DNA of 64,000 nucleotides from Cyanobium sp. FACHB-13342 (GTDB lineage Bacteria > Cyanobacteriota > Cyanobacteriia > PCC-6307 > Cyanobiaceae), in assembly GCF_014697415.1 (NCBI RefSeq), contig NZ_JACJRT010000008.1:372001-436000 (forward strand). The letters are read 5' to 3'. Both the position numbers and the translations under genes were made by a program. The notes under the pieces are model-generated. The model did not search any database. It worked only from the letters and a program-made list of their open reading frames with translations, and was not told where the DNA came from. Below are positions 1 to 64,000 of this stretch, one piece after another; within the stretch, counting starts at the first letter, position 1, and each line of letters opens with the position of its first letter.

Positions 1-62
1 GTGATGGCCCTTCGGCCCAGCTCAGGGGCTGGCAACCTGGTTCCAGCCCTGCCCTGCTGTGA
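1..62 (+). CDS. C-terminal end of an upstream gene (partial)
   Basis: One forward frame is open from the window edge (first full codon at base 3) and ends in TGA at 60-62. It would encode a tail ending DGPSAQLRGWQPGSSPALL. The stop overlaps the GTG start of the next gene in a GTGA arrangement, the coupling seen repeatedly in this window, which is the main reason to believe it. Too little is visible to name a family. Confidence 0.4.
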   Translation, partial: DGPSAQLRGWQPGSSPALL

Positions 63-421
63 CTGAGCCCGATCGGCCCGAACCCACGCTGAGCCAGCCA
101 GGGGGGAATCCCCGCCAGCTGCACCCCCTGCCCAAGGGGCTGGTTGAGCTCTACGGATTGCTGGCGGTGCTGTTTGTGCTGGTGCCGGAATGGATGGCGG
201 GCGGGGCCCTGCTCGGTTTCACGGGCAATCGCCAGGGGTCGAACCTGCCAGCGGCAGCCGCCGCCTGGCAAAAGTTGCCCGAGTTGCGGCTGGCCGGCAT
301 GGGTCTGGTGGAGCTGAGGCAGTTGGCCCGCCAACTGCGCCTTCCGGGCTACGCCAGGCTCAACCGGGACCGGCTCACCGGCGTGCTGATTCGGCGGCTG
401 AAACGGCGCAAAGCGTTGTGA
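59..421 (+). CDS. Small membrane protein with C-terminal SAP/Rho-N-like helices
   Basis: A 120-residue protein starting with GTG. A hydrophobic segment at about residues 29-54 could be one membrane helix or a hairpin. The basic C-terminal part (about residues 77-120) has the pattern LAGMGLVELRQLARQLRLPG followed by a second helix ending in RRLKRRKAL, which resembles the short helix-turn-helix fold of SAP and Rho N-terminal domains that bind nucleic acid. The function is not known. It lies directly upstream of tRNA-Pro and probably follows an upstream gene by translational coupling. The domain assignment is by eye only. Confidence 0.7.
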   Translation: MTEPDRPEPTLSQPGGNPRQLHPLPKGLVELYGLLAVLFVLVPEWMAGGALLGFTGNRQGSNLPAAAAAWQKLPELRLAGMGLVELRQLARQLRLPGYARLNRDRLTGVLIRRLKRRKAL

Positions 422-427
422 TAGCTT
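422..427 (+). promoter_or_regulatory. Candidate -10 element for tRNA-Pro
   Basis: TAGCTT lies 8 bases before the mature tRNA 5' end, about where a -10 hexamer would start transcription with a very short leader. No clear -35 box is visible. It directly follows the TGA stop of the preceding gene. Confidence 0.3.
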
Positions 428-435
428 CCTTCTGC

Positions 436-509
436 CGGGGCGTAGCGCAGCTTGGTAGCGCACCACTTTGGGGTAGTGGGGGTCGCAGGTTCAAATCCTG
501 TCGCTCCGA
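436..509 (+). tRNA. tRNA-Pro (anticodon GGG)
   Basis: A full cloverleaf can be folded. The acceptor arm CGGGGCG pairs with CGCTCCG near the 3' end with one G-U pair, followed by discriminator A. The anticodon stem CCACT/AGTGG encloses the loop TTGGGGT, giving anticodon GGG, which reads CCC and CCU proline codons. The T arm carries GGTTCAAATCC. CCA is not encoded. A rho-independent terminator follows 33 bases downstream, so the tRNA is probably transcribed alone. Confidence 0.95.
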
Positions 510-542
510 TTTCAAAATCCAGCTGATCCTTCAGCAGCTTCC

Positions 543-569
543 AACCGCCCTCCCCAGGGCGGTTTTTTT
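543..569 (+). terminator. Rho-independent terminator after tRNA-Pro
   Basis: A perfect 9-bp stem AACCGCCCT/AGGGCGGTT with loop CCCC runs into seven T residues. This is the clearest intrinsic terminator in the window. It ends the tRNA transcript and insulates the downstream regulator gene. Confidence 0.92.
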
Positions 570-640
570 GTGACAACGCCAGCCCAGGACTTGGCACGTC
601 TGAATGGGGCTCCTAGAGAGGGAAATCGATCTGGGCAGGG

Positions 641-1516
641 ATGGTTCCGGTTGACGCCCTCGACGCCCTCGACCTCCTGATTTGGCTGGGGACAGGCACG
701 GAGGTTGCCCGCCACTGCCGCTGCAACCAGAGCACCATCTCGCGGCGGGTGCATCAGGCCCTGGGCCCCTTTGGCCTCAAGCTGAACCGCCGTCAGGGGG
801 AGTGGGCGCTGCGAGAGGAGAGCCAGCTGCTGGCCCTCGAGCGGCAGGTGCACCAGCTTCACCGCTTCCTCAAGGGCCGTCAACTGCGCATCGATGCCAG
901 CTACCTGGCGGGTCCTTTGCTTCAGATCCTGACGTCGAAATCCCAGACCTGGATCCATGGCCGGCTCAAGACCATTGGCAGCCAACGCCCGCTGGAGCTG
1001 CTGCGCCAGCGGGTCCTGGATGCCTGGATCACCGGCATGGACCAGGATCTCCCAGGGCTCGATCCCCAGACCTTCACCCGGATTGGGCTGCTGCGCACCC
1101 CTTTGAGGCTCGTGGCCGCTGACGACCATCCCCTGCACGGTCAAGGCGAGCTCAGCGGGACAGACCTGGCACCATTTCCGCGACTGGCCCCGCGTCCTGG
1201 CCTCTATCCACGGACGGAACACCAGATCAAGCCTTTGGGGCTCAAGCCGGCCATGCACGTGGCACCGCCAAACCACTACGGACCTGAGCTCACGGGCGCC
1301 ACCCCCCTGGCTCTGCATTACGGCACCGCGATCTCCCTGCTGAACAGCCCGAGACAGCAACCCCTTGATGACAGCCTGAACGTGGACAGCCAGGTGAGCC
1401 TGGTGGTGCGCACCGACTTGCTGGAGCAGCCAGCCGTAGCCCTCTTGCTCGATCAGCTGCAAGCCCAGTCGCGGCTCCTGGCGTCTCGCAGCGATGCGGT
1501 CACGCTCGTGGCCTAA
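641..1516 (+). CDS. LysR-like transcriptional regulator
   Basis: A 291-residue protein with an N-terminal winged helix-turn-helix: the recognition-helix stretch CNQSTISRRVHQALGPFGL sits at about residues 28-46, close to the LysR pattern QPxVSRxIxxLE. A linker helix (about 60-80) leads into a weakly conserved effector-like region. Length and architecture fit LysR (about 300 residues), but the C-terminal half is divergent. It ends 7 bases before a convergent small gene. Its targets cannot be read from the sequence; it stands apart from its neighbours and is not divergent from an obvious regulated gene. The start sits close to a GGCAGGG sequence, so a slightly different start is possible. Confidence 0.7.
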   Translation: MVPVDALDALDLLIWLGTGTEVARHCRCNQSTISRRVHQALGPFGLKLNRRQGEWALREESQLLALERQVHQLHRFLKGRQLRIDASYLAGPLLQILTSKSQTWIHGRLKTIGSQRPLELLRQRVLDAWITGMDQDLPGLDPQTFTRIGLLRTPLRLVAADDHPLHGQGELSGTDLAPFPRLAPRPGLYPRTEHQIKPLGLKPAMHVAPPNHYGPELTGATPLALHYGTAISLLNSPRQQPLDDSLNVDSQVSLVVRTDLLEQPAVALLLDQLQAQSRLLASRSDAVTLVA

Positions 1517-1523
1517 AAGCCAA

Positions 1524-1787
1524 CTAGCCGAGCCGGGTGGACACCTTGAGCCGTTCCAACCAGCGGTTGACCCGGCGCCTCAACCGCGGCGGCACCTCCT
1601 GAAGTAGCTGGCCCAACTCATGGGCCGCCAGGCGCCTGAGGTCGCGCACGTCGACCCGCCACAGGCCTTCGGCCTCCCGGATCAGCCGGGCCCAGGTGCG
1701 CACGGACTGCCAACGGAGCAGCCGCTGCTGCGGCCCCCCGACCACCCGTAGCACTCGGAATCGAACCCGACTGGCCATGGCGTCCAT
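1524..1787 (-). CDS. Small basic hypothetical protein
   Basis: An 87-residue basic protein starting MDAMASRVRF and ending LERLKVSTRLG, rich in Arg and Leu with long amphipathic helices (about residues 32-84). The open frame extends far upstream into the exonuclease gene, but that part has the composition of an antisense shadow. The ATG at 1787 gives a compact protein beginning just after the exonuclease stop; ATG at 1778 is an alternative. I do not recognise a family. It probably forms a transcription unit with the exonuclease gene, 100 bases upstream. Confidence 0.6.
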   Translation of the reverse strand: MDAMASRVRFRVLRVVGGPQQRLLRWQSVRTWARLIREAEGLWRVDVRDLRRLAAHELGQLLQEVPPRLRRRVNRWLERLKVSTRLG

Positions 1788-1887
1788 GGCAACCACCCCA
1801 CCAGCCTGTGCGAGCCACCGGCAAAAGGGAGGAACGCCACGGCGGGCTTCGGAGATTGGAAGAAATTCAGTGGTGCGGCCTGGGGGA

Positions 1888-2742
1888 TCAGGCCGCAACG
1901 CCGTCCTGTCCAACCCGTTGCACCGGGAAGGGCAGGGCCTCGGCCTCCCGCTCACTGAGGCGACGGCTCCAGGCCCCGCGCACGGGGTCATTCCAGCGGA
2001 AGCCGGCCTCCTTGGCCCGATGCCGCTCGGCGTAGGAGAGGGTCGCGCGGAACAGCTGCCTGGGCTCGAGGGCGGCCAACAGCAGATCCTCAAGATCGCT
2101 GCAGCGCTCCAGCACCTGCACCAGGTAGGTGCAGTCGGTGAGGGCCCGGTGGGCGGCCCACACCGGCACGCCGTAGGCCAGGGCCAGGTCCCGCACCGAA
2201 GGGGACGCCCGCAGCTGGCGCTCCGCAGGCCAGTGAATGTCGTCCATCGAACAGATCCAGGGTTTGGAGATGGGCGGCAAGGGGTCGCTGCCAAACCACT
2301 GGGCGTCGAAGGCGGCGTTGTGGGCCAGCACCGCATCACAGGCCTCGAGCAGGGCCTGAAAGTGGGCGAGACCGGCCTGCCAGGGCTGGGGCAGGCGGCT
2401 GACGGCGGCCGGGATGCCGTTGACGTGCTGGGCCGGATTGGCGAGGGCGGGCATCAAAAACGACACCTGGCTGAGCACCGCACGGGTGGGGACATGGAAC
2501 AGCACCGCCCCCAGCTCAATGCACTGGGCCGAAGCCGGATCCAGGCCTGTGGTCTCCGTATCGAGGATGAGCAGGGTGGTGGGAGCGAGACGCCCCATCT
2601 CGCCGCGCGGGGACAGGGGGGGCAGCTGGGGCTCGCGATCGGGTTTGCCGGCAGCGCTGCGGTCATCAGCCGACGCAGGGGCCAGGCTCAGCAGGTCGCT
2701 CTGTTGCCAGAGACTGGGCTGTTCCTCGATCGGGCCGGTCAC
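1888..2742 (-). CDS. DEDDh 3'-5' exonuclease (DnaQ-like)
   Basis: A 284-residue protein starting with GTG. The three exonuclease motifs are intact: DTET at residues 61-64 (Exo I), HNAAFD at 141-146 (Exo II) and H198/D203 in HRALTD (Exo III), giving the DEDDh metal-binding set of the DNA polymerase III epsilon family. The first 50 residues are a low-complexity linker. A C-terminal extension (about 225-284, with SYAERHRAKEAGFRWN) follows the nuclease domain and may be a small extra fold. There is no polymerase domain, so this is a stand-alone nuclease for repair or RNA/DNA trimming rather than a sure replicative proofreader. It is divergent from the peroxiredoxin gene, with 94 bases between the starts. 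Confidence 0.85.
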   Translation of the reverse strand: MTGPIEEQPSLWQQSDLLSLAPASADDRSAAGKPDREPQLPPLSPRGEMGRLAPTTLLILDTETTGLDPASAQCIELGAVLFHVPTRAVLSQVSFLMPALANPAQHVNGIPAAVSRLPQPWQAGLAHFQALLEACDAVLAHNAAFDAQWFGSDPLPPISKPWICSMDDIHWPAERQLRASPSVRDLALAYGVPVWAAHRALTDCTYLVQVLERCSDLEDLLLAALEPRQLFRATLSYAERHRAKEAGFRWNDPVRGAWSRRLSEREAEALPFPVQRVGQDGVAA

Positions 2743-2816
2743 GGATGCCTGGGCTAGGTGGACCCATCGTCCCAGCCCGATCCGCCGCAGGCCAGAGGCA
2801 CATGCCTAGGGTGATT

Positions 2817-2822
2817 GGCCTA
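2817..2822 (+). promoter_or_regulatory. Candidate -10 element for prxQ
   Basis: TAGGGT lies 14 bases before the prxQ ATG. It matches the TAGGNT hexamers seen ahead of several genes in this window, but the leader would be only a few bases long. Confidence 0.25.
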
Positions 2823-2836
2823 CTCCTGATCCAGGC

Positions 2837-3292
2837 ATGGGCCTAGCCGCCGGAGACCGAGCACCGCTGATCGCCCTGGCTGATCAGAACGGCGTCGAAC
2901 GCCGCAGCGACCAACTGGCCGGCAAGGCCCTGGTGCTGTTCTTCTATCCCAAGGACGACACCCCCGGCTGCACAGCTGAAGCCTGCGCCTTCCGGGACAG
3001 CTATGCCGACCTGCAGGCCCTCGGGGCCGACGTGTGGGGGGTGAGCGGCGACGATGCCGCCAGCCACCAGCGCTTTGCCAGCCGCCACAACCTCCCCTAT
3101 CCCCTGTTGGTGGATCGGGGCAACCAGTTGCGCAAGGCCTTCGGTGTGCCCGGGGTGCTGGGACTGTTGCCGGGACGGGTCACCTACGTGATCGATGGCG
3201 ACGGGGTGATCCGACACGTGTTCAACAACCTGCTGGACGGTGCCGCCCACCGCAACGAAGCCCGTGCTGCCCTGCAACGGATGGGCCTCTGA
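2837..3292 (+). CDS. prxQ: Peroxiredoxin Q / bacterioferritin comigratory protein
   Basis: A 151-residue atypical 2-Cys peroxiredoxin of the PrxQ/Bcp class. It reduces hydrogen peroxide and alkyl hydroperoxides using thioredoxin-type electron donors. The thioredoxin fold carries the peroxidatic motif DDTPGCTAEACAFRD with peroxidatic Cys45 and resolving Cys50, the five-residue spacing that defines this subfamily. No signal peptide is seen, so it acts in the cytoplasm. The DUF1350 gene begins 2 bases after its stop, so the two are probably co-transcribed. Confidence 0.95.
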   Translation: MGLAAGDRAPLIALADQNGVERRSDQLAGKALVLFFYPKDDTPGCTAEACAFRDSYADLQALGADVWGVSGDDAASHQRFASRHNLPYPLLVDRGNQLRKAFGVPGVLGLLPGRVTYVIDGDGVIRHVFNNLLDGAAHRNEARAALQRMGL

Positions 3293-3294
3293 CC

Positions 3295-4032
3295 ATGGCG
3301 CAGTGGCGCCAGCGGGGCGACATCTGGCAGCTCGAGCCCAGGGGCGTCCCTCGCGGCACCGTCGAGTTCATCGGTGGCAGTTACCTGGCGGCCACCCCCC
3401 AGCTCAGTTACCGGCGCCTGCTGGAAGCCCTCGCCTCCCGCGGCTGGCGGATCCGGGCCTGGAGTTATGTGCCGGGCTTCGACCACCAGGACCAGGCCAA
3501 CACCGCCTGGCGCCGGTTTCGCCAACTGCGCGACAGCGATCCCGACGCCCCCCTGGTGCGCCTGGGTCACAGCCTGGGCTGCAAGCTTCACTTGCTGGCC
3601 CCAGACGGCGGCCGTGCCTGCGACGCCCTGGTGGCCCTGAGCTTCAACAACTTCTCCGCCGAGCGCTCCGTGCCCCTGCTGGCGGAACTGGGGCAGCAGT
3701 TCAATTTTCGCAGTGAGTTCAGTCCCTCGCCGGAGGACACCCTGCTCCAGGTGGCCCGCAGCTACCGGCAGCCGCACAACCTGCTGGTGCGGTTCCAGCG
3801 CGATCAGATCGACCAGAGCAAGCGACTCCTGGCGGTGCTGCAGGGCCGAGCCGGGGATGCCAGCCGGCTCACCGAGCTGCCCGGGGACCACCTGGCCCCA
3901 GCCAGCGCTGGTCTGCGCCAGAACCTCCTGGGCAACTGGGCGGACGATCCCAGCCGCCAGCGGGCCCTGGAGCGGATTGCCGACACCATCTGTAGCGGCC
4001 TACCGCCCTCGGCACGGGAGTCCAACCGGTAG
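3295..4032 (+). CDS. DUF1350 family alpha/beta-hydrolase-like protein
   Basis: A 245-residue protein starting at the ATG just after the prxQ stop. It matches the cyanobacterial/plastid DUF1350 family in length and in conserved segments such as VEFIGGSYLAATPQLSYRRL near the N terminus. A nucleophile-elbow-like GHSLG (about residues 88-92) and a late His in LPGDHLAP suggest a serine-hydrolase fold. The substrate is unknown. Two neighbouring genes encode a peroxidase and a signalling pair, which does not define its role. It ends in TAG. Confidence 0.85.
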   Translation: MAQWRQRGDIWQLEPRGVPRGTVEFIGGSYLAATPQLSYRRLLEALASRGWRIRAWSYVPGFDHQDQANTAWRRFRQLRDSDPDAPLVRLGHSLGCKLHLLAPDGGRACDALVALSFNNFSAERSVPLLAELGQQFNFRSEFSPSPEDTLLQVARSYRQPHNLLVRFQRDQIDQSKRLLAVLQGRAGDASRLTELPGDHLAPASAGLRQNLLGNWADDPSRQRALERIADTICSGLPPSARESNR

Positions 4033-4065
4033 GCAGCCCGTGGGGCCGCGAACCAGAGCGTCGCT

Positions 4066-4080
4066 GGTTCATAGTGAACC
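4066..4080. promoter_or_regulatory. 15-bp perfect dyad upstream of the FIST gene (candidate operator)
   Basis: GGTTCA-TAG-TGAACC has two perfect 6-base arms around a 3-base centre, in a 95-base intergenic region and 47 bases before the FIST start. The centre contains a CATAGT that could serve as a -10 hexamer. Such geometry fits a binding site for a dimeric regulator. No T-run follows, so it is not a terminator. Confidence 0.4.
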
Positions 4081-4127
4081 CGGAATGCCCGCTTCCACTC
4101 CGCGATCCGGCTGTCCAGGAGTCTCCC

Positions 4128-5291
4128 ATGGGCACTGAAAGCTGGGTCAAGGTTGGGGCCTCCACCCAAACCAGCACGACTGAAGCCCTGGACGAGGCCC
4201 TCGCTGGCCTGCAGACCCCGGCGGCCCCGAAGTTGGTGGTCGCCTTGGTGGCGCCCCACTTCGACCTACCCACCATTGCGGAAGGCCTGCATCAGGCCCT
4301 GCCCACCACCCAGGTGATTGGCTGCACCACCTCGGGGGAAATTGCACCGGATGGGGCCGTGGCCCAGGCGCTGGTGCTCTGGGCCCTGGGCGGGGACGCC
4401 ATCAACGTCACCACCGGATCGGGCCAGGGGGATGATCTCGGTCTACGCCGGGCGGCCACCGAAGCCGCCCATTGCCTGGATCAACTCGATCAGCGGGCCA
4501 ACACCGTGCTGATGATGTTGTCCGATGGTCTTTGCGGGGATCAGATGGAAGTGGTGCGGGGCGCCTACGACGTGGCCGCCATTGATGTTCCCTTGGTGGG
4601 AGGCTGTGCCGGCGACTACCTGGCGATGCGCCGCACGCGCCAGATCCACGGGCGCCGGGTGATGAGCCAGTCGGTGGTTGCCGCTGCCATCAGCTCTAAC
4701 CGCCCGCTGGGGATCGGGGTCAGCCACGGATGGACTCCGGTCAGTGAACCGATGCTGGTGACCGGCAGCAAGGGCAACCTGCTGTCCTCGCTGGAGGACA
4801 AGCCCGCTCTCGACGTGTATCTGAACTTCTTCAATCCCCCTGAGGCCGTCCGAACGGATCAGGCTGCTTTTGCCACATTCGCTGCCACCCATCCGATCGG
4901 AATCCGCCGTCGCGACAAAATCGAAATGCGCCACATCACGGGTTTCAATCCTCAGACCCGCGAGCTGATCACGGTGGCGGAAGTGCCCCAGGGAGCTCTG
5001 GCCTTTCTGACCGAAGGGGATTTCAGCTCCGTGCTGGACGCGGCGGCCCAGTCCTGTCAATCCGCTTTGGCCGGCCTCAACGGCGAGGAGCCGGTAGGCC
5101 TGTTCCTGTTTGATTGTGTCTCGAGGCGTGCGGTGTTCACCGAAGATCGGGTGCACGAGGAAACGGATCTGATCAGCAGCCATTGCGGCCAGGTGCCAAT
5201 GGCGGGGTTTTACACCTATGGCGAGATCTGCAGAACCAAAGGGGCAGGCGGCTTCCACAACCAGACCTTGGTGACCCTGGCGATCGGCTGA
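4128..5291 (+). CDS. FIST domain sensory protein
   Basis: A 387-residue soluble protein with an N-terminal FIST domain (about residues 20-215) and a FIST_C domain (about 220-370, ending in GFYTYGEICRTKGAGGFHNQ, typical of the family). FIST domains are thought to bind small ligands, possibly amino acids, and to pass the signal to partner output domains. The ATG at 4128 is chosen because AGGAG lies 6 bases upstream; a GTG at 4074 inside the dyad is less likely. The stop overlaps the ATG of the next gene by one base (TGATG), so the sensor and the GGDEF-EAL protein are made together. No membrane segment is seen. Confidence 0.9.
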   Translation: MGTESWVKVGASTQTSTTEALDEALAGLQTPAAPKLVVALVAPHFDLPTIAEGLHQALPTTQVIGCTTSGEIAPDGAVAQALVLWALGGDAINVTTGSGQGDDLGLRRAATEAAHCLDQLDQRANTVLMMLSDGLCGDQMEVVRGAYDVAAIDVPLVGGCAGDYLAMRRTRQIHGRRVMSQSVVAAAISSNRPLGIGVSHGWTPVSEPMLVTGSKGNLLSSLEDKPALDVYLNFFNPPEAVRTDQAAFATFAATHPIGIRRRDKIEMRHITGFNPQTRELITVAEVPQGALAFLTEGDFSSVLDAAAQSCQSALAGLNGEEPVGLFLFDCVSRRAVFTEDRVHEETDLISSHCGQVPMAGFYTYGEICRTKGAGGFHNQTLVTLAIG

Positions 5292-7027
5292 TGGAGCCCT
5301 CCTGGTCGCTGCACATGCTTTCGGAGATCCTCTCGGCGTTTTCGACGGAGGATCCTGACAACCTCCGCAATGTGCTGAACCGGGTGGCGGAATCGGTGGA
5401 TGCCGAAGTGGCCGCCATTTTCTGTGCCGGACAGATTGACTGGTGCATCGGGCTGAGCGAAGCCGACCAGAAACAACTGGTTCAGCAGGCCGAGCAGCAA
5501 CCCACCGACATCCCCATCCGCTCTGGAGCGCTGCACGCCTGCTGGGCTCCCATGGGGAACCGCGACATGCTCTTTGTCGGCCGCCTGGGCGAACGCTTCG
5601 ACCTGGAGGAACGGGCCCTGCTGCGGGCCATGGCCCGCAGCATCGAGCTCAGCATCCAGATGCTGCGGGCCGTGTCGTCGGAACGCCAGGCCCGAAAGGA
5701 TGCCTACCAGCAGGCCACCCATGACGCCCTGACGGGCCTGCCCAACCGCCGGATGGTGCTGGATCGCCTCAGATCAGCCATTGACCATCCGGTCGGCGAC
5801 GACTCCCTAGTGACCGCTGTCCTGTTCATCGACATCGATCGCTTCAAGTGGATCAACGATGCCCATGGCCATGCCGCCGGAGACCAACTGCTGATCCATG
5901 TCAGCCGCATCCTCAAGGAGGCAGTTCGGCATGGTGATCTGGTGGGACGGCTGTCGGGCGATGAGTTCATCGTGATCACCCGCACCAGCGACCGCAACGC
6001 GGCCAGCGAACTGGCCAGAAGGATCATTGCCAGGATTCGCCAGCCCCTGAAGGTGGCGGGGTCCGAACTCAGCCACACCGTGTCGATTGGGATCAGCTTT
6101 GCCCACCCCGGCGACAATCCCTCCTCCCTCCTGGAAAACGCCGACATGGCGATGTACCGCGCCAAGGCGCTGGGTCGGGGGCGGTACGCGAGCTTCCACT
6201 CCTCAATGCGCCTGCAGGCGCAGCAACGCCTTTCCCTGGAGGAAGCCCTCGGCCATGCGGTGGGCAATGGCGAAATCACCACCCATCTCCAGCCCCTCTT
6301 TCGCCTGTCCGACAACACCCTCTCCGGCTTTGAGGCGCTGGTGCGCTGGCAGCATCCCCAGCTGGGGCTGCTGCTTCCAGGGGCCTTTCTGGAACAGGCC
6401 GAAGACAGCGGTCTGATTCAAGACATCGACATGACCGTTTTTGAGGCCGCCTGCTCCGCCATCGCCCAATGGCAGCACATTGCCGGCCTGGAGCATCTGC
6501 GTCTCTCCTCCAACCTGTCGGCGCGCAGCCTTGCCGATCCGCGGGTCAAAGAGCGGATCAAAGTGATTCTAGAAACCACGGGCATCCAACCCAGCAATGT
6601 CTACCTGGAGATCACCGAAACCACCTTGGTGGAAGATATTGATTCCACAGTAAGCACGATCAATGCACTGCGTGATTTGAATGTTCGCCTGGCGATCGAT
6701 GATTTTGGCACCGGATATTCATCCCTCCTCTATCTCAAACGCTTCCCAGTCGGCGTGCTGAAAATCGACCGCTCCTTCGTGAATGGACTGGGCATGAACC
6801 CAGAAGATGAAGTGATCGCCACCACGATCCTCTCCCTCGCCCGAGCCCTTGAGCTCGAGGTGGTGGCCGAAGGGGTGGAGAACCAGATGCAGCTGGAGCG
6901 GATCCGCGAACTGGGAAGCGATTACGGCCAGGGCTATCTGTTTGGAGAACCCATTTCCATCGGCGATACGGAGCGCAGCTTCATCGCTCCCCGGCGACCC
7001 ACCGCCGCCGTTCTCACCGCACCCTGA
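5291..7027 (+). CDS. GAF-like/GGDEF/EAL dual c-di-GMP enzyme
   Basis: A 578-residue cytoplasmic protein. Residues about 5-125 look like a GAF domain, followed by a diguanylate cyclase domain with signature SGDEF (222-226, Ser for the first Gly, a tolerated variant) and an RxxD inhibitory site (RHGD, 213-216) exactly five residues before it. The EAL phosphodiesterase domain keeps EAL (348-350), ITE (441-443), DDFGTGYSS (from 470), Lys491 in LKIDR, AEGVE (526-530) and Gln547, so both activities look possible. It is coupled to the upstream FIST sensor by a 1-base overlap, which suggests that FIST ligand binding tunes c-di-GMP level. It ends 1 base before the convergent acs stop. Confidence 0.95.
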   Translation: MEPSWSLHMLSEILSAFSTEDPDNLRNVLNRVAESVDAEVAAIFCAGQIDWCIGLSEADQKQLVQQAEQQPTDIPIRSGALHACWAPMGNRDMLFVGRLGERFDLEERALLRAMARSIELSIQMLRAVSSERQARKDAYQQATHDALTGLPNRRMVLDRLRSAIDHPVGDDSLVTAVLFIDIDRFKWINDAHGHAAGDQLLIHVSRILKEAVRHGDLVGRLSGDEFIVITRTSDRNAASELARRIIARIRQPLKVAGSELSHTVSIGISFAHPGDNPSSLLENADMAMYRAKALGRGRYASFHSSMRLQAQQRLSLEEALGHAVGNGEITTHLQPLFRLSDNTLSGFEALVRWQHPQLGLLLPGAFLEQAEDSGLIQDIDMTVFEAACSAIAQWQHIAGLEHLRLSSNLSARSLADPRVKERIKVILETTGIQPSNVYLEITETTLVEDIDSTVSTINALRDLNVRLAIDDFGTGYSSLLYLKRFPVGVLKIDRSFVNGLGMNPEDEVIATTILSLARALELEVVAEGVENQMQLERIRELGSDYGQGYLFGEPISIGDTERSFIAPRRPTAAVLTAP

Positions 7028-7028
7028 C

Positions 7029-9020
7029 CTAAACCCTCAGGGCATCCAGCACGGAGCGGTCCTCGAGGGTGGAGGTGTCGCCACTCACCTCCTGGCCATC
7101 GGCCAGGGCCCGCAAAATCCGCCGCATGATCTTGCCACTGCGGGTCTTGGGCAGGGCATCGGTGAAGCGGATCTCATCGGGTTTGGCGATCGGGCCGATC
7201 TCCTTGGCCACATGGCTGCGCAGCTCGGCGATCAGGGCGTCATCGCCAAGGCGCCCGGCCTCCAGGGTCACAAAGGCCACGATCCCCTCCCCTTTGAGGT
7301 CGTCGGGCCGGCCCACCACCGCGGCTTCGGCCACGGTGGGGTGACTCACCAGCGCACTCTCGATTTCCATCGTGCCCAGGCGATGGCCGCTGACGTTGAT
7401 CACGTCATCCACCCGGCCCATCACCCAGAAGTAGCCGTCGGCATCGCGGCGGGCTCCATCGCCTGCAAAGTAGAGATGGCTGCCGTCAGCCGGGCGAATC
7501 TCCTCCCAGTAGCTCTTGCGGAACCGCTCCGGATCGCCGTGCACGGTGCGCATCATCCCGGGCCAAGGGCGGCGCACCGCCAGGTATCCACCCGAGTCTG
7601 CGGGTTGGGAGATGCCCTCCAGGTCGACCACGTCGGCTGCGATCCCCGGCAGGGGCAGGGTGCAGGATCCGGGCTTGGTGGGCGTGGCTCCCGGCAGGGG
7701 GCTGATCATCACCCCACCCGTTTCCGTCTGCCACCAGGTGTCGATCACCGGGCAGCGATCGCCGCCGATCACATCCCGGTACCACATCCAGGCCTCCGGA
7801 TTGATCGGCTCGCCCACGGTGCCGAGGATGCGCAGGGAGCCCATGTCGTACTGATCCGGCACCGCGCGGCCGCTCTTCATGAAGGCCCGGATCGCCGTGG
7901 GGGCCGTGTAGAAGATGGTGCAGCGGTGCTTCTGGATCACCTCCCAGAAGGCGCCGGGCTTGCTGGGGCGAGGGGCCCCCTCGTACATCACCGTGGTGGC
8001 GCCGTTGGAGAGCGGGCCGTACACGATGTAGCTGTGGCCCGTGATCCAGCCCACGTCGGCGGTGCACCAGTGAACGTCGTCTTCACGGAGATCGAAGATC
8101 CACTGGAAAGTGAGGTGGGCCCAGAGGTTGTAGCCGGCGGTGGTATGCACCACCCCCTTGGGCTTGCCGGTGGAGCCCGAGGTGTAGAGCACGAACAGGC
8201 GGTCCTCGCTGGCCATCGGTTCGGCCGCGCATGCAGCGCTCTGGTTCTCCACCAGCTCATGCCACCAGTGGTCGCGGCCGGCCGTCATGGCGCAGTCGCC
8301 GCCGGCTCCAGCCAGCCGCCGTACCACCAGCACATGCTCCACGGAGGGGGCCCCGCCACTGCTGCCCAGCGCCTCATCCACGGCGGGTTTCAAGGGCACC
8401 GGCTTGTCCTTGCGGAAGCCGCCATCGGCGGTGATCACCGCCTTGGCCTGGCCATCGATCAGCCGATCGCGCAGGGCATCGGCCGAGAAGCCGCCGAAGA
8501 CCACCGAGTGGGGGGCGCCGATGCGGGCACAGGCCAGCATGGCGATGGCGGCTTCGGGAACCATCGGCATGTAGAGGGCCACGAGGTCGCCCTTGCCAAT
8601 GCCGAGGACCTTGAGGGCATTGGCGGCCCTGCACACCTCCGCGTGCAGCTGGCGATAGGTGAAGCGGCGCGTATCGCCGGGTTCCCCTTCCCAAATGAGG
8701 GCCGTCTTCTCCGCACGCGGCCCATCCAGGTGGCGATCGAGGCAGTTGAAGCTGAGGTTGGTGGTGCCGCCCTCAAACCAGCGGGCAAAGGGTGGGTTGC
8801 TCCAATCGAGCACGGTGTGAAAGGGCTCGAACCAGTGGAGCTCACGGCGGGCCAGATCCCCCCAGAAGCCATCCGGATCGGCCTCGGCCTTGGCGCAGAG
8901 CTCCCGGTAAGCCTCCAGGGAGCCGATGCGGGCGCCAGCAGAGAGCTCAGCCGGAGGAGCAAACAACCGACCTTCCTGTAGCCCCGATTCGATCGTCACG
9001 CCCGAGGGGACATCAGACAT
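7029..9020 (-). CDS. acs: Acetyl-CoA synthetase (AMP-forming)
   Basis: A 663-residue enzyme that converts acetate, ATP and CoA to acetyl-CoA through acetyl-AMP. Visible motifs are [12 protein letters not shown] (P-loop), WWQTETGG (adenylate binding) and the C-terminal [11 protein letters not shown] with the catalytic lysine that is acetylated in bacterial Acs. Full length matches the family (about 650). The start at [14 protein letters not shown] is preferred because Acs proteins usually begin shortly before the conserved ES..QEGRLF segment; an ATG at 9050 would add 10 residues. It runs convergent to the GGDEF-EAL gene and divergent from the HAD phosphatase. Confidence 0.95.
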
Positions 9021-9146
9021 GGATCTGGGACGAGGGACTCCTTGCCCCATTCAACCGATCCCTGGCCAACGGCGCCGCCCGTGAACGGTGCTATGTCACA
9101 AGACGTGGGATGGCTCCGACCCCTGGCCTTGCTGCAGGATGGGCCC

Positions 9147-9803
9147 ATGGGCTCCCCTGCCGCCTGCCTGTTTGATCTCGACGGGGTCCTGCTCGACACC
9201 GAGCCCCTCCAGGCCCGAGCCTGGCAGGAGGCGGCGCGCCACTTCGGCTGTGATCTCAGCGCCAGCCAGCTGCTGGGCCTGCGGGGCCGGCGCCGGGGCG
9301 ATTGCGCCGAGCAGGTGTGCCTCTGGATCGAAACCGCCACGGGCGCGTCTCCAGAACGGGACGCCCTCCTGGCGGTGCGCCAGCCCCTCGCCGATCTGCT
9401 GCTGGCAGGAGCCGCTCCCATGCCAGGGGCAGAGGCCCTGGTTCAGAGCTGCCTTGAACGCGGCATCCCGATGGCCCTGGCCACCAGCAGCGCCAGGGAA
9501 GCGGTGGAACGCAAGGCCGCTCCCCACCCCTGGCTTGGCTTGATCACTGTGCGGGTGTACGGAGACGATCCGGAGCTGCGTGGTGGCAAGCCCTCACCCG
9601 ACCCCTTTCTGCTGGCCGCCGAGCGGCTCAGAACCGCGCCCCCGGACTGCTGGGCCTTTGAGGATTCCCAGGCGGGGATCCAGGCCGCGGTGACGGCCGG
9701 CTGCCGGGTCTTTGCCCTGGTGCCGGAGGAGGGGACGGGTACTGACTGGAGCGTTCCCGAGGGCGTGACCGTGCTGAGATCCCTGGAGGAGGTAACGCTG
9801 TGA
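9147..9803 (+). CDS. HAD-superfamily hydrolase (beta-phosphoglucomutase-like)
   Basis: A 218-residue protein of HAD subfamily IA. Motif I is FDLDGVLLDTEP (nucleophile Asp10, general acid Asp12), motif II the Ser/Thr of LATSS, motif III the Lys of GGKPSPDP, and motif IV FEDSQAG. The helical cap after motif I fits the phosphoglycolate phosphatase/beta-phosphoglucomutase group; the substrate cannot be told. ATG at 9147 is chosen because AGGA lies 7 bases upstream and the protein then begins right at the HAD core; an in-frame ATG at 9093 would add a GC-rich tail without similarity. It is convergent with sds, with a terminator between them. Confidence 0.85.
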   Translation: MGSPAACLFDLDGVLLDTEPLQARAWQEAARHFGCDLSASQLLGLRGRRRGDCAEQVCLWIETATGASPERDALLAVRQPLADLLLAGAAPMPGAEALVQSCLERGIPMALATSSAREAVERKAAPHPWLGLITVRVYGDDPELRGGKPSPDPFLLAAERLRTAPPDCWAFEDSQAGIQAAVTAGCRVFALVPEEGTGTDWSVPEGVTVLRSLEEVTL

Positions 9804-9819
9804 GCGAGGCGGCAGACGC

Positions 9820-9844
9820 AAAAAAGCGGCCGCACATGAGGCCG
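9820..9844 (-). terminator. Rho-independent terminator of the comB-sds run
   Basis: Read on the minus strand, a CGGCC/GGCCG stem with an 8-base loop is followed by C and six T residues, 12 bases after the sds stop. It would end the minus-strand transcript carrying murI and sds. The stem is short (5 bp) but all G-C. Confidence 0.6.
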
Positions 9845-9856
9845 ACGTTCAGCCCC

Positions 9857-10828
9857 TCAATACAGCCGGCTGAGCACGAAATCGGGTAGGCCCCGCAGGG
9901 CCCGGCTGGGCTCGGATGGAGCCAGCCAGTCGAGGGCGGCGGAAGCCTCCTTGGCAAAGCCTTCGGCCAGGGCACGGGAGCGGGGAATGGCCTCACAGCC
10001 CCGCACCAGCTCCAACGCCTGCTCCAGGTCTCCCTCCTGGCTGAACTCCCGTTCGATCAGACCGGCCAAGGCCGGGCGCTCCTGGAGGGCGTAAAGGGCC
10101 GGGGCCGTGAGATAGCCCGAAGCCAGGTCGCTGGCGGCCGGTTTACCCAGCTGCTGATCGCTGCCGGTGAAATCGAGGATGTCATCCACCACCTGGAAGG
10201 CCAGTCCCAACTGGCGCCCAAAGCGGTAGAGGTCATCGAGCTGCTGGGGCGCCAGACCGGTGAGCACGCCGGCGGCCCGGGCGCTGTTGGCGATCAGGGA
10301 GGCGGTTTTGCAGTAGCTCTTCTCGAGGTAGGTCTCGAAACTCTGGCCGGTGTCGTAGCGGAACAGGCCCTGCTTCACCTCGCCATCGGCCAGGTCCATG
10401 ATCACGCGGCTGAGCAGCTTCACCACCTCGAGATCATCGAGGTTGGCCAGGTGCCAACTGGCCTGGGCAAAGAGGAAGTCACCAGCCAGGACGGCCACCC
10501 GGTGGTTGAAGCGGCTGTGCACCGTGTCGACACCGCGGCGAGTGGCGGCCTCGTCCACCACGTCGTCATGGACCAGCGACGCCGTATGGATCATCTCGGT
10601 GATCTCGGCCAGGCGCCGGTGGCGCGGACCCAGTTCGCCGTCGGCATCCACCGCCCGGGACAGCAGCAACACGATGCCGGGGCGGAGGCGCTTGCCGCCT
10701 GCGGCAAACAAATGTTCAGCGGCGGCTTGGAGGATCGGGTGCCCGGCTCCGATCAAGCTGCGCAGGTCGGCCAGCAGGGCATCCAGGTCAGCCTCCACGG
10801 GCTGGAGCAGCTCTGCAACCGTTGCCAC
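9857..10828 (-). CDS. sds: Solanesyl/all-trans-polyprenyl diphosphate synthase
   Basis: A 323-residue trans-prenyltransferase that condenses isopentenyl diphosphate units to the long side chain used for plastoquinone. Both aspartate-rich motifs are present: VHDDVVDEAATRR (first) and VVDDILDF (second), plus the substrate segment GGKRLRPG. The GTG at 10828 is chosen because GGAGG lies 4 bases upstream and the protein then begins VATVAELLQPVEADL, as in cyanobacterial homologues; a longer frame to 10915 would overlap murI. A TAGGAT hexamer lies 20 bases upstream. It follows murI, with 32 bases between. Confidence 0.9.
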   Translation of the reverse strand: MATVAELLQPVEADLDALLADLRSLIGAGHPILQAAAEHLFAAGGKRLRPGIVLLLSRAVDADGELGPRHRRLAEITEMIHTASLVHDDVVDEAATRRGVDTVHSRFNHRVAVLAGDFLFAQASWHLANLDDLEVVKLLSRVIMDLADGEVKQGLFRYDTGQSFETYLEKSYCKTASLIANSARAAGVLTGLAPQQLDDLYRFGRQLGLAFQVVDDILDFTGSDQQLGKPAASDLASGYLTAPALYALQERPALAGLIEREFSQEGDLEQALELVRGCEAIPRSRALAEGFAKEASAALDWLAPSEPSRALRGLPDFVLSRLY

Positions 10829-10848
10829 ATCACCTCCGCCGTTGGGTG

Positions 10849-10854
10849 ATCCTA
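10849..10854 (-). promoter_or_regulatory. Candidate -10 element for sds
   Basis: TAGGAT on the minus strand lies 20 bases before the sds GTG and just after the murI stop. It matches the recurrent TAGGNT element of this window and could give sds its own transcript. Confidence 0.35.
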
Positions 10855-10860
10855 GAAGGC

Positions 10861-11676
10861 TCAACCCACCGACCGCAGGTCCACCCGCTCCACCGCGGGG
10901 CGGTATCCCAGCCAACGGCTGGCCCCATCAGCGAAGGCCTCCGCACAGCCACTCACGCAGACGCGGGTCCGATCAGCCGGGGGCACCACCGCCACCTCAG
11001 AGAGCTCCCCCTCCGGCATCCCCCCCATGCTGGCGAGCAGGGGACCCAGCCGTTTCACCGCCGATTCAGCCGGATCCACCAGCCGCACATGGGGGGGGAG
11101 CAGCTCCGTGAGCAGGGGGCGCAACATCGGGTAGTGGGTGCAGCCCAACACCACCGTGTCGACCCCGGCCGCCACCAAGGGGGCCAGATAGCCCCGGGCA
11201 GCCTCCTCCAGCTGCACGCTCTGCAGGTCGCCGGCCTCAATCAGGGGCACAAAGGCCGGACAGCCGATTTCCAGCACCTGGGCGTGGGGATGGCAGGCAT
11301 GGATGGCCCGTCGGTAGGCACCACTGGCCGCCGTAGCGCTGGTCGCGAGCACCCCGACGCGATCACTGCCGAGGTCGGCCGCCACACTGTCAATCAGCCC
11401 CACCACCGGCACCCCGGCTTCCGCCACCGCCACATCCAGGGCCAGGGCGTTGGAGGTGTTGCAGGCCATCACCAGCACGCCCACCTGCTGATGACGCAGC
11501 CAAGCCACCACCTCGGCGGCGATGGCGCGAATGTCGGCCACGCTGCGCTGGCCATAGGGCACCCGCGCGGTGTCACCCAGATACAGGCAGGAGGAGTGGG
11601 GATAGCGCTCCTGAAGCCGGCGCAACACCGTGAGGCCGCCTAGACCGCTGTCAAACAGGCCCACCAAGGCGCTCAT
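10861..11676 (-). CDS. murI: Glutamate racemase
   Basis: A 271-residue enzyme that makes D-glutamate for peptidoglycan. Both catalytic cysteines are in the expected motifs: VMACNTSNA (about residue 73) and LGCTHYPML (about residue 184). The N terminus VGLFDSGLGGLTVLRRL is diagnostic, with the Asp and Ser that bind substrate. Its ATG overlaps the stop of the upstream amidase gene by 4 bases (ATGA), so the two cell-wall genes are translationally coupled. Confidence 0.95.
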   Translation of the reverse strand: MSALVGLFDSGLGGLTVLRRLQERYPHSSCLYLGDTARVPYGQRSVADIRAIAAEVVAWLRHQQVGVLVMACNTSNALALDVAVAEAGVPVVGLIDSVAADLGSDRVGVLATSATAASGAYRRAIHACHPHAQVLEIGCPAFVPLIEAGDLQSVQLEEAARGYLAPLVAAGVDTVVLGCTHYPMLRPLLTELLPPHVRLVDPAESAVKRLGPLLASMGGMPEGELSEVAVVPPADRTRVCVSGCAEAFADGASRWLGYRPAVERVDLRSVG

Positions 11677-12776
11677 GGGCCCTCCTGCAGAAAATTGAGA
11701 ATCCCAGCCGACAGGGCCAGGGCCATGCGGCGGCGGAAATTCGGATCGGCCAGGCGACGGGAGTCGAGCTCCCCGGTGAGGAATCCCATCTCCACCAAGG
11801 CTGAGGGCATCACCGTGCGGCGGATGACGAAAAAGCGCCCCGTGCGCACCCCCCGGTCGGGACTGCCCGGGGAAATGGCCAGCTTCTGCTGATGCAGCGC
11901 GGCAGCAAGCCGGCGGGAACGGCTGCTGCCGCCCTCGAAATAGAAGGTCTCAATGCCGTTCACATCCGGGCGGGCCATGCTCAGGGCATTGGCGTGAACG
12001 CTGACAAACAGATCGGCCCCGCTGCTGTTGGCCAGGGACACCCGGGGCGGCAGGTCCACATCCACCTCGGAGGTGCGGGTCATCAGCACCTGCACGCCGC
12101 GGGCCTGCAGCAGCTGGGCCATCTGCAGGCAGACATCCAGCACCACATCCGTTTCCCGCAGTCCGCCGATGCCGACGGCCCCGGGATCGGGACCGCCATG
12201 GCCGGGATCGATCACCACCTTGAACCGTCCCCGGGGCACCACCGGCAAGCCATCGGCCGACAGGGGTGCGGTGGCGGTGGGGAAGCTGGTCTGACGGTCG
12301 GGCAGGTCCCGGCTGACCGCATCGAGATCCCCCTCCCCGATACCCGCACCGGCCTGGATGGCCAACCCGGGCAGCTCCATGCGCCAACGGTCGCGGGCGG
12401 TGCCCACCAGCTTCAGGCCGGCGGGATCCAGCTGGGTGCCCGGGGCAAACTCGAGCACCAGCCGGGTGGTGAAGCCATCGGGCCGGCCGATGCGCACCTC
12501 GCGCAGGGCACCGCTGCCAGGCACGCTGCGGGTCCGGGACGGGGCTCCCGGCAGATCCACCCAGACCCGCGGGCCTCGCAGGGCCGTCCCAGCTTCAAAA
12601 AAGGCCTGCGGACGGATATCCAGGCTGGTGCGCAGCTCGAGCTGGCCGGCCCGGGTGATCCGCCAGGCCGCCAGGGACGAAGCCCACGTTGGCAGTGCGG
12701 CGAACACCACGGTGAGGGCCGCCAGCACGGAGGTCCACGGCAGGCGACCCAGCCTGATTCCGACAGCCCAGCGCAT
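11673..12776 (-). CDS. N-acetylmuramoyl-L-alanine amidase (AMIN + Amidase_3)
   Basis: A 367-residue exported cell-wall hydrolase. It begins with an N-terminal hydrophobic signal (about residues 12-32, ending near TWASS). An AMIN-type beta domain (about 40-150) for envelope targeting comes next, then a zinc amidase domain (about 180-365) that cuts the bond between muramic acid and the stem peptide. Zinc and catalytic residues are visible in DPGHGGPDPG, LRETD, FVSVHANA and VEMGFLTG. It resembles AmiC, which in cyanobacteria helps daughter-cell separation. ATG at 12776 is chosen because it gives a proper signal peptide and lies 8 bases after the nitrilase stop; a longer frame would overlap nitrilase. 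Confidence 0.9.
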   Translation of the reverse strand: MRWAVGIRLGRLPWTSVLAALTVVFAALPTWASSLAAWRITRAGQLELRTSLDIRPQAFFEAGTALRGPRVWVDLPGAPSRTRSVPGSGALREVRIGRPDGFTTRLVLEFAPGTQLDPAGLKLVGTARDRWRMELPGLAIQAGAGIGEGDLDAVSRDLPDRQTSFPTATAPLSADGLPVVPRGRFKVVIDPGHGGPDPGAVGIGGLRETDVVLDVCLQMAQLLQARGVQVLMTRTSEVDVDLPPRVSLANSSGADLFVSVHANALSMARPDVNGIETFYFEGGSSRSRRLAAALHQQKLAISPGSPDRGVRTGRFFVIRRTVMPSALVEMGFLTGELDSRRLADPNFRRRMALALSAGILNFLQEGP

Positions 12777-12784
12777 CGGGAGGG

Positions 12785-13603
12785 TCAGAACAGGGCCGGC
12801 CGGCGGTGCTGCAGGCTGGGCATCTGGGCTCGGACCCGCTTGGCATGGCCAGGATCCACCGGAGCCACTGCCAAACCCACCCCCACACCGGCATCGGCCA
12901 GAACCGTGCCCCACGGGTCGATCACCAGGGCATGGCCATGGCTTTGGCGACGCCCGTAGTGCAGGCCCGTCTGGGCAGGAGCCACCACATAGGCCGTGTT
13001 TTCAATGGCCCGGGCCTGAAGCAGGACCTGCCAGTGATCCTTGCCCGTGAAGGCGGTGAAGGCCGCAGGCACCATCAGCACATCCACGCCAGCTTCAGCG
13101 AGATGGCGGTAGAGCTCCGGGAAGCGCACGTCGTAGCAAATGGAGAGGCCGATCCGCCCCAGGCCAGGCACCTCGACCACCGGGGGCAACTGGTCGCCGG
13201 GCTTGACGGTGGCCGATTCCCGGTAGGTGTTGCCGTCCGGCAGGTCGACATCGAACAGGTGGATTTTGTCGTACTGGGCCAGAAGCTGACCCTCCGTACT
13301 CACCAGCTCGGCGCGGTTGAAGGTCTGGCCAGGACCAGCGGGAACCGGGAACCCCCCACCCAGCAGGGTGACCTGGTAACGCCGCGCCATGGTGACCAGG
13401 AAGCGGCTGCAGCGCTCCGCCAGGGACGGGGCCAGCTCCAGCCGCCGCTCGTCATCACCCATGAAGGCGAAGTTCTCCGGCAGACCCACCAACTCGGCAC
13501 CGCGGCGGGCGGCGAGCTCAATCTGCTCCTCAGCAGCGGCGAAGTTCCGATCCGGATCCGGCGTGCTGGTGAGTTGCACAGCTGCCGCCAGAAAACTCCC
13601 CAC
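12785..13603 (-). CDS. Carbon-nitrogen hydrolase (nitrilase superfamily, Nit1/Nit2-like)
   Basis: A 272-residue protein with the full nitrilase triad: Glu in GLPENFAF, Lys in QYDKIHLFDVD and Cys in SICYDVRFPELYR. The DVDLPDG...YRES stretch fits the Nit branch, whose members remove deaminated glutathione or omega-amides, so a metabolite-repair role is likely. The GTG at 13603 gives the usual length; the frame stays open to a TTG at 13669, only 5 bases after the comB stop, so a longer product is possible. It sits between comB and the amidase in a minus-strand operon. Confidence 0.85.
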   Translation of the reverse strand: MGSFLAAAVQLTSTPDPDRNFAAAEEQIELAARRGAELVGLPENFAFMGDDERRLELAPSLAERCSRFLVTMARRYQVTLLGGGFPVPAGPGQTFNRAELVSTEGQLLAQYDKIHLFDVDLPDGNTYRESATVKPGDQLPPVVEVPGLGRIGLSICYDVRFPELYRHLAEAGVDVLMVPAAFTAFTGKDHWQVLLQARAIENTAYVVAPAQTGLHYGRRQSHGHALVIDPWGTVLADAGVGVGLAVAPVDPGHAKRVRAQMPSLQHRRPALF

Positions 13604-13674
13604 CGACTGCCCAAAGCGAACCGGCGAACTGTAGGGGAGCTGCCAAGGAACGCCAGAGGGCAGCCACAAAGCCC

Positions 13675-14430
13675 TCAGCTGGCCTTGAGCACGCCGGGCT
13701 CGGCCTGGAAAGGCACGATCTGCAGGCTGTCGACGGCGGCGCAGCAGGCGAAATCAGCGTCGTGGTTGCCCAGCCCGATCAGGCGCTGACCATGGCTGGC
13801 GGCCCGCAGACAGGTTTCGGTGTCAAGGTGCCACTGTTGCCAGAGGGCCAGGGCGGCCAGCATCTCGTCGTTGCCAAAACGGACACCGATGTGGGGGGCG
13901 ACCGCCATCTCCATGGCAGCGGATGCGACCGCCCCAGCCGCCAGGCTGTCTTCCAGGGAGTAATCGCCTTCCCAGCCACTGCCGACAATCCACACCCGCT
14001 TGCAGTCCTGATCCAGCAGGCGCCTGGCCACGGCGCTGCGGTTGGGCAGGCAGGCGGTGAGCAGCAGGGGGACCGATCGCACCGCCGCGAGGGAGCGGGT
14101 GCCGTTGGTGGTGCTCATGAAGATGCGCTTGGCCCCCACCACCTCTGGGGTAACGGCCAAGGGGGAATTGCCCAGGTCGTAGCCCTCCACCCGCTGGCCG
14201 CCCCGCTCACCGGCCCGCAGCCGCCGCTCGGCGGGCCAGGCCGCTGCCGCTGCCTCGAGTTCATCGAGGGTCGCGAAGGCCTCAACCGCCTCGGCACCGT
14301 TGTGCAGCGACCAGGCGATGGTGGTGGTGGCACGCAGCACATCGATCACCACGGCGGCATCGGGGCCGCCCTCGGCCACGGACACCACCGGGGGAACCGC
14401 CTCAGAGGTGTGGAAGTAGGAAAGTTGCAC
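13675..14430 (-). CDS. comB: 2-phosphosulfolactate phosphatase family protein
   Basis: A 251-residue protein starting with GTG and matching the ComB family in length and conserved segments ([20 protein letters not shown] near the N terminus, [11 protein letters not shown] in the middle, [18 protein letters not shown]). Family members hydrolyse 2-phosphosulfolactate in coenzyme M synthesis in archaea. Cyanobacteria widely carry a homologue but are not known to make coenzyme M, so sulfolactate formation or another phosphatase role is possible. It is the first gene of a minus-strand run and is divergent from ubiD, with 53 bases between the starts. Confidence 0.88.
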
Positions 14431-14483
14431 GGCCGCGGCTGGCTGTTGGGGTGCGTCACAGTAGGCACCGCAGGGCTGGACAG

Positions 14484-16049
14484 ATGGGCGGCAAGGGAAT
14501 CAGCAACGCTTCGCGCCGGGATCTGCGGGGATTTCTGGAGGTGCTGGAACAGCGGGGGCGGCTGCGACGGATCACAGCCCCGGTCGACCCGGACCTCGAG
14601 CTGGCGGCCATCGCCGATCGCGTGCTGAGCCTGGGGGGACCGGCCCTGCTGTTCGAAAACGTGATCGGCAGCACCATGCCCTTGGCGGTGAATCTGCTGG
14701 GCACCCAGGAGCGGGTGCTGTGGAGCATGGGCATGGAGCGGGCCGAGGAGCTCGAAGCCCTGGGCGAGCGGCTGGCCCTGCTGCAGCAGCCCCGCCCGCC
14801 CAAGGGGGCCCGCGAGGCCGTGCGCTTTGGCTCGGTGCTGCTGGATGTGCTCAAGGCCCGCCCCGATCTCGACCTCATGCCCCCCTGCCACCAGCAGGTG
14901 TTCAAGGGGGATCAGGTGAACCTGGATGCCCTACCCCTCCTGCGTCCCTGGCCCGGGGATGGGGGCCGGATCATCACCCTGGGGCTGGTGATCACCAAAG
15001 ACCCGGAAACCGGCACCCCGAACGTGGGTGTCTACCGGCTGCAGCAGCAATCGGTGAACACCATGACCGTGCACTGGTTGAGCGTGCGCGGCGGTGCCCG
15101 GCACCTGCGCAAGGCGGCGGCCATGGGCAAAAAGCTGGAGATCGCCATTGCCATCGGGGTGCATCCCCTGCTGGTGATGGCCGCTGCCACCCCGATCCCC
15201 GTGCAGCTCAGCGAGTGGTTGTTTGCCGGTCTCTATGCCGGCGAAGGGGTGCGCCTGGCCAAGTGCAAGACCGTGAACCTCGAGGTGCCCAGCCACAGCG
15301 AGGTGGTGCTGGAGGGCACCATCACCCCGGGAGAGGAGCTCGCCGATGGCCCCTTCGGCGATCACATGGGCTTTTACGGCGGCGTCGAAGACTCCCCGCT
15401 GGTGCACATCCAGTGCGTCACCCAGCGCCGGAACCCAATTTACTTCACCACCTTCAGCGGGCGGCCGCCGAAGGAGGACGCGATGCTCGCCATCGCCCTA
15501 AACCGCATCTACACGCCGATCCTGCGCCAGCAGATCCCCGAAATCGTCGACTTTTTCCTGCCGATGGAGGGGCTCAGCTACAAGCTGGCCGTGATCGCCA
15601 TCGACAAGGCCTACCCCGGCCAGGCCAAGCGCGCCGCCATGGCCTTCTGGAGCGCCCTGCCCCAATTCACTTACACCAAATTCGTGGTGGTGGTTGATCA
15701 GACCATCAACATCCGCGATCCCCGCCAGGTGATCTGGGCCATCAGTGCCCAAGTGGATCCGCAGCGCGATCTCTTCGTCCTGGAGGACACCCCCTTCGAC
15801 AGCCTCGACTTCGCCAGCGAACGCCTTGGGCTGGGGGGCCGGTTGGCGATCGATGCCACCACCAAAGTGGGACCGGAGAAGCGCCACGAATGGGGGGAAC
15901 CGCTGCGTCGCCCCGCCGAGCTGGAGGCACGCATCGATGGCCGCTGGGCCGAACTGGGCCTGGCCGACCTCGGGGGCCAGGCCCCCGATCCGGCCTTGTT
16001 TGGCTACACCCTCGAGTATGTGCTGGAGCGGCTGGCGGCGCGGGCCTGA
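14484..16049 (+). CDS. ubiD: UbiD-family decarboxylase
   Basis: A 521-residue prenylated-FMN-dependent decarboxylase. Family segments are clear throughout: [54 protein letters not shown] and [11 protein letters not shown]. In cyanobacteria the enzyme decarboxylates 4-hydroxy-3-polyprenylbenzoate on the way to plastoquinone, which fits the presence of sds 4 kb away. ATG at 14484 is chosen as the first start that gives the normal UbiD N terminus. Its stop overlaps the Rrf2 gene start by one base (TGATG). Confidence 0.93.
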
Positions 16050-16492
16050 TGCTGCGTAAAAGTGGAATCCAGGCCCTCAAGGCCCTGCTCGAACTGGCCC
16101 AGGACCCGGCCCAGTGGCGGTCCGCCCAGGAGCTGGCCGAGGCCCAGCAACTTCCCGCCGCCATGGTGGAACAGTTGCTGCTGCGTCTGCGCCGTGCCCA
16201 GCTGGTGGAGGCCCGGCGGGGGCGCCACGGCGGCTACCGGCTGGCTCGGGCCGCGCGCCAGATCGTCCTGACGGAGGTGCTGGCTGCGGCCGCGGTGGCG
16301 CCAGCCGCTGAACCCGCTGGCCTGAACGAGGCCGACAACCGGCCCATTGACCAGGTCACCGCAGCCCTGGAACAGCGGCTGGCCAGAAGCATCACCCAGA
16401 TGCTGGCCGAACTCACCCTGGAGGATCTGCTCTTCGATCTGCGCAGTGCTGAGGCCAGCCTGGAGGAGGACGGCGGGCTGATGCTGGGGTGA
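16049..16492 (+). CDS. Rrf2-family transcriptional regulator without cysteines
   Basis: A 147-residue protein with a winged helix-turn-helix (about residues 1-80: LRKSGIQALKALLELA...RRGRHGGYRLAR) typical of Rrf2, followed by a dimerisation helix. Iron-sulfur Rrf2 proteins such as IscR use three cysteines; this sequence has none, so it is not an Fe-S sensor. The closest functional type may be the cyanobacterial Rrf2 regulators linked to iron or redox response, but that is inference. It is translationally coupled to ubiD and lies 45 bases upstream of aroA. Confidence 0.85.
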   Translation: MLRKSGIQALKALLELAQDPAQWRSAQELAEAQQLPAAMVEQLLLRLRRAQLVEARRGRHGGYRLARAARQIVLTEVLAAAAVAPAAEPAGLNEADNRPIDQVTAALEQRLARSITQMLAELTLEDLLFDLRSAEASLEEDGGLMLG

Positions 16493-16506
16493 TCCAACGG
16501 CCTCCA

Positions 16507-16512
16507 TAGGAT
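16507..16512 (+). promoter_or_regulatory. Candidate -10 element for aroA
   Basis: TAGGAT lies 25 bases before the aroA TTG start in a 45-base gap. No convincing -35 box is seen. Confidence 0.4.
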
Positions 16513-16537
16513 CGGGGCCACCCATTCCCCCTTCGTC

Positions 16538-17869
16538 TTGAGCCAGCCCAACCCCTCCACCAAACCCTTGCCGCTTGCGGCGGGGGGAACGCTGCGGGGA
16601 ACCGTGCAGGTGCCCGGCGACAAATCCATTTCCCACCGCGCCCTGCTGTTCGGCGCCATCTCCGAAGGGGTGACGCGGATTGAGGGGCTTTTGCCCGCTG
16701 AAGACCCGCTCAGCACCGCCGCCTGCCTGCGGGCGATGGGCGTCGGGGTGTCGGAGATCCGGGCCGGTGAACCGGTCACGGTGGAGGGGGTGGGGCTCGA
16801 TGGCTTCCAGGAGCCTGCTGACGTGCTCGACTGCGGCAACTCCGGCACCACCATGCGGTTGATGTTGGGCCTGCTCGCCGGACGGGTGGACCGCCACTTT
16901 GTGCTCACGGGCGACGGCTCCCTGCGGGGCCGCCCGATGCGGCGGGTGGGGGGACCCCTGGCCGAAATGGGAGCGGTGATCCATGGCCGCAAAGGTGGCA
17001 ACTTCGCCCCGCTGGCCGTGCTGGGCCAGCCCCTGCGGGGCACCACCATCCACACGCCGGTGGCCTCGGCCCAGGTGAAGAGCGCCATCCTGCTGGCGGC
17101 CCTCACCGCCGCAGGACCCACCACGGTGATCGAGCCGGCCCAGAGCCGCGACCACAGCGAACGGATGCTGCGGGCCTTCGGCGCCCAGCTGGAGGTGGGA
17201 GGACCGGGCCTCACCCAGGTGACCCTGACCCCCGGCGCCAGCCTGCGCGGCCAGGACGTCGTCGTGCCCGGCGACATCAGTTCCGCCGCCTTCTGGTTGG
17301 TGGCGGCGGCCATCACCCCAGGCGCCCAACTGACGGTTCAGAACGTGGGCCTCAACCCGAGCCGCACCGGCATCTTGGAGGTGCTGGAGCAGATGGGGGC
17401 CCGGATCACGGTGCTGAACAGCCGGGACGTGGCCGGCGAGCCGGTGGGTGATCTGCAGGTGAGCCATGGCCCCCTGCAGGCCTTCGAGATCGGAGGTGAC
17501 CTCATTCCCCGGTTGGTGGATGAGATTCCCGTGCTGGCCGTGGCGGCCTGCTGTGCGGAAGGCACCAGCCGCATCCGCGATGCCGAAGAGCTGCGGGTGA
17601 AGGAAACCGACCGGCTGGCCGTGATGGCCCGTCAGCTGGGGGCGATGGGCGCCCGGATCGAGGAATTCGAGGATGGTCTAGCCATCACCGGCTCCAGCCC
17701 CCTGCACGGAGCCGTGGTGGACAGTGAAACCGACCACCGGGTGGCCATGAGCCTGGCGGTGGCTGCCGGCATCGCCACGGGCGACAGCCTGTTGCATCGC
17801 CCGGAGGCGGCGGCGGTGTCCTACCCCGGCTTCTGGGACGACCTGGCCCGCCTCAGGCAGCCCACGTAG
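16538..17869 (+). CDS. aroA: 3-phosphoshikimate 1-carboxyvinyltransferase (EPSP synthase)
   Basis: A 443-residue enzyme of the shikimate pathway that joins phosphoenolpyruvate to shikimate-3-phosphate. Key motifs are [35 protein letters not shown] (PEP loop), [11 protein letters not shown] and [10 protein letters not shown]. The GDKSISHRA and GNSGTT forms resemble the class II lineage. Start is TTG at 16538, just upstream of the conserved N terminus; no ATG or GTG fits better. It ends in TAG, which is part of the candidate -10 for glmU. Confidence 0.95.
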
Positions 17870-17872
17870 ATT
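17867..17872 (+). promoter_or_regulatory. Candidate -10 for glmU containing the aroA stop codon
   Basis: TAGATT begins with the aroA stop TAG and lies 25 bases before the glmU ATG. It fits the TANNNT pattern of -10 elements in picocyanobacteria. Confidence 0.35.
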
Positions 17873-17897
17873 CCGCCCCAGCCGCTTGTCGCCGTCC

Positions 17898-19256
17898 ATG
17901 CTCGCCGTCGCCGTGTTGGCTGCAGGGAAGGGCACGCGCATGAAGAGCGCCCTGCCCAAGGTGCTGCAACCCCTGGCCGGAGCCACCCTGGTGGAGCGGG
18001 TGCTCAACAGCTGCGACGCCCTCCAGCCTGAGCGGCGCATCCTGATCGTGGGGCACCAGGCGGAGCGCGTGGAACGGGAGCTGCAGGGCCACAGCGGCCT
18101 GGAGTACGTGTTGCAACAACCCCAGAACGGCACCGGTCATGCGGTCCAGCAATTGCTGGAGCCCCTGGCCGACTTCCAGGGCGACCTGCTCGTGCTCAAC
18201 GGCGACGTCCCCCTGCTGCGGCCGGAGACCCTCGCCTCCCTGGTGGACCAGCACCGCGCCAGCGGCGCCGCCGTGACCCTGCTCACCGCCCGGCTGGCCG
18301 ATCCCACGGGATACGGGCGGGTGTTTGCCGATGCCGCCGGGGCGGTCAGCGCCATCGTGGAGCACCGCGACTGCAACGACGAGCAACGCCGCAACACCCT
18401 CACCAACGCTGGCATCTACTGCTTCAACTGGCAGCAGCTGGCCGCCGTGCTGCCCCAACTCACCACCGACAACGACCAGGGCGAGCTCTACCTCACCGAC
18501 ACCGTGGCCCTGCTTGAGCCCGCCATGCATCGGGAGGTGGCCGATGCCGACGAAATCACCGGCATCAACGACCGCCTGCAGCTCAGCCAGTGCGAAGCGG
18601 TGCTGCAGGACCGCCTGAGGCGCCACTGGATGGCCGAGGGGGTGACCTTCACCGACCCCACCAGTTGCACCTTGAGCGAGGGCAGCCGCTTTGGCCGGGA
18701 TGTGGTGGTGGAGCCCCAGTGCCATTTCCGGGGCAGCACCACCATCGGCGATGGCTGTCGCATCGGTCCCGGCTGCCTGATTGAGGACAGTCGGCTGGGT
18801 GAGGGTGTGACCGTGCTGTACTCCGTTCTGCGGCAGACCCATGTGGCCGGCGGCTGCGCCATTGGTCCGTTTGCCCAGTTGCGTCCAGGCAGCGAGGTGG
18901 GCGAGCACTGCCACATCGGCAACTTTGTGGAGGTGAAGAACAGCACCCTGGCCGCGGGTGTGAAGGTGAACCACCTGAGCTATATCGGCGACGCTGACCT
19001 GGGCGCCGGCGTGAATGTGGGGGCCGGCACGATCACCGCCAACTACGACGGAGTGCGCAAGCACCGCACGGTGGTGGGCGCCGGCAGCAAGACCGGCGCC
19101 AATTCGGTGCTGGTGGCACCAATCCGCCTGGGCGACAACGTGACCGTTGGGGCCGGTTCCACCCTCACCCGGGATGTGCCCGCCGGCGCCCTGGCCCTGG
19201 GCCGAGCCCGCCAGCTGGTCAAAGAGAACTGGTCAGGTCCGGCGCCCACCCCATAG
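17898..19256 (+). CDS. glmU: Bifunctional GlmU (GlcNAc-1-P uridyltransferase / GlcN-1-P acetyltransferase)
   Basis: A 452-residue enzyme that makes UDP-GlcNAc for peptidoglycan and lipopolysaccharide. The N-terminal pyrophosphorylase domain has [20 protein letters not shown] (about residues 6-25) and the Q..GTGHAV stretch. The C-terminal half (about 245-440) is a left-handed beta helix of hexapeptide repeats, with [11 protein letters not shown] and the acetyl-CoA site residues. ATG at 17898 is chosen over an in-frame TTG at 17886. Its stop TAG is inside the hli candidate -10. The window also contains murI and murF, but they are not in the same operon. Confidence 0.95.
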
Positions 19257-19259
19257 GCT
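19254..19259 (+). promoter_or_regulatory. Candidate -10 for hli containing the glmU stop codon
   Basis: TAGGCT begins with the glmU stop TAG and lies 23 bases before the hli ATG. Hli genes are strongly light-regulated and need their own promoter, which makes this placement plausible. Confidence 0.35.
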
Positions 19260-19282
19260 GCGCCCATACCAAGGCTGCGGGC

Positions 19283-19528
19283 ATGGATCGCGACACGCTG
19301 AACGTCTCACAGAGGAAAGACGACGGCTTTGCCTACGAGCCTGTGGAGCGCTTCGGCGCGAGCATGACCAGTCCCAGACCCTGGAACACCCAGGCCCTGG
19401 CTGGGGTGGAACGGCTGAACGGCCGGGTGGCCATGCTGGGCTTCACGGCCGCCATCGCCGGTGAACTGCTCACCGGCAAGGGGATGGTGGGGCAGCTCGG
19501 TGCCCTCCTGCAGTGGTACCTGGGCTGA
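19283..19528 (+). CDS. hli: High-light-inducible protein (one-helix chlorophyll-binding)
   Basis: An 81-residue protein with a single membrane helix carrying the chlorophyll a/b-binding signature ERLNGRVAMLGFTAAIAGEL (about residues 43-62), in which Glu, Asn/His and Arg ligate and pair as in LHC helices. Hli proteins bind chlorophyll and carotenoid, associate with photosystems in thylakoids and protect during high light or nutrient stress. The 40-residue hydrophilic N terminus is of normal length for the longer Hli type. It probably has its own promoter overlapping the glmU stop, and is convergent with murF. Confidence 0.92.
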   Translation: MDRDTLNVSQRKDDGFAYEPVERFGASMTSPRPWNTQALAGVERLNGRVAMLGFTAAIAGELLTGKGMVGQLGALLQWYLG

Positions 19529-19557
19529 AGCCACCCGGCAGAGCGGTTCCAACGGAA

Positions 19558-19587
19558 AGGCCCCGGGTGAACCACCACCCAGGGCCT
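19558..19587. terminator. Inverted repeat between hli and murF (possible bidirectional terminator)
   Basis: AGGCCCCGGGTG and CACCCAGGGCCT form a 12-base stem with one mismatch around the loop AACCAC, midway between the convergent hli and murF stops. No T-run of note follows on either strand (only TTT on the minus side), so it may be a weak or factor-dependent terminator. Confidence 0.4.
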
Positions 19588-19629
19588 CTGCCCGAAGGCA
19601 CAACATCGTGAAATGCTGCTCCGCCTGCA

Positions 19630-21057
19630 TCATGGCCGATCCACGGGATCGACGCGCTGCCGCTCCAGCAAGGGAATCAGGCGCTCCAAGGCCACCCCGC
19701 GGCTGCCTTTGAGCAGCAGCACGTCCCCGGGCTCGAGCCACTGGGCCAGGGGATCGGCGGCCGCCTCCGGTGAGGCAACGCACTCCAGCCGGGCCAACCC
19801 GTTGGCGGCCGCCAGCATGGCTCCACCTTCCGCACCGCCATCCACAATCACGAGCCCATCGAGGTTGAGCTGGCGGGCCCGCTCTGCCACCTGGCGATGC
19901 AAGGCGAGGCTCTGATCGCCCAGCTCAAGCATGGTGCCCAACACGGCGAAATGGCGCCCGGGCTGGCGAGCCAACAGATCCAGGGACGCCAGCACGGCCT
20001 CGGGAGATGCGTTGTAGGTCTCATCCAGCACCCGCACCCCGCCGATCTCTAAGCGGCGGCTCCGCCCCCCGGGCAGGGCCACCTCCAGGGGCTGCCAGCG
20101 GGCCGGATCCAGCCCCAGCTCCTCGGCCACGGCCAGGGCCAGCAACAGGTTGCGGGCGTGATGGGCCCCCTCCAGGGGAACGGGCAGGGTCACACCCGCC
20201 AGTTCCAGGGAGTCTCCGCGGGGATCCAGCCGCCCCACCCGGTCGGCCTGGGACTCAAAGCCTTCCCCAGCCAAGGCCACCCGCACCACCCGGCCCGACC
20301 AAACCCGGGCCAGGGCCCGATCCAGCAGGGGGTCACCAGCCGGAATCACCACCACCCCATCGGCGGGCAAGCCCGTGGTGATCTCGCACTTGGCCGTGGC
20401 GATCGCCTCGCGGCTGCCCAGGCGACCGATGTGGGCCGTGCCGATGTTGGTGATCACAGCCACATCCGGTCGGGCGCAGCGGCTGAGCCGCTCGATTTCC
20501 CCCAGGCCCCGCATGCCCATCTCCACCACCACCGCCGCCTGGCCAGGGGTTGCACCCAGCAGGGTGAGGGGAACACCGATGTCGTTGTTCTCGTTGCCGC
20601 TGGAGGCCCACACGGGCCCAAGGGGAGCCAGGGCCGCGCGGATCAGTTCTCGGGTGGTGGTTTTGCCCGCCGAGCCGGTGACGGCGACCACCGGAGCCCC
20701 CAGCTGCTGCCGCCAGAGACCGGCCAGCTCCTGGTAGGCCTGAAGGGTGTCCGGCACCCACCACAGCGGCACCTGGGAGCGTTTCGCGGTGGCCACCAGC
20801 GCCGCCGCTGCCCCGGGGGGCAGGCGATCCGCCTGGGCCAGCAGGCCAGCGGCACCGGCCTCCAGGGCGGTGGCCAGGAAGGCATGGCCATCGAAGCGCT
20901 CCCCCACCAGGGGGAGGTACAGCTGGCCGGCGCTGAGCCGGCGACTGTCGGTGCAGATCTCCTGGGGAGCCAGGGATGCCTCGGCCTGGGCTGGGGACAG
21001 GGGTCCGTTGGCGGGCAGCCCCCAGAGCTCCTGCAACTGGGCCAGGCGCAAGGTCAT
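19630..21057 (-). CDS. murF: UDP-MurNAc-tripeptide:D-Ala-D-Ala ligase
   Basis: A 475-residue Mur ligase that adds D-Ala-D-Ala to the peptidoglycan precursor in the cytoplasm. The central ATPase domain has the P-loop VTGSAGKTTTRELI, then SSGNENNDIGVPLTLL and VVEMGMRGLGEI, all MurF-type. The N-terminal domain contains ICTDSRRLSAGQLYLPLVGERFDGH. ATG at 21057 is chosen; the frame continues upstream into the preceding gene. It is the last gene of a minus-strand run that starts at menD. Confidence 0.95.
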   Translation of the reverse strand: MTLRLAQLQELWGLPANGPLSPAQAEASLAPQEICTDSRRLSAGQLYLPLVGERFDGHAFLATALEAGAAGLLAQADRLPPGAAAALVATAKRSQVPLWWVPDTLQAYQELAGLWRQQLGAPVVAVTGSAGKTTTRELIRAALAPLGPVWASSGNENNDIGVPLTLLGATPGQAAVVVEMGMRGLGEIERLSRCARPDVAVITNIGTAHIGRLGSREAIATAKCEITTGLPADGVVVIPAGDPLLDRALARVWSGRVVRVALAGEGFESQADRVGRLDPRGDSLELAGVTLPVPLEGAHHARNLLLALAVAEELGLDPARWQPLEVALPGGRSRRLEIGGVRVLDETYNASPEAVLASLDLLARQPGRHFAVLGTMLELGDQSLALHRQVAERARQLNLDGLVIVDGGAEGGAMLAAANGLARLECVASPEAAADPLAQWLEPGDVLLLKGSRGVALERLIPLLERQRVDPVDRP

Positions 21058-21085
21058 CGGCGGCGGAGAGCGGAGTTGGCCAGGA

Positions 21086-21856
21086 TCATGGCCCAGCTGG
21101 CCCAGGGGGATCCAGCAACACCATGCCCCCGCCGACGCGGGCAGCCTGACCCACCACAACGCCCTCCCCATCCAGCAGTCGGAGGTGCTCGTAGCCGAGA
21201 TCACGGCTGCGCTGCAGCCAGGCATCTGCCTGCTGCTGGCGTTGCGGTTCCGGCAAGGCCTGGAACAGCAACGAGAGCTCGAGGTCCAGCCGACCCTCCG
21301 CCGGGACGGGGCGGGCGGAGGCGATCAGGTGGCCGGAGTCATCCTGGATCAACAGGCCCAGCAGGGGGTCAAGCTCGAGGGTGGGTGGCGGCGCCGGCAC
21401 CGAGGCCCCCGCCCCAGCCGTCTCAGGCTCCGGACCAGCCTCGCGTTCCAGACCAGCTTCGCGGGCCAAAACAGGGGCGGGACCAGGCCGATCGTCAACC
21501 TGTGGGGATGGCGCTGGGGCCGTAAGGGACGGGGAGACCGATGGAGGCGGCAGGGAATCCAGGCCCCGTACCACGCCCAGGCCCAGAGCCACCAGGCTGG
21601 CCAGGCCCAGGAGCAACAGCAGCGGCCAGAACAGGGCAGCCCAGGCGGCGGGCCAAAAGCCGGGTACGGACAGATCCCCCTCGCCGTTGCGCCGCCAGAG
21701 CTCCCTCACTTTGAGGCCAGTGCTGGCGACCACGGCCCGCAGGTCCCGAGCCAGACGCCCCCAGGGATCCTCGTAGGGGGCCGGATAGGGCACCAAATCC
21801 CCGGAGGGATCCCCTGCGGGGCCACCGGTGGCGGGCGGCGGGCTGGGAGAGGTCAC
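21086..21856 (-). CDS. Single-pass membrane hypothetical protein with Pro/Ala-rich linker
   Basis: A 256-residue protein. The N-terminal part (about 1-65) is cytoplasmic and Pro-rich, one strong hydrophobic segment at about residues 67-97 (WPAAWAALFWPLLLLLGLAS...) crosses the membrane, a low-complexity Pro/Ala linker follows with a small repeat (REAGLEREAGPE), and the C-terminal part (about 160-256) looks folded, with LDPLLGLLIQDDSGHLIASA and a region that contains GQAARVGGGMVLLDPP. I do not recognise a family. It lies between glgA and murF, with 10- and 28-base gaps, so it is in their operon. Confidence 0.8.
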   Translation of the reverse strand: MTSPSPPPATGGPAGDPSGDLVPYPAPYEDPWGRLARDLRAVVASTGLKVRELWRRNGEGDLSVPGFWPAAWAALFWPLLLLLGLASLVALGLGVVRGLDSLPPPSVSPSLTAPAPSPQVDDRPGPAPVLAREAGLEREAGPEPETAGAGASVPAPPPTLELDPLLGLLIQDDSGHLIASARPVPAEGRLDLELSLLFQALPEPQRQQQADAWLQRSRDLGYEHLRLLDGEGVVVGQAARVGGGMVLLDPPGPAGP

Positions 21857-21866
21857 CGCAGGGGGG

Positions 21867-23339
21867 TCATCGGCGTTTCAGCAGGGAGGCCAGTCCGCGG
21901 CGGCTGGGATCGGCGTCCTGCCCCTGGGAAAAGCGCTCCACCTCCGCCGCCTCCGGCGTGGGTTCCTTGACGCCGCACACATCGCGGTACATGGCGTCGT
22001 ATTCGAGGGCGGAGCGGGCCCAGCTGAAGTCCACCGCCATGGCCCGGCGCTGCAGCTCCTGCCAGCTGGCCTGGTTGCGGTAGGCCTCCCAGGACCGCAC
22101 GATGGCGGTGTAGAAGTCGATCGGCTCATAGCGATCGAAGCCGTAGCCAGTGCCCACCCCGGCCAACGGGTCGTTGGGGGGAACGGTGTCCACCAAGCCG
22201 CCCACCATGCGCACCACGGGGATGGAGCCGTAGCGCATCGCCAGCATCTGGCTGATGCCACAGGGCTCAAAGCGACTGGGCATGAGGAAGGCGTCGCTGC
22301 CCCCGTAGATCAGGCGGGAGAGGGCATCGTCGTAGGTGAGAAACACGGCGAAACGCCCCGGATGGCGAGACGCCATCTGCCACAGGCCACTTTCATAGGT
22401 GCGATCACCGGTGCCCAGCACCACGATCTGGCTGTCGGTGTAGGCCAGCACCCGATCGGCCACTTGCAACAGCAGATCGACGCCCTTCTGATCCACCAGG
22501 CGACTCACCATGCCCATCAGGTAGGAGCGGGGATTCACCGCGAGACCGAAACGCTCCTGAAGGGCCTGCTTGTTGACGGCTCGGGGTGCCAGGTCGGCGG
22601 CGGAGAATGGGGCCGGCAGCGTGGAGTCCGTAGCCGGATCCCAGTCTTCTGTGTCAATGCCATTGAGGATGCCGCGCAACTTGCCGCTGATGAAATTCAG
22701 CAGGCCATCGAGATGCTCGCCGTACTGGGGCGTGCGGATCTCCATCGCATAGGTGGGCGACACCGCATTGACCCGGTCGGCATAGAGCAGCGCCGCCGCC
22801 ATGGTGTGATCTCCTTGCATGTACCAGGGGCACCAGGTCATGCGGTCGAGCTTCCAGCGCCAGGGGCCCTGGTATTTGAGGTTGTGGATCGTGAAGACGG
22901 TGCTGATCTCCGGGTCCTGATGCATCCACACGGGCAGCATGCCGGTGTGCCAGTCGTGGCAATGGAGCACCTGGGGCTTCCAGTGGTGCCAGCAGAATTC
23001 AGCCGTGGCACTGGCAAAGAAGGTGAAGCGCCAATCTTCATCCTCTCCGCCGTAGATGCGCTCGGGATCGAACACCGGATGGCCCACCAGATAGAGGGTG
23101 AGGCCATTGGTGGGATGGCGCGCCTCGAACACGGCAAAGTCGTTGCCCATGGTGTGGCCCCGCCACACCGGCTCGGCCGACACCTGCAACTTCGACCAGA
23201 GCTTGCCGTAGCCCGGCAGGATGATGCGCACGTCATGGCCCAGGGAGGCAAGGGCTGGCGGCAGGGATCCCACGACATCGCCCATGCCGCCGACCTTGAT
23301 CATCGGGGCGCATTCGGCCGCCGCAAACAGGATCCGCAT
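21867..23339 (-). CDS. glgA: Glycogen synthase
   Basis: A 490-residue GT5 glucosyltransferase that extends alpha-1,4-glucan from ADP-glucose. The N terminus holds [13 protein letters not shown], the ADP-glucose binding loop (KxGG), and the C-terminal Rossmann domain includes the family's [20 protein letters not shown] and VGGLVDTV. The N-terminal Met in place of Leu (KVGGMGDV) is usual for one cyanobacterial GlgA class. It pairs functionally with glgB at 56.5-58.8 kb. The start ATG is unambiguous, since it begins MRILFAAAE. Confidence 0.95.
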
Positions 23340-23378
23340 GCCTAGTCCACCGAGGTGGGCGCAACTCTACGGGCGCCC

Positions 23379-23933
23379 TTAGGGCAGCACGGTCACGGGT
23401 GTGCCGAGTACCACCAGGTCGAACAGCTCGCGCACATGTTCATCGAGCAGGCGCACGCAGCCGTGGGAGACGGCTCGGCCCACGCTGTCGCGCTGGGGTG
23501 TGCCGTGGAAGCCCGAACTGACGCAACCCTTCACCACGAGGTGCTCCTTGCCGTTGAAGCCCGCCCGGCCCCGGCAATCGCGATGGAAACCGATCCAGCG
23601 ACTGCCCAGGGGGTTGCCGGGCCCGGGGGGAATGCGGCGACCGGTGGCCGGATGCTCCCAGGTGGGATCCACCGCCAGCTCGATCACCTCAAACCGCCCA
23701 ACCGGCGTCTCCCAGCCGGGCCGGCCCACCCCGACCGGGAACCGGCGGAGCTCGCGCCCGTCCTCGATCACGGAGAGCCTCCGCAAACGTCGATCCAACA
23801 CCAGATGGCGTTCGGGGGTGGGAAAGACGACGGGCTCGCTAGCTGGGGAATCCGCCGCTGCAGGCTGACCGGTGAAGCCCGGGAGAAGCACAGCCCAAAG
23901 GGCAGCAGCTCCACACCGAACAGCCCCACCCAT
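23379..23933 (-). CDS. L,D-transpeptidase (YkuD)
   Basis: A 184-residue exported protein with an N-terminal signal (about residues 1-27, ending near QPAAADS) and a YkuD domain (about 40-184). The catalytic motif is VSHGCVRLLDEHV with His and Cys, the pattern of L,D-transpeptidases that form 3-3 peptidoglycan cross-links or anchor proteins to the wall. ATG at 23933 gives a good signal peptide; a GTG at 23948 would add 5 residues. It follows menB, with 51 bases between, and is followed by glgA, so it is an odd member of the men/glg run. Confidence 0.9.
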   Translation of the reverse strand: MGGAVRCGAAALWAVLLPGFTGQPAAADSPASEPVVFPTPERHLVLDRRLRRLSVIEDGRELRRFPVGVGRPGWETPVGRFEVIELAVDPTWEHPATGRRIPPGPGNPLGSRWIGFHRDCRGRAGFNGKEHLVVKGCVSSGFHGTPQRDSVGRAVSHGCVRLLDEHVRELFDLVVLGTPVTVLP

Positions 23934-23984
23934 CACCCCTGCCGCCACCTGTGTCCCTTGGCCTGGCAGGCCCCAGATCTCTTC

Positions 23985-24860
23985 TCAAGGTAACCAGGGA
24001 GCGTCGGAAAAGTCGGGTGAGCGCTTTTCCAGAAAGGCATTGCGGCCCTCCTGGCCCTCCTCCGTTCGGTAAAAGAGATGGGTGGCCTGGCCAGCCAGCT
24101 CCTGGATACCCGCCAGACCGTCGGTTTCGGCATTGAAGGCGGCCTTGAGGCAACGGATCGCCGTGGGGCTGTGCTGTAACACCTCCCGGGCCCAGCGCAC
24201 GCCCTCGGCCTCGAGCTCCGCCAGGGGCACCACCGCATTCACCAGGCCCATGGCCAGGGCCTGCTCGGCGCCGTACTGGCGGCAGAGAAACCAGATTTCC
24301 CGGGCTTTGCGTTGACCCACCAGCCGGGCCAGATAGCCCGCGCCAAAGCCCCCGTCGAAGCTGCCCACCCGGGGGCCGGTCTGGCCAAACACGGCATTTT
24401 CGGCCGCCAGGCTCAGATCGCAGAGCAGATGCAGCACCTGGCCGCCCCCAATGGCATAGCCCGCCACCAGGGCAATCACCACCTTGGGCAGGCTGCGGAT
24501 CAGGCGCTGCAGGTCCAGCACATTGAGCCGGGGCAGCCCGGTCTCATCGACGTAGCCGCCCTCCCCGCGCACGCTCTGGTCGCCGCCGGAGCAGAAGGCC
24601 CAGCCACCATCGGCCGCAGGGCCTGCCCCGGTGAACAGCACCACCCCGACCTTGGGGTTGTCGCGCACGCGGGAAAAGGCATCACACAGCTCCTGCACGG
24701 TGCGCGGCCGAAAGGCGTTGCGCTTGTGCGGTCGGTTGATCGTGATCCGGGCAATTCCCGCATCACAGAGATCGAACAGGATGTCTTCGTAGGAGCCGGC
24801 GGGCTGCCAGGTGACCGATCCCGGGGACGACGGTGCCGGGGAGGGGGAAGGGGCCGTCAC
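23985..24860 (-). CDS. menB: 1,4-dihydroxy-2-naphthoyl-CoA synthase
   Basis: A 291-residue crotonase-family enzyme that closes the second ring of the naphthoquinone in phylloquinone synthesis. Typical segments are [44 protein letters not shown] (oxyanion hole) and [17 protein letters not shown], all MenB-specific rather than general enoyl-CoA hydratase. Start is GTG, overlapping the menD stop by 4 bases (GTGA). Phylloquinone is the A1 electron carrier of photosystem I. Confidence 0.95.
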
Positions 24861-26668
24861 GACTGAGACCAGGAGGAGCTGGCCATTCTGCGCAGCTCCT
24901 GCCGCCGGGCCGCATCGGCCCGGCGATCGGTCACCACTTCCAGCAGGGCCATCGGCTGCTCCAGGGCCCAGCTGAGCTGGGACGCCAGATCAGCCCCCCC
25001 CTCCACGCGGCGGCCGGGCACGCCGTGGGCGGCCGCCAGCGCCAGATGGTCAACCGGCTGGGGCATGGCAAACAGACGATCGAAATCGAGGGCCTGCTCG
25101 GGCGTTGTGCGGATCGGCAGTTGCTCAAAGATGCCGCCACCGCCGTTGTTGAGCAGGATCACCGTGAGCCGGCCGCCCAGCTGCCCCTGCCAGAGCCAGC
25201 CATGGCTGTCGTGGAGCAGGGCCAGATCGCCGGTCAGCAGCACGGCCTGGCCCAGGGCTGCCGCCACCCCACAGGCGATGGACAGGGTGCCGTCGATGCC
25301 GGAGGCGCCACGGAAAGCGAACACGGGGCGGCCCGGGGCGGCGGGGTCGCCGAAGCTCTCCCAGTCCCGCACGGGGCTGCTGTTGGCGATCACCAACGGC
25401 AGATCGGCCGGCAGGAGGCGGCCGAGGGCCCGGGCCAGGCCGGGCTCGCCACCATCGCCGCCGGGCAGGGAATGGTCCAACCAACCCTGCAGAGCTCCCT
25501 CCCGTTGCGACCAGGCCGCTGCCAGCTCCAGGGCGGCCTGGCTGGGCTGCCCCTCCCAGCAGCGCTCGGGCCAGCTGGCCAGCCAACCGGCCAGACCTGA
25601 TGGGATCGAAGGGCAGGCGGAGCCCAGGGGGTCTAGGCAGCGGGGATCCCCCTCACTCACGAGCCACTGACGGGGCCCGGGGTGGGCGAGCCAGCGCTGC
25701 AGGCGTCGACTGGCGGGCAGCGGTCCCAGGCGCAGCACCTGCGGGGGAGGCTGCAGGGCCCCATCAGGATGGTCCAACAACAGGTCGTAGCCAGCGACCA
25801 TTTGCAACTGGGGCAGACCCCGCAGCCCGCTGAGACCATCGGCGAGCACCGGCCAGCCCGTGCGCCGTTGCAACCGAACCAGGGCGGCCACGTGGGCCTC
25901 CCGGTGCTGGGGGAGTCCCCGCCAGGGGCCGGCCACCACCACACCAGCCTGGTCCAGGTCCGGCATCGGGCTGGAATTCAAGCTGGGGATGGCTGCAGGG
26001 GACAGGAAACTCCCCTGAACCATGGACACCCCCACCTGGGGCACCGCCACCGCCAGCAGAGCCGGACCATCGGCGTGCAGCGGTTCGTCAAAGGGAAGAT
26101 TGAGGTGGACGGGCCCCGGCGCCTGCCCCGGTGCCTGCGTGGCCGCCAGGGCCCTGCAGGCCAACTGCACAATCTCCTCCTCACCCATCTCACCCAGGCC
26201 GGCGCCATCGGCCTGGCCGCGCCAACGCACACTGGCGGCCAGGAAGCACTCCTGGTTCACGGTCTGGTTGGCACCACAGCCCTTGAGGCGATCGGGCCGA
26301 TCGGCGCTGATCAGCAGCAGGGGAATGGCGCCGTAATCGGCCTCCACCGCTGCGGGCAGCAGGTTGGCCACGGCCGTGCCGGAGGTGGTGACCACCGCGA
26401 CGGCGCGGCCCCGGGCCCGGGCCAGTCCCAGGGCGAAAAAAGCGGCTGAGCGTTCATCCACCGCGGTGCGGAGGACCAGTCCCCGCGTCTCCAGCACGCC
26501 GGCCGCCTCGGCCAGGGCACCCGAGCGACTGCCGGGACACAGCACCAAATCGGTCAGGCCACCACGCATCAAGGCGGCCAGCAGCACCAGGGACGCCTGG
26601 AGATTGGCGGTGGAGAGGTCAGAACCGATGGGAGGGGAAGGCGAGGGGGGGCGAGGGACCGGGGCCAC
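24857..26668 (-). CDS. menD: SEPHCHC synthase (MenD)
   Basis: A 603-residue thiamine diphosphate enzyme that joins 2-oxoglutarate and isochorismate in the first committed step toward phylloquinone. Motifs are [15 protein letters not shown] near the N terminus, the ThDP-activating Glu in [16 protein letters not shown], and the C-terminal cofactor site [12 protein letters not shown]...[12 protein letters not shown]. Start is GTG. It is divergent from lepB with only 15 bases between the two start codons, so promoter elements must lie inside one or both coding regions. menB follows by a 4-base overlap. Confidence 0.95.
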
Positions 26669-26683
26669 GCCGGCGCGTTCAGG

Positions 26684-27319
26684 ATGGGCCGATCATCCTC
26701 GCCCCTGCCCTTGGAGCCCCCATCCCCCCGTCCCGCCGAAAGTCCGCTGGTGCTGCTGCGCCGCCAGATCCTGCCGGTGCTGGCCTGGGTGGCCCTGGCC
26801 CTGGTGCTGCGCTGGGCGGTGGTGGAACCGCGCTGGATTCCTTCCGGCTCCATGTTGCCCAGCCTCCAGCTCCAGGATCGGGTGCTGGTGGAGAAGCTGC
26901 GGGCGCGCCTGCATCGCCCCCTGCCGGTGGGAACCGTGGTGGTATTCCGCCCACCCCCTGCCCTACTTGAGGCGGGCTACGACCCGAACGCCGCCCTGAT
27001 CAAGCGGGTGGTGGCCCAGGCGGGGGATCGGATCGAAGTGCGCCAAGGGGTGCTCTGGCGCAACGGGTCGCCGGCCCCGATCGACTGGTCGGCCGAACCG
27101 ATGGACTACAGCCTGGCGCCGCTCACCGTTCCCCCAGACCACCTGATGGTGCTGGGGGACAACCGCAATGCCAGCCTGGATTCCCACCTCTGGGGCCCCC
27201 TGCCCCGGGACGCGGTGATCGGCACGGCCGTGCTGCGCTACTGGCCGGCGAACCGCATGGGCTGGTTACGGTTGTCCGCCATGGGGCACCCCCCTGGTGG
27301 GCCGGAAGAGCTGGGGTAG
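26684..27319 (+). CDS. lepB: Signal peptidase I
   Basis: A 211-residue membrane-anchored protease that removes signal peptides of exported proteins. One N-terminal membrane helix (about residues 28-48) precedes the catalytic Ser56 in IPSGSMLPS and the general-base Lys107 in LIKRVVA. The GDNRNASLDSHLWGPL box is present. Length is normal for cyanobacterial LepB. It shares a 15-base start-to-start gap with menD on the other strand. Its TAG stop is part of the candidate -10 of the next gene. Confidence 0.95.
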   Translation: MGRSSSPLPLEPPSPRPAESPLVLLRRQILPVLAWVALALVLRWAVVEPRWIPSGSMLPSLQLQDRVLVEKLRARLHRPLPVGTVVVFRPPPALLEAGYDPNAALIKRVVAQAGDRIEVRQGVLWRNGSPAPIDWSAEPMDYSLAPLTVPPDHLMVLGDNRNASLDSHLWGPLPRDAVIGTAVLRYWPANRMGWLRLSAMGHPPGGPEELG

Positions 27320-27322
27320 GGT
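27317..27322 (+). promoter_or_regulatory. Candidate -10 for the DUF760 gene containing the lepB stop codon
   Basis: TAGGGT begins with the lepB stop TAG and lies 27 bases before the DUF760 ATG. Confidence 0.35.
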
Positions 27323-27349
27323 GCAGCCCGGACGCAGCGCACACCGGCG

Positions 27350-27709
27350 ATGTTTAACCCGGAGTTCCTGACCACCGACAACGAGGCGATCAGCGGCAAC
27401 ACGCTGATTCAGTACCTCCAGGAGCAGTCTCCAGAGGTGCTGCAGCGGGTGGCGCGCTCGGCCAGCGGCGACATTCAGGACATCATTCGCCACAACGTGC
27501 AGGGCCTGCTGGGCATGCTCCCCGGCGAGCAGTTTGAGGTGAAGATTCAGACCAACCGCGACAACCTCGCCGGGCTGCTGGCCTCCGCCATGATGACGGG
27601 GTACTTCCTGCGCCAGATGGAACAGCGCATGGAGTTGGATAGCAGCCTGCTCGGCAGCGGCGAATTGGATGCGGACCTGGACGCCGATCCTGGCGAACTT
27701 CGGCTCTGA
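27350..27709 (+). CDS. DUF760 family protein
   Basis: A 119-residue acidic soluble protein. It matches DUF760 of cyanobacteria and plastids in length and in segments such as LIQYLQEQSPEVLQRVA, IIRHNVQGLLGMLP and LAGLLASAMMTGYFLRQMEQRM. The function is unknown; no catalytic residues stand out. The last 20 residues are an acidic tail. It is convergent with the DUF4336 gene. A 12-base perfect palindrome GGCGGGCCCGCC at 27714-27725 lies just after the stop, without a T-run. Confidence 0.88.
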   Translation: MFNPEFLTTDNEAISGNTLIQYLQEQSPEVLQRVARSASGDIQDIIRHNVQGLLGMLPGEQFEVKIQTNRDNLAGLLASAMMTGYFLRQMEQRMELDSSLLGSGELDADLDADPGELRL

Positions 27710-27733
27710 CGGGGGCGGGCCCGCCGATCGGGT

Positions 27734-28906
27734 TCAGGACTGGGAACTGGGATTTTCGGGAACCAAACCCAACCGCAGCAGGGCCCTGTCGATCCCAGCC
27801 AGGTAGGCCCAACTCCCCCCGTCTGGCGCCCAGGGGCGCGCTTCCAGCCCGGTAGCCAGCGCCTCGAGCTGCTCCCCACTACAGGCCACGGGGGCCTCGT
27901 AATGGGCTGGCACCAGCCAGCGCAGCTCAGGCTCCGCCGCCAGGGTCCGAATCCAGGCCAGCAGGGCGGCCTGGCAGCGCGGAAACACCAACCGCTCCAG
28001 CACCGGGGCCACCTGAAGGGCTGGCCCATCCGCGGGCACCAGGCGGCGAAAGTCGGCGGACCAGTCGTCATGCCAGCGGAAGGGGTACAGGCCGAAATAG
28101 GCCTGGGGAGAACGGACCCCCCGGGCCAGCACGCCCCCCAGCAGCTCCCCCCATCCCGGCACCACCAGAGGATCCGGACGCAGATAGGAGGCAAACAGCA
28201 CCAGCCGCTGCCAACCGCGCCGGCGCCGCTCCGGCGAGTCGGAGAGGGGTTCATCCCCCCGGTCCCGGGCATGGAACAACAGGGGGGTGGGATCGGCGCG
28301 GAACAACTCCGGTGGCTCCGGACCAATCGCCACCAGGGCGTCGGTGACCAGCAGGCAGCCACTGGCCCGATGCAGACAGGCGGCCTCCATGAAGGTGCCC
28401 AGGCCGAGATCGAGGGGACCCAGCGGAATCCAGCTGAGTTCATCGGCATGGGGCAAGCCCTGCTCAAACAACACCCGGGTGAGGGACGCCGGAAAGCCAA
28501 GCCAGGCCAGGGGCAGGGGCAGGGGAAAACTCCACTGCCGTGGGGTCACCCACACCTGGGCTGTCGGGAAGGCCCGGGCCATGGCCGGCACCGGCAGCTT
28601 GTGCTCCAGGCCGGAGCTGGTGGGGAGCACGATGGTGCACACCGGCCCGTAGCGACCCTCCAGTTCGGCCAGGGCAGCGCGCACCTCACCGGTGGGCGGC
28701 ACGGGGGCGTAGAGCAGCAGGCCCCGGCGCAGCCGCAGCACCGTCATCCGGATCGGCACGGCCACATAGAACACCCCCTGCAGCTGCTCCAGGCTCCAGA
28801 CCTGGCCTGGAATCAACTCCCGCACCAGGGTGCGACGCCGGCCATAGGGGTAAAGCGGCAGCAGGGGCCACCAGGGCCAGCGCTGATCGGCGGACACGGC
28901 AGACAC
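27734..28906 (-). CDS. DUF4336 domain protein
   Basis: A 390-residue protein with the DUF4336 pattern: LVRELIPGQVWSLEQLQGVFYVAVPIRMTVLRL near the N terminus, PTSSGLEHKLPVPAMARAFP and VPAHYEAPV near the C terminus. DUF4336 is related to the metallo-beta-lactamase fold, with His and Asp residues that might bind metal, but no enzyme activity is established. The start is GTG, one base after the ZIP transporter stop, so the two are co-transcribed. Confidence 0.85.
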   Translation of the reverse strand: MSAVSADQRWPWWPLLPLYPYGRRRTLVRELIPGQVWSLEQLQGVFYVAVPIRMTVLRLRRGLLLYAPVPPTGEVRAALAELEGRYGPVCTIVLPTSSGLEHKLPVPAMARAFPTAQVWVTPRQWSFPLPLPLAWLGFPASLTRVLFEQGLPHADELSWIPLGPLDLGLGTFMEAACLHRASGCLLVTDALVAIGPEPPELFRADPTPLLFHARDRGDEPLSDSPERRRRGWQRLVLFASYLRPDPLVVPGWGELLGGVLARGVRSPQAYFGLYPFRWHDDWSADFRRLVPADGPALQVAPVLERLVFPRCQAALLAWIRTLAAEPELRWLVPAHYEAPVACSGEQLEALATGLEARPWAPDGGSWAYLAGIDRALLRLGLVPENPSSQS

Positions 28907-28907
28907 C

Positions 28908-29708
28908 TCAGGCCAGCAACACCAGACTGATGCTCATCACCACCATCCCCGCCGTAACCCCGGCAATCATCAGGTGGTGATGGGCTCCCGTGCGCTGGGC
29001 AGCCGGCAGTAGCTCATCGAGGCAGATGTACACCATCAGGCCGGCCACACTGGCAAACACCACCCCCATCACCGTGTCGTTGAGGAACGAGCGCAGGAAG
29101 CCGTAGCCCACCACGGCGCCGATCGGCTCCGCCAGACCTGAGGCAAAGGACACCCAGAACGCCTTGCTGCGACTGCCGGTGGCGAAATACACCGGGGCCG
29201 AAATGGCCAGGCCTTCCGGGATGTTGTGGATGGCGATCGCGATGGCAATGCCGATGCCCAGCCGGGGGCTGGAGAGGGCTCCCACAAAGGTGGCGAGTCC
29301 CTCCGGAAAGTTGTGAATCCCGATCGCCAGGGCCGAAAACAATCCCGTGCGCAGCAGGGTGCGCGAGCGGGCCCCGGTTGGATCGGTCTCCGGCAGGGCC
29401 AGGCTATGGCTGGGCAGGGAATGGTCGATCAGGGCGATCAGCAGCATGCCGGCGAAAAAAGCCAACACGGTGGCGGCATAGCCGGTGGCGGGTCCAAGGC
29501 CGAGCGACAGGGCCTGGCGAGCCTTGGGAAAGATCTCCACGAAGGAGACGTAAATCATCACCCCGGCCGAAAAGCTGAGCGACAGGGTCAGCACCCGGGG
29601 GCTGAAGCGCCGGGACAGTAAGCCCAGCAGGCTGCCTAACCCCGTGCAGAGTCCGGCTGCCAGGGTGAGCAGAAAGGCAAACAGCACCCGCTGATCCAGC
29701 TCAAACAA
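28908..29708 (-). CDS. zupT: ZIP-family metal transporter (ZupT-like)
   Basis: A 266-residue integral membrane protein with about eight hydrophobic segments. The two signature metal-site helices are present: IGIHNFPEGLATF (TM4) and IAIHNIPEGLAIS (TM5), with His, Asn, Pro and Glu that bind divalent metal during import. ZupT takes up zinc, iron and other divalent cations. The start is TTG at 29708, which leads straight into the first helix; no ATG fits. It lies between the DUF697 and DUF4336 genes and within 2.5 kb of a CDF exporter on the other strand. Confidence 0.92.
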   Translation of the reverse strand: MFELDQRVLFAFLLTLAAGLCTGLGSLLGLLSRRFSPRVLTLSLSFSAGVMIYVSFVEIFPKARQALSLGLGPATGYAATVLAFFAGMLLIALIDHSLPSHSLALPETDPTGARSRTLLRTGLFSALAIGIHNFPEGLATFVGALSSPRLGIGIAIAIAIHNIPEGLAISAPVYFATGSRSKAFWVSFASGLAEPIGAVVGYGFLRSFLNDTVMGVVFASVAGLMVYICLDELLPAAQRTGAHHHLMIAGVTAGMVVMSISLVLLA

Positions 29709-29735
29709 GGGCCCTGCTCCGCAGATGCGGCATCC

Positions 29736-31190
29736 TCAGAACGCATGTTCGCAGGCCGTTGATCCGCCGTCCGCCGCTGGGACAGGCTGGCTGCGCAGCC
29801 ACTGGCGCCCCTGCTCCAGAAAAGCGGACCAATCCAGCTTCTCCGCCTCGGCCGCCTGGGCCACCAGAAGTGGGGCCTGGCGCTTGATCGCCGCGAGGTC
29901 GGGCTCACTCACCCCAGCGGAGAGGGCCAACATGTCGGCCATGGCGTGGGCGACCACCCGGGTGAGGTAGGCGGCGCTGAGGGCCTGCATGGCCCCCCCC
30001 ACCAACCAGGTTGCCCCGTGCCACTTGACCAGACCGGCCAGGGCTTGGCTGCTCCACTCCACCACCCCCAGGGCCAGCGAAGCCTTGGCCAATTCAGCAG
30101 CGGCGGCCTGCAGTTGCTCCAGGGTCCAGGGACAATCCCAGAGCCGGGCCATCTCCTGCAGCATCAGCCCATTGGCCACCGCCAACACGAGCAGGTCGAG
30201 GCTGGGCAAGGGGGCCGCCACCACACCGGCTGCCACGATCCACTGGGTGCGGCGCTGCAGCGGTCGGAACAGCTCCCGGCGCTGCTGCTCGAGATCGCGC
30301 TGCCAGCGGCCGTGCAGCTGCTGCAAGCGGCGCAGCTGGCGGGCCTGGCGCAGGCTGGCGGCGGCGGGGCCCAGGTCCCGGGCCAGGGGGGCCAGGCTGC
30401 TGGCCAGGGTCTGGGGCTGTCCATCCCAGAACAGAAGACGGGCCGAAAGTTCCGCACCGAGCTGGGCCTGGAGTTCGGCAGCCAGCTGGTCGGGGCCCGG
30501 TCCCTCGCCGTTGTGGTGCACCAACAGCCAGGCGGGTTGGCCCTGGGGGAGGGCTTCCAACCAACGCAGCTCAGCCGCGGACAGGGGCATGCGCAGGTGG
30601 TGAATCAGGCCATCACAGGCTTCGAACACCGGTGGCCAGCACCAGTCCGCACTCCAGGGCGGCAAGGGGTGGGCCCAGTGGAGCTGGATGGGCTCCGGGC
30701 CTCGCAGGGCCTCCAGCAGGGTGCCCTGCAGCTCGCCCGACGGAGGATTGGTGCCCACCAGGGCGAGCGTCAAGCCCGCCCGTCCCAACTCCTGGCGCAG
30801 GCAAGCCAGCTGGTTGGCGCGCTCGAGGCGGGCGGCCTCCAGCACGGCTCCAGCGGGGCTGCTGGCATCCACCTGGGCACCGGCGAGCTTGCCAAACTGG
30901 GCTTCGAGCCGCTCCAGCCGCTCCAGCCAACCCGGCACATCCGTTGCGGATGGCCCCAGCGGCCGCGGGCGCCGCCACCACCAGGCCCCAAGCGCCAATC
31001 CCGCCAAGGTGATGCCGGGCGAGAGAGGCAGATGGCTGAGGCGCAGCAGGCCATCGGTGACCAGCCAGCCAGCCAGGCCCAAGCCCAGGGGGGGGAGCCA
31101 GGGTCTGAGCGCAGGCGGCACGGCCTGACGGGCCGCAGCCAGCCCAGCGAGCTCGGAGGGGATCACCGGCGGCGTCAACGGCGCGGACAA
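29736..31190 (-). CDS. DUF697-type membrane protein, YcjF-like
   Basis: A 484-residue protein. The N-terminal region has two hydrophobic stretches (about 30-72), a middle region (about 90-290) that resembles a degraded P-loop GTPase (TLALVGTNPPSGELQGTLLEAL, with no GxxxxGK[ST]), and a C-terminal DUF697-like membrane part (about 305-440: VAAGVVAAPLPSLDLLVLAVANGLM). Cyanobacterial homologues are often annotated as YcjF/DUF697 GTPase-like proteins. Here the nucleotide site looks dead. The start is TTG at 31190, uncertain. The role is not known; it heads the ZIP/DUF4336 group. Confidence 0.7.
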   Translation of the reverse strand: MSAPLTPPVIPSELAGLAAARQAVPPALRPWLPPLGLGLAGWLVTDGLLRLSHLPLSPGITLAGLALGAWWWRRPRPLGPSATDVPGWLERLERLEAQFGKLAGAQVDASSPAGAVLEAARLERANQLACLRQELGRAGLTLALVGTNPPSGELQGTLLEALRGPEPIQLHWAHPLPPWSADWCWPPVFEACDGLIHHLRMPLSAAELRWLEALPQGQPAWLLVHHNGEGPGPDQLAAELQAQLGAELSARLLFWDGQPQTLASSLAPLARDLGPAAASLRQARQLRRLQQLHGRWQRDLEQQRRELFRPLQRRTQWIVAAGVVAAPLPSLDLLVLAVANGLMLQEMARLWDCPWTLEQLQAAAAELAKASLALGVVEWSSQALAGLVKWHGATWLVGGAMQALSAAYLTRVVAHAMADMLALSAGVSEPDLAAIKRQAPLLVAQAAEAEKLDWSAFLEQGRQWLRSQPVPAADGGSTACEHAF

Positions 31191-31191
31191 C

Positions 31192-31202
31192 GATGCAGCA
31201 TC
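31192..31202. promoter_or_regulatory. 11-bp dyad between the DUF697 and CDF genes
   Basis: GATGC-A-GCATC is a perfect inverted repeat next to the DUF697 start, in the 96-base divergent region. A second dyad, GGCCT-GCC-AGGCC, lies at 31264-31276, 10 bases before the CDF start and could hide its ribosome site. Both are short and may be chance. Confidence 0.25.
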
Positions 31203-31286
31203 TTTAGCTCAGCTTGGAACAGTGCGCCGGCGTGGAATGCCAATAGCGTGGGGTGCAGTTGGGGGCCTGCCAGGCCAGATCAGGGT

Positions 31287-32237
31287 TTGGGAGACAAGCA
31301 CCTGCACCACCACCAGCGCGACCTGGGGGACAACCCCCGGGACAACCGCCAACAGGTCAAGCGGGTGCTGTTGGTGGCGCTCGCCGTCAACGTCAGCATG
31401 ACGCTGTTGAAATTGCTGGTGGGCCTGCTGAGTGGCTCCCTGGCCGTGCTGGCTGACGCCATGCACAGCGCCACCGACGGCTTGTCGAGCCTGTTGGGCC
31501 TGCTCACCAATGGGCTCTCCGATCCCGAACCCGACCGGGATCACCCCTATGGCCATCACAAGTACGAGGCCCTGGGGGCACTGGCCATCGCCGCCTTCAT
31601 CCTGTTCACCGCCTTTGAAATCCTCCAGACCGCGGTGCATCGGCTCCGGGGTGGACTGCAGCCCCTGCGGCTGGACAGTCAGGAGCTGTTGTTGCTTCTG
31701 GTGGTGCTGGGCTTCAACATCCTGCTCGCCAGCTACGAAAGGGCCGAGGGGCGGCGGCTGGGCAGCCCCCTGCTCACGGCCGATGCCACCCACACCAGCA
31801 GTGACATCTGGACCACAGCCGTGGTGCTGGTGGGACTCAGCGGAGCCGTCTGGCTGAATCTCTCCTGGCTAGACGTGGCCCTGGCCATTCCGCTCTGCCT
31901 GCTGCTGGTGCGGGTGTGCTGGACCGTGCTGCGCTCCAACCTGCCCTTGCTGGTGGACCAGATCGCCATCGCGCCGGAGGCGATTCACCAGGTGGCCATG
32001 GGGGTTCCCGGGGTGCTCAACTGCCACGACATCGCCAGCAGGGGCGTGCTCGGACGGCAGGTGTTCATTGACATGCATATGGTGGTGGATGCCAACGACC
32101 TGCCCACGGCCCACCGGATCACGGAGCTGGTGGAGGAACACCTGGAAAGCCGCTTTGGCAAGGTGCGCTGCACGATCCACCTGGAACCGCGGGAATACGC
32201 CAGCCCGGCGATCACCTTTAAGGGGGCCCATGGCTGA
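31287..32237 (+). CDS. Cation diffusion facilitator (CDF) family transporter
   Basis: A 316-residue membrane exporter with six predicted helices and a C-terminal cytoplasmic domain (about 225-316). The metal site is seen as DAMHSATD in TM2 and DATHTSSD in TM5. CDF proteins expel Zn, Mn, Fe, Co or Cd in exchange for protons; the metal cannot be told here. A His-rich N-terminal stretch (KHLHHHQ) may bind metal. Start is TTG at 31287; a GTG at 31248 in the same frame would add 13 residues. Its stop lies 8 bases inside the next gene. Confidence 0.9.
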   Translation: MGDKHLHHHQRDLGDNPRDNRQQVKRVLLVALAVNVSMTLLKLLVGLLSGSLAVLADAMHSATDGLSSLLGLLTNGLSDPEPDRDHPYGHHKYEALGALAIAAFILFTAFEILQTAVHRLRGGLQPLRLDSQELLLLLVVLGFNILLASYERAEGRRLGSPLLTADATHTSSDIWTTAVVLVGLSGAVWLNLSWLDVALAIPLCLLLVRVCWTVLRSNLPLLVDQIAIAPEAIHQVAMGVPGVLNCHDIASRGVLGRQVFIDMHMVVDANDLPTAHRITELVEEHLESRFGKVRCTIHLEPREYASPAITFKGAHG

Positions 32238-32742
32238 GCTCCTGGAGGCCCTGACGGCGCGGCAGCGACGCCTGCTCCAGGACTGGGCGGGGGAGCTGGA
32301 GGCCGCTCCGGCTTGGTGCGGATCCCTGCCGGTGGCCATCCTCGAGCGCTGCTGGCTGCGGCTGCGACGGGTGCCCATCGAGCAACTGGCCCTGGTGCTG
32401 CCCCCCGATGCCAGTGCCGATGCCCCGGAGCTGGTGCGCTACCGCGCCTGGATCGCCGCTGGAGAGCCGGCCTGGTCGGCCCAGTTGCGCTGCTGGCAGG
32501 AATTTGGCCAGCCGGCCTGCCAGGAAGCCCAACGCCATTTCTGGAACCACCAGGACCGGGGCAACCACGGCTGGACCCTGGAGGCCTATCTCGACCTAGT
32601 GGACACCTACCGCCGCCAGGTGGAGCCCGGTGCCCAGCGGTGCCTTCCCCTCCTGGTGCTGGCCCGCGCCGGCCAACGGGAACCCCACACCCTGCACTGG
32701 CTCACCCCCCTGGGCCGGCCGATGCGGCACACTTGCGCCTGA
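32230..32742 (+). CDS. Conserved cyanobacterial hypothetical protein
   Basis: A 170-residue soluble protein with many Trp, Leu and Arg residues: RLLQDWAGELEAAPAW, LERCWLRLRRVPIEQLA, HFWNHQDRGNHGWTLEAYLD. I do not recognise a named family. No signal or membrane segment is seen. It overlaps the CDF gene by 8 bases, so it is translated with it, and the RGG-rich gene starts 17 bases after its stop. Confidence 0.75.
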   Translation: MAELLEALTARQRRLLQDWAGELEAAPAWCGSLPVAILERCWLRLRRVPIEQLALVLPPDASADAPELVRYRAWIAAGEPAWSAQLRCWQEFGQPACQEAQRHFWNHQDRGNHGWTLEAYLDLVDTYRRQVEPGAQRCLPLLVLARAGQREPHTLHWLTPLGRPMRHTCA

Positions 32743-32759
32743 CTGCAAAGGCTGCGGCC

Positions 32760-33269
32760 ATGGCCGACGACACGACCACCTCCCATCCCCGCGACGACCG
32801 GGGGGAACGGCCCAGTGGCGGCCGCCCTCCAGGCAACCGTGAACCCGGCGGATTCCGCATTCGTCTGAGCGACAACGAGATGCGCGCCGCCCGCGCCATC
32901 CAGGAGAGCTTTGGTCTGCGCTCCACCGTGGCCGCCCTGGGATTTGCGATCCGCACCGTCGCCCAGTTGCTGGAGGACGGCCAACTCGACGCCCTCGTCG
33001 CCCAGCAGCGGGCCCAGGGTGGCAACCGTGGCGGCGATAGACCCCGTGGGGATGGCCCCCGCGGCGGCGGTGAAGGTCGGGGCAGCCGCCCGGAGCGTGG
33101 CCCCCGCATTGATCCCTTTGCCAGGCCCAGCAAGCCGGCCCCGCCTGCCCCCGCGGTTGAGGAGGAGCCCACCCCCGCCATGGCCGAACCGGCCCCTGCC
33201 GAACCCGCCGAAGCGGTGAGCCCGGAGACAGCCACCGAGCCGTCCGGCTCGGACAGCGTCGAGAGCTGA
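32760..33269 (+). CDS. Hypothetical protein with RGG-rich linker
   Basis: A 169-residue protein with three parts. The N terminus (about 1-30) is low complexity. A folded helical core (about 31-85: FRIRLSDNEMRAARAIQESFGLRSTVAALGFAIRTVAQLL) looks like a ribbon-helix-helix-type domain or similar small helical module. The rest is an Arg/Gly-rich stretch with several RG and RGG motifs (about 88-120) and an acidic Pro/Ala tail. RGG stretches bind RNA in many proteins. It sits 5 bases before trpS. The function is unknown. Confidence 0.75.
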   Translation: MADDTTTSHPRDDRGERPSGGRPPGNREPGGFRIRLSDNEMRAARAIQESFGLRSTVAALGFAIRTVAQLLEDGQLDALVAQQRAQGGNRGGDRPRGDGPRGGGEGRGSRPERGPRIDPFARPSKPAPPAPAVEEEPTPAMAEPAPAEPAEAVSPETATEPSGSDSVES

Positions 33270-33274
33270 GTCCC

Positions 33275-34315
33275 ATGCCACGGCCGAGGGTTCTGTCCGG
33301 GGTCCAACCCACCGGGGCTTTACACCTCGGCAACTGGCTCGGGGCCATCCGCAACTGGGTTGCGCTTCAAGACAGCCACGACCCCTATTTCTGCGTGGTG
33401 GACCTGCATGCCATCACCGTTCCCCACGATCCGGCACGCCTGGCGGAGGACACCCTCACCACTGCAGCCCTCTATCTGGCCTGTGGCATCGATCCCCAGC
33501 GATCCACGGTGTTCGTGCAGAGCCACGTCAGCGCCCACAGCGAGCTGGCCTGGTTGCTGAATTGTGTGACGCCGCTCAACTGGCTGGAACGCATGATCCA
33601 GTTCAAGGAAAAGGCGATCAAGCAGGGCGACCAGGTGTCGGTGGGCCTGCTCGATTACCCGGTGCTGATGGCCGCCGACATCCTTCTGTATGACGCTGAC
33701 CTGGTGCCGGTGGGCGAAGACCAGAAACAGCACCTGGAACTGGCCCGAGATATTGCCCAGCAGCGCATCAACGCCCGATTCGCCCCCCGCGACGGGGCCG
33801 GCGAGCCAATCCCGGTGCTCAAGGTGCCGGAGCCGCTGATCCTCAGGGAAGGAGCCCGGGTGATGAGCCTCACCGACGGCAGCAGCAAGATGAGCAAGAG
33901 CGATCCCAATGAGGGCTCGCGCATCAGCCTGCTCGATCCCCCCGAGCTGATCACGAAAAAGATCAAGCGCGCCAAAACCGACCCCACCATGGGTCTGGAA
34001 TTCGGCAATCCCGAGCGCCCCGAGGCCGACAACCTGCTCGGCCTGTATGCCCTGCTGACGGGCAAGGGCCGGGAGCAGGCCTCCCAGGAGTGCGGCGCGA
34101 TGGGCTGGGGCACCTTCAAGCCCCTGCTGGCGGATGCTGCCGTGGAAGCCCTGCGCCCTGTCCAGGAGCGCTACCAGCAATGGCGCCAGGATCCCGGGGC
34201 TGTGGAGGCGGTGCTGCGGGATGGAGAGGCCAAAGCGGCCGCCGTGGCTGAGGACACCCTGGATCGGGTGCGCCAGGCCCTCGGATTCCTGCCGCGCAGC
34301 CGGGCTGGGTCCTGA
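33275..34315 (+). CDS. trpS: Tryptophanyl-tRNA synthetase
   Basis: A 346-residue class I aminoacyl-tRNA synthetase that charges tRNA-Trp. The HIGH-type motif is GALHLGNWLGAI and the KMSKS loop is SSKMSKSDPNEGS. The segment YDADLVPVGEDQKQHLEL is diagnostic for TrpRS. The length (about 340) is normal. It starts 5 bases after the RGG-rich gene. An AT-rich inverted repeat follows 13 bases after the stop. Confidence 0.97.
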   Translation: MPRPRVLSGVQPTGALHLGNWLGAIRNWVALQDSHDPYFCVVDLHAITVPHDPARLAEDTLTTAALYLACGIDPQRSTVFVQSHVSAHSELAWLLNCVTPLNWLERMIQFKEKAIKQGDQVSVGLLDYPVLMAADILLYDADLVPVGEDQKQHLELARDIAQQRINARFAPRDGAGEPIPVLKVPEPLILREGARVMSLTDGSSKMSKSDPNEGSRISLLDPPELITKKIKRAKTDPTMGLEFGNPERPEADNLLGLYALLTGKGREQASQECGAMGWGTFKPLLADAAVEALRPVQERYQQWRQDPGAVEAVLRDGEAKAAAVAEDTLDRVRQALGFLPRSRAGS

Positions 34316-34328
34316 ACCTTCGGGCCAG

Positions 34329-34353
34329 CAATGATCAGCCAAACTAATCATTG
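34329..34353. other. AT-rich inverted repeat after trpS
   Basis: CAATGAT and ATCATTG form a perfect 7-base stem around an 11-base loop, unusually AT-rich for this region. No T-run follows, so it is not a classic terminator. It may be an operator or promoter-associated site for the downstream lysozyme gene, whose start is 111 bases away. The rest of 34354-34464 shows nothing I can name. Confidence 0.35.
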
Positions 34354-34464
34354 GCGACGCGCTGCGGACGGGTGCAGGACGCCAAAGCCGGAAGCCACGA
34401 GTCCCGAACAAGACCAGTGACTCCCAGGGATCGCGACTGAGACACAGCACGACAGGGGCGCCCT

Positions 34465-35214
34465 GTGCACACCGTGTCCCAGTTGTCTACCCCCGGGTCT
34501 GGGGGGGTGGCCGGGCCACCGGGCTGGCCGCCAGGGTTGCCCCAACCGCGATGCCACCGCCTGTCCCGTCCAACGACCAGGATCAGCCCCCAGCGCCAAG
34601 CGCCCCGTTCGCTGGAGCGGCTCCTGGGGTCAGGGCCCCTCTGTGGAGCCGCCCTGCTGCTGACCCTGCCACCGGCGATCCAGCCAACCCCAAGCGCACC
34701 CCTCCAGCGGGCAGCCACCCCCGCAGCAGGGGGACCGGCGTATGCCATCACCCCCGAGCGCCGCGCCCTGCTGGACACGATCCGCTTTGCCGAAGGCACC
34801 TGGAAGGGCGGCAGTGTGACGGGCTATCGGGTGCTCTACGGCGGTGGATTGTTCGCCAGCCTGGAGCGCCATCCGGAGGTCACCGTGCACCGGCGCTACA
34901 GCAGTGCCGCCGCCGGCGCCTACCAATTCCTGCCCACCACCTGGCGGGAAGCCTCCCGCAAGCTCGCCCTGAGGGATTTCAGCCCGGCCAACCAGGACCA
35001 GGCGGCCCTGTATCTGGTGGATCGGCGGGGCGCCCTCGAGGCCGTCGACCGCGCAGGCCTGGGCAGTGCCGTGCTGGCTCGCCTGTCGCGCGAGTGGGCC
35101 TCCCTGCCCGCCAGCCATGGCGGCAGCCACTACGGCCAACCGGTGAAGAACCGCCAGGAGCTGATCAGCTTCTATGGCAATGCCCTGCAGCGGGCCCGGC
35201 AGGCGCAAGGCTGA
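34465..35214 (+). CDS. Lambda-type lysozyme / lytic transglycosylase (GH104)
   Basis: A protein of up to 249 residues. The catalytic domain (about 95-249) carries LLDTIRFAEGTWKGGSVTGYRVLYGGGLF with the likely catalytic Glu, and SSAAAGAYQFLPTTWREA, the core of the phage lambda R family. These enzymes cut the glycan strand of peptidoglycan. A hydrophobic stretch (CGAALLLTLPPAIQPTPSA, about residues 59-77) looks like a signal peptide, so the true start may be downstream of the GTG at 34465, for example near residue 25-50. No holin or phage genes are nearby, so it is probably a host cell-wall enzyme. Confidence 0.85.
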   Translation: MHTVSQLSTPGSGGVAGPPGWPPGLPQPRCHRLSRPTTRISPQRQAPRSLERLLGSGPLCGAALLLTLPPAIQPTPSAPLQRAATPAAGGPAYAITPERRALLDTIRFAEGTWKGGSVTGYRVLYGGGLFASLERHPEVTVHRRYSSAAAGAYQFLPTTWREASRKLALRDFSPANQDQAALYLVDRRGALEAVDRAGLGSAVLARLSREWASLPASHGGSHYGQPVKNRQELISFYGNALQRARQAQG

Positions 35215-35232
35215 GCGCCGGCCCGCCCCCAC

Positions 35233-35616
35233 TCAGCCCGGCAACGGCACCCCGTGCCCCCAACCCCAGAGGCGCCACAGCCAGTAGGCCAACCCCAGCA
35301 GAGCCACACCACAGCCGCCCAGCATCAGCGGTCGCCCTGAGGTGCGCCCTCCCAGCAGGGTCCAGACCCCGAGACCCAGGGCCAGGACCACGAGCACCGG
35401 TCCCAGGGCATGCCATGTCACCGCCTGAGCCCAATCGCCCCGCAGCGTCGCCAGCACGGAGCGGGTGAGAAAGCAGGTGGGGCAGGGGATCCCCGTGAGC
35501 TGGCGCAGCGGGCAACGCCACAGCCCCAGGGGTAAGCCCTGCCGAACCGCTCCGGCCACGGCGACCCCCGCCCCTAGGAGCAGCCCCGCGGCCAGCCTGG
35601 CGCCCGTTCGGCTCAC
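35233..35616 (-). CDS. DUF2752 membrane protein
   Basis: A 127-residue integral membrane protein of the DUF2752 family, with three likely helices. The signature CPLRQLTGIPCPTCFLTRSV (about residues 35-54) contains three Cys residues placed near the membrane surface, which may bind a metal or form a redox site. Start is GTG; it overlaps the TM2 gene stop by 4 bases (GTGA). The function is unknown. It is convergent with the lysozyme gene. Confidence 0.88.
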   Translation of the reverse strand: MSRTGARLAAGLLLGAGVAVAGAVRQGLPLGLWRCPLRQLTGIPCPTCFLTRSVLATLRGDWAQAVTWHALGPVLVVLALGLGVWTLLGGRTSGRPLMLGGCGVALLGLAYWLWRLWGWGHGVPLPG

Positions 35617-36059
35617 GGTTCCCGGTACACCACCCGCCCCCGGTCGTCATTGCCCACATCCAGCAGGTCGGCATGCAACAGCCGCTCAATTTCCTGCCGC
35701 ACCTCCCGACTGTCCATGCCATCGGGCAGGTCCATCTCGAGCAGGGCGTCATTGAGGGTGAAGCCCGCCTGACCGCTGCGCCGGGCCAGTTGCACCAGCT
35801 GCAGTTCCACCGACAGGGCCGGACCGGGCAACAGCAGCCTCCCGTTGGCCTGATCCACCAGTTCGGGCATCAACCACAGATCCACCAGCTGGCCCAGAAA
35901 GCAAAAGCCGAAGGTGACCAGCCAGAGGGTGCCACTGAGGGGCTTGCGGTTGTAAAAGCGATGCAGGCCGCAAACCCCCACCAGCCCCAGAGCCCACAGG
36001 CCATAGGCGAAGGCCAGGTTGCGGCGCTCCGGAGCCAGGGGGCGACGAGAGGGGGGCAT
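35613..36059 (-). CDS. TM2 domain protein
   Basis: A 148-residue protein. The TM2 domain (about 10-65) has two membrane helices with a tight turn and the family motif GLHRFYNRKPLSGTLWLVTFG. A cytoplasmic C-terminal part (about 80-148) contains a small winged-helix-like stretch (FTLNDALLEMDLPDGMDSREVRQEIERLLHADLLDV). The same two-part layout occurs in other cyanobacteria. ATG at 36059 is chosen because it leads directly into the conserved ERRNLAFAYGLW. It lies 2 bases after the DUF2605 gene. Confidence 0.85.
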   Translation of the reverse strand: MPPSRRPLAPERRNLAFAYGLWALGLVGVCGLHRFYNRKPLSGTLWLVTFGFCFLGQLVDLWLMPELVDQANGRLLLPGPALSVELQLVQLARRSGQAGFTLNDALLEMDLPDGMDSREVRQEIERLLHADLLDVGNDDRGRVVYREP

Positions 36060-36061
36060 GG

Positions 36062-36439
36062 CTAGCGGTGATCTGCCTCTGGCCCATCCGAGCTGGGGGG
36101 CGCCGGCAGGATCACACCGCTGAGCCGCAAGCTGGCGGATAGGTTCCACACCGTGAGCACCAGCTGGTGCCAGGGGGCCAGGGTCTCCATCTCGAGGGCC
36201 ATGGGGCTGGGCACGGCCTGGCGCAGGCTGCTGGCGGCGGAGAGTTCCTTGCGGGCCTGCTCGAGCCGCTGGCGCAGGGCCTGCTGCTGATCCAGCGGCA
36301 TCACCGCCTCTGGGCAGTGGTCGAGCAACACCAGCCCCCGCTCAAACCAGCTGCTGAAATCCCCCAGCAGGGAACCCAGCAGCTGGTCGAGCAGCTCTCC
36401 GGAGGATTCCGGGACTGGCGATGGTGAAGAAAGACCCAT
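36062..36439 (-). CDS. DUF2605 family protein
   Basis: A 125-residue soluble helical protein. LLGSLLGDFSSWFERGLVLLDHCPEAVMPLDQQQALRQRL and PMALEMETLAPWHQLVLTVWNLSASLR segments match DUF2605, found in cyanobacteria only as far as I know. The function is unknown. The first gene of a DUF2605, TM2, DUF2752 run. ATG at 36439 is preferred over the adjacent TTG. It is divergent from thrS, with 59 bases between. Confidence 0.85.
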   Translation of the reverse strand: MGLSSPSPVPESSGELLDQLLGSLLGDFSSWFERGLVLLDHCPEAVMPLDQQQALRQRLEQARKELSAASSLRQAVPSPMALEMETLAPWHQLVLTVWNLSASLRLSGVILPAPPSSDGPEADHR

Positions 36440-36462
36440 CAACCCAGCCTAGGAGCGCTGCG

Positions 36463-36468
36463 TAGGAT
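36463..36468 (+). promoter_or_regulatory. Candidate -10 element for thrS
   Basis: TAGGAT lies 30 bases before the thrS GTG. A CCTAGGAG sequence 15 bases upstream (36449-36456) could serve the opposite strand. Confidence 0.35.
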
Positions 36469-36498
36469 TCCTCTTCGCCCTGTTCAGACGCGCGATTC

Positions 36499-38304
36499 GT
36501 GCCCGTGACCCCCACCAGCCTCGAGCCCGCACGAATCAACCTGCCCAAGACCAGCGAAAGCCCCCAGCTGCTGCGCATCCGCCACTCGATGAGCCATGTG
36601 ATGGCCATGGCGGTGCAGAAGCTGTTTCCCAAGGCCCAGGTGACCATCGGCCCCTGGACCGAGTCCGGCTTCTACTACGACTTCGACAATCCCGATCCCT
36701 TCACCGAGGCCGACCTCAAGGCCATCAAAAAGGAGATGGGAAAAATCATCGGCCGCCGGTTGCCGCTCGAACGGATCGAGGTGAGCCGCGCCGAAGCCGA
36801 GGCCCGGATCCAGGCCCAGAACGAGCCCTACAAGCTGGAGATCCTGGCGGGTATCCAGGAACCCATCAGCCTGTACACCTTGGGGGAGGAGTGGTGGGAC
36901 CTCTGCGCCGGTCCCCACGTGGCCAACACCAGCGAGCTCAACCCCAAGGCCTTCGAGCTCGAAAGCGTGGCCGGCGCCTACTGGCGGGGCGACGAAACCA
37001 AGGCCCAGCTGCAGCGGATCTACGGCACGGCCTGGGAGACCCCCGAACAACTGGCGGAACACAAGCGCCGCAAGGAAGAGGCCCTGCGCCGCGACCATCG
37101 CCGTCTGGGCACCGACCTCGACCTGTTCTCGATCGAAGATGAGGCTGGCGCCGGCCTGGTGTTCTGGCACCCCCGGGGCGCCCGCATGCGCCTGCTGATC
37201 GAGGACTTCTGGCGCCAGGCCCATTTCGATGCGGGCTACGAGCTGCTGTACACCCCCCACGTGGCCGACATCAGTCTCTGGAAAACGTCAGGCCACCTGG
37301 ACTTTTACGCCGAGAGCATGTTCGGCCCGATGCAGGTGGATGAGCGGCAGTACCAGCTCAAGCCGATGAACTGCCCCTTCCACGTGCTCACCTACGCCAG
37401 CACCCTGCGCAGCTATCGGGAGCTGCCGATTCGCTGGGCCGAGCTGGGCACCGTGTACCGCTACGAACGCCCCGGCGTGATGCACGGGCTGATGCGGGTT
37501 CGCGGCTTCACCCAGGACGACGCCCACGTGTTCTGCCTGCCGGACCAGATCGGTGATGAGATTCTGCGCATCCTGGATCTCACCGAACAGATCCTCTCCA
37601 CCTTCGACTTCCGCAACTACGAGATCAACCTCTCCACCAGGCCAGAGAAATCCATTGGCGAAGACGCCGTGTGGGAGCTCGCCACCAACGGCCTGATCGA
37701 GGCGCTGGATCGCAAGGGCTGGGCCTACAAGATCGATGCGGGCGGCGGCGCCTTCTATGGGCCGAAGATCGACCTCAAGATCGAAGATGCCATCGGCCGG
37801 ATGTGGCAGTGCTCCACCATCCAGCTCGACTTCAACCTGCCGGAACGCTTCGCCCTGGAGTACGTGGCCGCCGACGGCACCCGCCAGAGGCCGATCATGA
37901 TCCACCGGGCCATCTTCGGCTCGCTGGAGCGGTTCTTCGGAATCATGACCGAGAACTACGCCGGCGATTTCCCCTTCTGGCTGGCCCCCGAGCAGATCCG
38001 GCTGCTGCCCGTCACCGATGAGGTGATGGGCTACGCCGAGCAACTGCTCGGCCAGCTCAAGGCCGCCGGCATCCGGGCCAGCCTCGACCACTCCGGTGAA
38101 CGGCTGGGCAAACTGATTCGCAATGGCGAGCAGATGAAGGTGCCGGTGCTGGGGGTGATCGGTGCCAAGGAGGCCGAAACCCAGAGCGTGAGCCTGCGCA
38201 GCCGCCGCGACGGCGACCTGGGCAGCGTGGCGGTGGCAGCCCTGCTGAGCGCCGCCAGCCGGGCCAACGGCCATCGGGCTGCAGGTCTGGACCTGACCCC
38301 TTGA
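36499..38304 (+). CDS. thrS: Threonyl-tRNA synthetase (lacking TGS domain)
   Basis: A 601-residue class II synthetase that charges tRNA-Thr. The protein begins directly with the editing domain (HSMSHVMAMAVQKLFP, with the HxxxH motif, about residues 31-46) and lacks the about 60-residue TGS domain of E. coli ThrRS, as is usual in cyanobacteria. Catalytic motifs are LKPMNCPFHVLTY, RYERPGVMHGLMRVRGFTQDD and HRAIFGSLERFFGIMTEN. The anticodon-binding domain ends the protein. Start is GTG. glk follows 13 bases later. Confidence 0.97.
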   Translation: MPVTPTSLEPARINLPKTSESPQLLRIRHSMSHVMAMAVQKLFPKAQVTIGPWTESGFYYDFDNPDPFTEADLKAIKKEMGKIIGRRLPLERIEVSRAEAEARIQAQNEPYKLEILAGIQEPISLYTLGEEWWDLCAGPHVANTSELNPKAFELESVAGAYWRGDETKAQLQRIYGTAWETPEQLAEHKRRKEEALRRDHRRLGTDLDLFSIEDEAGAGLVFWHPRGARMRLLIEDFWRQAHFDAGYELLYTPHVADISLWKTSGHLDFYAESMFGPMQVDERQYQLKPMNCPFHVLTYASTLRSYRELPIRWAELGTVYRYERPGVMHGLMRVRGFTQDDAHVFCLPDQIGDEILRILDLTEQILSTFDFRNYEINLSTRPEKSIGEDAVWELATNGLIEALDRKGWAYKIDAGGGAFYGPKIDLKIEDAIGRMWQCSTIQLDFNLPERFALEYVAADGTRQRPIMIHRAIFGSLERFFGIMTENYAGDFPFWLAPEQIRLLPVTDEVMGYAEQLLGQLKAAGIRASLDHSGERLGKLIRNGEQMKVPVLGVIGAKEAETQSVSLRSRRDGDLGSVAVAALLSAASRANGHRAAGLDLTP

Positions 38305-38317
38305 GCCGCTCCCAGCC

Positions 38318-39310
38318 ATGACCACCCTGTTGGCCGGCGATATCGGCGGCACCAAGACCCTGCTCGCCCTTTACGAGCTCGACGGCAGCGCAGGACTGTC
38401 GCTGCTGCGCAGTGAACGCTTCCCCTCCGCCGACTGGGACGATCTGGCACCGATGGTGGGCCATTTCCTCGGCCACAGCGGCCCCCCGCCGTCAGCGGCC
38501 TGCCTGGCCGTGGCCGGCCCCGTAGCCGGCGGCCAGGCCCGGCTCACGAACCTCACCTGGCAGCTCGACGAGGGTCGCCTGCAGGCGGCCACCGGAATCC
38601 CCCGGGTCGAACTGGTGAATGACTTCGCCGTGCTGATCTATGGCCTGCCCCAGCTGGGGCCCGGGCAGCAGGCGCTGATCCGCGCCGGCATCGCCCAGCC
38701 TGACGCCCCCCTGCTGGTGCTGGGAGCCGGCACGGGGCTTGGGGTGGCCTACGGCGTTCCCAGCCCGACCGGCCTGGTGGCGGTGGCCAGCGAGGGAGCC
38801 CATGGTGAATTCGCACCCCGCAGCAGCGCGGAGTGGGAGCTCAAGCAATGGCTGCTCCGCGAGCGGGGCCTGGAGCGGGTGTCGATCGAACGGGTGGTGA
38901 GTGGCACCGGGCTCGGGGAGGTGGCCCGCTGGCTGCTGCACACCCGCCATCCCAACGGCGACCACCTCCTGTCAGACCTCGCCCAAGGAGATGACCTGCC
39001 CGCCGCGGTGGCTGGGGCCGCCGCCCAGGGAGAGCCGCTGGCCAGGGAAGCCCTGGACCTGTGGATCAGCTGTTACGGCAGCGTCTGCGGGGATCTGGCC
39101 CTGGCCGGGCTCAGCCGCGGCGGCATCTGGCTGGCGGGGGGAACGGCCGGAAAACTGTTGGCGGATCTGCGCTCACCCCACTTCGAGCAGGCCTTCCTGA
39201 ACAAGGGTCGATTGGGGGCCGTGCTGGCTGACATGCCCATCACCGCCGTGGTCGATCCAGCCATCGGCCAGTTCAGTGCGGCCTGCCGGGCGCGCATGCT
39301 CGTTGCCTGA
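38318..39310 (+). CDS. glk: Glucokinase (Glk family)
   Basis: A 330-residue enzyme that phosphorylates glucose with ATP. The N terminus LAGDIGGTKTLLALY is the phosphate-binding loop and GAGTGLGVAYGV the second phosphate motif. FVNDF-like ELVNDFAVL and EGAHGEFAPRS complete the sugar site. It is the Glk type, not ROK, while a ROK kinase occurs at 47.5 kb. It lies between thrS and thrB; the same order occurs in other picocyanobacteria as far as I recall. Confidence 0.93.
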   Translation: MTTLLAGDIGGTKTLLALYELDGSAGLSLLRSERFPSADWDDLAPMVGHFLGHSGPPPSAACLAVAGPVAGGQARLTNLTWQLDEGRLQAATGIPRVELVNDFAVLIYGLPQLGPGQQALIRAGIAQPDAPLLVLGAGTGLGVAYGVPSPTGLVAVASEGAHGEFAPRSSAEWELKQWLLRERGLERVSIERVVSGTGLGEVARWLLHTRHPNGDHLLSDLAQGDDLPAAVAGAAAQGEPLAREALDLWISCYGSVCGDLALAGLSRGGIWLAGGTAGKLLADLRSPHFEQAFLNKGRLGAVLADMPITAVVDPAIGQFSAACRARMLVA

Positions 39311-39337
39311 GACACTGGGCCCAGCAGAAGTTGTCGC

Positions 39338-40309
39338 ATGGTGCGCCCCCGGGTCGGCCAAGGGGTTGTGGTTCACGTTCCAGCCACCACGGCCAATCTC
39401 GGCCCAGGCTTCGATTGCCTTGGGGCCGCTCTGGAGCTGGACAACGTCTTCCAGATGCGCTGCATCGAGGGCGGCAGTGAACGCTTCGACCTGATCATCG
39501 AAGGACCGGAAGGGGCCCATCTGCGCGGGGGGCCCGACAACCTGGTGTACCGCTCGGCCCAACGGGTGTGGAAGGAAGCTGGCGAGGAGCCCGTGGCCCT
39601 CGAGGCCCGGGTGCGCCTCGCCGTACCGCCGGCCCGGGGGCTGGGCAGCAGCGCCACGGCGATTGTGGCCGGCCTGATCGGTGCCAATGCCCTGGTGGGG
39701 GAGCCCCTCAGTCGCGAGAAGTTGCTGGAGCTGGCGATCGACATCGAAGGCCATCCCGACAACGTGGTGCCCTCCCTGGTGGGGGGCCTCTGCATGACCG
39801 CCAAGGCCGCCTCCCACCGCTGGCGGGTGGTGCGCTGCGAATGGTCCCCGGAGGTGCAGGCCGTTGTGGCGATCCCGGCCATCCGCCTCACCACCAGCGA
39901 GGCACGCCGGGCCATGCCCAAGTCGATTCCGGTGGGCGATGCGGTGATCAACCTGGGCTCGCTCACCCTGCTGCTCCAGGGCCTGCGCACCGGCAACGGC
40001 GACCTGATCACCGATGGCATGCACGACCGCCTGCATGAGCCCTACCGCTGGGGTCTGATCCATGGCGGCAGGGCCGTGCGCGAAGCGGCCCTGGCGGCGG
40101 GAGCCTGGGGCTGTGTGATCAGTGGGGCCGGACCCAGCCTGCTGGCCCTCTGCCCCAAGCCCGTGGCCGAGGCCGTGAGCAAGGCGATGGTGCGGGCCTG
40201 GCACCAGGCCGGCGTGGAATCCCGCGCTGAGGTGCTGGCCGTGCAACAGCACGGCAGCCGCTGGGAAGCCCTGCCGGACCAGCCCCAGATCCACCCCGAT
40301 GGCGCCTAA
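39338..40309 (+). CDS. thrB: Homoserine kinase
   Basis: A 323-residue GHMP kinase that makes O-phosphohomoserine for threonine synthesis. The ATP-binding loop is PPARGLGSSATAIVAGL (about residues 88-104), the N-terminal VPATTANLGPGFDCLGAAL is diagnostic for ThrB, and GAGPSLLAL near the C terminus is the third GHMP motif. It lies 27 bases after glk. Confidence 0.96.
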   Translation: MVRPRVGQGVVVHVPATTANLGPGFDCLGAALELDNVFQMRCIEGGSERFDLIIEGPEGAHLRGGPDNLVYRSAQRVWKEAGEEPVALEARVRLAVPPARGLGSSATAIVAGLIGANALVGEPLSREKLLELAIDIEGHPDNVVPSLVGGLCMTAKAASHRWRVVRCEWSPEVQAVVAIPAIRLTTSEARRAMPKSIPVGDAVINLGSLTLLLQGLRTGNGDLITDGMHDRLHEPYRWGLIHGGRAVREAALAAGAWGCVISGAGPSLLALCPKPVAEAVSKAMVRAWHQAGVESRAEVLAVQQHGSRWEALPDQPQIHPDGA

Positions 40310-40349
40310 ACCTCTAGGTAGTTCTACTCAACGTCAATGGGGCGACTGA

Positions 40350-40355
40350 TAGGTT
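40350..40355 (+). promoter_or_regulatory. Candidate -10 element in the thrB-ndhD gap
   Basis: TAGGTT lies 70 bases before the ndhD ATG, in a 116-base gap. A second TAGGTA occurs at 40315-40320. ndhD may thus start from its own promoter. Nothing else is recognisable in the gap. Confidence 0.3.
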
Positions 40356-40425
40356 GGTTGGAGATTCCGGCGGTGCCTGAACCCGGCCCTGCCCAGGACA
40401 TCCCCAGATCTGCAATCGGGCTGTG

Positions 40426-42018
40426 ATGGACGCCAACCTGCCCTTCCTCCTCGCGTCCAGCCTTGCCCTGCCAGCCGACGCTGGCACCCCCTTCCCCTGG
40501 CTCAGCCTGATCGTGCTGCTGCCCGCGGCGGTGGCCCTGGTGATGCCCCTGCTGCCTGGGGACGGCAACGATCCCAAATGGCCGCGGACGCTGGCCCTGG
40601 CCACCCTCGGGCTGGATCTGGCCTTGATGCTGGTGTGCTTCAGCCAGCACTACGACGGCTCGGTGAGCGGCCTGCAGTTGGTGGAGCGGGTGAGCTGGGT
40701 GCCGGCCCTCGGGCTGGAGTGGTCCCTGGCTGCCGATGGCCTCTCCACACCTTTGGTGCTGCTCTCCGGCCTGGTGACCCTGCTGTCGGTGGCCGCCAGC
40801 TGGAACATCAACCGCAAAACCCGGCTCTATTTCGCCCTGATGTTGGTGCAGGCCTCAGCCCAGGGCCTGGTCTTCCTCTCCCAGGACTTCCTGCTCTTCT
40901 TCCTGGCCTGGGAATTGGAGCTGGTGCCGGTCTACCTCCTGATTGCCATCTGGGGCGGCAAGCAGCGCCAGTACGCCGCCACCAAATTCATCCTCTACAC
41001 CGCCACCGCGTCGCTGCTGATCCTGGTGAGCGGCTTGGCCCTGGCCTTCTCCGGCGACAGCTTCAGCTTCAACCTCTCGGAACTGGCCAGCCGCTCCCCC
41101 GGCGGCACCTTTGGCCTGCTCTGTTACCTCGGCTTCCTGGTGGGTTTCGGCGTGAAGCTGCCGATGTTCCCGCTGCACACCTGGCTGCCCGATGCCCACG
41201 GCGAAGCCAATGCGCCGGTGTCGATGCTGCTGGCGGGGGTGCTGCTGAAGATGGGGGGCTACGCCCTGCTGCGCTTCAACGTGCAGATGCTGCCAGAGAT
41301 CCACCTGCAGCTGGCCCCGGCCCTGATCGTGCTGGGCATCGTCAACATCATCTACGGGGCCCTCAACGCCTTCGCCCAGGACAACGTCAAGCGCCGCATC
41401 GCTTGCAGCTCCGTGAGCCACATGGGCTTCGTGCTGCTCGGCATCGGCGCCATTGACGCCCTGGGCATCAGCGGAGCAATGCTGCAAATGATCAGTCACG
41501 GCCTGATCGCCGCGGCCATGTTCTTCGTCACCGGCGTGTTCTACGAGCGCACCGAAACCCTCTCGATCCCCAACATGGGGGGCCTGGCCAAGGCCTTGCC
41601 GATCACCTTCGCCTTCTTTCTGGCCAGTTCCCTGGCCTCCCTGGCCCTGCCGGGCATGAGCGGCTTTGTCAGCGAGATCACGGTGTTTCTGGGGATCACG
41701 GCCAACGACGGCTTCACCGTTGGCTTCCGTGTGATCACGATCGTGCTGGCCGCCATTGGCCTGGTGCTCACCCCGGTGTATCTGCTGAGCCTCTGCCGCC
41801 GGGTGTTCTTCGGTCCCAGGATTCCGGCCCTGGCCGTGGTTGGCGACATGCGCCCCCGGGAACTGCTGATCGGACTCACCCTGCTGGTGCCAACCCTGGC
41901 CATCGGCTTCTGGCCCCGGCTGGCCATTGATGTGTACGAGGCGTCCACCCATGCCCTGGCCGAACAACTGAGCTCCACCGCCCTGGTGGCCATGGGCCGG
42001 TTGACCGCCCTGGGCTGA
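40426..42018 (+). CDS. ndhD: NAD(P)H dehydrogenase-like complex subunit 4 (NdhD)
   Basis: A 530-residue membrane subunit of the photosynthetic NDH-1 complex, with about 14 helices. It takes part in proton pumping in respiration and cyclic electron flow. Antiporter-like motifs are visible, including the key Glu in [37 protein letters not shown] with Lys and the [21 protein letters not shown] segment. Sequence type fits the NdhD1/D2 group used in respiratory NDH-1, not the CO2-uptake D3/D4, but the distinction is by memory. An ATG at 40426 directly follows an in-frame GTG at 40423. Confidence 0.95.
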
Positions 42019-42046
42019 ACCACAGACCCGCCGGCGATCGGGTGAA

Positions 42047-44161
42047 ATGGGGGCAACCATCTCGCCAGCGATCACCGTGAGCGCTCCGATGCCGCTTCTG
42101 GCCGGCCAGGGTCTGCCCCAGTTCACCGCCATCACCCCGGAGCAGGTGGACCAGGGCATCCCAGCCCTGCTGGAGGCCCTCAACGGCGAGCTGACGGCCC
42201 TGGAGGCCACCCTCGAGCATCGGCTGGCCCATGGGGACGCGGCACCCCTCAGCTGGACTGAGGTGATGGAGCCGCTCCAGCATCTCGGCGAACGGCTGCG
42301 CTGGAGCTGGGGGGTGGTGAGCCATCTCAATGGCGTCTGCAACACCCCCGAGCTGCGGGCAGCCCATCAGCAGCAGCAGGGGGCTGTGGTGCAGTTCGGC
42401 AATCGCGCTGGCCAGTCCCGCCCCATTTACCGGGCCATCGAAGCGCTGCAGCGGAACGCTGAAAACCTTGATCCCACCCAGCACCGCATCCTCGCCACCG
42501 AGCTGCGGGACATGCAGTTGCGGGGCGTGGGCCTCGAGGGGCCAGACCAGGACGCCTTCAACACCGCCAGCGAACGCCTGGCCGAGCTGGCCACCGCGTT
42601 CAGCAACCACGTGCTCGATGCCACCAACGGCTGGAGCCTCACCCTCACCCAAGAGGATGAGCTCGATGGCCTTCCCACCAGCCTGCGGGATCTGCTGGCC
42701 CAGGCCGCCCGGGACGCCGGAGAAGAGGGGTGGCGATTGGGACTGGACATGCCACGCGTGGTGCCCTTTCTCAAATACAGCCGCCGCCGGGACCTGCGCG
42801 AGCAGGTGTACCGCGCCCAGGTGAGCCGGGCCTCCAGCGGCGAGCTGGACAACCACCCCCTGATCGAGCAGATCCTGGCGTTGAAGCAGGAGCAGGCCCA
42901 GCGTCTGGGCTACCCCAACTGGGCCGAGGTGAGTTTGGCCTCAAAAATGGCCGGATCGGTGCAGGAGGTCGAATCGCTGCTGGAAGACCTGCGCGCTGCC
43001 GCCTATCCAGTGGCCCAGCGGGAATTGGCCGATCTTTCGGCCTGCGCCGCCCGCCACGGTGCCCCCGAAGCCGCCGATCTCCGCCCCTGGGATGTGAGCT
43101 ACTGGGCCGAGGTGCTGCGGCAAGAGAGCTTTGACCTCGACAGCGAAGCGCTACGGCCCTGGTTCTCCCTCGAGCAGGTGCTGGAGGGCCTGTTCGGGCT
43201 GTGCCAGCGCCTCTTCGACATCCGCATCCAGGCGGGCGATGGGTCTGCCCCCACCTGGCACGCCGATGTGCGCCACTTCCGGGTGCTCGACGGGGCCACT
43301 GGCGAGCCCTTGGCGGGGTTTTACCTCGATCCCTACAGCCGGCCCGGCAGCAAACGGGGCGGCGCCTGGATGGATGAGTGCCTCGGTCGCTCCCGTGACC
43401 TGGAGGGCAAGCCGGTGCTGCCTGTGGCCTATCTGATCTGCAACCAGAGCCCACCGGTGGGAGACACCCCCAGCCTGATGACGTTTGAGGAGGTGGAAAC
43501 CCTCTTCCACGAGTTCGGTCATGGCCTGCAGCACATGCTCACCACCGTGGAGCGGCCCCAGGCCGCCGGCATCAACAACGTGGAATGGGATGCGGTGGAG
43601 CTACCCAGCCAGTTCATGGAGAACTGGTGCTACGACCGGGCCACCCTGATGGGCATGGCGCGCCATTGGCAAAGCGGCGAGCCGCTGCCGGAGGCGGAGT
43701 ACCAAAAGCTGCTGGCGGCCCGGACCTTCATGGGCGGCAGTGCCACCCTGCGCCAGGTGCACTTTGCCCTCACCGACCTGCGCCTGCACAGCCACTGGAC
43801 CCCGGGCTGCGGCCAGAGTCCGGAGCAGCTGCGGCGGGAGATTGCCCGCAACACCACCGTGTTGGAGCCCATTGCCGAGGACGCCTTCCTCTGCGCCTTC
43901 AGCCACATTTTCGCCGGTGGCTACTCAGCCGGCTACTACTCCTACAAGTGGGCCGAGGTGCTCAGCGCCGATGCCTTCAGTGCCTTCGAGGAAGTGGGGC
44001 TGGATCAGGAAGAGGAGATCGTCGCCACCGGCCGCCGCTTCCGGGACACGGTGCTGAGCCTGGGCGGCAGCCGATCGCCGGCGGAGGTGTTCGAAGCCTT
44101 CCGGGGGCGCCAGCCCAGCAGCGAAGCCCTGATTCGCCACTCCGGGCTGGTTCCCGCCTGA
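42047..44161 (+). CDS. prlC: Oligopeptidase A (M3 family metallopeptidase)
   Basis: A 704-residue cytoplasmic zinc endopeptidase that degrades short peptides, including cleaved signal peptides. The zinc motif is LFHEFGHGLQHML (HExxH variant HEFGH), with the third ligand Glu in NNVEWDAVELPSQFMENW. The length matches PrlC (about 680). The stop overlaps the start of the kinase gene by one base (TGATG). An ATG further in (MPLLAGQG) is an alternative start. Confidence 0.95.
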   Translation: MGATISPAITVSAPMPLLAGQGLPQFTAITPEQVDQGIPALLEALNGELTALEATLEHRLAHGDAAPLSWTEVMEPLQHLGERLRWSWGVVSHLNGVCNTPELRAAHQQQQGAVVQFGNRAGQSRPIYRAIEALQRNAENLDPTQHRILATELRDMQLRGVGLEGPDQDAFNTASERLAELATAFSNHVLDATNGWSLTLTQEDELDGLPTSLRDLLAQAARDAGEEGWRLGLDMPRVVPFLKYSRRRDLREQVYRAQVSRASSGELDNHPLIEQILALKQEQAQRLGYPNWAEVSLASKMAGSVQEVESLLEDLRAAAYPVAQRELADLSACAARHGAPEAADLRPWDVSYWAEVLRQESFDLDSEALRPWFSLEQVLEGLFGLCQRLFDIRIQAGDGSAPTWHADVRHFRVLDGATGEPLAGFYLDPYSRPGSKRGGAWMDECLGRSRDLEGKPVLPVAYLICNQSPPVGDTPSLMTFEEVETLFHEFGHGLQHMLTTVERPQAAGINNVEWDAVELPSQFMENWCYDRATLMGMARHWQSGEPLPEAEYQKLLAARTFMGGSATLRQVHFALTDLRLHSHWTPGCGQSPEQLRREIARNTTVLEPIAEDAFLCAFSHIFAGGYSAGYYSYKWAEVLSADAFSAFEEVGLDQEEEIVATGRRFRDTVLSLGGSRSPAEVFEAFRGRQPSSEALIRHSGLVPA

Positions 44162-45249
44162 TGGGCGACTCCACCCCCGATCTGGAAGCCATCGCCAGCC
44201 GCTTTGAGCTGCCCGCGGCGGTGACCTCGGTCACGCCCCTGGGCAACGGCAACGTCAACGACACCTACCGGGTGGAGACCGCCAGCGGCGACCGTTTCGT
44301 GCTGCAACGGCTCAACACCCTGGTGTTCCCAGAACCGGAACTGGTGATGCGCAATCTGCAGGTGCTCAGCGCCCACGCCCTGCGGCGCCCTGTGCCAGCC
44401 CAGCGCTGGGAAGTGCCCCGGGTGATCAACCAGCGCCACACCAACCAGCCCTGGGTGAGGGCCGACGGCCAGTTCTGGCGGCTGATCAGCTTCATCGACG
44501 ACGCCGTGACCCTGGAGGCGATCACCCACCCACACCAGGCGCGCGAGGTGGGTCGGGGCTTGGGGCTGTTTCACCAGCTGCTCAGCGATCTCCCGGCGGA
44601 CCAGCTGGCCGACACCCTGCCGGGCTTTCACATCACGCCAACCTATCTAGCCAGCTACGAGCAGGCCTTGCAATCCACCCAATTGAAACTGTGCGGCCAG
44701 GGCAGCTGGTGTGCGGCCTTCGTGGAACAACGCCGCAACCTGGCCAAGGTGCTGGAAACCGCCAAAGCCGAAGGTCGGCTGGGCCTCAGGCCGATCCACG
44801 GAGACCCCAAGGTGAACAACGTGATGCTCTGCGCCAGCAGCGGCACGGCGGTGAGCCTGGTGGATCTCGACACGGTCAAGCCCGGCCTGGTGCACTACGA
44901 CATCGGCGACTGCCTGCGCTCAGCCTGCAATCCCCTCGGGGAGGAGGCCCAGTCCCAGGAGGCCATCCACTTCGACCTCGACCTCTGCCGTGCCGTGCTG
45001 GAGGGCTACCTGGGGGCCGCCCGGGACAGCCTCAGCGACACCGATCTCGACCACATCTTTGACGCCGCCCGGGTGATCAGTTTTGAGCTGGGTCTGCGCT
45101 TCTTCAGTGACCATCTGGCCGGAGACGTCTACTTCCGCACCCAGCGGCCTGGCCACAACCTCGACCGGGCCGTGGTGCAGTTCAAGCTCACCGAAAGCAT
45201 CGAGGCCCAGGAGCAGGACATTCGCGCGATCGTGGAGAGCCTGCGATGA
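44161..45249 (+). CDS. Phosphotransferase, N-acetylhexosamine kinase (NahK)-like
   Basis: A 362-residue APH-fold kinase. The N lobe has PLGNGNVNDTYRVETASGDRFVLQRLN (glycine loop and Lys/Gln site). The catalytic loop is PIHGDPKVNNVML, with the metal site DLDTVKPGLVHYDIGDCLR. The PKxNN...DLDTV.PG...D.GD..R pattern is close to NahK, the anomeric kinase of GlcNAc and GalNAc, rather than to antibiotic kinases; this is by memory. It is coupled to prlC (1-base overlap) and to the DOMON-like gene (4-base overlap). A role in recycling of amino sugars or a glycoside is possible. Confidence 0.8.
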   Translation: MGDSTPDLEAIASRFELPAAVTSVTPLGNGNVNDTYRVETASGDRFVLQRLNTLVFPEPELVMRNLQVLSAHALRRPVPAQRWEVPRVINQRHTNQPWVRADGQFWRLISFIDDAVTLEAITHPHQAREVGRGLGLFHQLLSDLPADQLADTLPGFHITPTYLASYEQALQSTQLKLCGQGSWCAAFVEQRRNLAKVLETAKAEGRLGLRPIHGDPKVNNVMLCASSGTAVSLVDLDTVKPGLVHYDIGDCLRSACNPLGEEAQSQEAIHFDLDLCRAVLEGYLGAARDSLSDTDLDHIFDAARVISFELGLRFFSDHLAGDVYFRTQRPGHNLDRAVVQFKLTESIEAQEQDIRAIVESLR

Positions 45250-45848
45250 GCCCCCAGCCGATCTGCTTTGCGCTGGTGCCTTTTGCCCACCCGTCCCAGC
45301 ACTCCACAGAGCAGGGCACGAAGGTTGATCCGCCCGAACTCAGCATCGGCGGCCATCTCGGCCTCGAGGCGGGACTGCTGGAGCTGACCTACATCCTGGA
45401 GGGGGACCTGGAGCAGCTCCAGATCGCCCCGGCAGTGGCAACTCCAGAGCGGCGGGATTTGCTCTGGCAAACCACCTGCCTGGAGCTGTTCCTGGCCCGC
45501 CAGGGAGCCCAGGACTACTGGGAATTCAACCTGTCACCCTCCGGTCACTGGAACGTCTACCACTTGGAGGGGTATCGCCAAGGTCTGCGGCCCGAGCTGG
45601 CCTATCAGGAGTTGCCCGTTCAACTCACCCGATCGGAGCACCAGCTGCTCCTCACCCTGCGCTGCCCCCTGCCACCGGCCCTGCTCCCGCCGAACTCCCC
45701 ACCAGCGGATGGCCCAGGTGCCTTGGAGATCGGCATCACCGCGGTGCTGGAACACCGTGATGGTGCCATCGGCTACTGGGCCCTACAGCATCCAGGCGCG
45801 GAAGCCGATTTTCACCACCGGGGCGGCTTCTGCATCACCCTCCCCTAA
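45246..45848 (+). CDS. DOMON-like domain protein
   Basis: A 200-residue protein of a beta-sandwich type seen in cyanobacteria and proteobacteria. It contains LELTYILEGDLEQLQIAPAV, RRDLLWQTTCLELFLARQGAQDYWEFNLSPSGHWNVYHLEGYR and the C-terminal DFHHRGGFCITL. DOMON domains bind sugars or haem. No signal peptide is seen. The ATG overlaps the kinase stop by 4 bases (ATGA), so the two are made together; a sugar-binding role linked to the kinase is inference. It ends 5 bases before folB on the other strand. Confidence 0.8.
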   Translation: MSPQPICFALVPFAHPSQHSTEQGTKVDPPELSIGGHLGLEAGLLELTYILEGDLEQLQIAPAVATPERRDLLWQTTCLELFLARQGAQDYWEFNLSPSGHWNVYHLEGYRQGLRPELAYQELPVQLTRSEHQLLLTLRCPLPPALLPPNSPPADGPGALEIGITAVLEHRDGAIGYWALQHPGAEADFHHRGGFCITLP

Positions 45849-45853
45849 GGGCA

Positions 45854-46219
45854 TCAGCAGGGCCCATGGCGCTGACGTTCCACCGCCACCACCCCATCGA
45901 ATCCTGAAACGGGAGCCTGGCATTTGCGCAATTCCAACCACACGGGCACCGGCCCGTAGAGCTGCTCCACCAGATCCAGCATGGAGTCGCTGTAGTGCTC
46001 CAGGGTGTGGCAGCGGATGCTGCGGGCCTGCCGCTGCAGGGCGGTGATCAGCTGGCTGTAGTCCAGGGTGTCGGCGAGGGCATCACTGCGGCCCGCGACT
46101 GAAAGATCAACGGCGAGGCGCAGGTCGAGCTCAAACCACTGCCCCTCGGCCCGCTCGAAGTCGAGCACGCCCACGTGGGCCCAGAGCCGCAGACCCCGCA
46201 CATGAATGCCGTCGCTCAC
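45854..46219 (-). CDS. folB: Dihydroneopterin aldolase
   Basis: A 121-residue enzyme of folate synthesis that cleaves dihydroneopterin to hydroxymethyl-dihydropterin and glycolaldehyde. Typical parts are [29 protein letters not shown] near the N terminus, with DTLDYSQL and [13 protein letters not shown]. Its length is normal (about 120). The GTG start overlaps the proA stop by 4 bases. Confidence 0.93.
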
Positions 46220-47529
46220 AGCGGCAGGCTGCGATGGCTGAACTGGCGGACGCCGCTGGCGTAGTCAGCGGCGATGTGGCCCTCACCCCGCAGCCGGTAG
46301 CGATAGGTGACCAACCCCTCAAGGCCCACAGGGCCGCGGGGCGGCAGGGTTTGGGTGGAGATCCCCACCTCGGCGCCGAAGCCGTAGCGGAATCCATCGG
46401 CGAAGCGGGTGGAGCAATTGAGGTACACCCCGGCGCTGTTGACCGCCGCCAGGAAGCGATCGGCCGCAACCGGATCGGTGGTGCAAATGGCATCGGTGTG
46501 GCGAGAGCCGTAGCGGCCGATGTGGTCGAGGGCCGCCTCCAAGTCGGGCACCACCTTCACGCTCAGGATCAGGTCGGAATACTCCGTGCTCCAGTCGTCG
46601 TCACTGGCGGCATGGCGAACCCCCAGAGCCATGGCGGCGGCATCACCACGCAATTCGACCCCGGCCTGGGTCAAAGCCGCAATAGCCCTGGGCAGGAACA
46701 GCGGCGCGATCGCCCCATCCACCAGCAGGGTTTCAATCGCGTTGCAGGCAGCCGGGTACTGGGTTTTGGAATCCAGCGCCACCCGCAGGGCCAGATCCAG
46801 ATCGGCAGCCCGATCCACAAACAGGTGGCAGATGCCGTCGGCATGGCCCAGCACCGGGATACGGGTGTTGTCCTGAATGAAGCGCACCAGGGCGTTGGAG
46901 CCCCGCGGAATGATCAGATCAACCAGGCCATCGAGCTTGAGCAGCCCCAGGCTCTCCTCCCGACTGGTCAGCAGCTCGAGGGCGTCGGGATCCACCGCAC
47001 TGGCGGCCAACCCTCGGCGCAGGGCCGTGAGGATGGCGCTGCAGCTGTGGCTGGCCTCCCGGCCCCCCTTGAGCAGGGCCCCGTTGCCGGAGCGGATGGC
47101 CAGGGAGGCGATCTGCATCACCGCATCCGGGCGGGCCTCAAAAATCACCCCCAGCACCCCCAGGGGCACCGTCACCCGCTCCAGCACAAGGCCGGCGTCG
47201 AGCTCGGTGTGGAGCTGGCGCCGGCCGACCGGATCGGCCAGGTCGGCCACCTGGCGGACACCGGCGATGGCGCCATCGAGCTTGGGGCCATCGAGCTTCA
47301 GCCGGGCCACCAGGGCAGAAGCCAGCGCCTCGGCCGCCGCGGCCTCCAGATCGGCCTGGTTGGCCGCCAGGATGGCGTCCCGGCTCTGCTCGAGGGCATC
47401 CGCCATCGCCAGCACGGCCTGCCGGCGCAGCTGATCGGTCAGCTGGCCAAGGGCCATGGCGCTGCGGCGCACCTGGCCCGCCCGGGCGAGGAGATCGGGG
47501 GAGGGATCGGGAATCATGCGATCCATCAT
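46216..47529 (-). CDS. proA: Gamma-glutamyl phosphate reductase
   Basis: A 437-residue NADPH-dependent enzyme of proline synthesis. The catalytic Cys is in [13 protein letters not shown], and other family segments include [26 protein letters not shown] and [30 protein letters not shown]. The length matches ProA (about 420). An ATG at 47529 overlaps the ROK kinase stop by 4 bases; ATG codons at 47526 and 47517 are alternatives. The protein extends to the folB start. Confidence 0.96.
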
Positions 47530-48422
47530 CCCAAGCCAGGCCCCAGCCGCTGCAGGGCGAGACGGGCCGCACCCAGGCGACCGGCCCCATTGCCAAGGCT
47601 GCAGCGCTGGATCGTCAGCCCCTCCCGGCTGGCCGGCTGAACCCGCTGCTCCACCTCGGCCCAGACCGCTGGCAGGAAATGGGCACTGGCGCCACTCAAC
47701 CCACCGCCGATCAGCACCCGCTCCGGCGTGAACACGTAGAGCAGGGAGGTGACGCCCAACCCCAACAGGCGGCCGTACGCCTGCCACACCGCCAGGGCCT
47801 CGCCATCGCCGGCATCGGCACGCCGGCACAGCTCCACGGGCTCCACCGGAGAGAGCCGATCGAAGCCGCGGCGGCTGCAGAACGACTCAAGGGAGCCGCG
47901 GTTGCCGCTGTTGCAGGGGGGACCCTCCGGGTCGATGCCGATCAGACCCGGCTCCGCCGCAGCCCCCCGGTGCCCCGTAAACAGCTGGCCATCCAGCAGC
48001 ACCGCACCGCCGACGCCGGTGCCGAGGGTGAGCAGCACCACATCGCGGGCGTCATGGGCGGCCCCGCGCCAGTGCTCGCCGATCAGGGCACAGTTGGCGT
48101 CGTTGGCCAGGGTGACCCGACGCTCCAGCAGCGGCTCGAGCCAGTCGGCCAGGGGCACGTCCTGCCAACCCGGCAGGTTGATGGCGATACGCGCCACCCG
48201 GCAGGCCCGGTCGCTGGGGCCCGGATGGCCCACCCCCACCCGGTCGGCCAGTCGGTCGGGATCGAGCTGCTGCACGGCCTCCACGATCGCCGTGGTGACC
48301 GCCCCGGGCACGGCGGGTTGGGGCGTGGGCACCTGGAGCTCCGCCAGCAGGGTGCCGTCCTCACTGAAGCGCCCGAGCTTGATGGCGCTGCCCCCCAAAT
48401 CCACCCCGATCAGCTGGGCCAT
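47526..48422 (-). CDS. ROK-family sugar kinase
   Basis: A 298-residue protein with the phosphate loop [12 protein letters not shown] and the second motif [16 protein letters not shown] of ROK glucokinases and fructokinases. The zinc motif of the family, CxCGxxGCxE, reads [14 protein letters not shown] here: two of the three cysteines are serines, so zinc binding is probably lost. The EPGLIG site that binds sugar is present. It may phosphorylate glucose or another hexose; glk already occurs 9 kb upstream. ATG at 48422 overlaps the tamB stop by 4 bases. Confidence 0.88.
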
Positions 48423-51400
48423 CAGAACCGGAAGAACACCTGGAGCTGGGTCTGCCAAGTCCCCTGGCTGTCGATCGATCCTTGCAGGTTGAGCAGTTCC
48501 GAGGCCTTGTAGTTGAGGTTGAGCTGGGGAGGCACGTCGGAGCGGTTCGGGGCCGCGAGCACGGATGCATTGAAGCGCTCGCTGATATCGAGGCCGATCT
48601 CCGAACCCAGCACCAGCTGGGGTGGAACCCGGCCCGAGCGCCGTTCGGCACCACTGCTGACCTCCTGGTTCACGTAGGTGGGATAGAGGGCAAAACTGAG
48701 GCGTTGGCCAAAGGCGTCACCGAGGGTGCCCAGCAAGGGAGACAGCAGGGTCTGGCCCAGGGCCGTGGCGAGCACCGTACCCCCGGCGGAGCCGGCCAGC
48801 CCCGCCAGGGTGTTGCCGCCGATCAGGGCCAGAAGACGGTCTTCCGAAAGGGGCGGGGAACTGCGCAAAAGGAGATTCTCAGCAAGGCGATCGGCCGGAC
48901 CACTCACACTGAGGTACACCCGCACCAGGTTGAGCTGGTCGAGGGAGTTGATGGCACCGTCGGCTTGGTAATCCTGCAGGGACAGGCTGCCGGCGGGGCC
49001 AAGGCCGCTGGTGAGTGGCAGGTTGTCGGACACCCGGGTGCGCAGGGCGATGTCGAGGTAGGGGATGAGCCCCATGGAGGGGGTGAACACCGCCACGTTG
49101 GGGGCATCGGGATCGAGGCTGAAGGTGGTGGTGAACAGGTTGAGGCGACCCCGCAGCAGGCGCACCACGCCCTGCAGCCGCAGACTCGGATCGAGCCGGC
49201 CATTGACGCGCAACAGGCCACGGGTGCCGAAGCTGGCGAGGTTGGGCACGCCCACATTCAGATCGGGGCCCAGGCTGAGCCGGAGGTCGTCAAAACCCAC
49301 GGCCTGGACGTTAGGAACGGCCGCACGCAGCGCCCCACTGGCATCGCTCTCCACATCCGGACCGAGCAACACCAAGGGGGCCTGGTAATCCCAGCGGGCA
49401 TCCAGCAGGTCCGCAGGGGAGGCCGCACGCTCCGTGGGACGGGACTCACTGGCCAGGCGGGCGGGCTGCACATTCACGCTGCCCCGGCTGATCGCCAGGG
49501 CACCGCCGATGTCGAGGGCCGGAAGACTGCCCCCGATGCGCAGTTCGCCATCGGCAACGGCCTTGATCCGCGGCAGGGCAAAGGGCACCGTCTTGAGCAC
49601 CAGGGCGAGGCTGGATGGCTGACCTTCAGCGCTGCGTCCGGGACGCAGCAGGCCCAGGCCGCCCTGGCCGCTGAGCGATCCCCTCTCACCCACCTTGGCG
49701 TTGAACTCCTGGAGCAACAGCTGCTCAAAGTCGAAGAGCACGGTGGCCTCGACGGCATGAACCCGCTGGCCGATGAACTGGAGCTCGCCGTCGCGGAGCC
49801 GCAGGAAGCCATTGGCAATCGGGTTGGCCAGGCTGCCTCGCACCAACAGCTGCAGGTCCCCGCTGCCCTTGGTCCACTGCAGGGCCGGCTGGGCCAGACC
49901 GGCCAGGAAACGCAGGCCGTCGTCCCGACTGGCCAGACGCAGTTCCACACCCTCCTGAGCGGGATCGAGGGGCACCACCCCGGCTAAATCGACGCTGCTG
50001 GAGGCGCCGGCAGCGCGCAGGGAGAGGTCGAGCTGCAGACGTCCGTCCTGGAGCTGGATCAGGCCCCGGTCAAGGGCGAGGCCGGTCTGGCGCAGGCTGG
50101 CTTGATGCAACGCGAGGTTGAGGCTGAGTTCCGGCTCGGCGCCGCCAAGGCTGTAGCGACCGCGGCTCGAGAGCGTGCCCGAGAGCCCTGGGGGCACGGG
50201 CGTCAGCAGGGCGAGCAACTCCAGCGGCAAGTGGGCCAGGCTGAACTCGCCGGCGCCCTGGCGCAGGGGGCCCTGGAAACGGGCGACCAGCGGCACGTTG
50301 GTGAGGGGCCTGTCCAGATCCTGCTCTGGCAGCCAGAGCTGGGCCCGGGCCTCCAGATCGGCGCGGGCCGAGGGCAGGGAAGGACCGGACAGGTTGAGAT
50401 CCAGGTCAACGCTGCCAGCGAGCTGCTGCAGACGCTCCTGGGGGGTAAGCCGGCTGTCGCGCTCCGCCCGGGCACGTCCGACGCGCTGGCGGGCCAGGTC
50501 GAGGGCCCGCAGCTGGTCCTGTACGCTCCCCCCAAAGGTGTCGATCAGCAGGGTGCCAATATCGCTGGCCCGTCCCACGATCGGCTCGCCCCCACCCCGC
50601 CACTGGGGCCAGGCCCGCACCAGTTGCTGCAGGAACCGCGTCGAGAGTTGCCGACCCTCCAGACGGGAGCGAAAAGCCCCGTTCCAGAGGCCGCTCCAAT
50701 CCATCGCCAGCTCCCCGCCCCCGAGGGGTGAGAAGCTGCCCCTGGCCTGATAGCGACGACCGCCATAGCGGAAGGTGGCTTGGGCGGACTGCCCCCAGAC
50801 CCCGAGGAACACCGGGCGATCCAACTGGGCGGTGCCGCTGAAGGCCAGCGGCTGGAGCTCGAGCAGACCCTGGCCACTGAGGCGCCCCTGGAGCGGCTGG
50901 CGGCGCCCCTTGGGCCCGAGGGCCAGTTGCAGGCCATCGAGGGGCAGTCGATTCGCCTGCCAGCGGTACCCCCTGGGGCGACCGACGAGGGCCAGGGTGC
51001 CGGCGTCCCGCCGGATCTCCAACTGGCGGGGCACCCAGCGGGAATCGAAACGGGCCTCCAGCAGGCCCAGCGGGGCAGGGGCCAGGGCCTCCATGCGCAG
51101 GCGGCCGCCGCCGACCGATTCCCCAAGCCACTGCCCCTGCCAGGTTTCCCGCAAGCTGATCGGACCGGCACCGGGTTGGTCGATCCAGAGGTCCAGCTCC
51201 GGGGTGAGGGCCGACAGGGGCCCCCACACCCGACCCGAGGCCTGCAACACCCCCTGCAGGGGGGCTCCCACCAGGAGATCCAGCCGGCTCAAGGGATAGC
51301 GATCGAGCTCAAGACGCAGATCCAAAGGGCCGGGCACCAGGCCCCGTCCGGATCGCACCGCCAGGGGCAACACGCCACGGGCGCGGAGATGGCTGCTGCT

Positions 51401-52702
51401 CAGACGCTCCAGTTCCAGCTGCTGATCGCGCCAGTGCAGCACCGCATCCCAGCGGCCCAGCAGGGGGTTGCTGGACTGGCCAAAACGGGCCTGCAACTGG
51501 GGCTGGCGCCAGGAACCCCGGGCATCGAGGGAACCGGTCAGCCGCTGGTCAAGCAGCCAGGGGGGACTGCCCGGCTGCAGGGGTAGGTCCCGCGGCCGCA
51601 GTTGCCAGCTGCCGCTGAGCGCCAGTCGCTGGCCCAACCGCCCCTGAAGCCGAAGCCAGGATGCCCCACGGCCCAGCACCAGCTGCTTGAGCTGCAGGTG
51701 TTGGGGGGTCCAACGGCCGGCCAATTGGAGCGTGCCCTGCAGCTCCCTGGAGCCCGGCTGCAGCCAACGCCAGGTGGACCTGGCCAGCTCCAGGGTCTGG
51801 TCCTGGCAGCGCAGGAGGCCCTGCGGAAGTTCGAGGCGCGCCTGGGTCGCGCGGGGGCGCCAGCCCAGCTGCTGCAGCTGAAGTTCGCCCCGGCAGGAGG
51901 GGCGCCGGTTCAGCCAACCCAATTGGAGGCTGCCATCGACACGGCCGGAGAGCTGGCCGGGCAAGCGCACCACGCTCTGGAGGGAGCTGAGGGGAAAACG
52001 CTCACTGCGCAGGCGAGCCAACCACTGCTGGCTCCTCCAATTGCCATCCAGTCGCACGGCCATCCCACCGGGCCCGTGGAGGGGCCGGAGGCGGCCATCC
52101 AGCTCGAGCTGGCCGCGGTGGATGCGCAGGCCGAGACGAGCGGCAAGCCGAAAGGATTGGCCCGAAGGAGCCAGGTTCACCAGGGCGGGGTCGGCCAGCC
52201 GCAGCCGCACATCCAACCGCGGTGGCTTCATGCCGGCGGGCAGGCGACCCAGCACCCAGTACTGCCCCTGGGCATTGGGTTTCAGCTCAGCCCGAACCCC
52301 CGCCAGGCTCACCTGCAGAACGGGTAACCGTTGGCGCAGGCTGGCCAGGGGGTCCAGGCTCACCGCCACGGTCCGGATGGACACCCTGGAAGCCTCGGCG
52401 GGGCCAGGGTCAATGTGGGTGATGCCCAGTTGGAGGCCACCCCACCCCAAACCCTGGTAAGGCCCCAGGCGAACGGGATGGCCCAACGCACGGGTCAGGG
52501 GGCGCTCCAGCCGAGGCTTCCACTCCTGGTAGGCACGCCGCAGGCCCTGATCGGCGGCCCACACAGCTCCAACAACGGTGCCCCCGGCGAGCGCCAGAGC
52601 GCCAAACAGCCTGACCACTGCTGTAGCCGACGGGCGGATCAGGGGGGGATGGCGCTGCGGAGGGAGGGGCGGCCCGGGTTCCTGCTCTGGCAACACCGCC
52701 AT
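48422..52702 (-). CDS. tamB: Translocation/assembly module protein TamB
   Basis: A 1426-residue outer-membrane/periplasmic assembly protein. The N terminus has one membrane anchor (about residues 26-46: AVVRLFGALALAGGTVVGAVW). A long beta-helical body of repeats follows (about 60-1100), and the C-terminal DUF490/TamB domain (about 1100-1426) ends in NLQGSIDSQGTWQTQLQVFFRF, where the final aromatic residue and beta pattern resemble outer-membrane proteins. TamB works with an Omp85 partner to move lipid or assemble proteins between membranes; the plant homologue is TIC236. ATG at 52702 is chosen; the frame is open to 53230, but that part is antisense to ycf51. ROK kinase follows by a 4-base overlap. 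Confidence 0.93.
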   Translation of the reverse strand: MAVLPEQEPGPPLPPQRHPPLIRPSATAVVRLFGALALAGGTVVGAVWAADQGLRRAYQEWKPRLERPLTRALGHPVRLGPYQGLGWGGLQLGITHIDPGPAEASRVSIRTVAVSLDPLASLRQRLPVLQVSLAGVRAELKPNAQGQYWVLGRLPAGMKPPRLDVRLRLADPALVNLAPSGQSFRLAARLGLRIHRGQLELDGRLRPLHGPGGMAVRLDGNWRSQQWLARLRSERFPLSSLQSVVRLPGQLSGRVDGSLQLGWLNRRPSCRGELQLQQLGWRPRATQARLELPQGLLRCQDQTLELARSTWRWLQPGSRELQGTLQLAGRWTPQHLQLKQLVLGRGASWLRLQGRLGQRLALSGSWQLRPRDLPLQPGSPPWLLDQRLTGSLDARGSWRQPQLQARFGQSSNPLLGRWDAVLHWRDQQLELERLSSSHLRARGVLPLAVRSGRGLVPGPLDLRLELDRYPLSRLDLLVGAPLQGVLQASGRVWGPLSALTPELDLWIDQPGAGPISLRETWQGQWLGESVGGGRLRMEALAPAPLGLLEARFDSRWVPRQLEIRRDAGTLALVGRPRGYRWQANRLPLDGLQLALGPKGRRQPLQGRLSGQGLLELQPLAFSGTAQLDRPVFLGVWGQSAQATFRYGGRRYQARGSFSPLGGGELAMDWSGLWNGAFRSRLEGRQLSTRFLQQLVRAWPQWRGGGEPIVGRASDIGTLLIDTFGGSVQDQLRALDLARQRVGRARAERDSRLTPQERLQQLAGSVDLDLNLSGPSLPSARADLEARAQLWLPEQDLDRPLTNVPLVARFQGPLRQGAGEFSLAHLPLELLALLTPVPPGLSGTLSSRGRYSLGGAEPELSLNLALHQASLRQTGLALDRGLIQLQDGRLQLDLSLRAAGASSSVDLAGVVPLDPAQEGVELRLASRDDGLRFLAGLAQPALQWTKGSGDLQLLVRGSLANPIANGFLRLRDGELQFIGQRVHAVEATVLFDFEQLLLQEFNAKVGERGSLSGQGGLGLLRPGRSAEGQPSSLALVLKTVPFALPRIKAVADGELRIGGSLPALDIGGALAISRGSVNVQPARLASESRPTERAASPADLLDARWDYQAPLVLLGPDVESDASGALRAAVPNVQAVGFDDLRLSLGPDLNVGVPNLASFGTRGLLRVNGRLDPSLRLQGVVRLLRGRLNLFTTTFSLDPDAPNVAVFTPSMGLIPYLDIALRTRVSDNLPLTSGLGPAGSLSLQDYQADGAINSLDQLNLVRVYLSVSGPADRLAENLLLRSSPPLSEDRLLALIGGNTLAGLAGSAGGTVLATALGQTLLSPLLGTLGDAFGQRLSFALYPTYVNQEVSSGAERRSGRVPPQLVLGSEIGLDISERFNASVLAAPNRSDVPPQLNLNYKASELLNLQGSIDSQGTWQTQLQVFFRF

Positions 52703-52733
52703 TCCCTGGGCTGCCACCGCCTGCGTCCGGCGC

Positions 52734-52741
52734 AATATAAA
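52734..52741. promoter_or_regulatory. Overlapping divergent -10 elements of tamB and ycf51
   Basis: AATATAAA reads TATAAA on the plus strand (52736-52741), 27 bases before the ycf51 ATG, and TATATT on the minus strand (52734-52739), 31 bases before the tamB ATG. It is the only AT-rich island in the 66-base gap. Confidence 0.4.
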
Positions 52742-52768
52742 GGCCCTGACGCGACGACTCCAGACCCC

Positions 52769-53236
52769 ATGGCCGCTGATCCGATCCTGCTGATAGCGGG
52801 CCAATGGCTGGGGGCCGCGAGCGGGGTGCTTGCCCTGGCCACCGTGGTGGGCTATTTGAGCCGCTGGGGAATCCGCTTCCGTCTGGTGGGCGTCACCAGC
52901 TTCACCGCTTTGCTGGCCGTCTCCTGTCTGGCCTTTGCCGTGAGCTACACCCCCCGGGTGCAGCTGGATGGGGCCGTGAGCGTGCCGATCGTCTACGACA
53001 ACGGCAGTGATCTGGTGGTGGCGGCCGCCCCCGCCGATCTGGCCGAGGCGGCAGCGGCACCCACGGTGCAACAGGTGGCCGCCAACCTGCGGGGAGGAGG
53101 GCGCAGCAGCGCCGATGGCCTGGTGCACGTGCGCCTGCGCCGGGTGGAGCCGGTGGGGCCCGGCCTGAGCCAACCGGTGGTACTGGCGGAAGCCACCCGC
53201 AGCCTGGCCAGCGGTGCCGTCGCGCTGCAACCCTGA
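52769..53236 (+). CDS. ycf51: Ycf51 family protein
   Basis: A 155-residue membrane protein. Two N-terminal helices (about 8-28 and 38-58) enclose the family's diagnostic SRWGIRFRLVGVTSFTALL. A hydrophilic domain follows, with VQLDGAVSVPIVYDNGSDLVVA and GPGLSQPVVLAEATRSL. Ycf51 occurs in cyanobacteria and red-lineage plastids and has no established function. It is divergent from tamB and 2 bases upstream of the DUF4332 gene. Confidence 0.9.
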   Translation: MAADPILLIAGQWLGAASGVLALATVVGYLSRWGIRFRLVGVTSFTALLAVSCLAFAVSYTPRVQLDGAVSVPIVYDNGSDLVVAAAPADLAEAAAAPTVQQVAANLRGGGRSSADGLVHVRLRRVEPVGPGLSQPVVLAEATRSLASGAVALQP

Positions 53237-53238
53237 CC

Positions 53239-53622
53239 ATGTGGCAGCTTCCGGCCCACTTTCAGCGGGAGCAACGCCAACTCGAGCGCGCCGGCATTGC
53301 CAGCTGGGCCGAGCTGGCCCGCGTCGACGACGGGCACCTGCGTCGGCTGGGAGCTGACGGCGGCGCCAGTGAAGCCCGACTGATCAAGCTCAGGGGACAG
53401 GCTCGCCTGGTGGTGGACGTGGGGCTGGAACCAGCGGAAGCAGCCCTGCTGCTCTACGCGGGCATCGCCACCCGGGCAGGGCTGGCCGACGCCGATCCCC
53501 ACCGGCTGCTCGTACAGATGGGACGGCTGCAGCGCAGTCTCACCGGCATGGCGGCACCGTTGCTGGATCTCACGACCCTGCAGAGCTGGATCCGGCGGGC
53601 CCAACGCCGCCCCACGAACTGA
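53239..53622 (+). CDS. DUF4332 helix-hairpin-helix protein
   Basis: A 127-residue helical protein. It begins with WQLPAHFQREQRQLERAGI and contains two HhH-like units: SWAELARVDDGHLRRLGAD...ARLIKLRGQARL (about 20-58) and AALLLYAGIATRAGLADADPHRLL (about 68-92), the pattern of DUF4332. HhH modules often bind DNA, but some serve in protein contact. It lies 2 bases after ycf51, so the two are co-transcribed. Confidence 0.8.
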   Translation: MWQLPAHFQREQRQLERAGIASWAELARVDDGHLRRLGADGGASEARLIKLRGQARLVVDVGLEPAEAALLLYAGIATRAGLADADPHRLLVQMGRLQRSLTGMAAPLLDLTTLQSWIRRAQRRPTN

Positions 53623-53683
53623 TCCAGGGGGCCCGCCACCCCGCCCAACCGGTGACTGAAATGGAAGCAGTCGGGGACTCCCC

Positions 53684-54004
53684 ATGGCGATCCTCCACCC
53701 CTCGCCACCGTCGGTACCCAAAGGGTTGCTGGCCCTACTGGCCTGCGGCAGCGGTCTGCTGATCGGCCTCGGCTCCACCCCATTGCCGGTTGGGGCCCAA
53801 TCCCAGCTGCTGGAATCCGTCAAACAGAATCCGGCCCGCGCCCAGGCTCTCTGCACCCAGCTGCGCAGCTTCAACGCCCAGGGGCTCTCGGCCACCTCTC
53901 CGCAGGCGGTCGCCCAGATCGCTCGGCAGGAAAACCTGAGCCCGATGGATGCGGAAGTGCTGACCACCTATGTGGTCGGCCTCCACTGCCCTGACGTGCG
54001 CTGA
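53684..54004 (+). CDS. Small exported hypothetical protein
   Basis: A 106-residue protein with a clear signal peptide (about residues 10-38: hydrophobic GLLALLACGSGLLIGL, cleavage near PVGAQS). The mature part has two cysteines (ALCTQL and LHCPD) that could form a disulfide. The family is not recognised, though similar small secreted proteins are common in cyanobacteria. The CocE-type hydrolase gene begins directly at the next base after its stop, so they form a transcription unit. Confidence 0.75.
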   Translation: MAILHPSPPSVPKGLLALLACGSGLLIGLGSTPLPVGAQSQLLESVKQNPARAQALCTQLRSFNAQGLSATSPQAVAQIARQENLSPMDAEVLTTYVVGLHCPDVR

Positions 54005-55609
54005 ATGCACCCCACCCCCGCGGGGCCCGAGCCCGTGCACTGGCGCGATGCGGTGATGCCCTGCCGCGACGGCATCGGCCTGGCCTGCCGCATCTGGTCG
54101 CCAGAAGGCCAAGGGCCCTGGCCCGTGCTGTTGATGCGCCAGCCCTACGGCAGGGCGATCGCCTCCACCGTCACCTACGCCCATCCCAGCTGGTACGCCT
54201 CCCACGGCTTCCTCGTGGTGGTGCAGGACGTGCGCGGTCGGGGCGACTCCGAAGGGGAGTTCAGGGGCTTTGAGCAGGAGGCCGCCGACGGCGCCGACAC
54301 CATCCGCTGGGCCCGCCAACTTGAGGGCAGCACGGGAGCTGTGGGCTGCTACGGCTTCTCCTACCAAGGCCTGACCCAGCTGCTCAGCGACGACCCACAG
54401 GCCATCCCCGACTGCCTGGCCCCGGCCATGGCCGGACTGGATGAGCGGCAGCACTGGGCCAGCGAGGGGGGAGCCCACTGGTGGGCCCTGGGGGTGGGCT
54501 GGGGCCTGCAACTGGCGGCCCAGCGCTGCCAACGGCTGGGCGATGCGGCGGGGTGGCAGACCATCCGCCGCAGCCTCGAGAGCGGCAGCTGCCTCCACGA
54601 CGGGCTGGACCTGCTGGAACGGTTTGATCCCCAGGGCATGGCCTACCGCTGGCTGCAGCGCCCCTGCCAGGCCAGCGACGGCTGGATGGTGCATCAACCA
54701 GCGGCATCCCTGCTGCGTCGCCCCATGCTGTTGATTGGCGGGTGGTATGACCCCCACCTGCGCGGCATCCTGGACCTGTGGCACCAGGGCCGGGCCGCGG
54801 GTGGCCAGCCCCTGCTGAGGATCGGAGCCTGGACCCACCTGGATTGGCAAGGGGGCGTCGATCGCCTGCAACTGGCCTTTTTTCAGCACCACCTGCAGGG
54901 CCACTCCGCCCCGATGGAACTCCGCACGCCCGTGCTGCTGGAAGACGGGATCAGCCGGCGTTGGCAGGCCCCCGCAGACCCGGGCCTGCGGATGGGATGG
55001 GGACTGACCAGTGGCGGGTTGGCCGCGGTCGATGCTGCGGAGGGTGCCCTGCAGGCCAACCGCACTGGATCGGGCGGGGTGACCCTGGTGCACGATCCCT
55101 GGCGGCCCGTTCCTGCCCGGGGGGGACACCTGGGACTGGACCCGGGACCCTGCGATCGGCAGGCCACGGATCGCCGCACGGATGTGGCCTGTTTCAGCGG
55201 GCCCGCGCTCGACAGCCCCTTGACCCTGGAGGGCCTGCCGCGGCTGCGGATCCGCGTGAGGGCCGACCAGCCCAGCTTCGACCTCTGCGCCGCCCTGTCG
55301 CGGGTGCGGCCGAGCGGTGTGGTGGACCAGCTGGCCAGTGGCGTGGGGCGATTCCAGGGCGCAGCCGGAGAGCCCACTCCCGTGAGCCTGGAGCTCCAGC
55401 CCCTGCGGGCCAGCCTGGAAGAGGGCGACCGGCTGCGGCTTTCCCTGGCGGGATCGGCCTGGCCCCAGATCGCCGTGAACCCAGGGGATGGCAGCCTTCC
55501 CGCCGGACCGGCCGGGCCCCGTCACCGGGTGATCACCCTGGAGCTGGATTTGACGGAAGCCGAATTGGAGCTGCTGCCCTTCCTGCCCGGGGAACTTGGG
55601 GCAAACTGA
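54005..55609 (+). CDS. CocE/NonD family serine hydrolase (X-Pro dipeptidyl-peptidase S15-like)
   Basis: A 534-residue alpha/beta hydrolase. The catalytic Ser is in GCYGFSYQG, Asp in LLIGGWYDPHLRG and His in GAWTHLDW. A C-terminal beta-jelly-roll domain (about 350-534) completes the CocE/XPDP_C architecture. Family members hydrolyse acyl esters or X-Pro dipeptides. No signal peptide is seen, so it acts in the cytoplasm; the substrate is unknown. It follows the small exported protein without a gap. Confidence 0.88.
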   Translation: MHPTPAGPEPVHWRDAVMPCRDGIGLACRIWSPEGQGPWPVLLMRQPYGRAIASTVTYAHPSWYASHGFLVVVQDVRGRGDSEGEFRGFEQEAADGADTIRWARQLEGSTGAVGCYGFSYQGLTQLLSDDPQAIPDCLAPAMAGLDERQHWASEGGAHWWALGVGWGLQLAAQRCQRLGDAAGWQTIRRSLESGSCLHDGLDLLERFDPQGMAYRWLQRPCQASDGWMVHQPAASLLRRPMLLIGGWYDPHLRGILDLWHQGRAAGGQPLLRIGAWTHLDWQGGVDRLQLAFFQHHLQGHSAPMELRTPVLLEDGISRRWQAPADPGLRMGWGLTSGGLAAVDAAEGALQANRTGSGGVTLVHDPWRPVPARGGHLGLDPGPCDRQATDRRTDVACFSGPALDSPLTLEGLPRLRIRVRADQPSFDLCAALSRVRPSGVVDQLASGVGRFQGAAGEPTPVSLELQPLRASLEEGDRLRLSLAGSAWPQIAVNPGDGSLPAGPAGPRHRVITLELDLTEAELELLPFLPGELGAN

Positions 55610-55631
55610 GCCGACATCCCCAGTCTCCCTG

Positions 55632-56444
55632 ATGCCGATGCGGCACCTGCGCTCCGCCCTCCTGCCTGCCGTTCCCCGCCGAGCAGTTCGGAGCCTGGGC
55701 CTCCTGGCTCTGGCCACCGGACTCAGCATCGGCCTGGGGGCCACCCCTGGAGCCCTGGGAACGGCGACCTGGGCCCAGGCCACCAAGGGCACCGAGAGCC
55801 TGCCGGCCCTCAGTGTGGACCAGGCCCGTGCGGCGGCCAACCGCATTCTGGAGGCGGTGAAAAACGGGGACGCCAACCTGCGCTACAGCCAGTTCTCCGA
55901 GGAACTGAAGGCGGTGAGCAGCCCCTCGATGGTGGCCACCACCATGAAGACCCAGCCCAAGCTCCTGTCGTGGACCCTGTTGAGCGTCCAGAGCGGGCTG
56001 CGCAACACCACCGTGGAAGCCAGCCTCAGCACCAGCAGGGGCCAGCAGGACCTCTTCCTGGTGCTCAACCCCGAGGGCAAGCTCAGTGGCTACCACCTGG
56101 ATCTCAACGACGAGGCCCCCAGCCTCGTGGCCAGGCGATTCGTCGACGCCCTGAGCTCAGGGCACTTCATTTCCGCCCGCAGCTACCTGAGCCTGCCGCT
56201 GCAGAAGGAGATCGGAGCGTCCGCCCTGCAGGCGCGCTGGCAACAACTGCAACGGCAGACGGGCGCATTCGTGCGGATCCGCCGCGCGGTGGAGGCCGGG
56301 AGCGACGGCGACCAGAGGCTCGTGCTGGTGTACACGGAGTTCAATCGGTTGAGCGACTCCCTGTTTGTGATCCTCAACGCCAGCAACGACATCATCGGTG
56401 TGGATTTCCCCAGCGATCCAATCACTCCCAAGCCGGTTCGCTGA
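55632..56444 (+). CDS. Exported DUF3887-like protein
   Basis: A 270-residue protein with a signal peptide (about residues 15-47, cleavage near ATWAQA). The mature part has two similar alpha+beta units (about 56-145 and 160-268), each beginning with a helix such as QARAAANRILEAVKNGD or ARRFVDALSSGHF. This is the pattern of DUF3887, a small NTF2-like fold, so a tandem duplication is likely. The function is unknown. It lies 22 bases after the hydrolase gene. The ATG at 55632 precedes a second one at 55638. Confidence 0.7.
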   Translation: MPMRHLRSALLPAVPRRAVRSLGLLALATGLSIGLGATPGALGTATWAQATKGTESLPALSVDQARAAANRILEAVKNGDANLRYSQFSEELKAVSSPSMVATTMKTQPKLLSWTLLSVQSGLRNTTVEASLSTSRGQQDLFLVLNPEGKLSGYHLDLNDEAPSLVARRFVDALSSGHFISARSYLSLPLQKEIGASALQARWQQLQRQTGAFVRIRRAVEAGSDGDQRLVLVYTEFNRLSDSLFVILNASNDIIGVDFPSDPITPKPVR

Positions 56445-56457
56445 GGGAAAAGCCGCC

Positions 56458-56463
56458 TAAGCT
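56458..56463 (+). promoter_or_regulatory. Candidate -10 element for glgB
   Basis: TAAGCT lies 23 bases before the glgB ATG in a 42-base gap. Confidence 0.3.
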
Positions 56464-56486
56464 CGCGGCGCGACTTCTGGTGGTTC

Positions 56487-58784
<2,298 letters not shown>

Positions 58785-58808
58785 TGCCCCCTTCCCCTGC
58801 AGCGTCGG

Positions 58809-60005
58809 CTACTCCGGTGGTTCGATGCCCAGGCTGCTGAAGCGATCCACGATCGCCAGCCGCAGCTCTGCCGTCACACCACCGGCGATTAGGGGATCCG
58901 GCACCGAGTAGCTGAGGCTGTAGCTGTAGAGCTCGCCGCCAAACGCCATCAGCTTGGCGCTCACACCGGGCTCGGCCATCACCTGAGGATGCTCCTGCGC
59001 GATCTCCTTGAGCAGCGCGATGATCTGCTGCGGGGGCCAGCGGCGGCTCACCGAGAGGTTGATGCTGGCCCGCCGCATCCGGTCACTGCGGGTGTAGGTG
59101 GTGGTGGAGGTGGTGAAGAAGGTCTGGTTGGGCACCACCAGCTCGGCGTTGTCGCTGCTGCGCAGCAGCACCGTGGCCCGGGGGCCGAGCCGTCTCACCT
59201 GGGTCAGCTCTCCGTCGAGCAGCAGCACCTCCCCGGGCCGCACCGAGCCCTCCATCAGCAGCCACACACCACTGACCATGTTGGAGAACACCTCCTTGAT
59301 GCCGAAACCCAGCCCCACCGACAGACCGCCGGCCACGGCCAGCACACCGGTCTGATTGATGCCCAGGTTGGCCATAGCCCAGATCACACCCACGGCCATC
59401 AGCACGTAGCGCAGGATCTGCTCGATCGCTCCACGGCTTCCCTCTTCGAGATTGAGCAGATGTTTGACCAGGTGGCTCACCCAGGTGGCCGGAACCGAAA
59501 TCCCCACCAGCAGCAGATAGAGCACCATCAGCACCCGGCACAGCTGGCCGAGGTTGATGGCACTGCCGAACCAGACCCCCAGTGGTGCCAGGGCGAAGTC
59601 GGTGAGGCTGCCAACGGCATCCAGCAGGCTCAGCACCACATACGTGAGCAGCAGCGGGCGCAACAGGCGACTGACCAGCTGCTGGCGGGCCTTCGGCTCC
59701 ATCCAGCTCCGCAGCAGGCTGTGCTCCAGCAGCGAGATCAGCAGCCACAGGCCGGTGTATTGGATCGCCAGCAGCACCAGGCCATACCGCTGCCCCGTGG
59801 CTGCCAGCAGCAGGGCGAGCAACAGCTCTGCGATCAGGAGCACCAAGCGCAGAGGCAGATAGCGCTTCAGCCGGATCGCACCCCCGGGCCAGAGCCGTGG
59901 CAGGTTGAACAGGCCCAGCCCCAGCAGCAACAGCGGCAGCAGCTGCAGCTGCACAGGGCCCCTTTGCAGGTAAGCCCACCAGCCCAGGATCTCGGTGAGC
60001 AGCAT
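58809..60005 (-). CDS. Mechanosensitive channel, MscS family
   Basis: A 398-residue membrane protein with about five or six helices. The pore-lining helix is VLAVAGGLSVGLGFGIKEVFSNMVSG (about 225-250), typical of MscS TM3, followed by the beta domain (DGELTQVRRLGPRATVLLRSSDNAELVVPNQ). MscS channels release solutes during osmotic downshock. It lies 2 bases downstream of the solute-binding lipoprotein gene, so the pair are probably one operon. It is convergent with glgB. Confidence 0.9.
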   Translation of the reverse strand: MLLTEILGWWAYLQRGPVQLQLLPLLLLGLGLFNLPRLWPGGAIRLKRYLPLRLVLLIAELLLALLLAATGQRYGLVLLAIQYTGLWLLISLLEHSLLRSWMEPKARQQLVSRLLRPLLLTYVVLSLLDAVGSLTDFALAPLGVWFGSAINLGQLCRVLMVLYLLLVGISVPATWVSHLVKHLLNLEEGSRGAIEQILRYVLMAVGVIWAMANLGINQTGVLAVAGGLSVGLGFGIKEVFSNMVSGVWLLMEGSVRPGEVLLLDGELTQVRRLGPRATVLLRSSDNAELVVPNQTFFTTSTTTYTRSDRMRRASINLSVSRRWPPQQIIALLKEIAQEHPQVMAEPGVSAKLMAFGGELYSYSLSYSVPDPLIAGGVTAELRLAIVDRFSSLGIEPPE

Positions 60006-60007
60006 GG

Positions 60008-61328
60008 TCAGGGCCTCCTCGGCTGCAGCCGCAGAATTTGCTCAGCCCCCTCATCCGGGCTGACGATCCCCTCCATCACCAGGTTCACGAGCGAATCCAC
60101 CTTGGGCAGGGTCTGGTCCAGCTCCCCCTCGGAGTAGCTGGTGCGAATCCAGGCCGTCTGGAGGAACTGGCTGTAGGCGGTGCTCAGGGCGGCCAGTTGG
60201 CTGGAGCTGGCCACGGGAATCGACACGTAGCGGTTGGATGGAATGGTGTATCGGCTCGTGACCGTCGTTTTCCTCTGCAGCGCCGGATCCAGGGCCAGCT
60301 CCATCAGCTGGAGGGTCAGTTTCCGCTGATCCGGCGTGGAATCGGTGCCCAGAGCCATGATGCGGTTGGACAGGAAGGGACTTCGCGGGTCCCCACGGTC
60401 CATCGGGCAGCGGAGCGACTCCCAGATGACGGCCCATGGTGCGGTTCAGGCGCACCAGCAGGGGGCTGAAGCAGGGGATCCAGGCCAGCCGTCCCGATTC
60501 CAGGCCGGTGACCAGATCCTCCGGGCCGCTGCCCAAATACACCTTCCCCTGGAGGGCGCTCTGCCGGAGCCAAGCCAGCCAGCGTTGCAGGTCCTGGTTC
60601 TGACTGGTGAGCAGAGCCGCATCAGGCTTGCTGGTGTCAGGCAGCAGGATCGGTTTGAGCGCCTGGGCGGCTCCCAGAGCGCCAGCCGTCCAGTAGATCC
60701 CCGAAGGATCCACCGAAAGCCCCACCGGATTGCCTGCGGCTGCCACCGTTAGGAGGTTGTTCAGGGTGGTTGGCGGTTCGGTGATGCGGCGGCGGTCGAA
60801 ACAGGCCACCGTCACCTCGGCGAACAGAGGTAACCCGGCCAGACCCCTGCTTCCCTGGGCATGGTTCAGCAGATCGGGTGCCACCTGGCTGAGCGCCCGC
60901 TGAAGCTGCGGATCCTTCCTGGGCAGAGGCTGCAGCAGGCCCTGCTCCAGCAGTGAGATCGCCCTGGGGCCCTGCAGGATCAGCAGGTCGGGCCCCAGTC
61001 CGCGGCTCTGGCTGAGCCGCAGACGTGTCTCCAGGTCGCTTTCGGAAACCGTGGAGATGTCGATGCTCACCCCCGGATTCAGCTTTCGGAACGCCTTGAG
61101 CAGATCGGTCTCCGGCAGAGCTTCTTGATAGAAGCTGCGGTACCACTCCAGGCTGCTGTTGGGCACGATCAGCACGTGCAGCGTCGTGGGTGTGCGGAGG
61201 TTGCCGCCGCAGCCCTGGAGCAGCAGGGTGGGTGCAAGGGCAAGCCCCAGAGACCGGAGCCACGCAGGTCGTCTCAGCCCTTGTCCTGGCGAGCGCCAGC
61301 CGCGTCTCTTGCGGCGGTGGCGGCACAT
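60008..61328 (-). pseudogene. Extracellular solute-binding lipoprotein, frameshifted
   Basis: Two reading frames together encode one ABC-type solute-binding lipoprotein. The first (from ATG at 61328) has a lipobox signal (LALAPTLLLQGCGGN) and a periplasmic binding fold (HVLIVPNSSLEWYRSFYQEALPETDLL...) up to VAPLPDGP near 60400. The rest (SPFLSNRIMALGTDSTPDQR through QILRLQPRRP) is in the +1 frame, ending at 60008. A single extra G in the run at 60391-60394 (CCCC on the plus strand) would explain it; removing one G restores one frame. It may be a real null allele, an assembly error or, less likely, a programmed shift. No permease or ATPase gene is next to it; MscS is 2 bases downstream. Confidence 0.75.
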
Positions 61329-61458
61329 GGTGCCGGATGGGTGCACGGTCGGATCAGGCTCTGACCCCATTCTGCGAGGCTGTCCACAGATGCCCAGGTG
61401 GCAGGAGAGGAAGCTTGTGCTTGATGAAGCAAAGGCCAGCCCCTGCAGGGCGCTCGGC

Positions 61459-61464
61459 TAGGTT
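61459..61464 (+). promoter_or_regulatory. Candidate -10 element for hemE
   Basis: TAGGTT lies 24 bases before the hemE ATG. The 160-base divergent gap also holds a weak dyad, TGCTT-GATG-AAGCA (61418-61431). Nothing else is clear in the gap. Confidence 0.4.
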
Positions 61465-61488
61465 TCCGCTTCTTTCCTGCCCTTCTTC

Positions 61489-62547
61489 ATGGCCGACAAT
61501 GCTCCCCTGCTGCTGCGCGCCGCCCGAGGTGAGCAGGTGGAGCGGCCCCCGGTGTGGATGATGCGCCAGGCCGGTCGCTACATGAAGGTGTACCGCGACC
61601 TGCGCGATCGCCATCCGGGCTTCCGGGAACGGTCGGAAAACCCCGATCTCTCCTATGAGATCTCGATGCAACCCTTCCACGCCTTCAAGCCCGACGGCGT
61701 GATCCTGTTCTCCGACATCCTCACGCCGTTGCCCGGGATGGGCATCAACTTCGACATCGTCGAGAGCCAGGGTCCCCTGATCCAGGACCCGATCCGCACC
61801 ATGGCCCAGGTGGAGGCCCTGCGCCCCCTTCAACCGGCCGAGAGCATGCCCTTCGTGGGTGAGGTGCTCACCCGCCTGCGCCAGGCCGTGGGCAACGAGG
61901 CCGCCGTGCTCGGCTTCGTGGGCGCCCCCTGGACCCTGGCCGCCTACGTGGTGGAGGGCAAGAGCTCGAAGAACTACGCCGTGATCAAGGCGATGGCGTT
62001 CCGGGAGCCGACGCTGTTGCACCGGCTTCTGGATCACTTCGCCACATCGATTGCCGCCTACCTGCGCTACCAAATCGATTCCGGCGCCCAGGTGGTGCAG
62101 ATGTTCGATTCCTGGGCCGGCCAGCTCAGCCCCATGGATTACGACACCTTCGCTGCGCCTTACCAGAAGAAGGTGGTGGATCTGGTCAAACAGACCCACC
62201 CCGACACCCCCTTCATCCTCTACATCTCTGGCAGTGCCGGGGTGTTGGAGCGGATGGCCCGCACCGGAGTGGACATCGTGTCGCTCGACTGGACCGTGGA
62301 TATGGCCGAAGGCCTGGCCCGCCTTCCCGACCACGTGGGTGTGCAGGGCAACGTGGATCCCGGACTGCTGTTCGGCACCCCCGAAGCGATCCGGGACCGC
62401 ATCGACGACACCGTGCGCAAGGCCCGCGGCCGCAAGCACATCCTCAACCTGGGCCACGGCATCCTGCCGGGCACGCCGGAAGAGAACGGCCGTGCCTTCT
62501 TTGAGGCCGGCAAGAGTGTGATGGAGCGCCTCGGAGCCGCGGTTTGA
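61489..62547 (+). CDS. hemE: Uroporphyrinogen decarboxylase
   Basis: A 352-residue enzyme that turns uroporphyrinogen III to coproporphyrinogen III for heme and chlorophyll synthesis. The N-terminal signature [21 protein letters not shown] holds the substrate-binding Arg residues, and the second signature [16 protein letters not shown] follows at about residue 143. The stop overlaps the TTG of the SDR gene by 4 bases (TTGA), so they are coupled. Confidence 0.97.
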
Positions 62548-63560
62548 GCAGGGCGGCGCCGCCAGCCCGGATCCTGATCACCGGCGCCTCCGGCTGCGTG
62601 GGCCAGCACATCGCGGCCCAGCTTTACCAGGAGACCGACGCCGAGCTGCTGCTGCTGCTGCGCGATCCGGCCAAGCTCACCGCGGTTCCGGCCGACGACC
62701 CCCGGGTCACCCTGCTCGTGGCCGACCTGCGGGATCTCACCGCCCATGCCGGCGCGATTGCCACCGCCACCCGGGTGATCCACACGGCCACCGCTTGGGG
62801 GGACCCCGAGCGAGCCATGGCGGTGAACGTGGTGGCGGTGAAGCAGCTGCTGGCCTTCACCACGCCCGAGTGGCTGGAGCAGGTGATCGTGTTCTCCACC
62901 GCTTCGGTGCTCGACCGCCAGTTGCAGCTGCTGCCGGAAGCCCTCAGCGAGGGCACCGAATACATCCAGACCAAGGCCCTCTGCCTCCAGCAGCTCGAAA
63001 CCCACCCCCTGGCCGCCAGGATTGTGGCCGTGTTTCCCACCCTGGTGTTCGGTGGCCGGGTGGATGGCCAAGGGCCCTTCCCCACCAGCTACCTCACCGC
63101 CGGACTCGGCGAAGCCTGTCGTTGGCTGTGGCTGGCCAAGTGGCTGCGGGCCGATGCCAGCTTCCATTTCATCCACGCCGCTGACATCGCCCGGGTGTGC
63201 GTGCACCTGGCCACCCAGCCCCATCAGCCCAATCCCGAACCCGGGCAAGGGGAGCTGCGCCGGCTGGTGTTGGGGCAACCGGTGATCAGCGTGAATGACA
63301 CCGTGACCCAGCTCTGCCGCTGGCGCCGCAGCTGGCGCCCTCCCCTGGGCCTCAACCTGCGGGGCTGGCTGATCGAAGCCCTGATCAAGCTGCTGCGGAT
63401 CGAGGTGAATGCCTGGGACCGCTTCTCGATCCGCCAGCGCCACTTCGTGCATGAGCCGGTGAGCCCACCGGAACGCTTCGGCCTGGTGAGCCACGCCCCC
63501 AACCTGACGGCGGTGTTCGAAACGGCCGGCTTACCCCACCGAGGCCTACCAAAACGATGA
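62544..63560 (+). CDS. NAD(P)-dependent epimerase/dehydratase-like (extended SDR)
   Basis: A 338-residue short-chain dehydrogenase/reductase. The N-terminal Rossmann motif is [13 protein letters not shown], the catalytic set contains FSTAS (Ser) and EYIQTK (YxxxK). The length and the C-terminal substrate region are those of extended SDRs that act on nucleotide sugars or quinone-like substrates. The exact substrate is not seen. Its TTG start overlaps the hemE stop and its stop overlaps the petE start (ATGA), so hemE, SDR and petE are one transcript, which hints at a role in the photosynthetic apparatus. Confidence 0.88.
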
Positions 63561-63943
63561 TCCCCGCCAGGCTGGTGGGGGTGCTGACCGCCGTGCTGGT
63601 GGGCCTGGGGGTGTGGATGGGCGGCCTCCCCCCGGCCCACGCCCTTGCCGCTCCAGCCCAGATGCGGCTGGGCAGCAAGGAGGGATTTCTGGTGTTCCAG
63701 CCGGAGCGGCTGACGATCACCGCCGGTGAACGGGTCCGGTTCGAGGTGGGCGGCCTGGGGCCCCACAACCTGATCGTGGCGGGCCACCCGGAATGGAGTC
63801 ACGAACCCCTCAGTTTCGAAGTGGGCGAGAGCTGGGAGCAGACCTTCGACAGCCCCGGCCGCTACGCGATCTGGTGTGAACCCCACCGGGCCGCGGGCAT
63901 GACCGGTGAGATCCATGTCCTTGAGGCCGCACGCGAGCCCTGA
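63557..63943 (+). CDS. petE: Plastocyanin (divergent)
   Basis: A 128-residue secreted copper protein that carries electrons between cytochrome b6f and photosystem I in the thylakoid lumen. A signal peptide (about residues 1-30) ends near AHALAA. The copper ligands are His70 in GPHNL and Cys107, His110 and Met115 in the AIWCEPHRAAGM segment. The residue before Cys107 is Trp (Tyr in most plastocyanins), and the usual GAGM is AAGM. GHPEWSHEPL matches the picocyanobacterial type. Its ATG overlaps the SDR stop by 4 bases. Confidence 0.88.
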   Translation: MIPARLVGVLTAVLVGLGVWMGGLPPAHALAAPAQMRLGSKEGFLVFQPERLTITAGERVRFEVGGLGPHNLIVAGHPEWSHEPLSFEVGESWEQTFDSPGRYAIWCEPHRAAGMTGEIHVLEAAREP

Positions 63944-63953
63944 GCACCCGCCT

Positions 63954-64000
63954 ATGTGGCAAATGTTGCGAACCTGGCTGGCAGGGGTCACACCAGCACC
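63954..64000 (+). CDS. Possible start of a gene running off the window
   Basis: An ATG 10 bases after the petE stop opens a frame to the window end, encoding MWQMLRTWLAGVTPA. Too short to name; it may be the next operon gene. Confidence 0.25.
   Translation, partial: MWQMLRTWLAGVTPA

Follow-up and report, generated by a model that had tools for sequence, protein, structure and literature searches.

A FIST sensor gene overlapping a GGDEF-EAL enzyme gene in Cyanobium sp., and the conserved N-terminal domain that accompanies FIST across phyla

FIST proteins tied to c-di-GMP signalling are described, in the available portions of PMC8846402 and PMC11237717, as responding to NO or heme. In Legionella pneumophila, NosP-NahK-NarR is composed of a FIST sensor, a kinase and a DGC-PDE response regulator (PMC8846402 and PMC11237717, in extract), and Vibrio cholerae CdpA is a heme-inhibited fusion of FIST-FIST_C to EAL (PMC8846402, in extract). 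Signalling from FIST to c-di-GMP is already known, via a kinase (NosP) and within one chain (CdpA), and two-gene, kinase-free pairs of a sensor and a c-di-GMP enzyme are already known for H-NOX, which is found with a DGC or DGC-PDE in Shewanella woodyi, Legionella (Hnox1-Lpg1057) and Dinoroseobacter (PMC8846402, in extract). In Burkholderia pseudomallei, the FIST gene nosP is directly followed by that of its signalling partner NosK (excerpts of PMC12570481). The step from FIST to output is described as little known in the accessible part of PMC8846402.

The locus analysed here lies in a window of 64,000 nucleotides, the whole stretch of Cyanobium DNA under study, and consists of a FIST gene and an overlapping gene for a GGDEF-EAL enzyme. 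As in NosP-NahK-NarR, the FIST-FIST_C protein stands alone and the encoded output ends in c-di-GMP synthesis and breakdown; unlike in that system, there is neither kinase nor receiver domain, the enzyme adjoins FIST and starts with a domain termed NTER, and the score of the FIST protein falls well short of the cut-off for the NosP family. As in CdpA, FIST would act on a c-di-GMP enzyme with no kinase between them; the locus differs from this single polypeptide in having two proteins, NTER, and GGDEF besides EAL. The two-gene, kinase-free layout is that of the H-NOX pairs and the direct gene order that of NosP-NosK, the sensor, however, being FIST instead of H-NOX. The H-NOX fold is unrelated to FIST. 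Searches of the open-access literature, whose coverage does not extend to the main NosP papers, turned up neither a description of NTER nor one of a cyanobacterial FIST-GGDEF-EAL pair.

Anatomy of the gene pair and its setting

The following features, all on the + strand, were delineated in the window:

2837-3292, +, peroxiredoxin gene, upstream of FIST and on the strand of the pair
3295-4032, +, gene for a DUF1350 protein, 95 bases upstream of FIST and on the strand of the pair
4128-5291, +, FIST sensor gene, ATG start, 387 aa, solo FIST-FIST_C (ORF and Pfam)
4230-4802, +, FIST N domain, residues 35-225 (Pfam PF08495, 154.9 bits)
4806-5234, +, FIST_C domain, residues 227-369 (Pfam PF10442, 95.9 bits)
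5289-5293, +, TGATG, FIST stop and enzyme start, overlapping by one base
5291-7027, +, bifunctional GGDEF-EAL protein, ATG start, 578 aa (ORF and Pfam)
5291-5704, +, NTER, N-terminal partner domain, residues 1-138, without Pfam model, suggested to receive the signal from FIST
5603-5719, +, long predicted helix from NTER to GGDEF, residues 105-143 (AlphaFold model)
5714-6181, +, GGDEF domain, residues 142-297 (Pfam PF00990, E 1.9e-46)
5927-5938, +, I-site RHGD, residues 213-216 (R in 56/62, D in 60/62 enzymes)
5954-5968, +, A-site SGDEF, residues 222-226 (GDEF in 62/62 enzymes, first residue S, A or G)
6242-6952, +, EAL domain, residues 318-554 (Pfam PF00563, E 5.6e-66)

The one-base overlap stated in the first-pass annotation is exact, the last base of the FIST stop codon TGA being the A of the enzyme's ATG. 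Pfam covers residues 35-369 of the FIST protein with E values of 3e-45 (FIST) and 2.7e-27 (FIST_C), both curated cut-offs being exceeded (154.9 vs 23.2 bits and 95.9 vs 28.5 bits). A sequence search of the PDB with the FIST protein gave no match, and neither protein of the pair matched PHROGs. The protein is 94 % identical to the FIST of Cyanobium sp. T1B-Tous, in agreement with the earlier assignment to a picocyanobacterium.

The active sites of the enzyme are complete, as had been noted before. RHGD precedes SGDEF by five residues, which is the usual RxxD spacing, and the EAL domain possesses E348, N408, E440, D470, D471, K491, E527, E530 and Q547, nine positions which we take to be catalytic. 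In an alignment of 62 of 64 enzymes (L073 and L095 were omitted as short), all 62 retain GDEF together with the first five of the EAL positions, and 61 retain the remaining ones, one gap extending over the last EAL sites. The EAL fold matches the PDE domains of PdeA, MorA and BifA (Z ~33). The enzyme model also aligns with Escherichia coli DosP over residues ~3-569, including the stretch ahead of GGDEF, and the NCBIfam DosP family matches residues 29-557; since the global rmsd amounts to 16-18, the domains alone match and not their arrangement. DosP carries its sensor as a built-in PAS heme domain, unlike the window pair with its separate FIST protein. The genome (2.37 Mb, 99.4 % complete) harbours 16 GGDEF and 9 EAL matches in total, which rules out a minimal c-di-GMP network; no MshEN-type c-di-GMP receptor was matched in it.

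NTER (residues 1-138) matched no Pfam family at E values up to 10, GAF included, and a PDB sequence search with it yielded nothing meaningful (best E 0.87). In the AlphaFold model of the enzyme (mean pLDDT 85), its elements follow the order helix-helix-strand-strand-helix-three strands-long helix, which resembles a GAF domain minus its variable part. A profile comparison of NTER with genuine GAF domains of this protein family gave a weak match (E 0.0028, probability 11 %), and GAF was weakly matched in 4 of 39 NTER relatives (best 3.5e-4). A GAF-like fold is thus weakly supported; from the earlier label "GAF" the element order of the model is retained, and the assignment to the Pfam family is not.

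The pair had also been said to have no other partner. The peroxiredoxin and DUF1350 genes, however, lie upstream on the same strand, the latter at a distance of 95 bases, and could share a transcript with FIST and the enzyme. Five of ten relatives keep the pair without the upstream genes in the stretch fetched, and of the neighbours in the window the peroxiredoxin and acetyl-CoA synthetase genes are not constant among relatives; we infer that the pair has no further partners. Scans for promoters and terminators gave nothing exceeding shuffled sequences. A palindrome ahead of the FIST start codon (GGTTCATAGTGAACC, 4066-4080) was dropped as it is not kept in relatives; its pattern occurs five times in the window (0.97 in shuffles), two of the five being the same site read on both strands.

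Conservation of the FIST-NTER pairing

FIST was matched in 17 of 201 genomes of the window's family, its own genome counted. The surroundings were read for ten full-length copies (47-81 % identity) from nine other genomes; a 59-residue fragment (G189:C66, 66 % identity) and eight matches at 22-28 % identity were omitted. Non-adjacency in relatives had been proposed as the sign of an accidental unit. This test was run, and the enzyme (46-80 % identity) directly follows FIST in 10/10, overlapping by one base in six and by four bases in four. The upstream genes for exonuclease, peroxiredoxin (PrxQ) and DUF1350 are present in five of the ten and were not found in the fetched stretch of the other five. 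The genomic surroundings of the pair in the family are therefore of two or more kinds, and the pair holds together when they change. Cyanobium usitatum (L044) likewise carries the pair.

Beyond the family, one genome per species was scanned for FIST relatives and the best 80 of 257 loci were kept, comprising Cyanobium and its kin, many Actinomycetota and some Dormibacterota and Chloroflexota (41-53 % identity). Among these best 80 of 257, NTER lies directly downstream of FIST in 76, as found with a profile built from the same 80 loci; the window NTER as lone tblastn query recovered it in 56/80. Included in the 76 is L050, where NTER is read in two frames and is thus probably frameshifted. At two of the four unmatched loci (L077, L115) the first NTER residues are visible before the contig ends, and at the other two (L060, L075) NTER was not found.

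The output behind NTER varies. In the same best 80 of 257 loci, GGDEF follows in 63, with EAL matched too in 62 of these; as far as spacing and Pfam show, NTER runs straight into GGDEF in 33/80 and is separated from it by an insert of ~450-580 bases in 30/80, the insert being a GAF domain in both loci scanned (L068, L078). In a further 12/80, NTER is joined to a histidine kinase, of the GAF-HisKA type (L083, L085, L091), the GAF-HisKA_3 type (L094, L105, L106, L108, L109, L112) or the PAS type (L116, together with L076 and L090, which bear a receiver); one NTER locus is cut off. An NTER-kinase is present in Kribbella. On a quick FIST tree, at least four changes between kinase and GGDEF output are required, and five on a smaller, likewise quick tree from which seven long rows were removed. 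If the same kind of FIST-NTER pair drives c-di-GMP enzymes as well as kinases, swaps between these outputs would be a natural test of modularity. FIST and NTER distances correlate over 49 non-cyanobacterial loci (r 0.73; L050 and L107 left out); over 32 loci, r is 0.75 for FIST-NTER vs 0.62 for FIST-GGDEF-EAL, and since the latter distances correlate too, the FIST-NTER correlation mostly reflects shared descent. At the Synechococcaceae-type loci L052-L058, a second GGDEF-EAL gene is located convergently just downstream of the pair, with an EAL match on the opposite strand in 7/7.

The specificity of the pairing was assessed in 36 whole genomes drawn from the same best 80 of 257 loci. For 38 of 40 strong NTERs (>=95 bits), a same-strand FIST N domain is located 495-538 bases upstream. 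Fifty-nine FIST matches were detected, 38 of the 41 above 124 bits being paired with NTER and none of the 18 that make up a second FIST class (123 bits or less), which serves as an internal control within the same genomes; one genome (G235) possesses four pairs. As FIST was the basis for selecting both the 80 loci and the 36 genomes, their pairing rates are conditional on it. A scan starting from NTER, in which the best ten candidates in each of 396 Actinomycetota genomes were scored, revealed FIST directly upstream of 11/15 NTER matches at >=70 bits and of 0/18 weaker ones (<70 bits; 18 of 19 examined, G813:C52 left out); without the four genomes shared with the 36-genome set, the former count is 7/10, again from the best ten candidates per genome.

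Separate occurrences exist on both sides. NTER without FIST was found at G203:C146, G214:C2, G628, G761 and G681:C136, at least two of these five proteins being kinases or kinase-sized, and FISTs of the paired class that lack NTER at G203:C111, G204:C15 and G235:C156. A cyanobacterium from Lake Pavin (G203; L122, L123) is a natural case of a split pair, its lone FIST and lone NTER-GGDEF-EAL protein being encoded on different contigs.

Distribution among cyanobacteria and other FIST partners

Among 292 cyanobacterial genomes, FIST occurs in 119 and NTER in only three, all of the window's own family. On the quick FIST tree, the Cyanobium-type clade is placed among freshwater Actinomycetota. A single clade of all cyanobacterial FISTs is not rejected by the AU test (p 0.61), the tree constrained in this way even having the higher likelihood; a horizontal origin of the cyanobacterial pair was therefore dropped, and neither transfer nor its direction is claimed. 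Two FISTs inside the cyanobacterial clade (L055, L064) come from records titled Bifidobacterium breve isolate HRS-ES1-bin-439, a MAG that is probably mislabelled or contaminated.

In other cyanobacteria, FIST partners of 326-372 aa are HATPase_c kinases in 5/5 scanned, as is one of 506 aa. These kinases start with a coiled coil, in contrast to the NTER of the window enzyme. At five loci of larger cyanobacteria (L129, L132, L138, L141, L148), only a few bases separate FIST from a downstream coiled-coil histidine kinase of 347-372 aa, apparently another family of FIST partners. Further partners are a PAS hybrid kinase (L135) and a chemoreceptor-type protein (L142).

The window's own family contains additional FIST lineages. 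A distant one (22-25 % identity; L033, L034, L036, L037) is located near a GGDEF-EAL protein, at L033 a PAS-GGDEF-EAL protein of ~780 aa from another lineage, and is a second, separate pairing of FIST with c-di-GMP. The genome of the window itself possesses a second FIST gene (L041; contig C12, ~6290-7500, minus strand, 96 bits) without NTER partner. In Cyanobiaceae relatives (L016, L018, L038-L040, L144), FIST of this type is followed by the overlapping start of a tRNA methyltransferase-like gene, presumably trmB.

Signal transfer, ligand and significance

Judged from gene arrangement and conservation, the two genes form a real sensor/effector unit; the earlier view of a two-gene unit that is not accidental is borne out by their adjacency in relatives and by the NTER partner in 76 of the best 80 of 257 loci. 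We propose, at a probability of about 0.7, that they encode a dedicated soluble pair in which a ligand-binding FIST docks on NTER and shifts the enzyme between making and degrading c-di-GMP, with no kinase involved. The overlapping stop and start codons would let FIST be made in step with the enzyme, FIST would bind a small ligand and dock on NTER of the GGDEF-EAL homodimer, and docking or ligand exchange would be relayed through the long linker helix to alter the balance of the two activities without phosphorylation. Physical docking is an inferred part of this scheme. Control of the enzyme by FIST via NTER is the most likely arrangement, and NTER is probably the part receiving the signal; the main argument is that FIST and NTER stay constant while the output is exchanged, to which the 0/18 pairing of the second FIST class adds.

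That same evidence bears on the simpler idea that FIST and enzyme merely have transcript and ancestry in common, do not touch, and that NTER answers to a separate ligand or partner. Such a history would agree with the NTER enzymes and kinases that lack FIST, with the FISTs that lack NTER, and with the correlated distances, which co-inheritance would produce. It sits poorly with the swapping of the partner between GGDEF-EAL and three kinds of kinase beside a constant FIST and NTER, and with a FIST class that is never paired in the same genomes, and is regarded as unlikely. A different reservation concerns the enzyme, in which EAL alone (or GGDEF alone) may work in practice and the other domain act as regulator, as is common among GGDEF-EAL proteins. 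Among named NCBIfam families, the enzyme is matched best by phosphodiesterases (DibA, Tlr1612), every one of these matches falling below cut-off, which points in this direction; retention of the residues of both sites in 62/62 enzymes, one gap aside, points away from it, and one-way function appears a serious prospect that nevertheless falls short of even odds.

Within the preferred reading of a FIST-NTER unit, the choice of ligand is separate. The signal had been called a nutrient and the circuit undescribed. The second term is too strong given the known signalling from FIST to c-di-GMP, for which reason we also guess a heme- or NO-type signal to be no less likely than a nutrient. As to the first term, the described c-di-GMP FISTs answer NO or heme (PMC8846402 and PMC11237717, as far as available), among them Legionella NosP (NO) and V. 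cholerae CdpA (heme; PMC8846402, same limit), and nothing in the present data points to amino acids. A unit of the NosP type, its heme-bound FIST sensing NO or heme and setting c-di-GMP directly, would accord with NosP (NF041558) as the sole NCBIfam family matching the protein, over its full length (residues 11-387, 104.5 bits), and with the gene partners given for that family (kinases, c-di-GMP enzymes or chemoreceptors), the partner here being a GGDEF-EAL enzyme with a one-base overlap. Two histidines, H200 and H377, show no variation in an alignment of 81/81 NTER-type FISTs, H377 being present also in 19/20 other cyanobacterial FISTs. Eight further FIST positions (R107, Q139, R144, Y147, C160, S190, R369 and Q379) are conserved solely in FISTs that go with NTER. 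The score, however, is far under the equivalog cut-off of 450 bits, the two histidines are candidate heme ligands only, and H200 recurs in just 7/20 of the other cyanobacterial FISTs, which leaves this type of unit a tentative choice at roughly one in three, slightly ahead of each single alternative. If it followed Legionella NosP, ligand binding may lower c-di-GMP, which is a guess by analogy.

FIST was reportedly first proposed as a binder of small ligands, e.g. amino acids, by Borziak and Zhulin in 2007. A FIST that binds an amino acid or other metabolite and reports it via c-di-GMP would be compatible with the predicted FIST structure, a poor model (pLDDT 65) that comes closest to the FIST region of FBXO22 from human (Z 13.0) and also resembles cyclic amide hydrolases (Z ~10), folds with ligand-sized clefts. 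Against it stand the missing conserved metabolic neighbour, the genes beside the pair here being absent from it in 5/10 relatives, and a literature search that returned no nutrient ligand of a FIST protein; a nutrient is considered improbable. What then remains, somewhat under half, falls to a ligand of some other kind.

On a broader scale, the chances appear even that NTER represents a docking domain not described before, probably a GAF reduced in size, within a cross-phylum FIST plug combining one soluble sensor, a receiver that stays the same and outputs that can be exchanged (c-di-GMP enzyme, HisKA/HisKA_3 kinase or PAS hybrid kinase), of which the freshwater picocyanobacterial form, with NTER joined straight to GGDEF-EAL, would be the shortest. 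If the proposed mechanism is right, the pair would offer a defined, small and testable interface between a FIST protein and an enzyme. The c-di-GMP inputs named in reviews are, in the parts available of PMC4284465 and PMC10117731, mainly light, and for picocyanobacteria the FIST-NTER unit would then add a non-light input to c-di-GMP.
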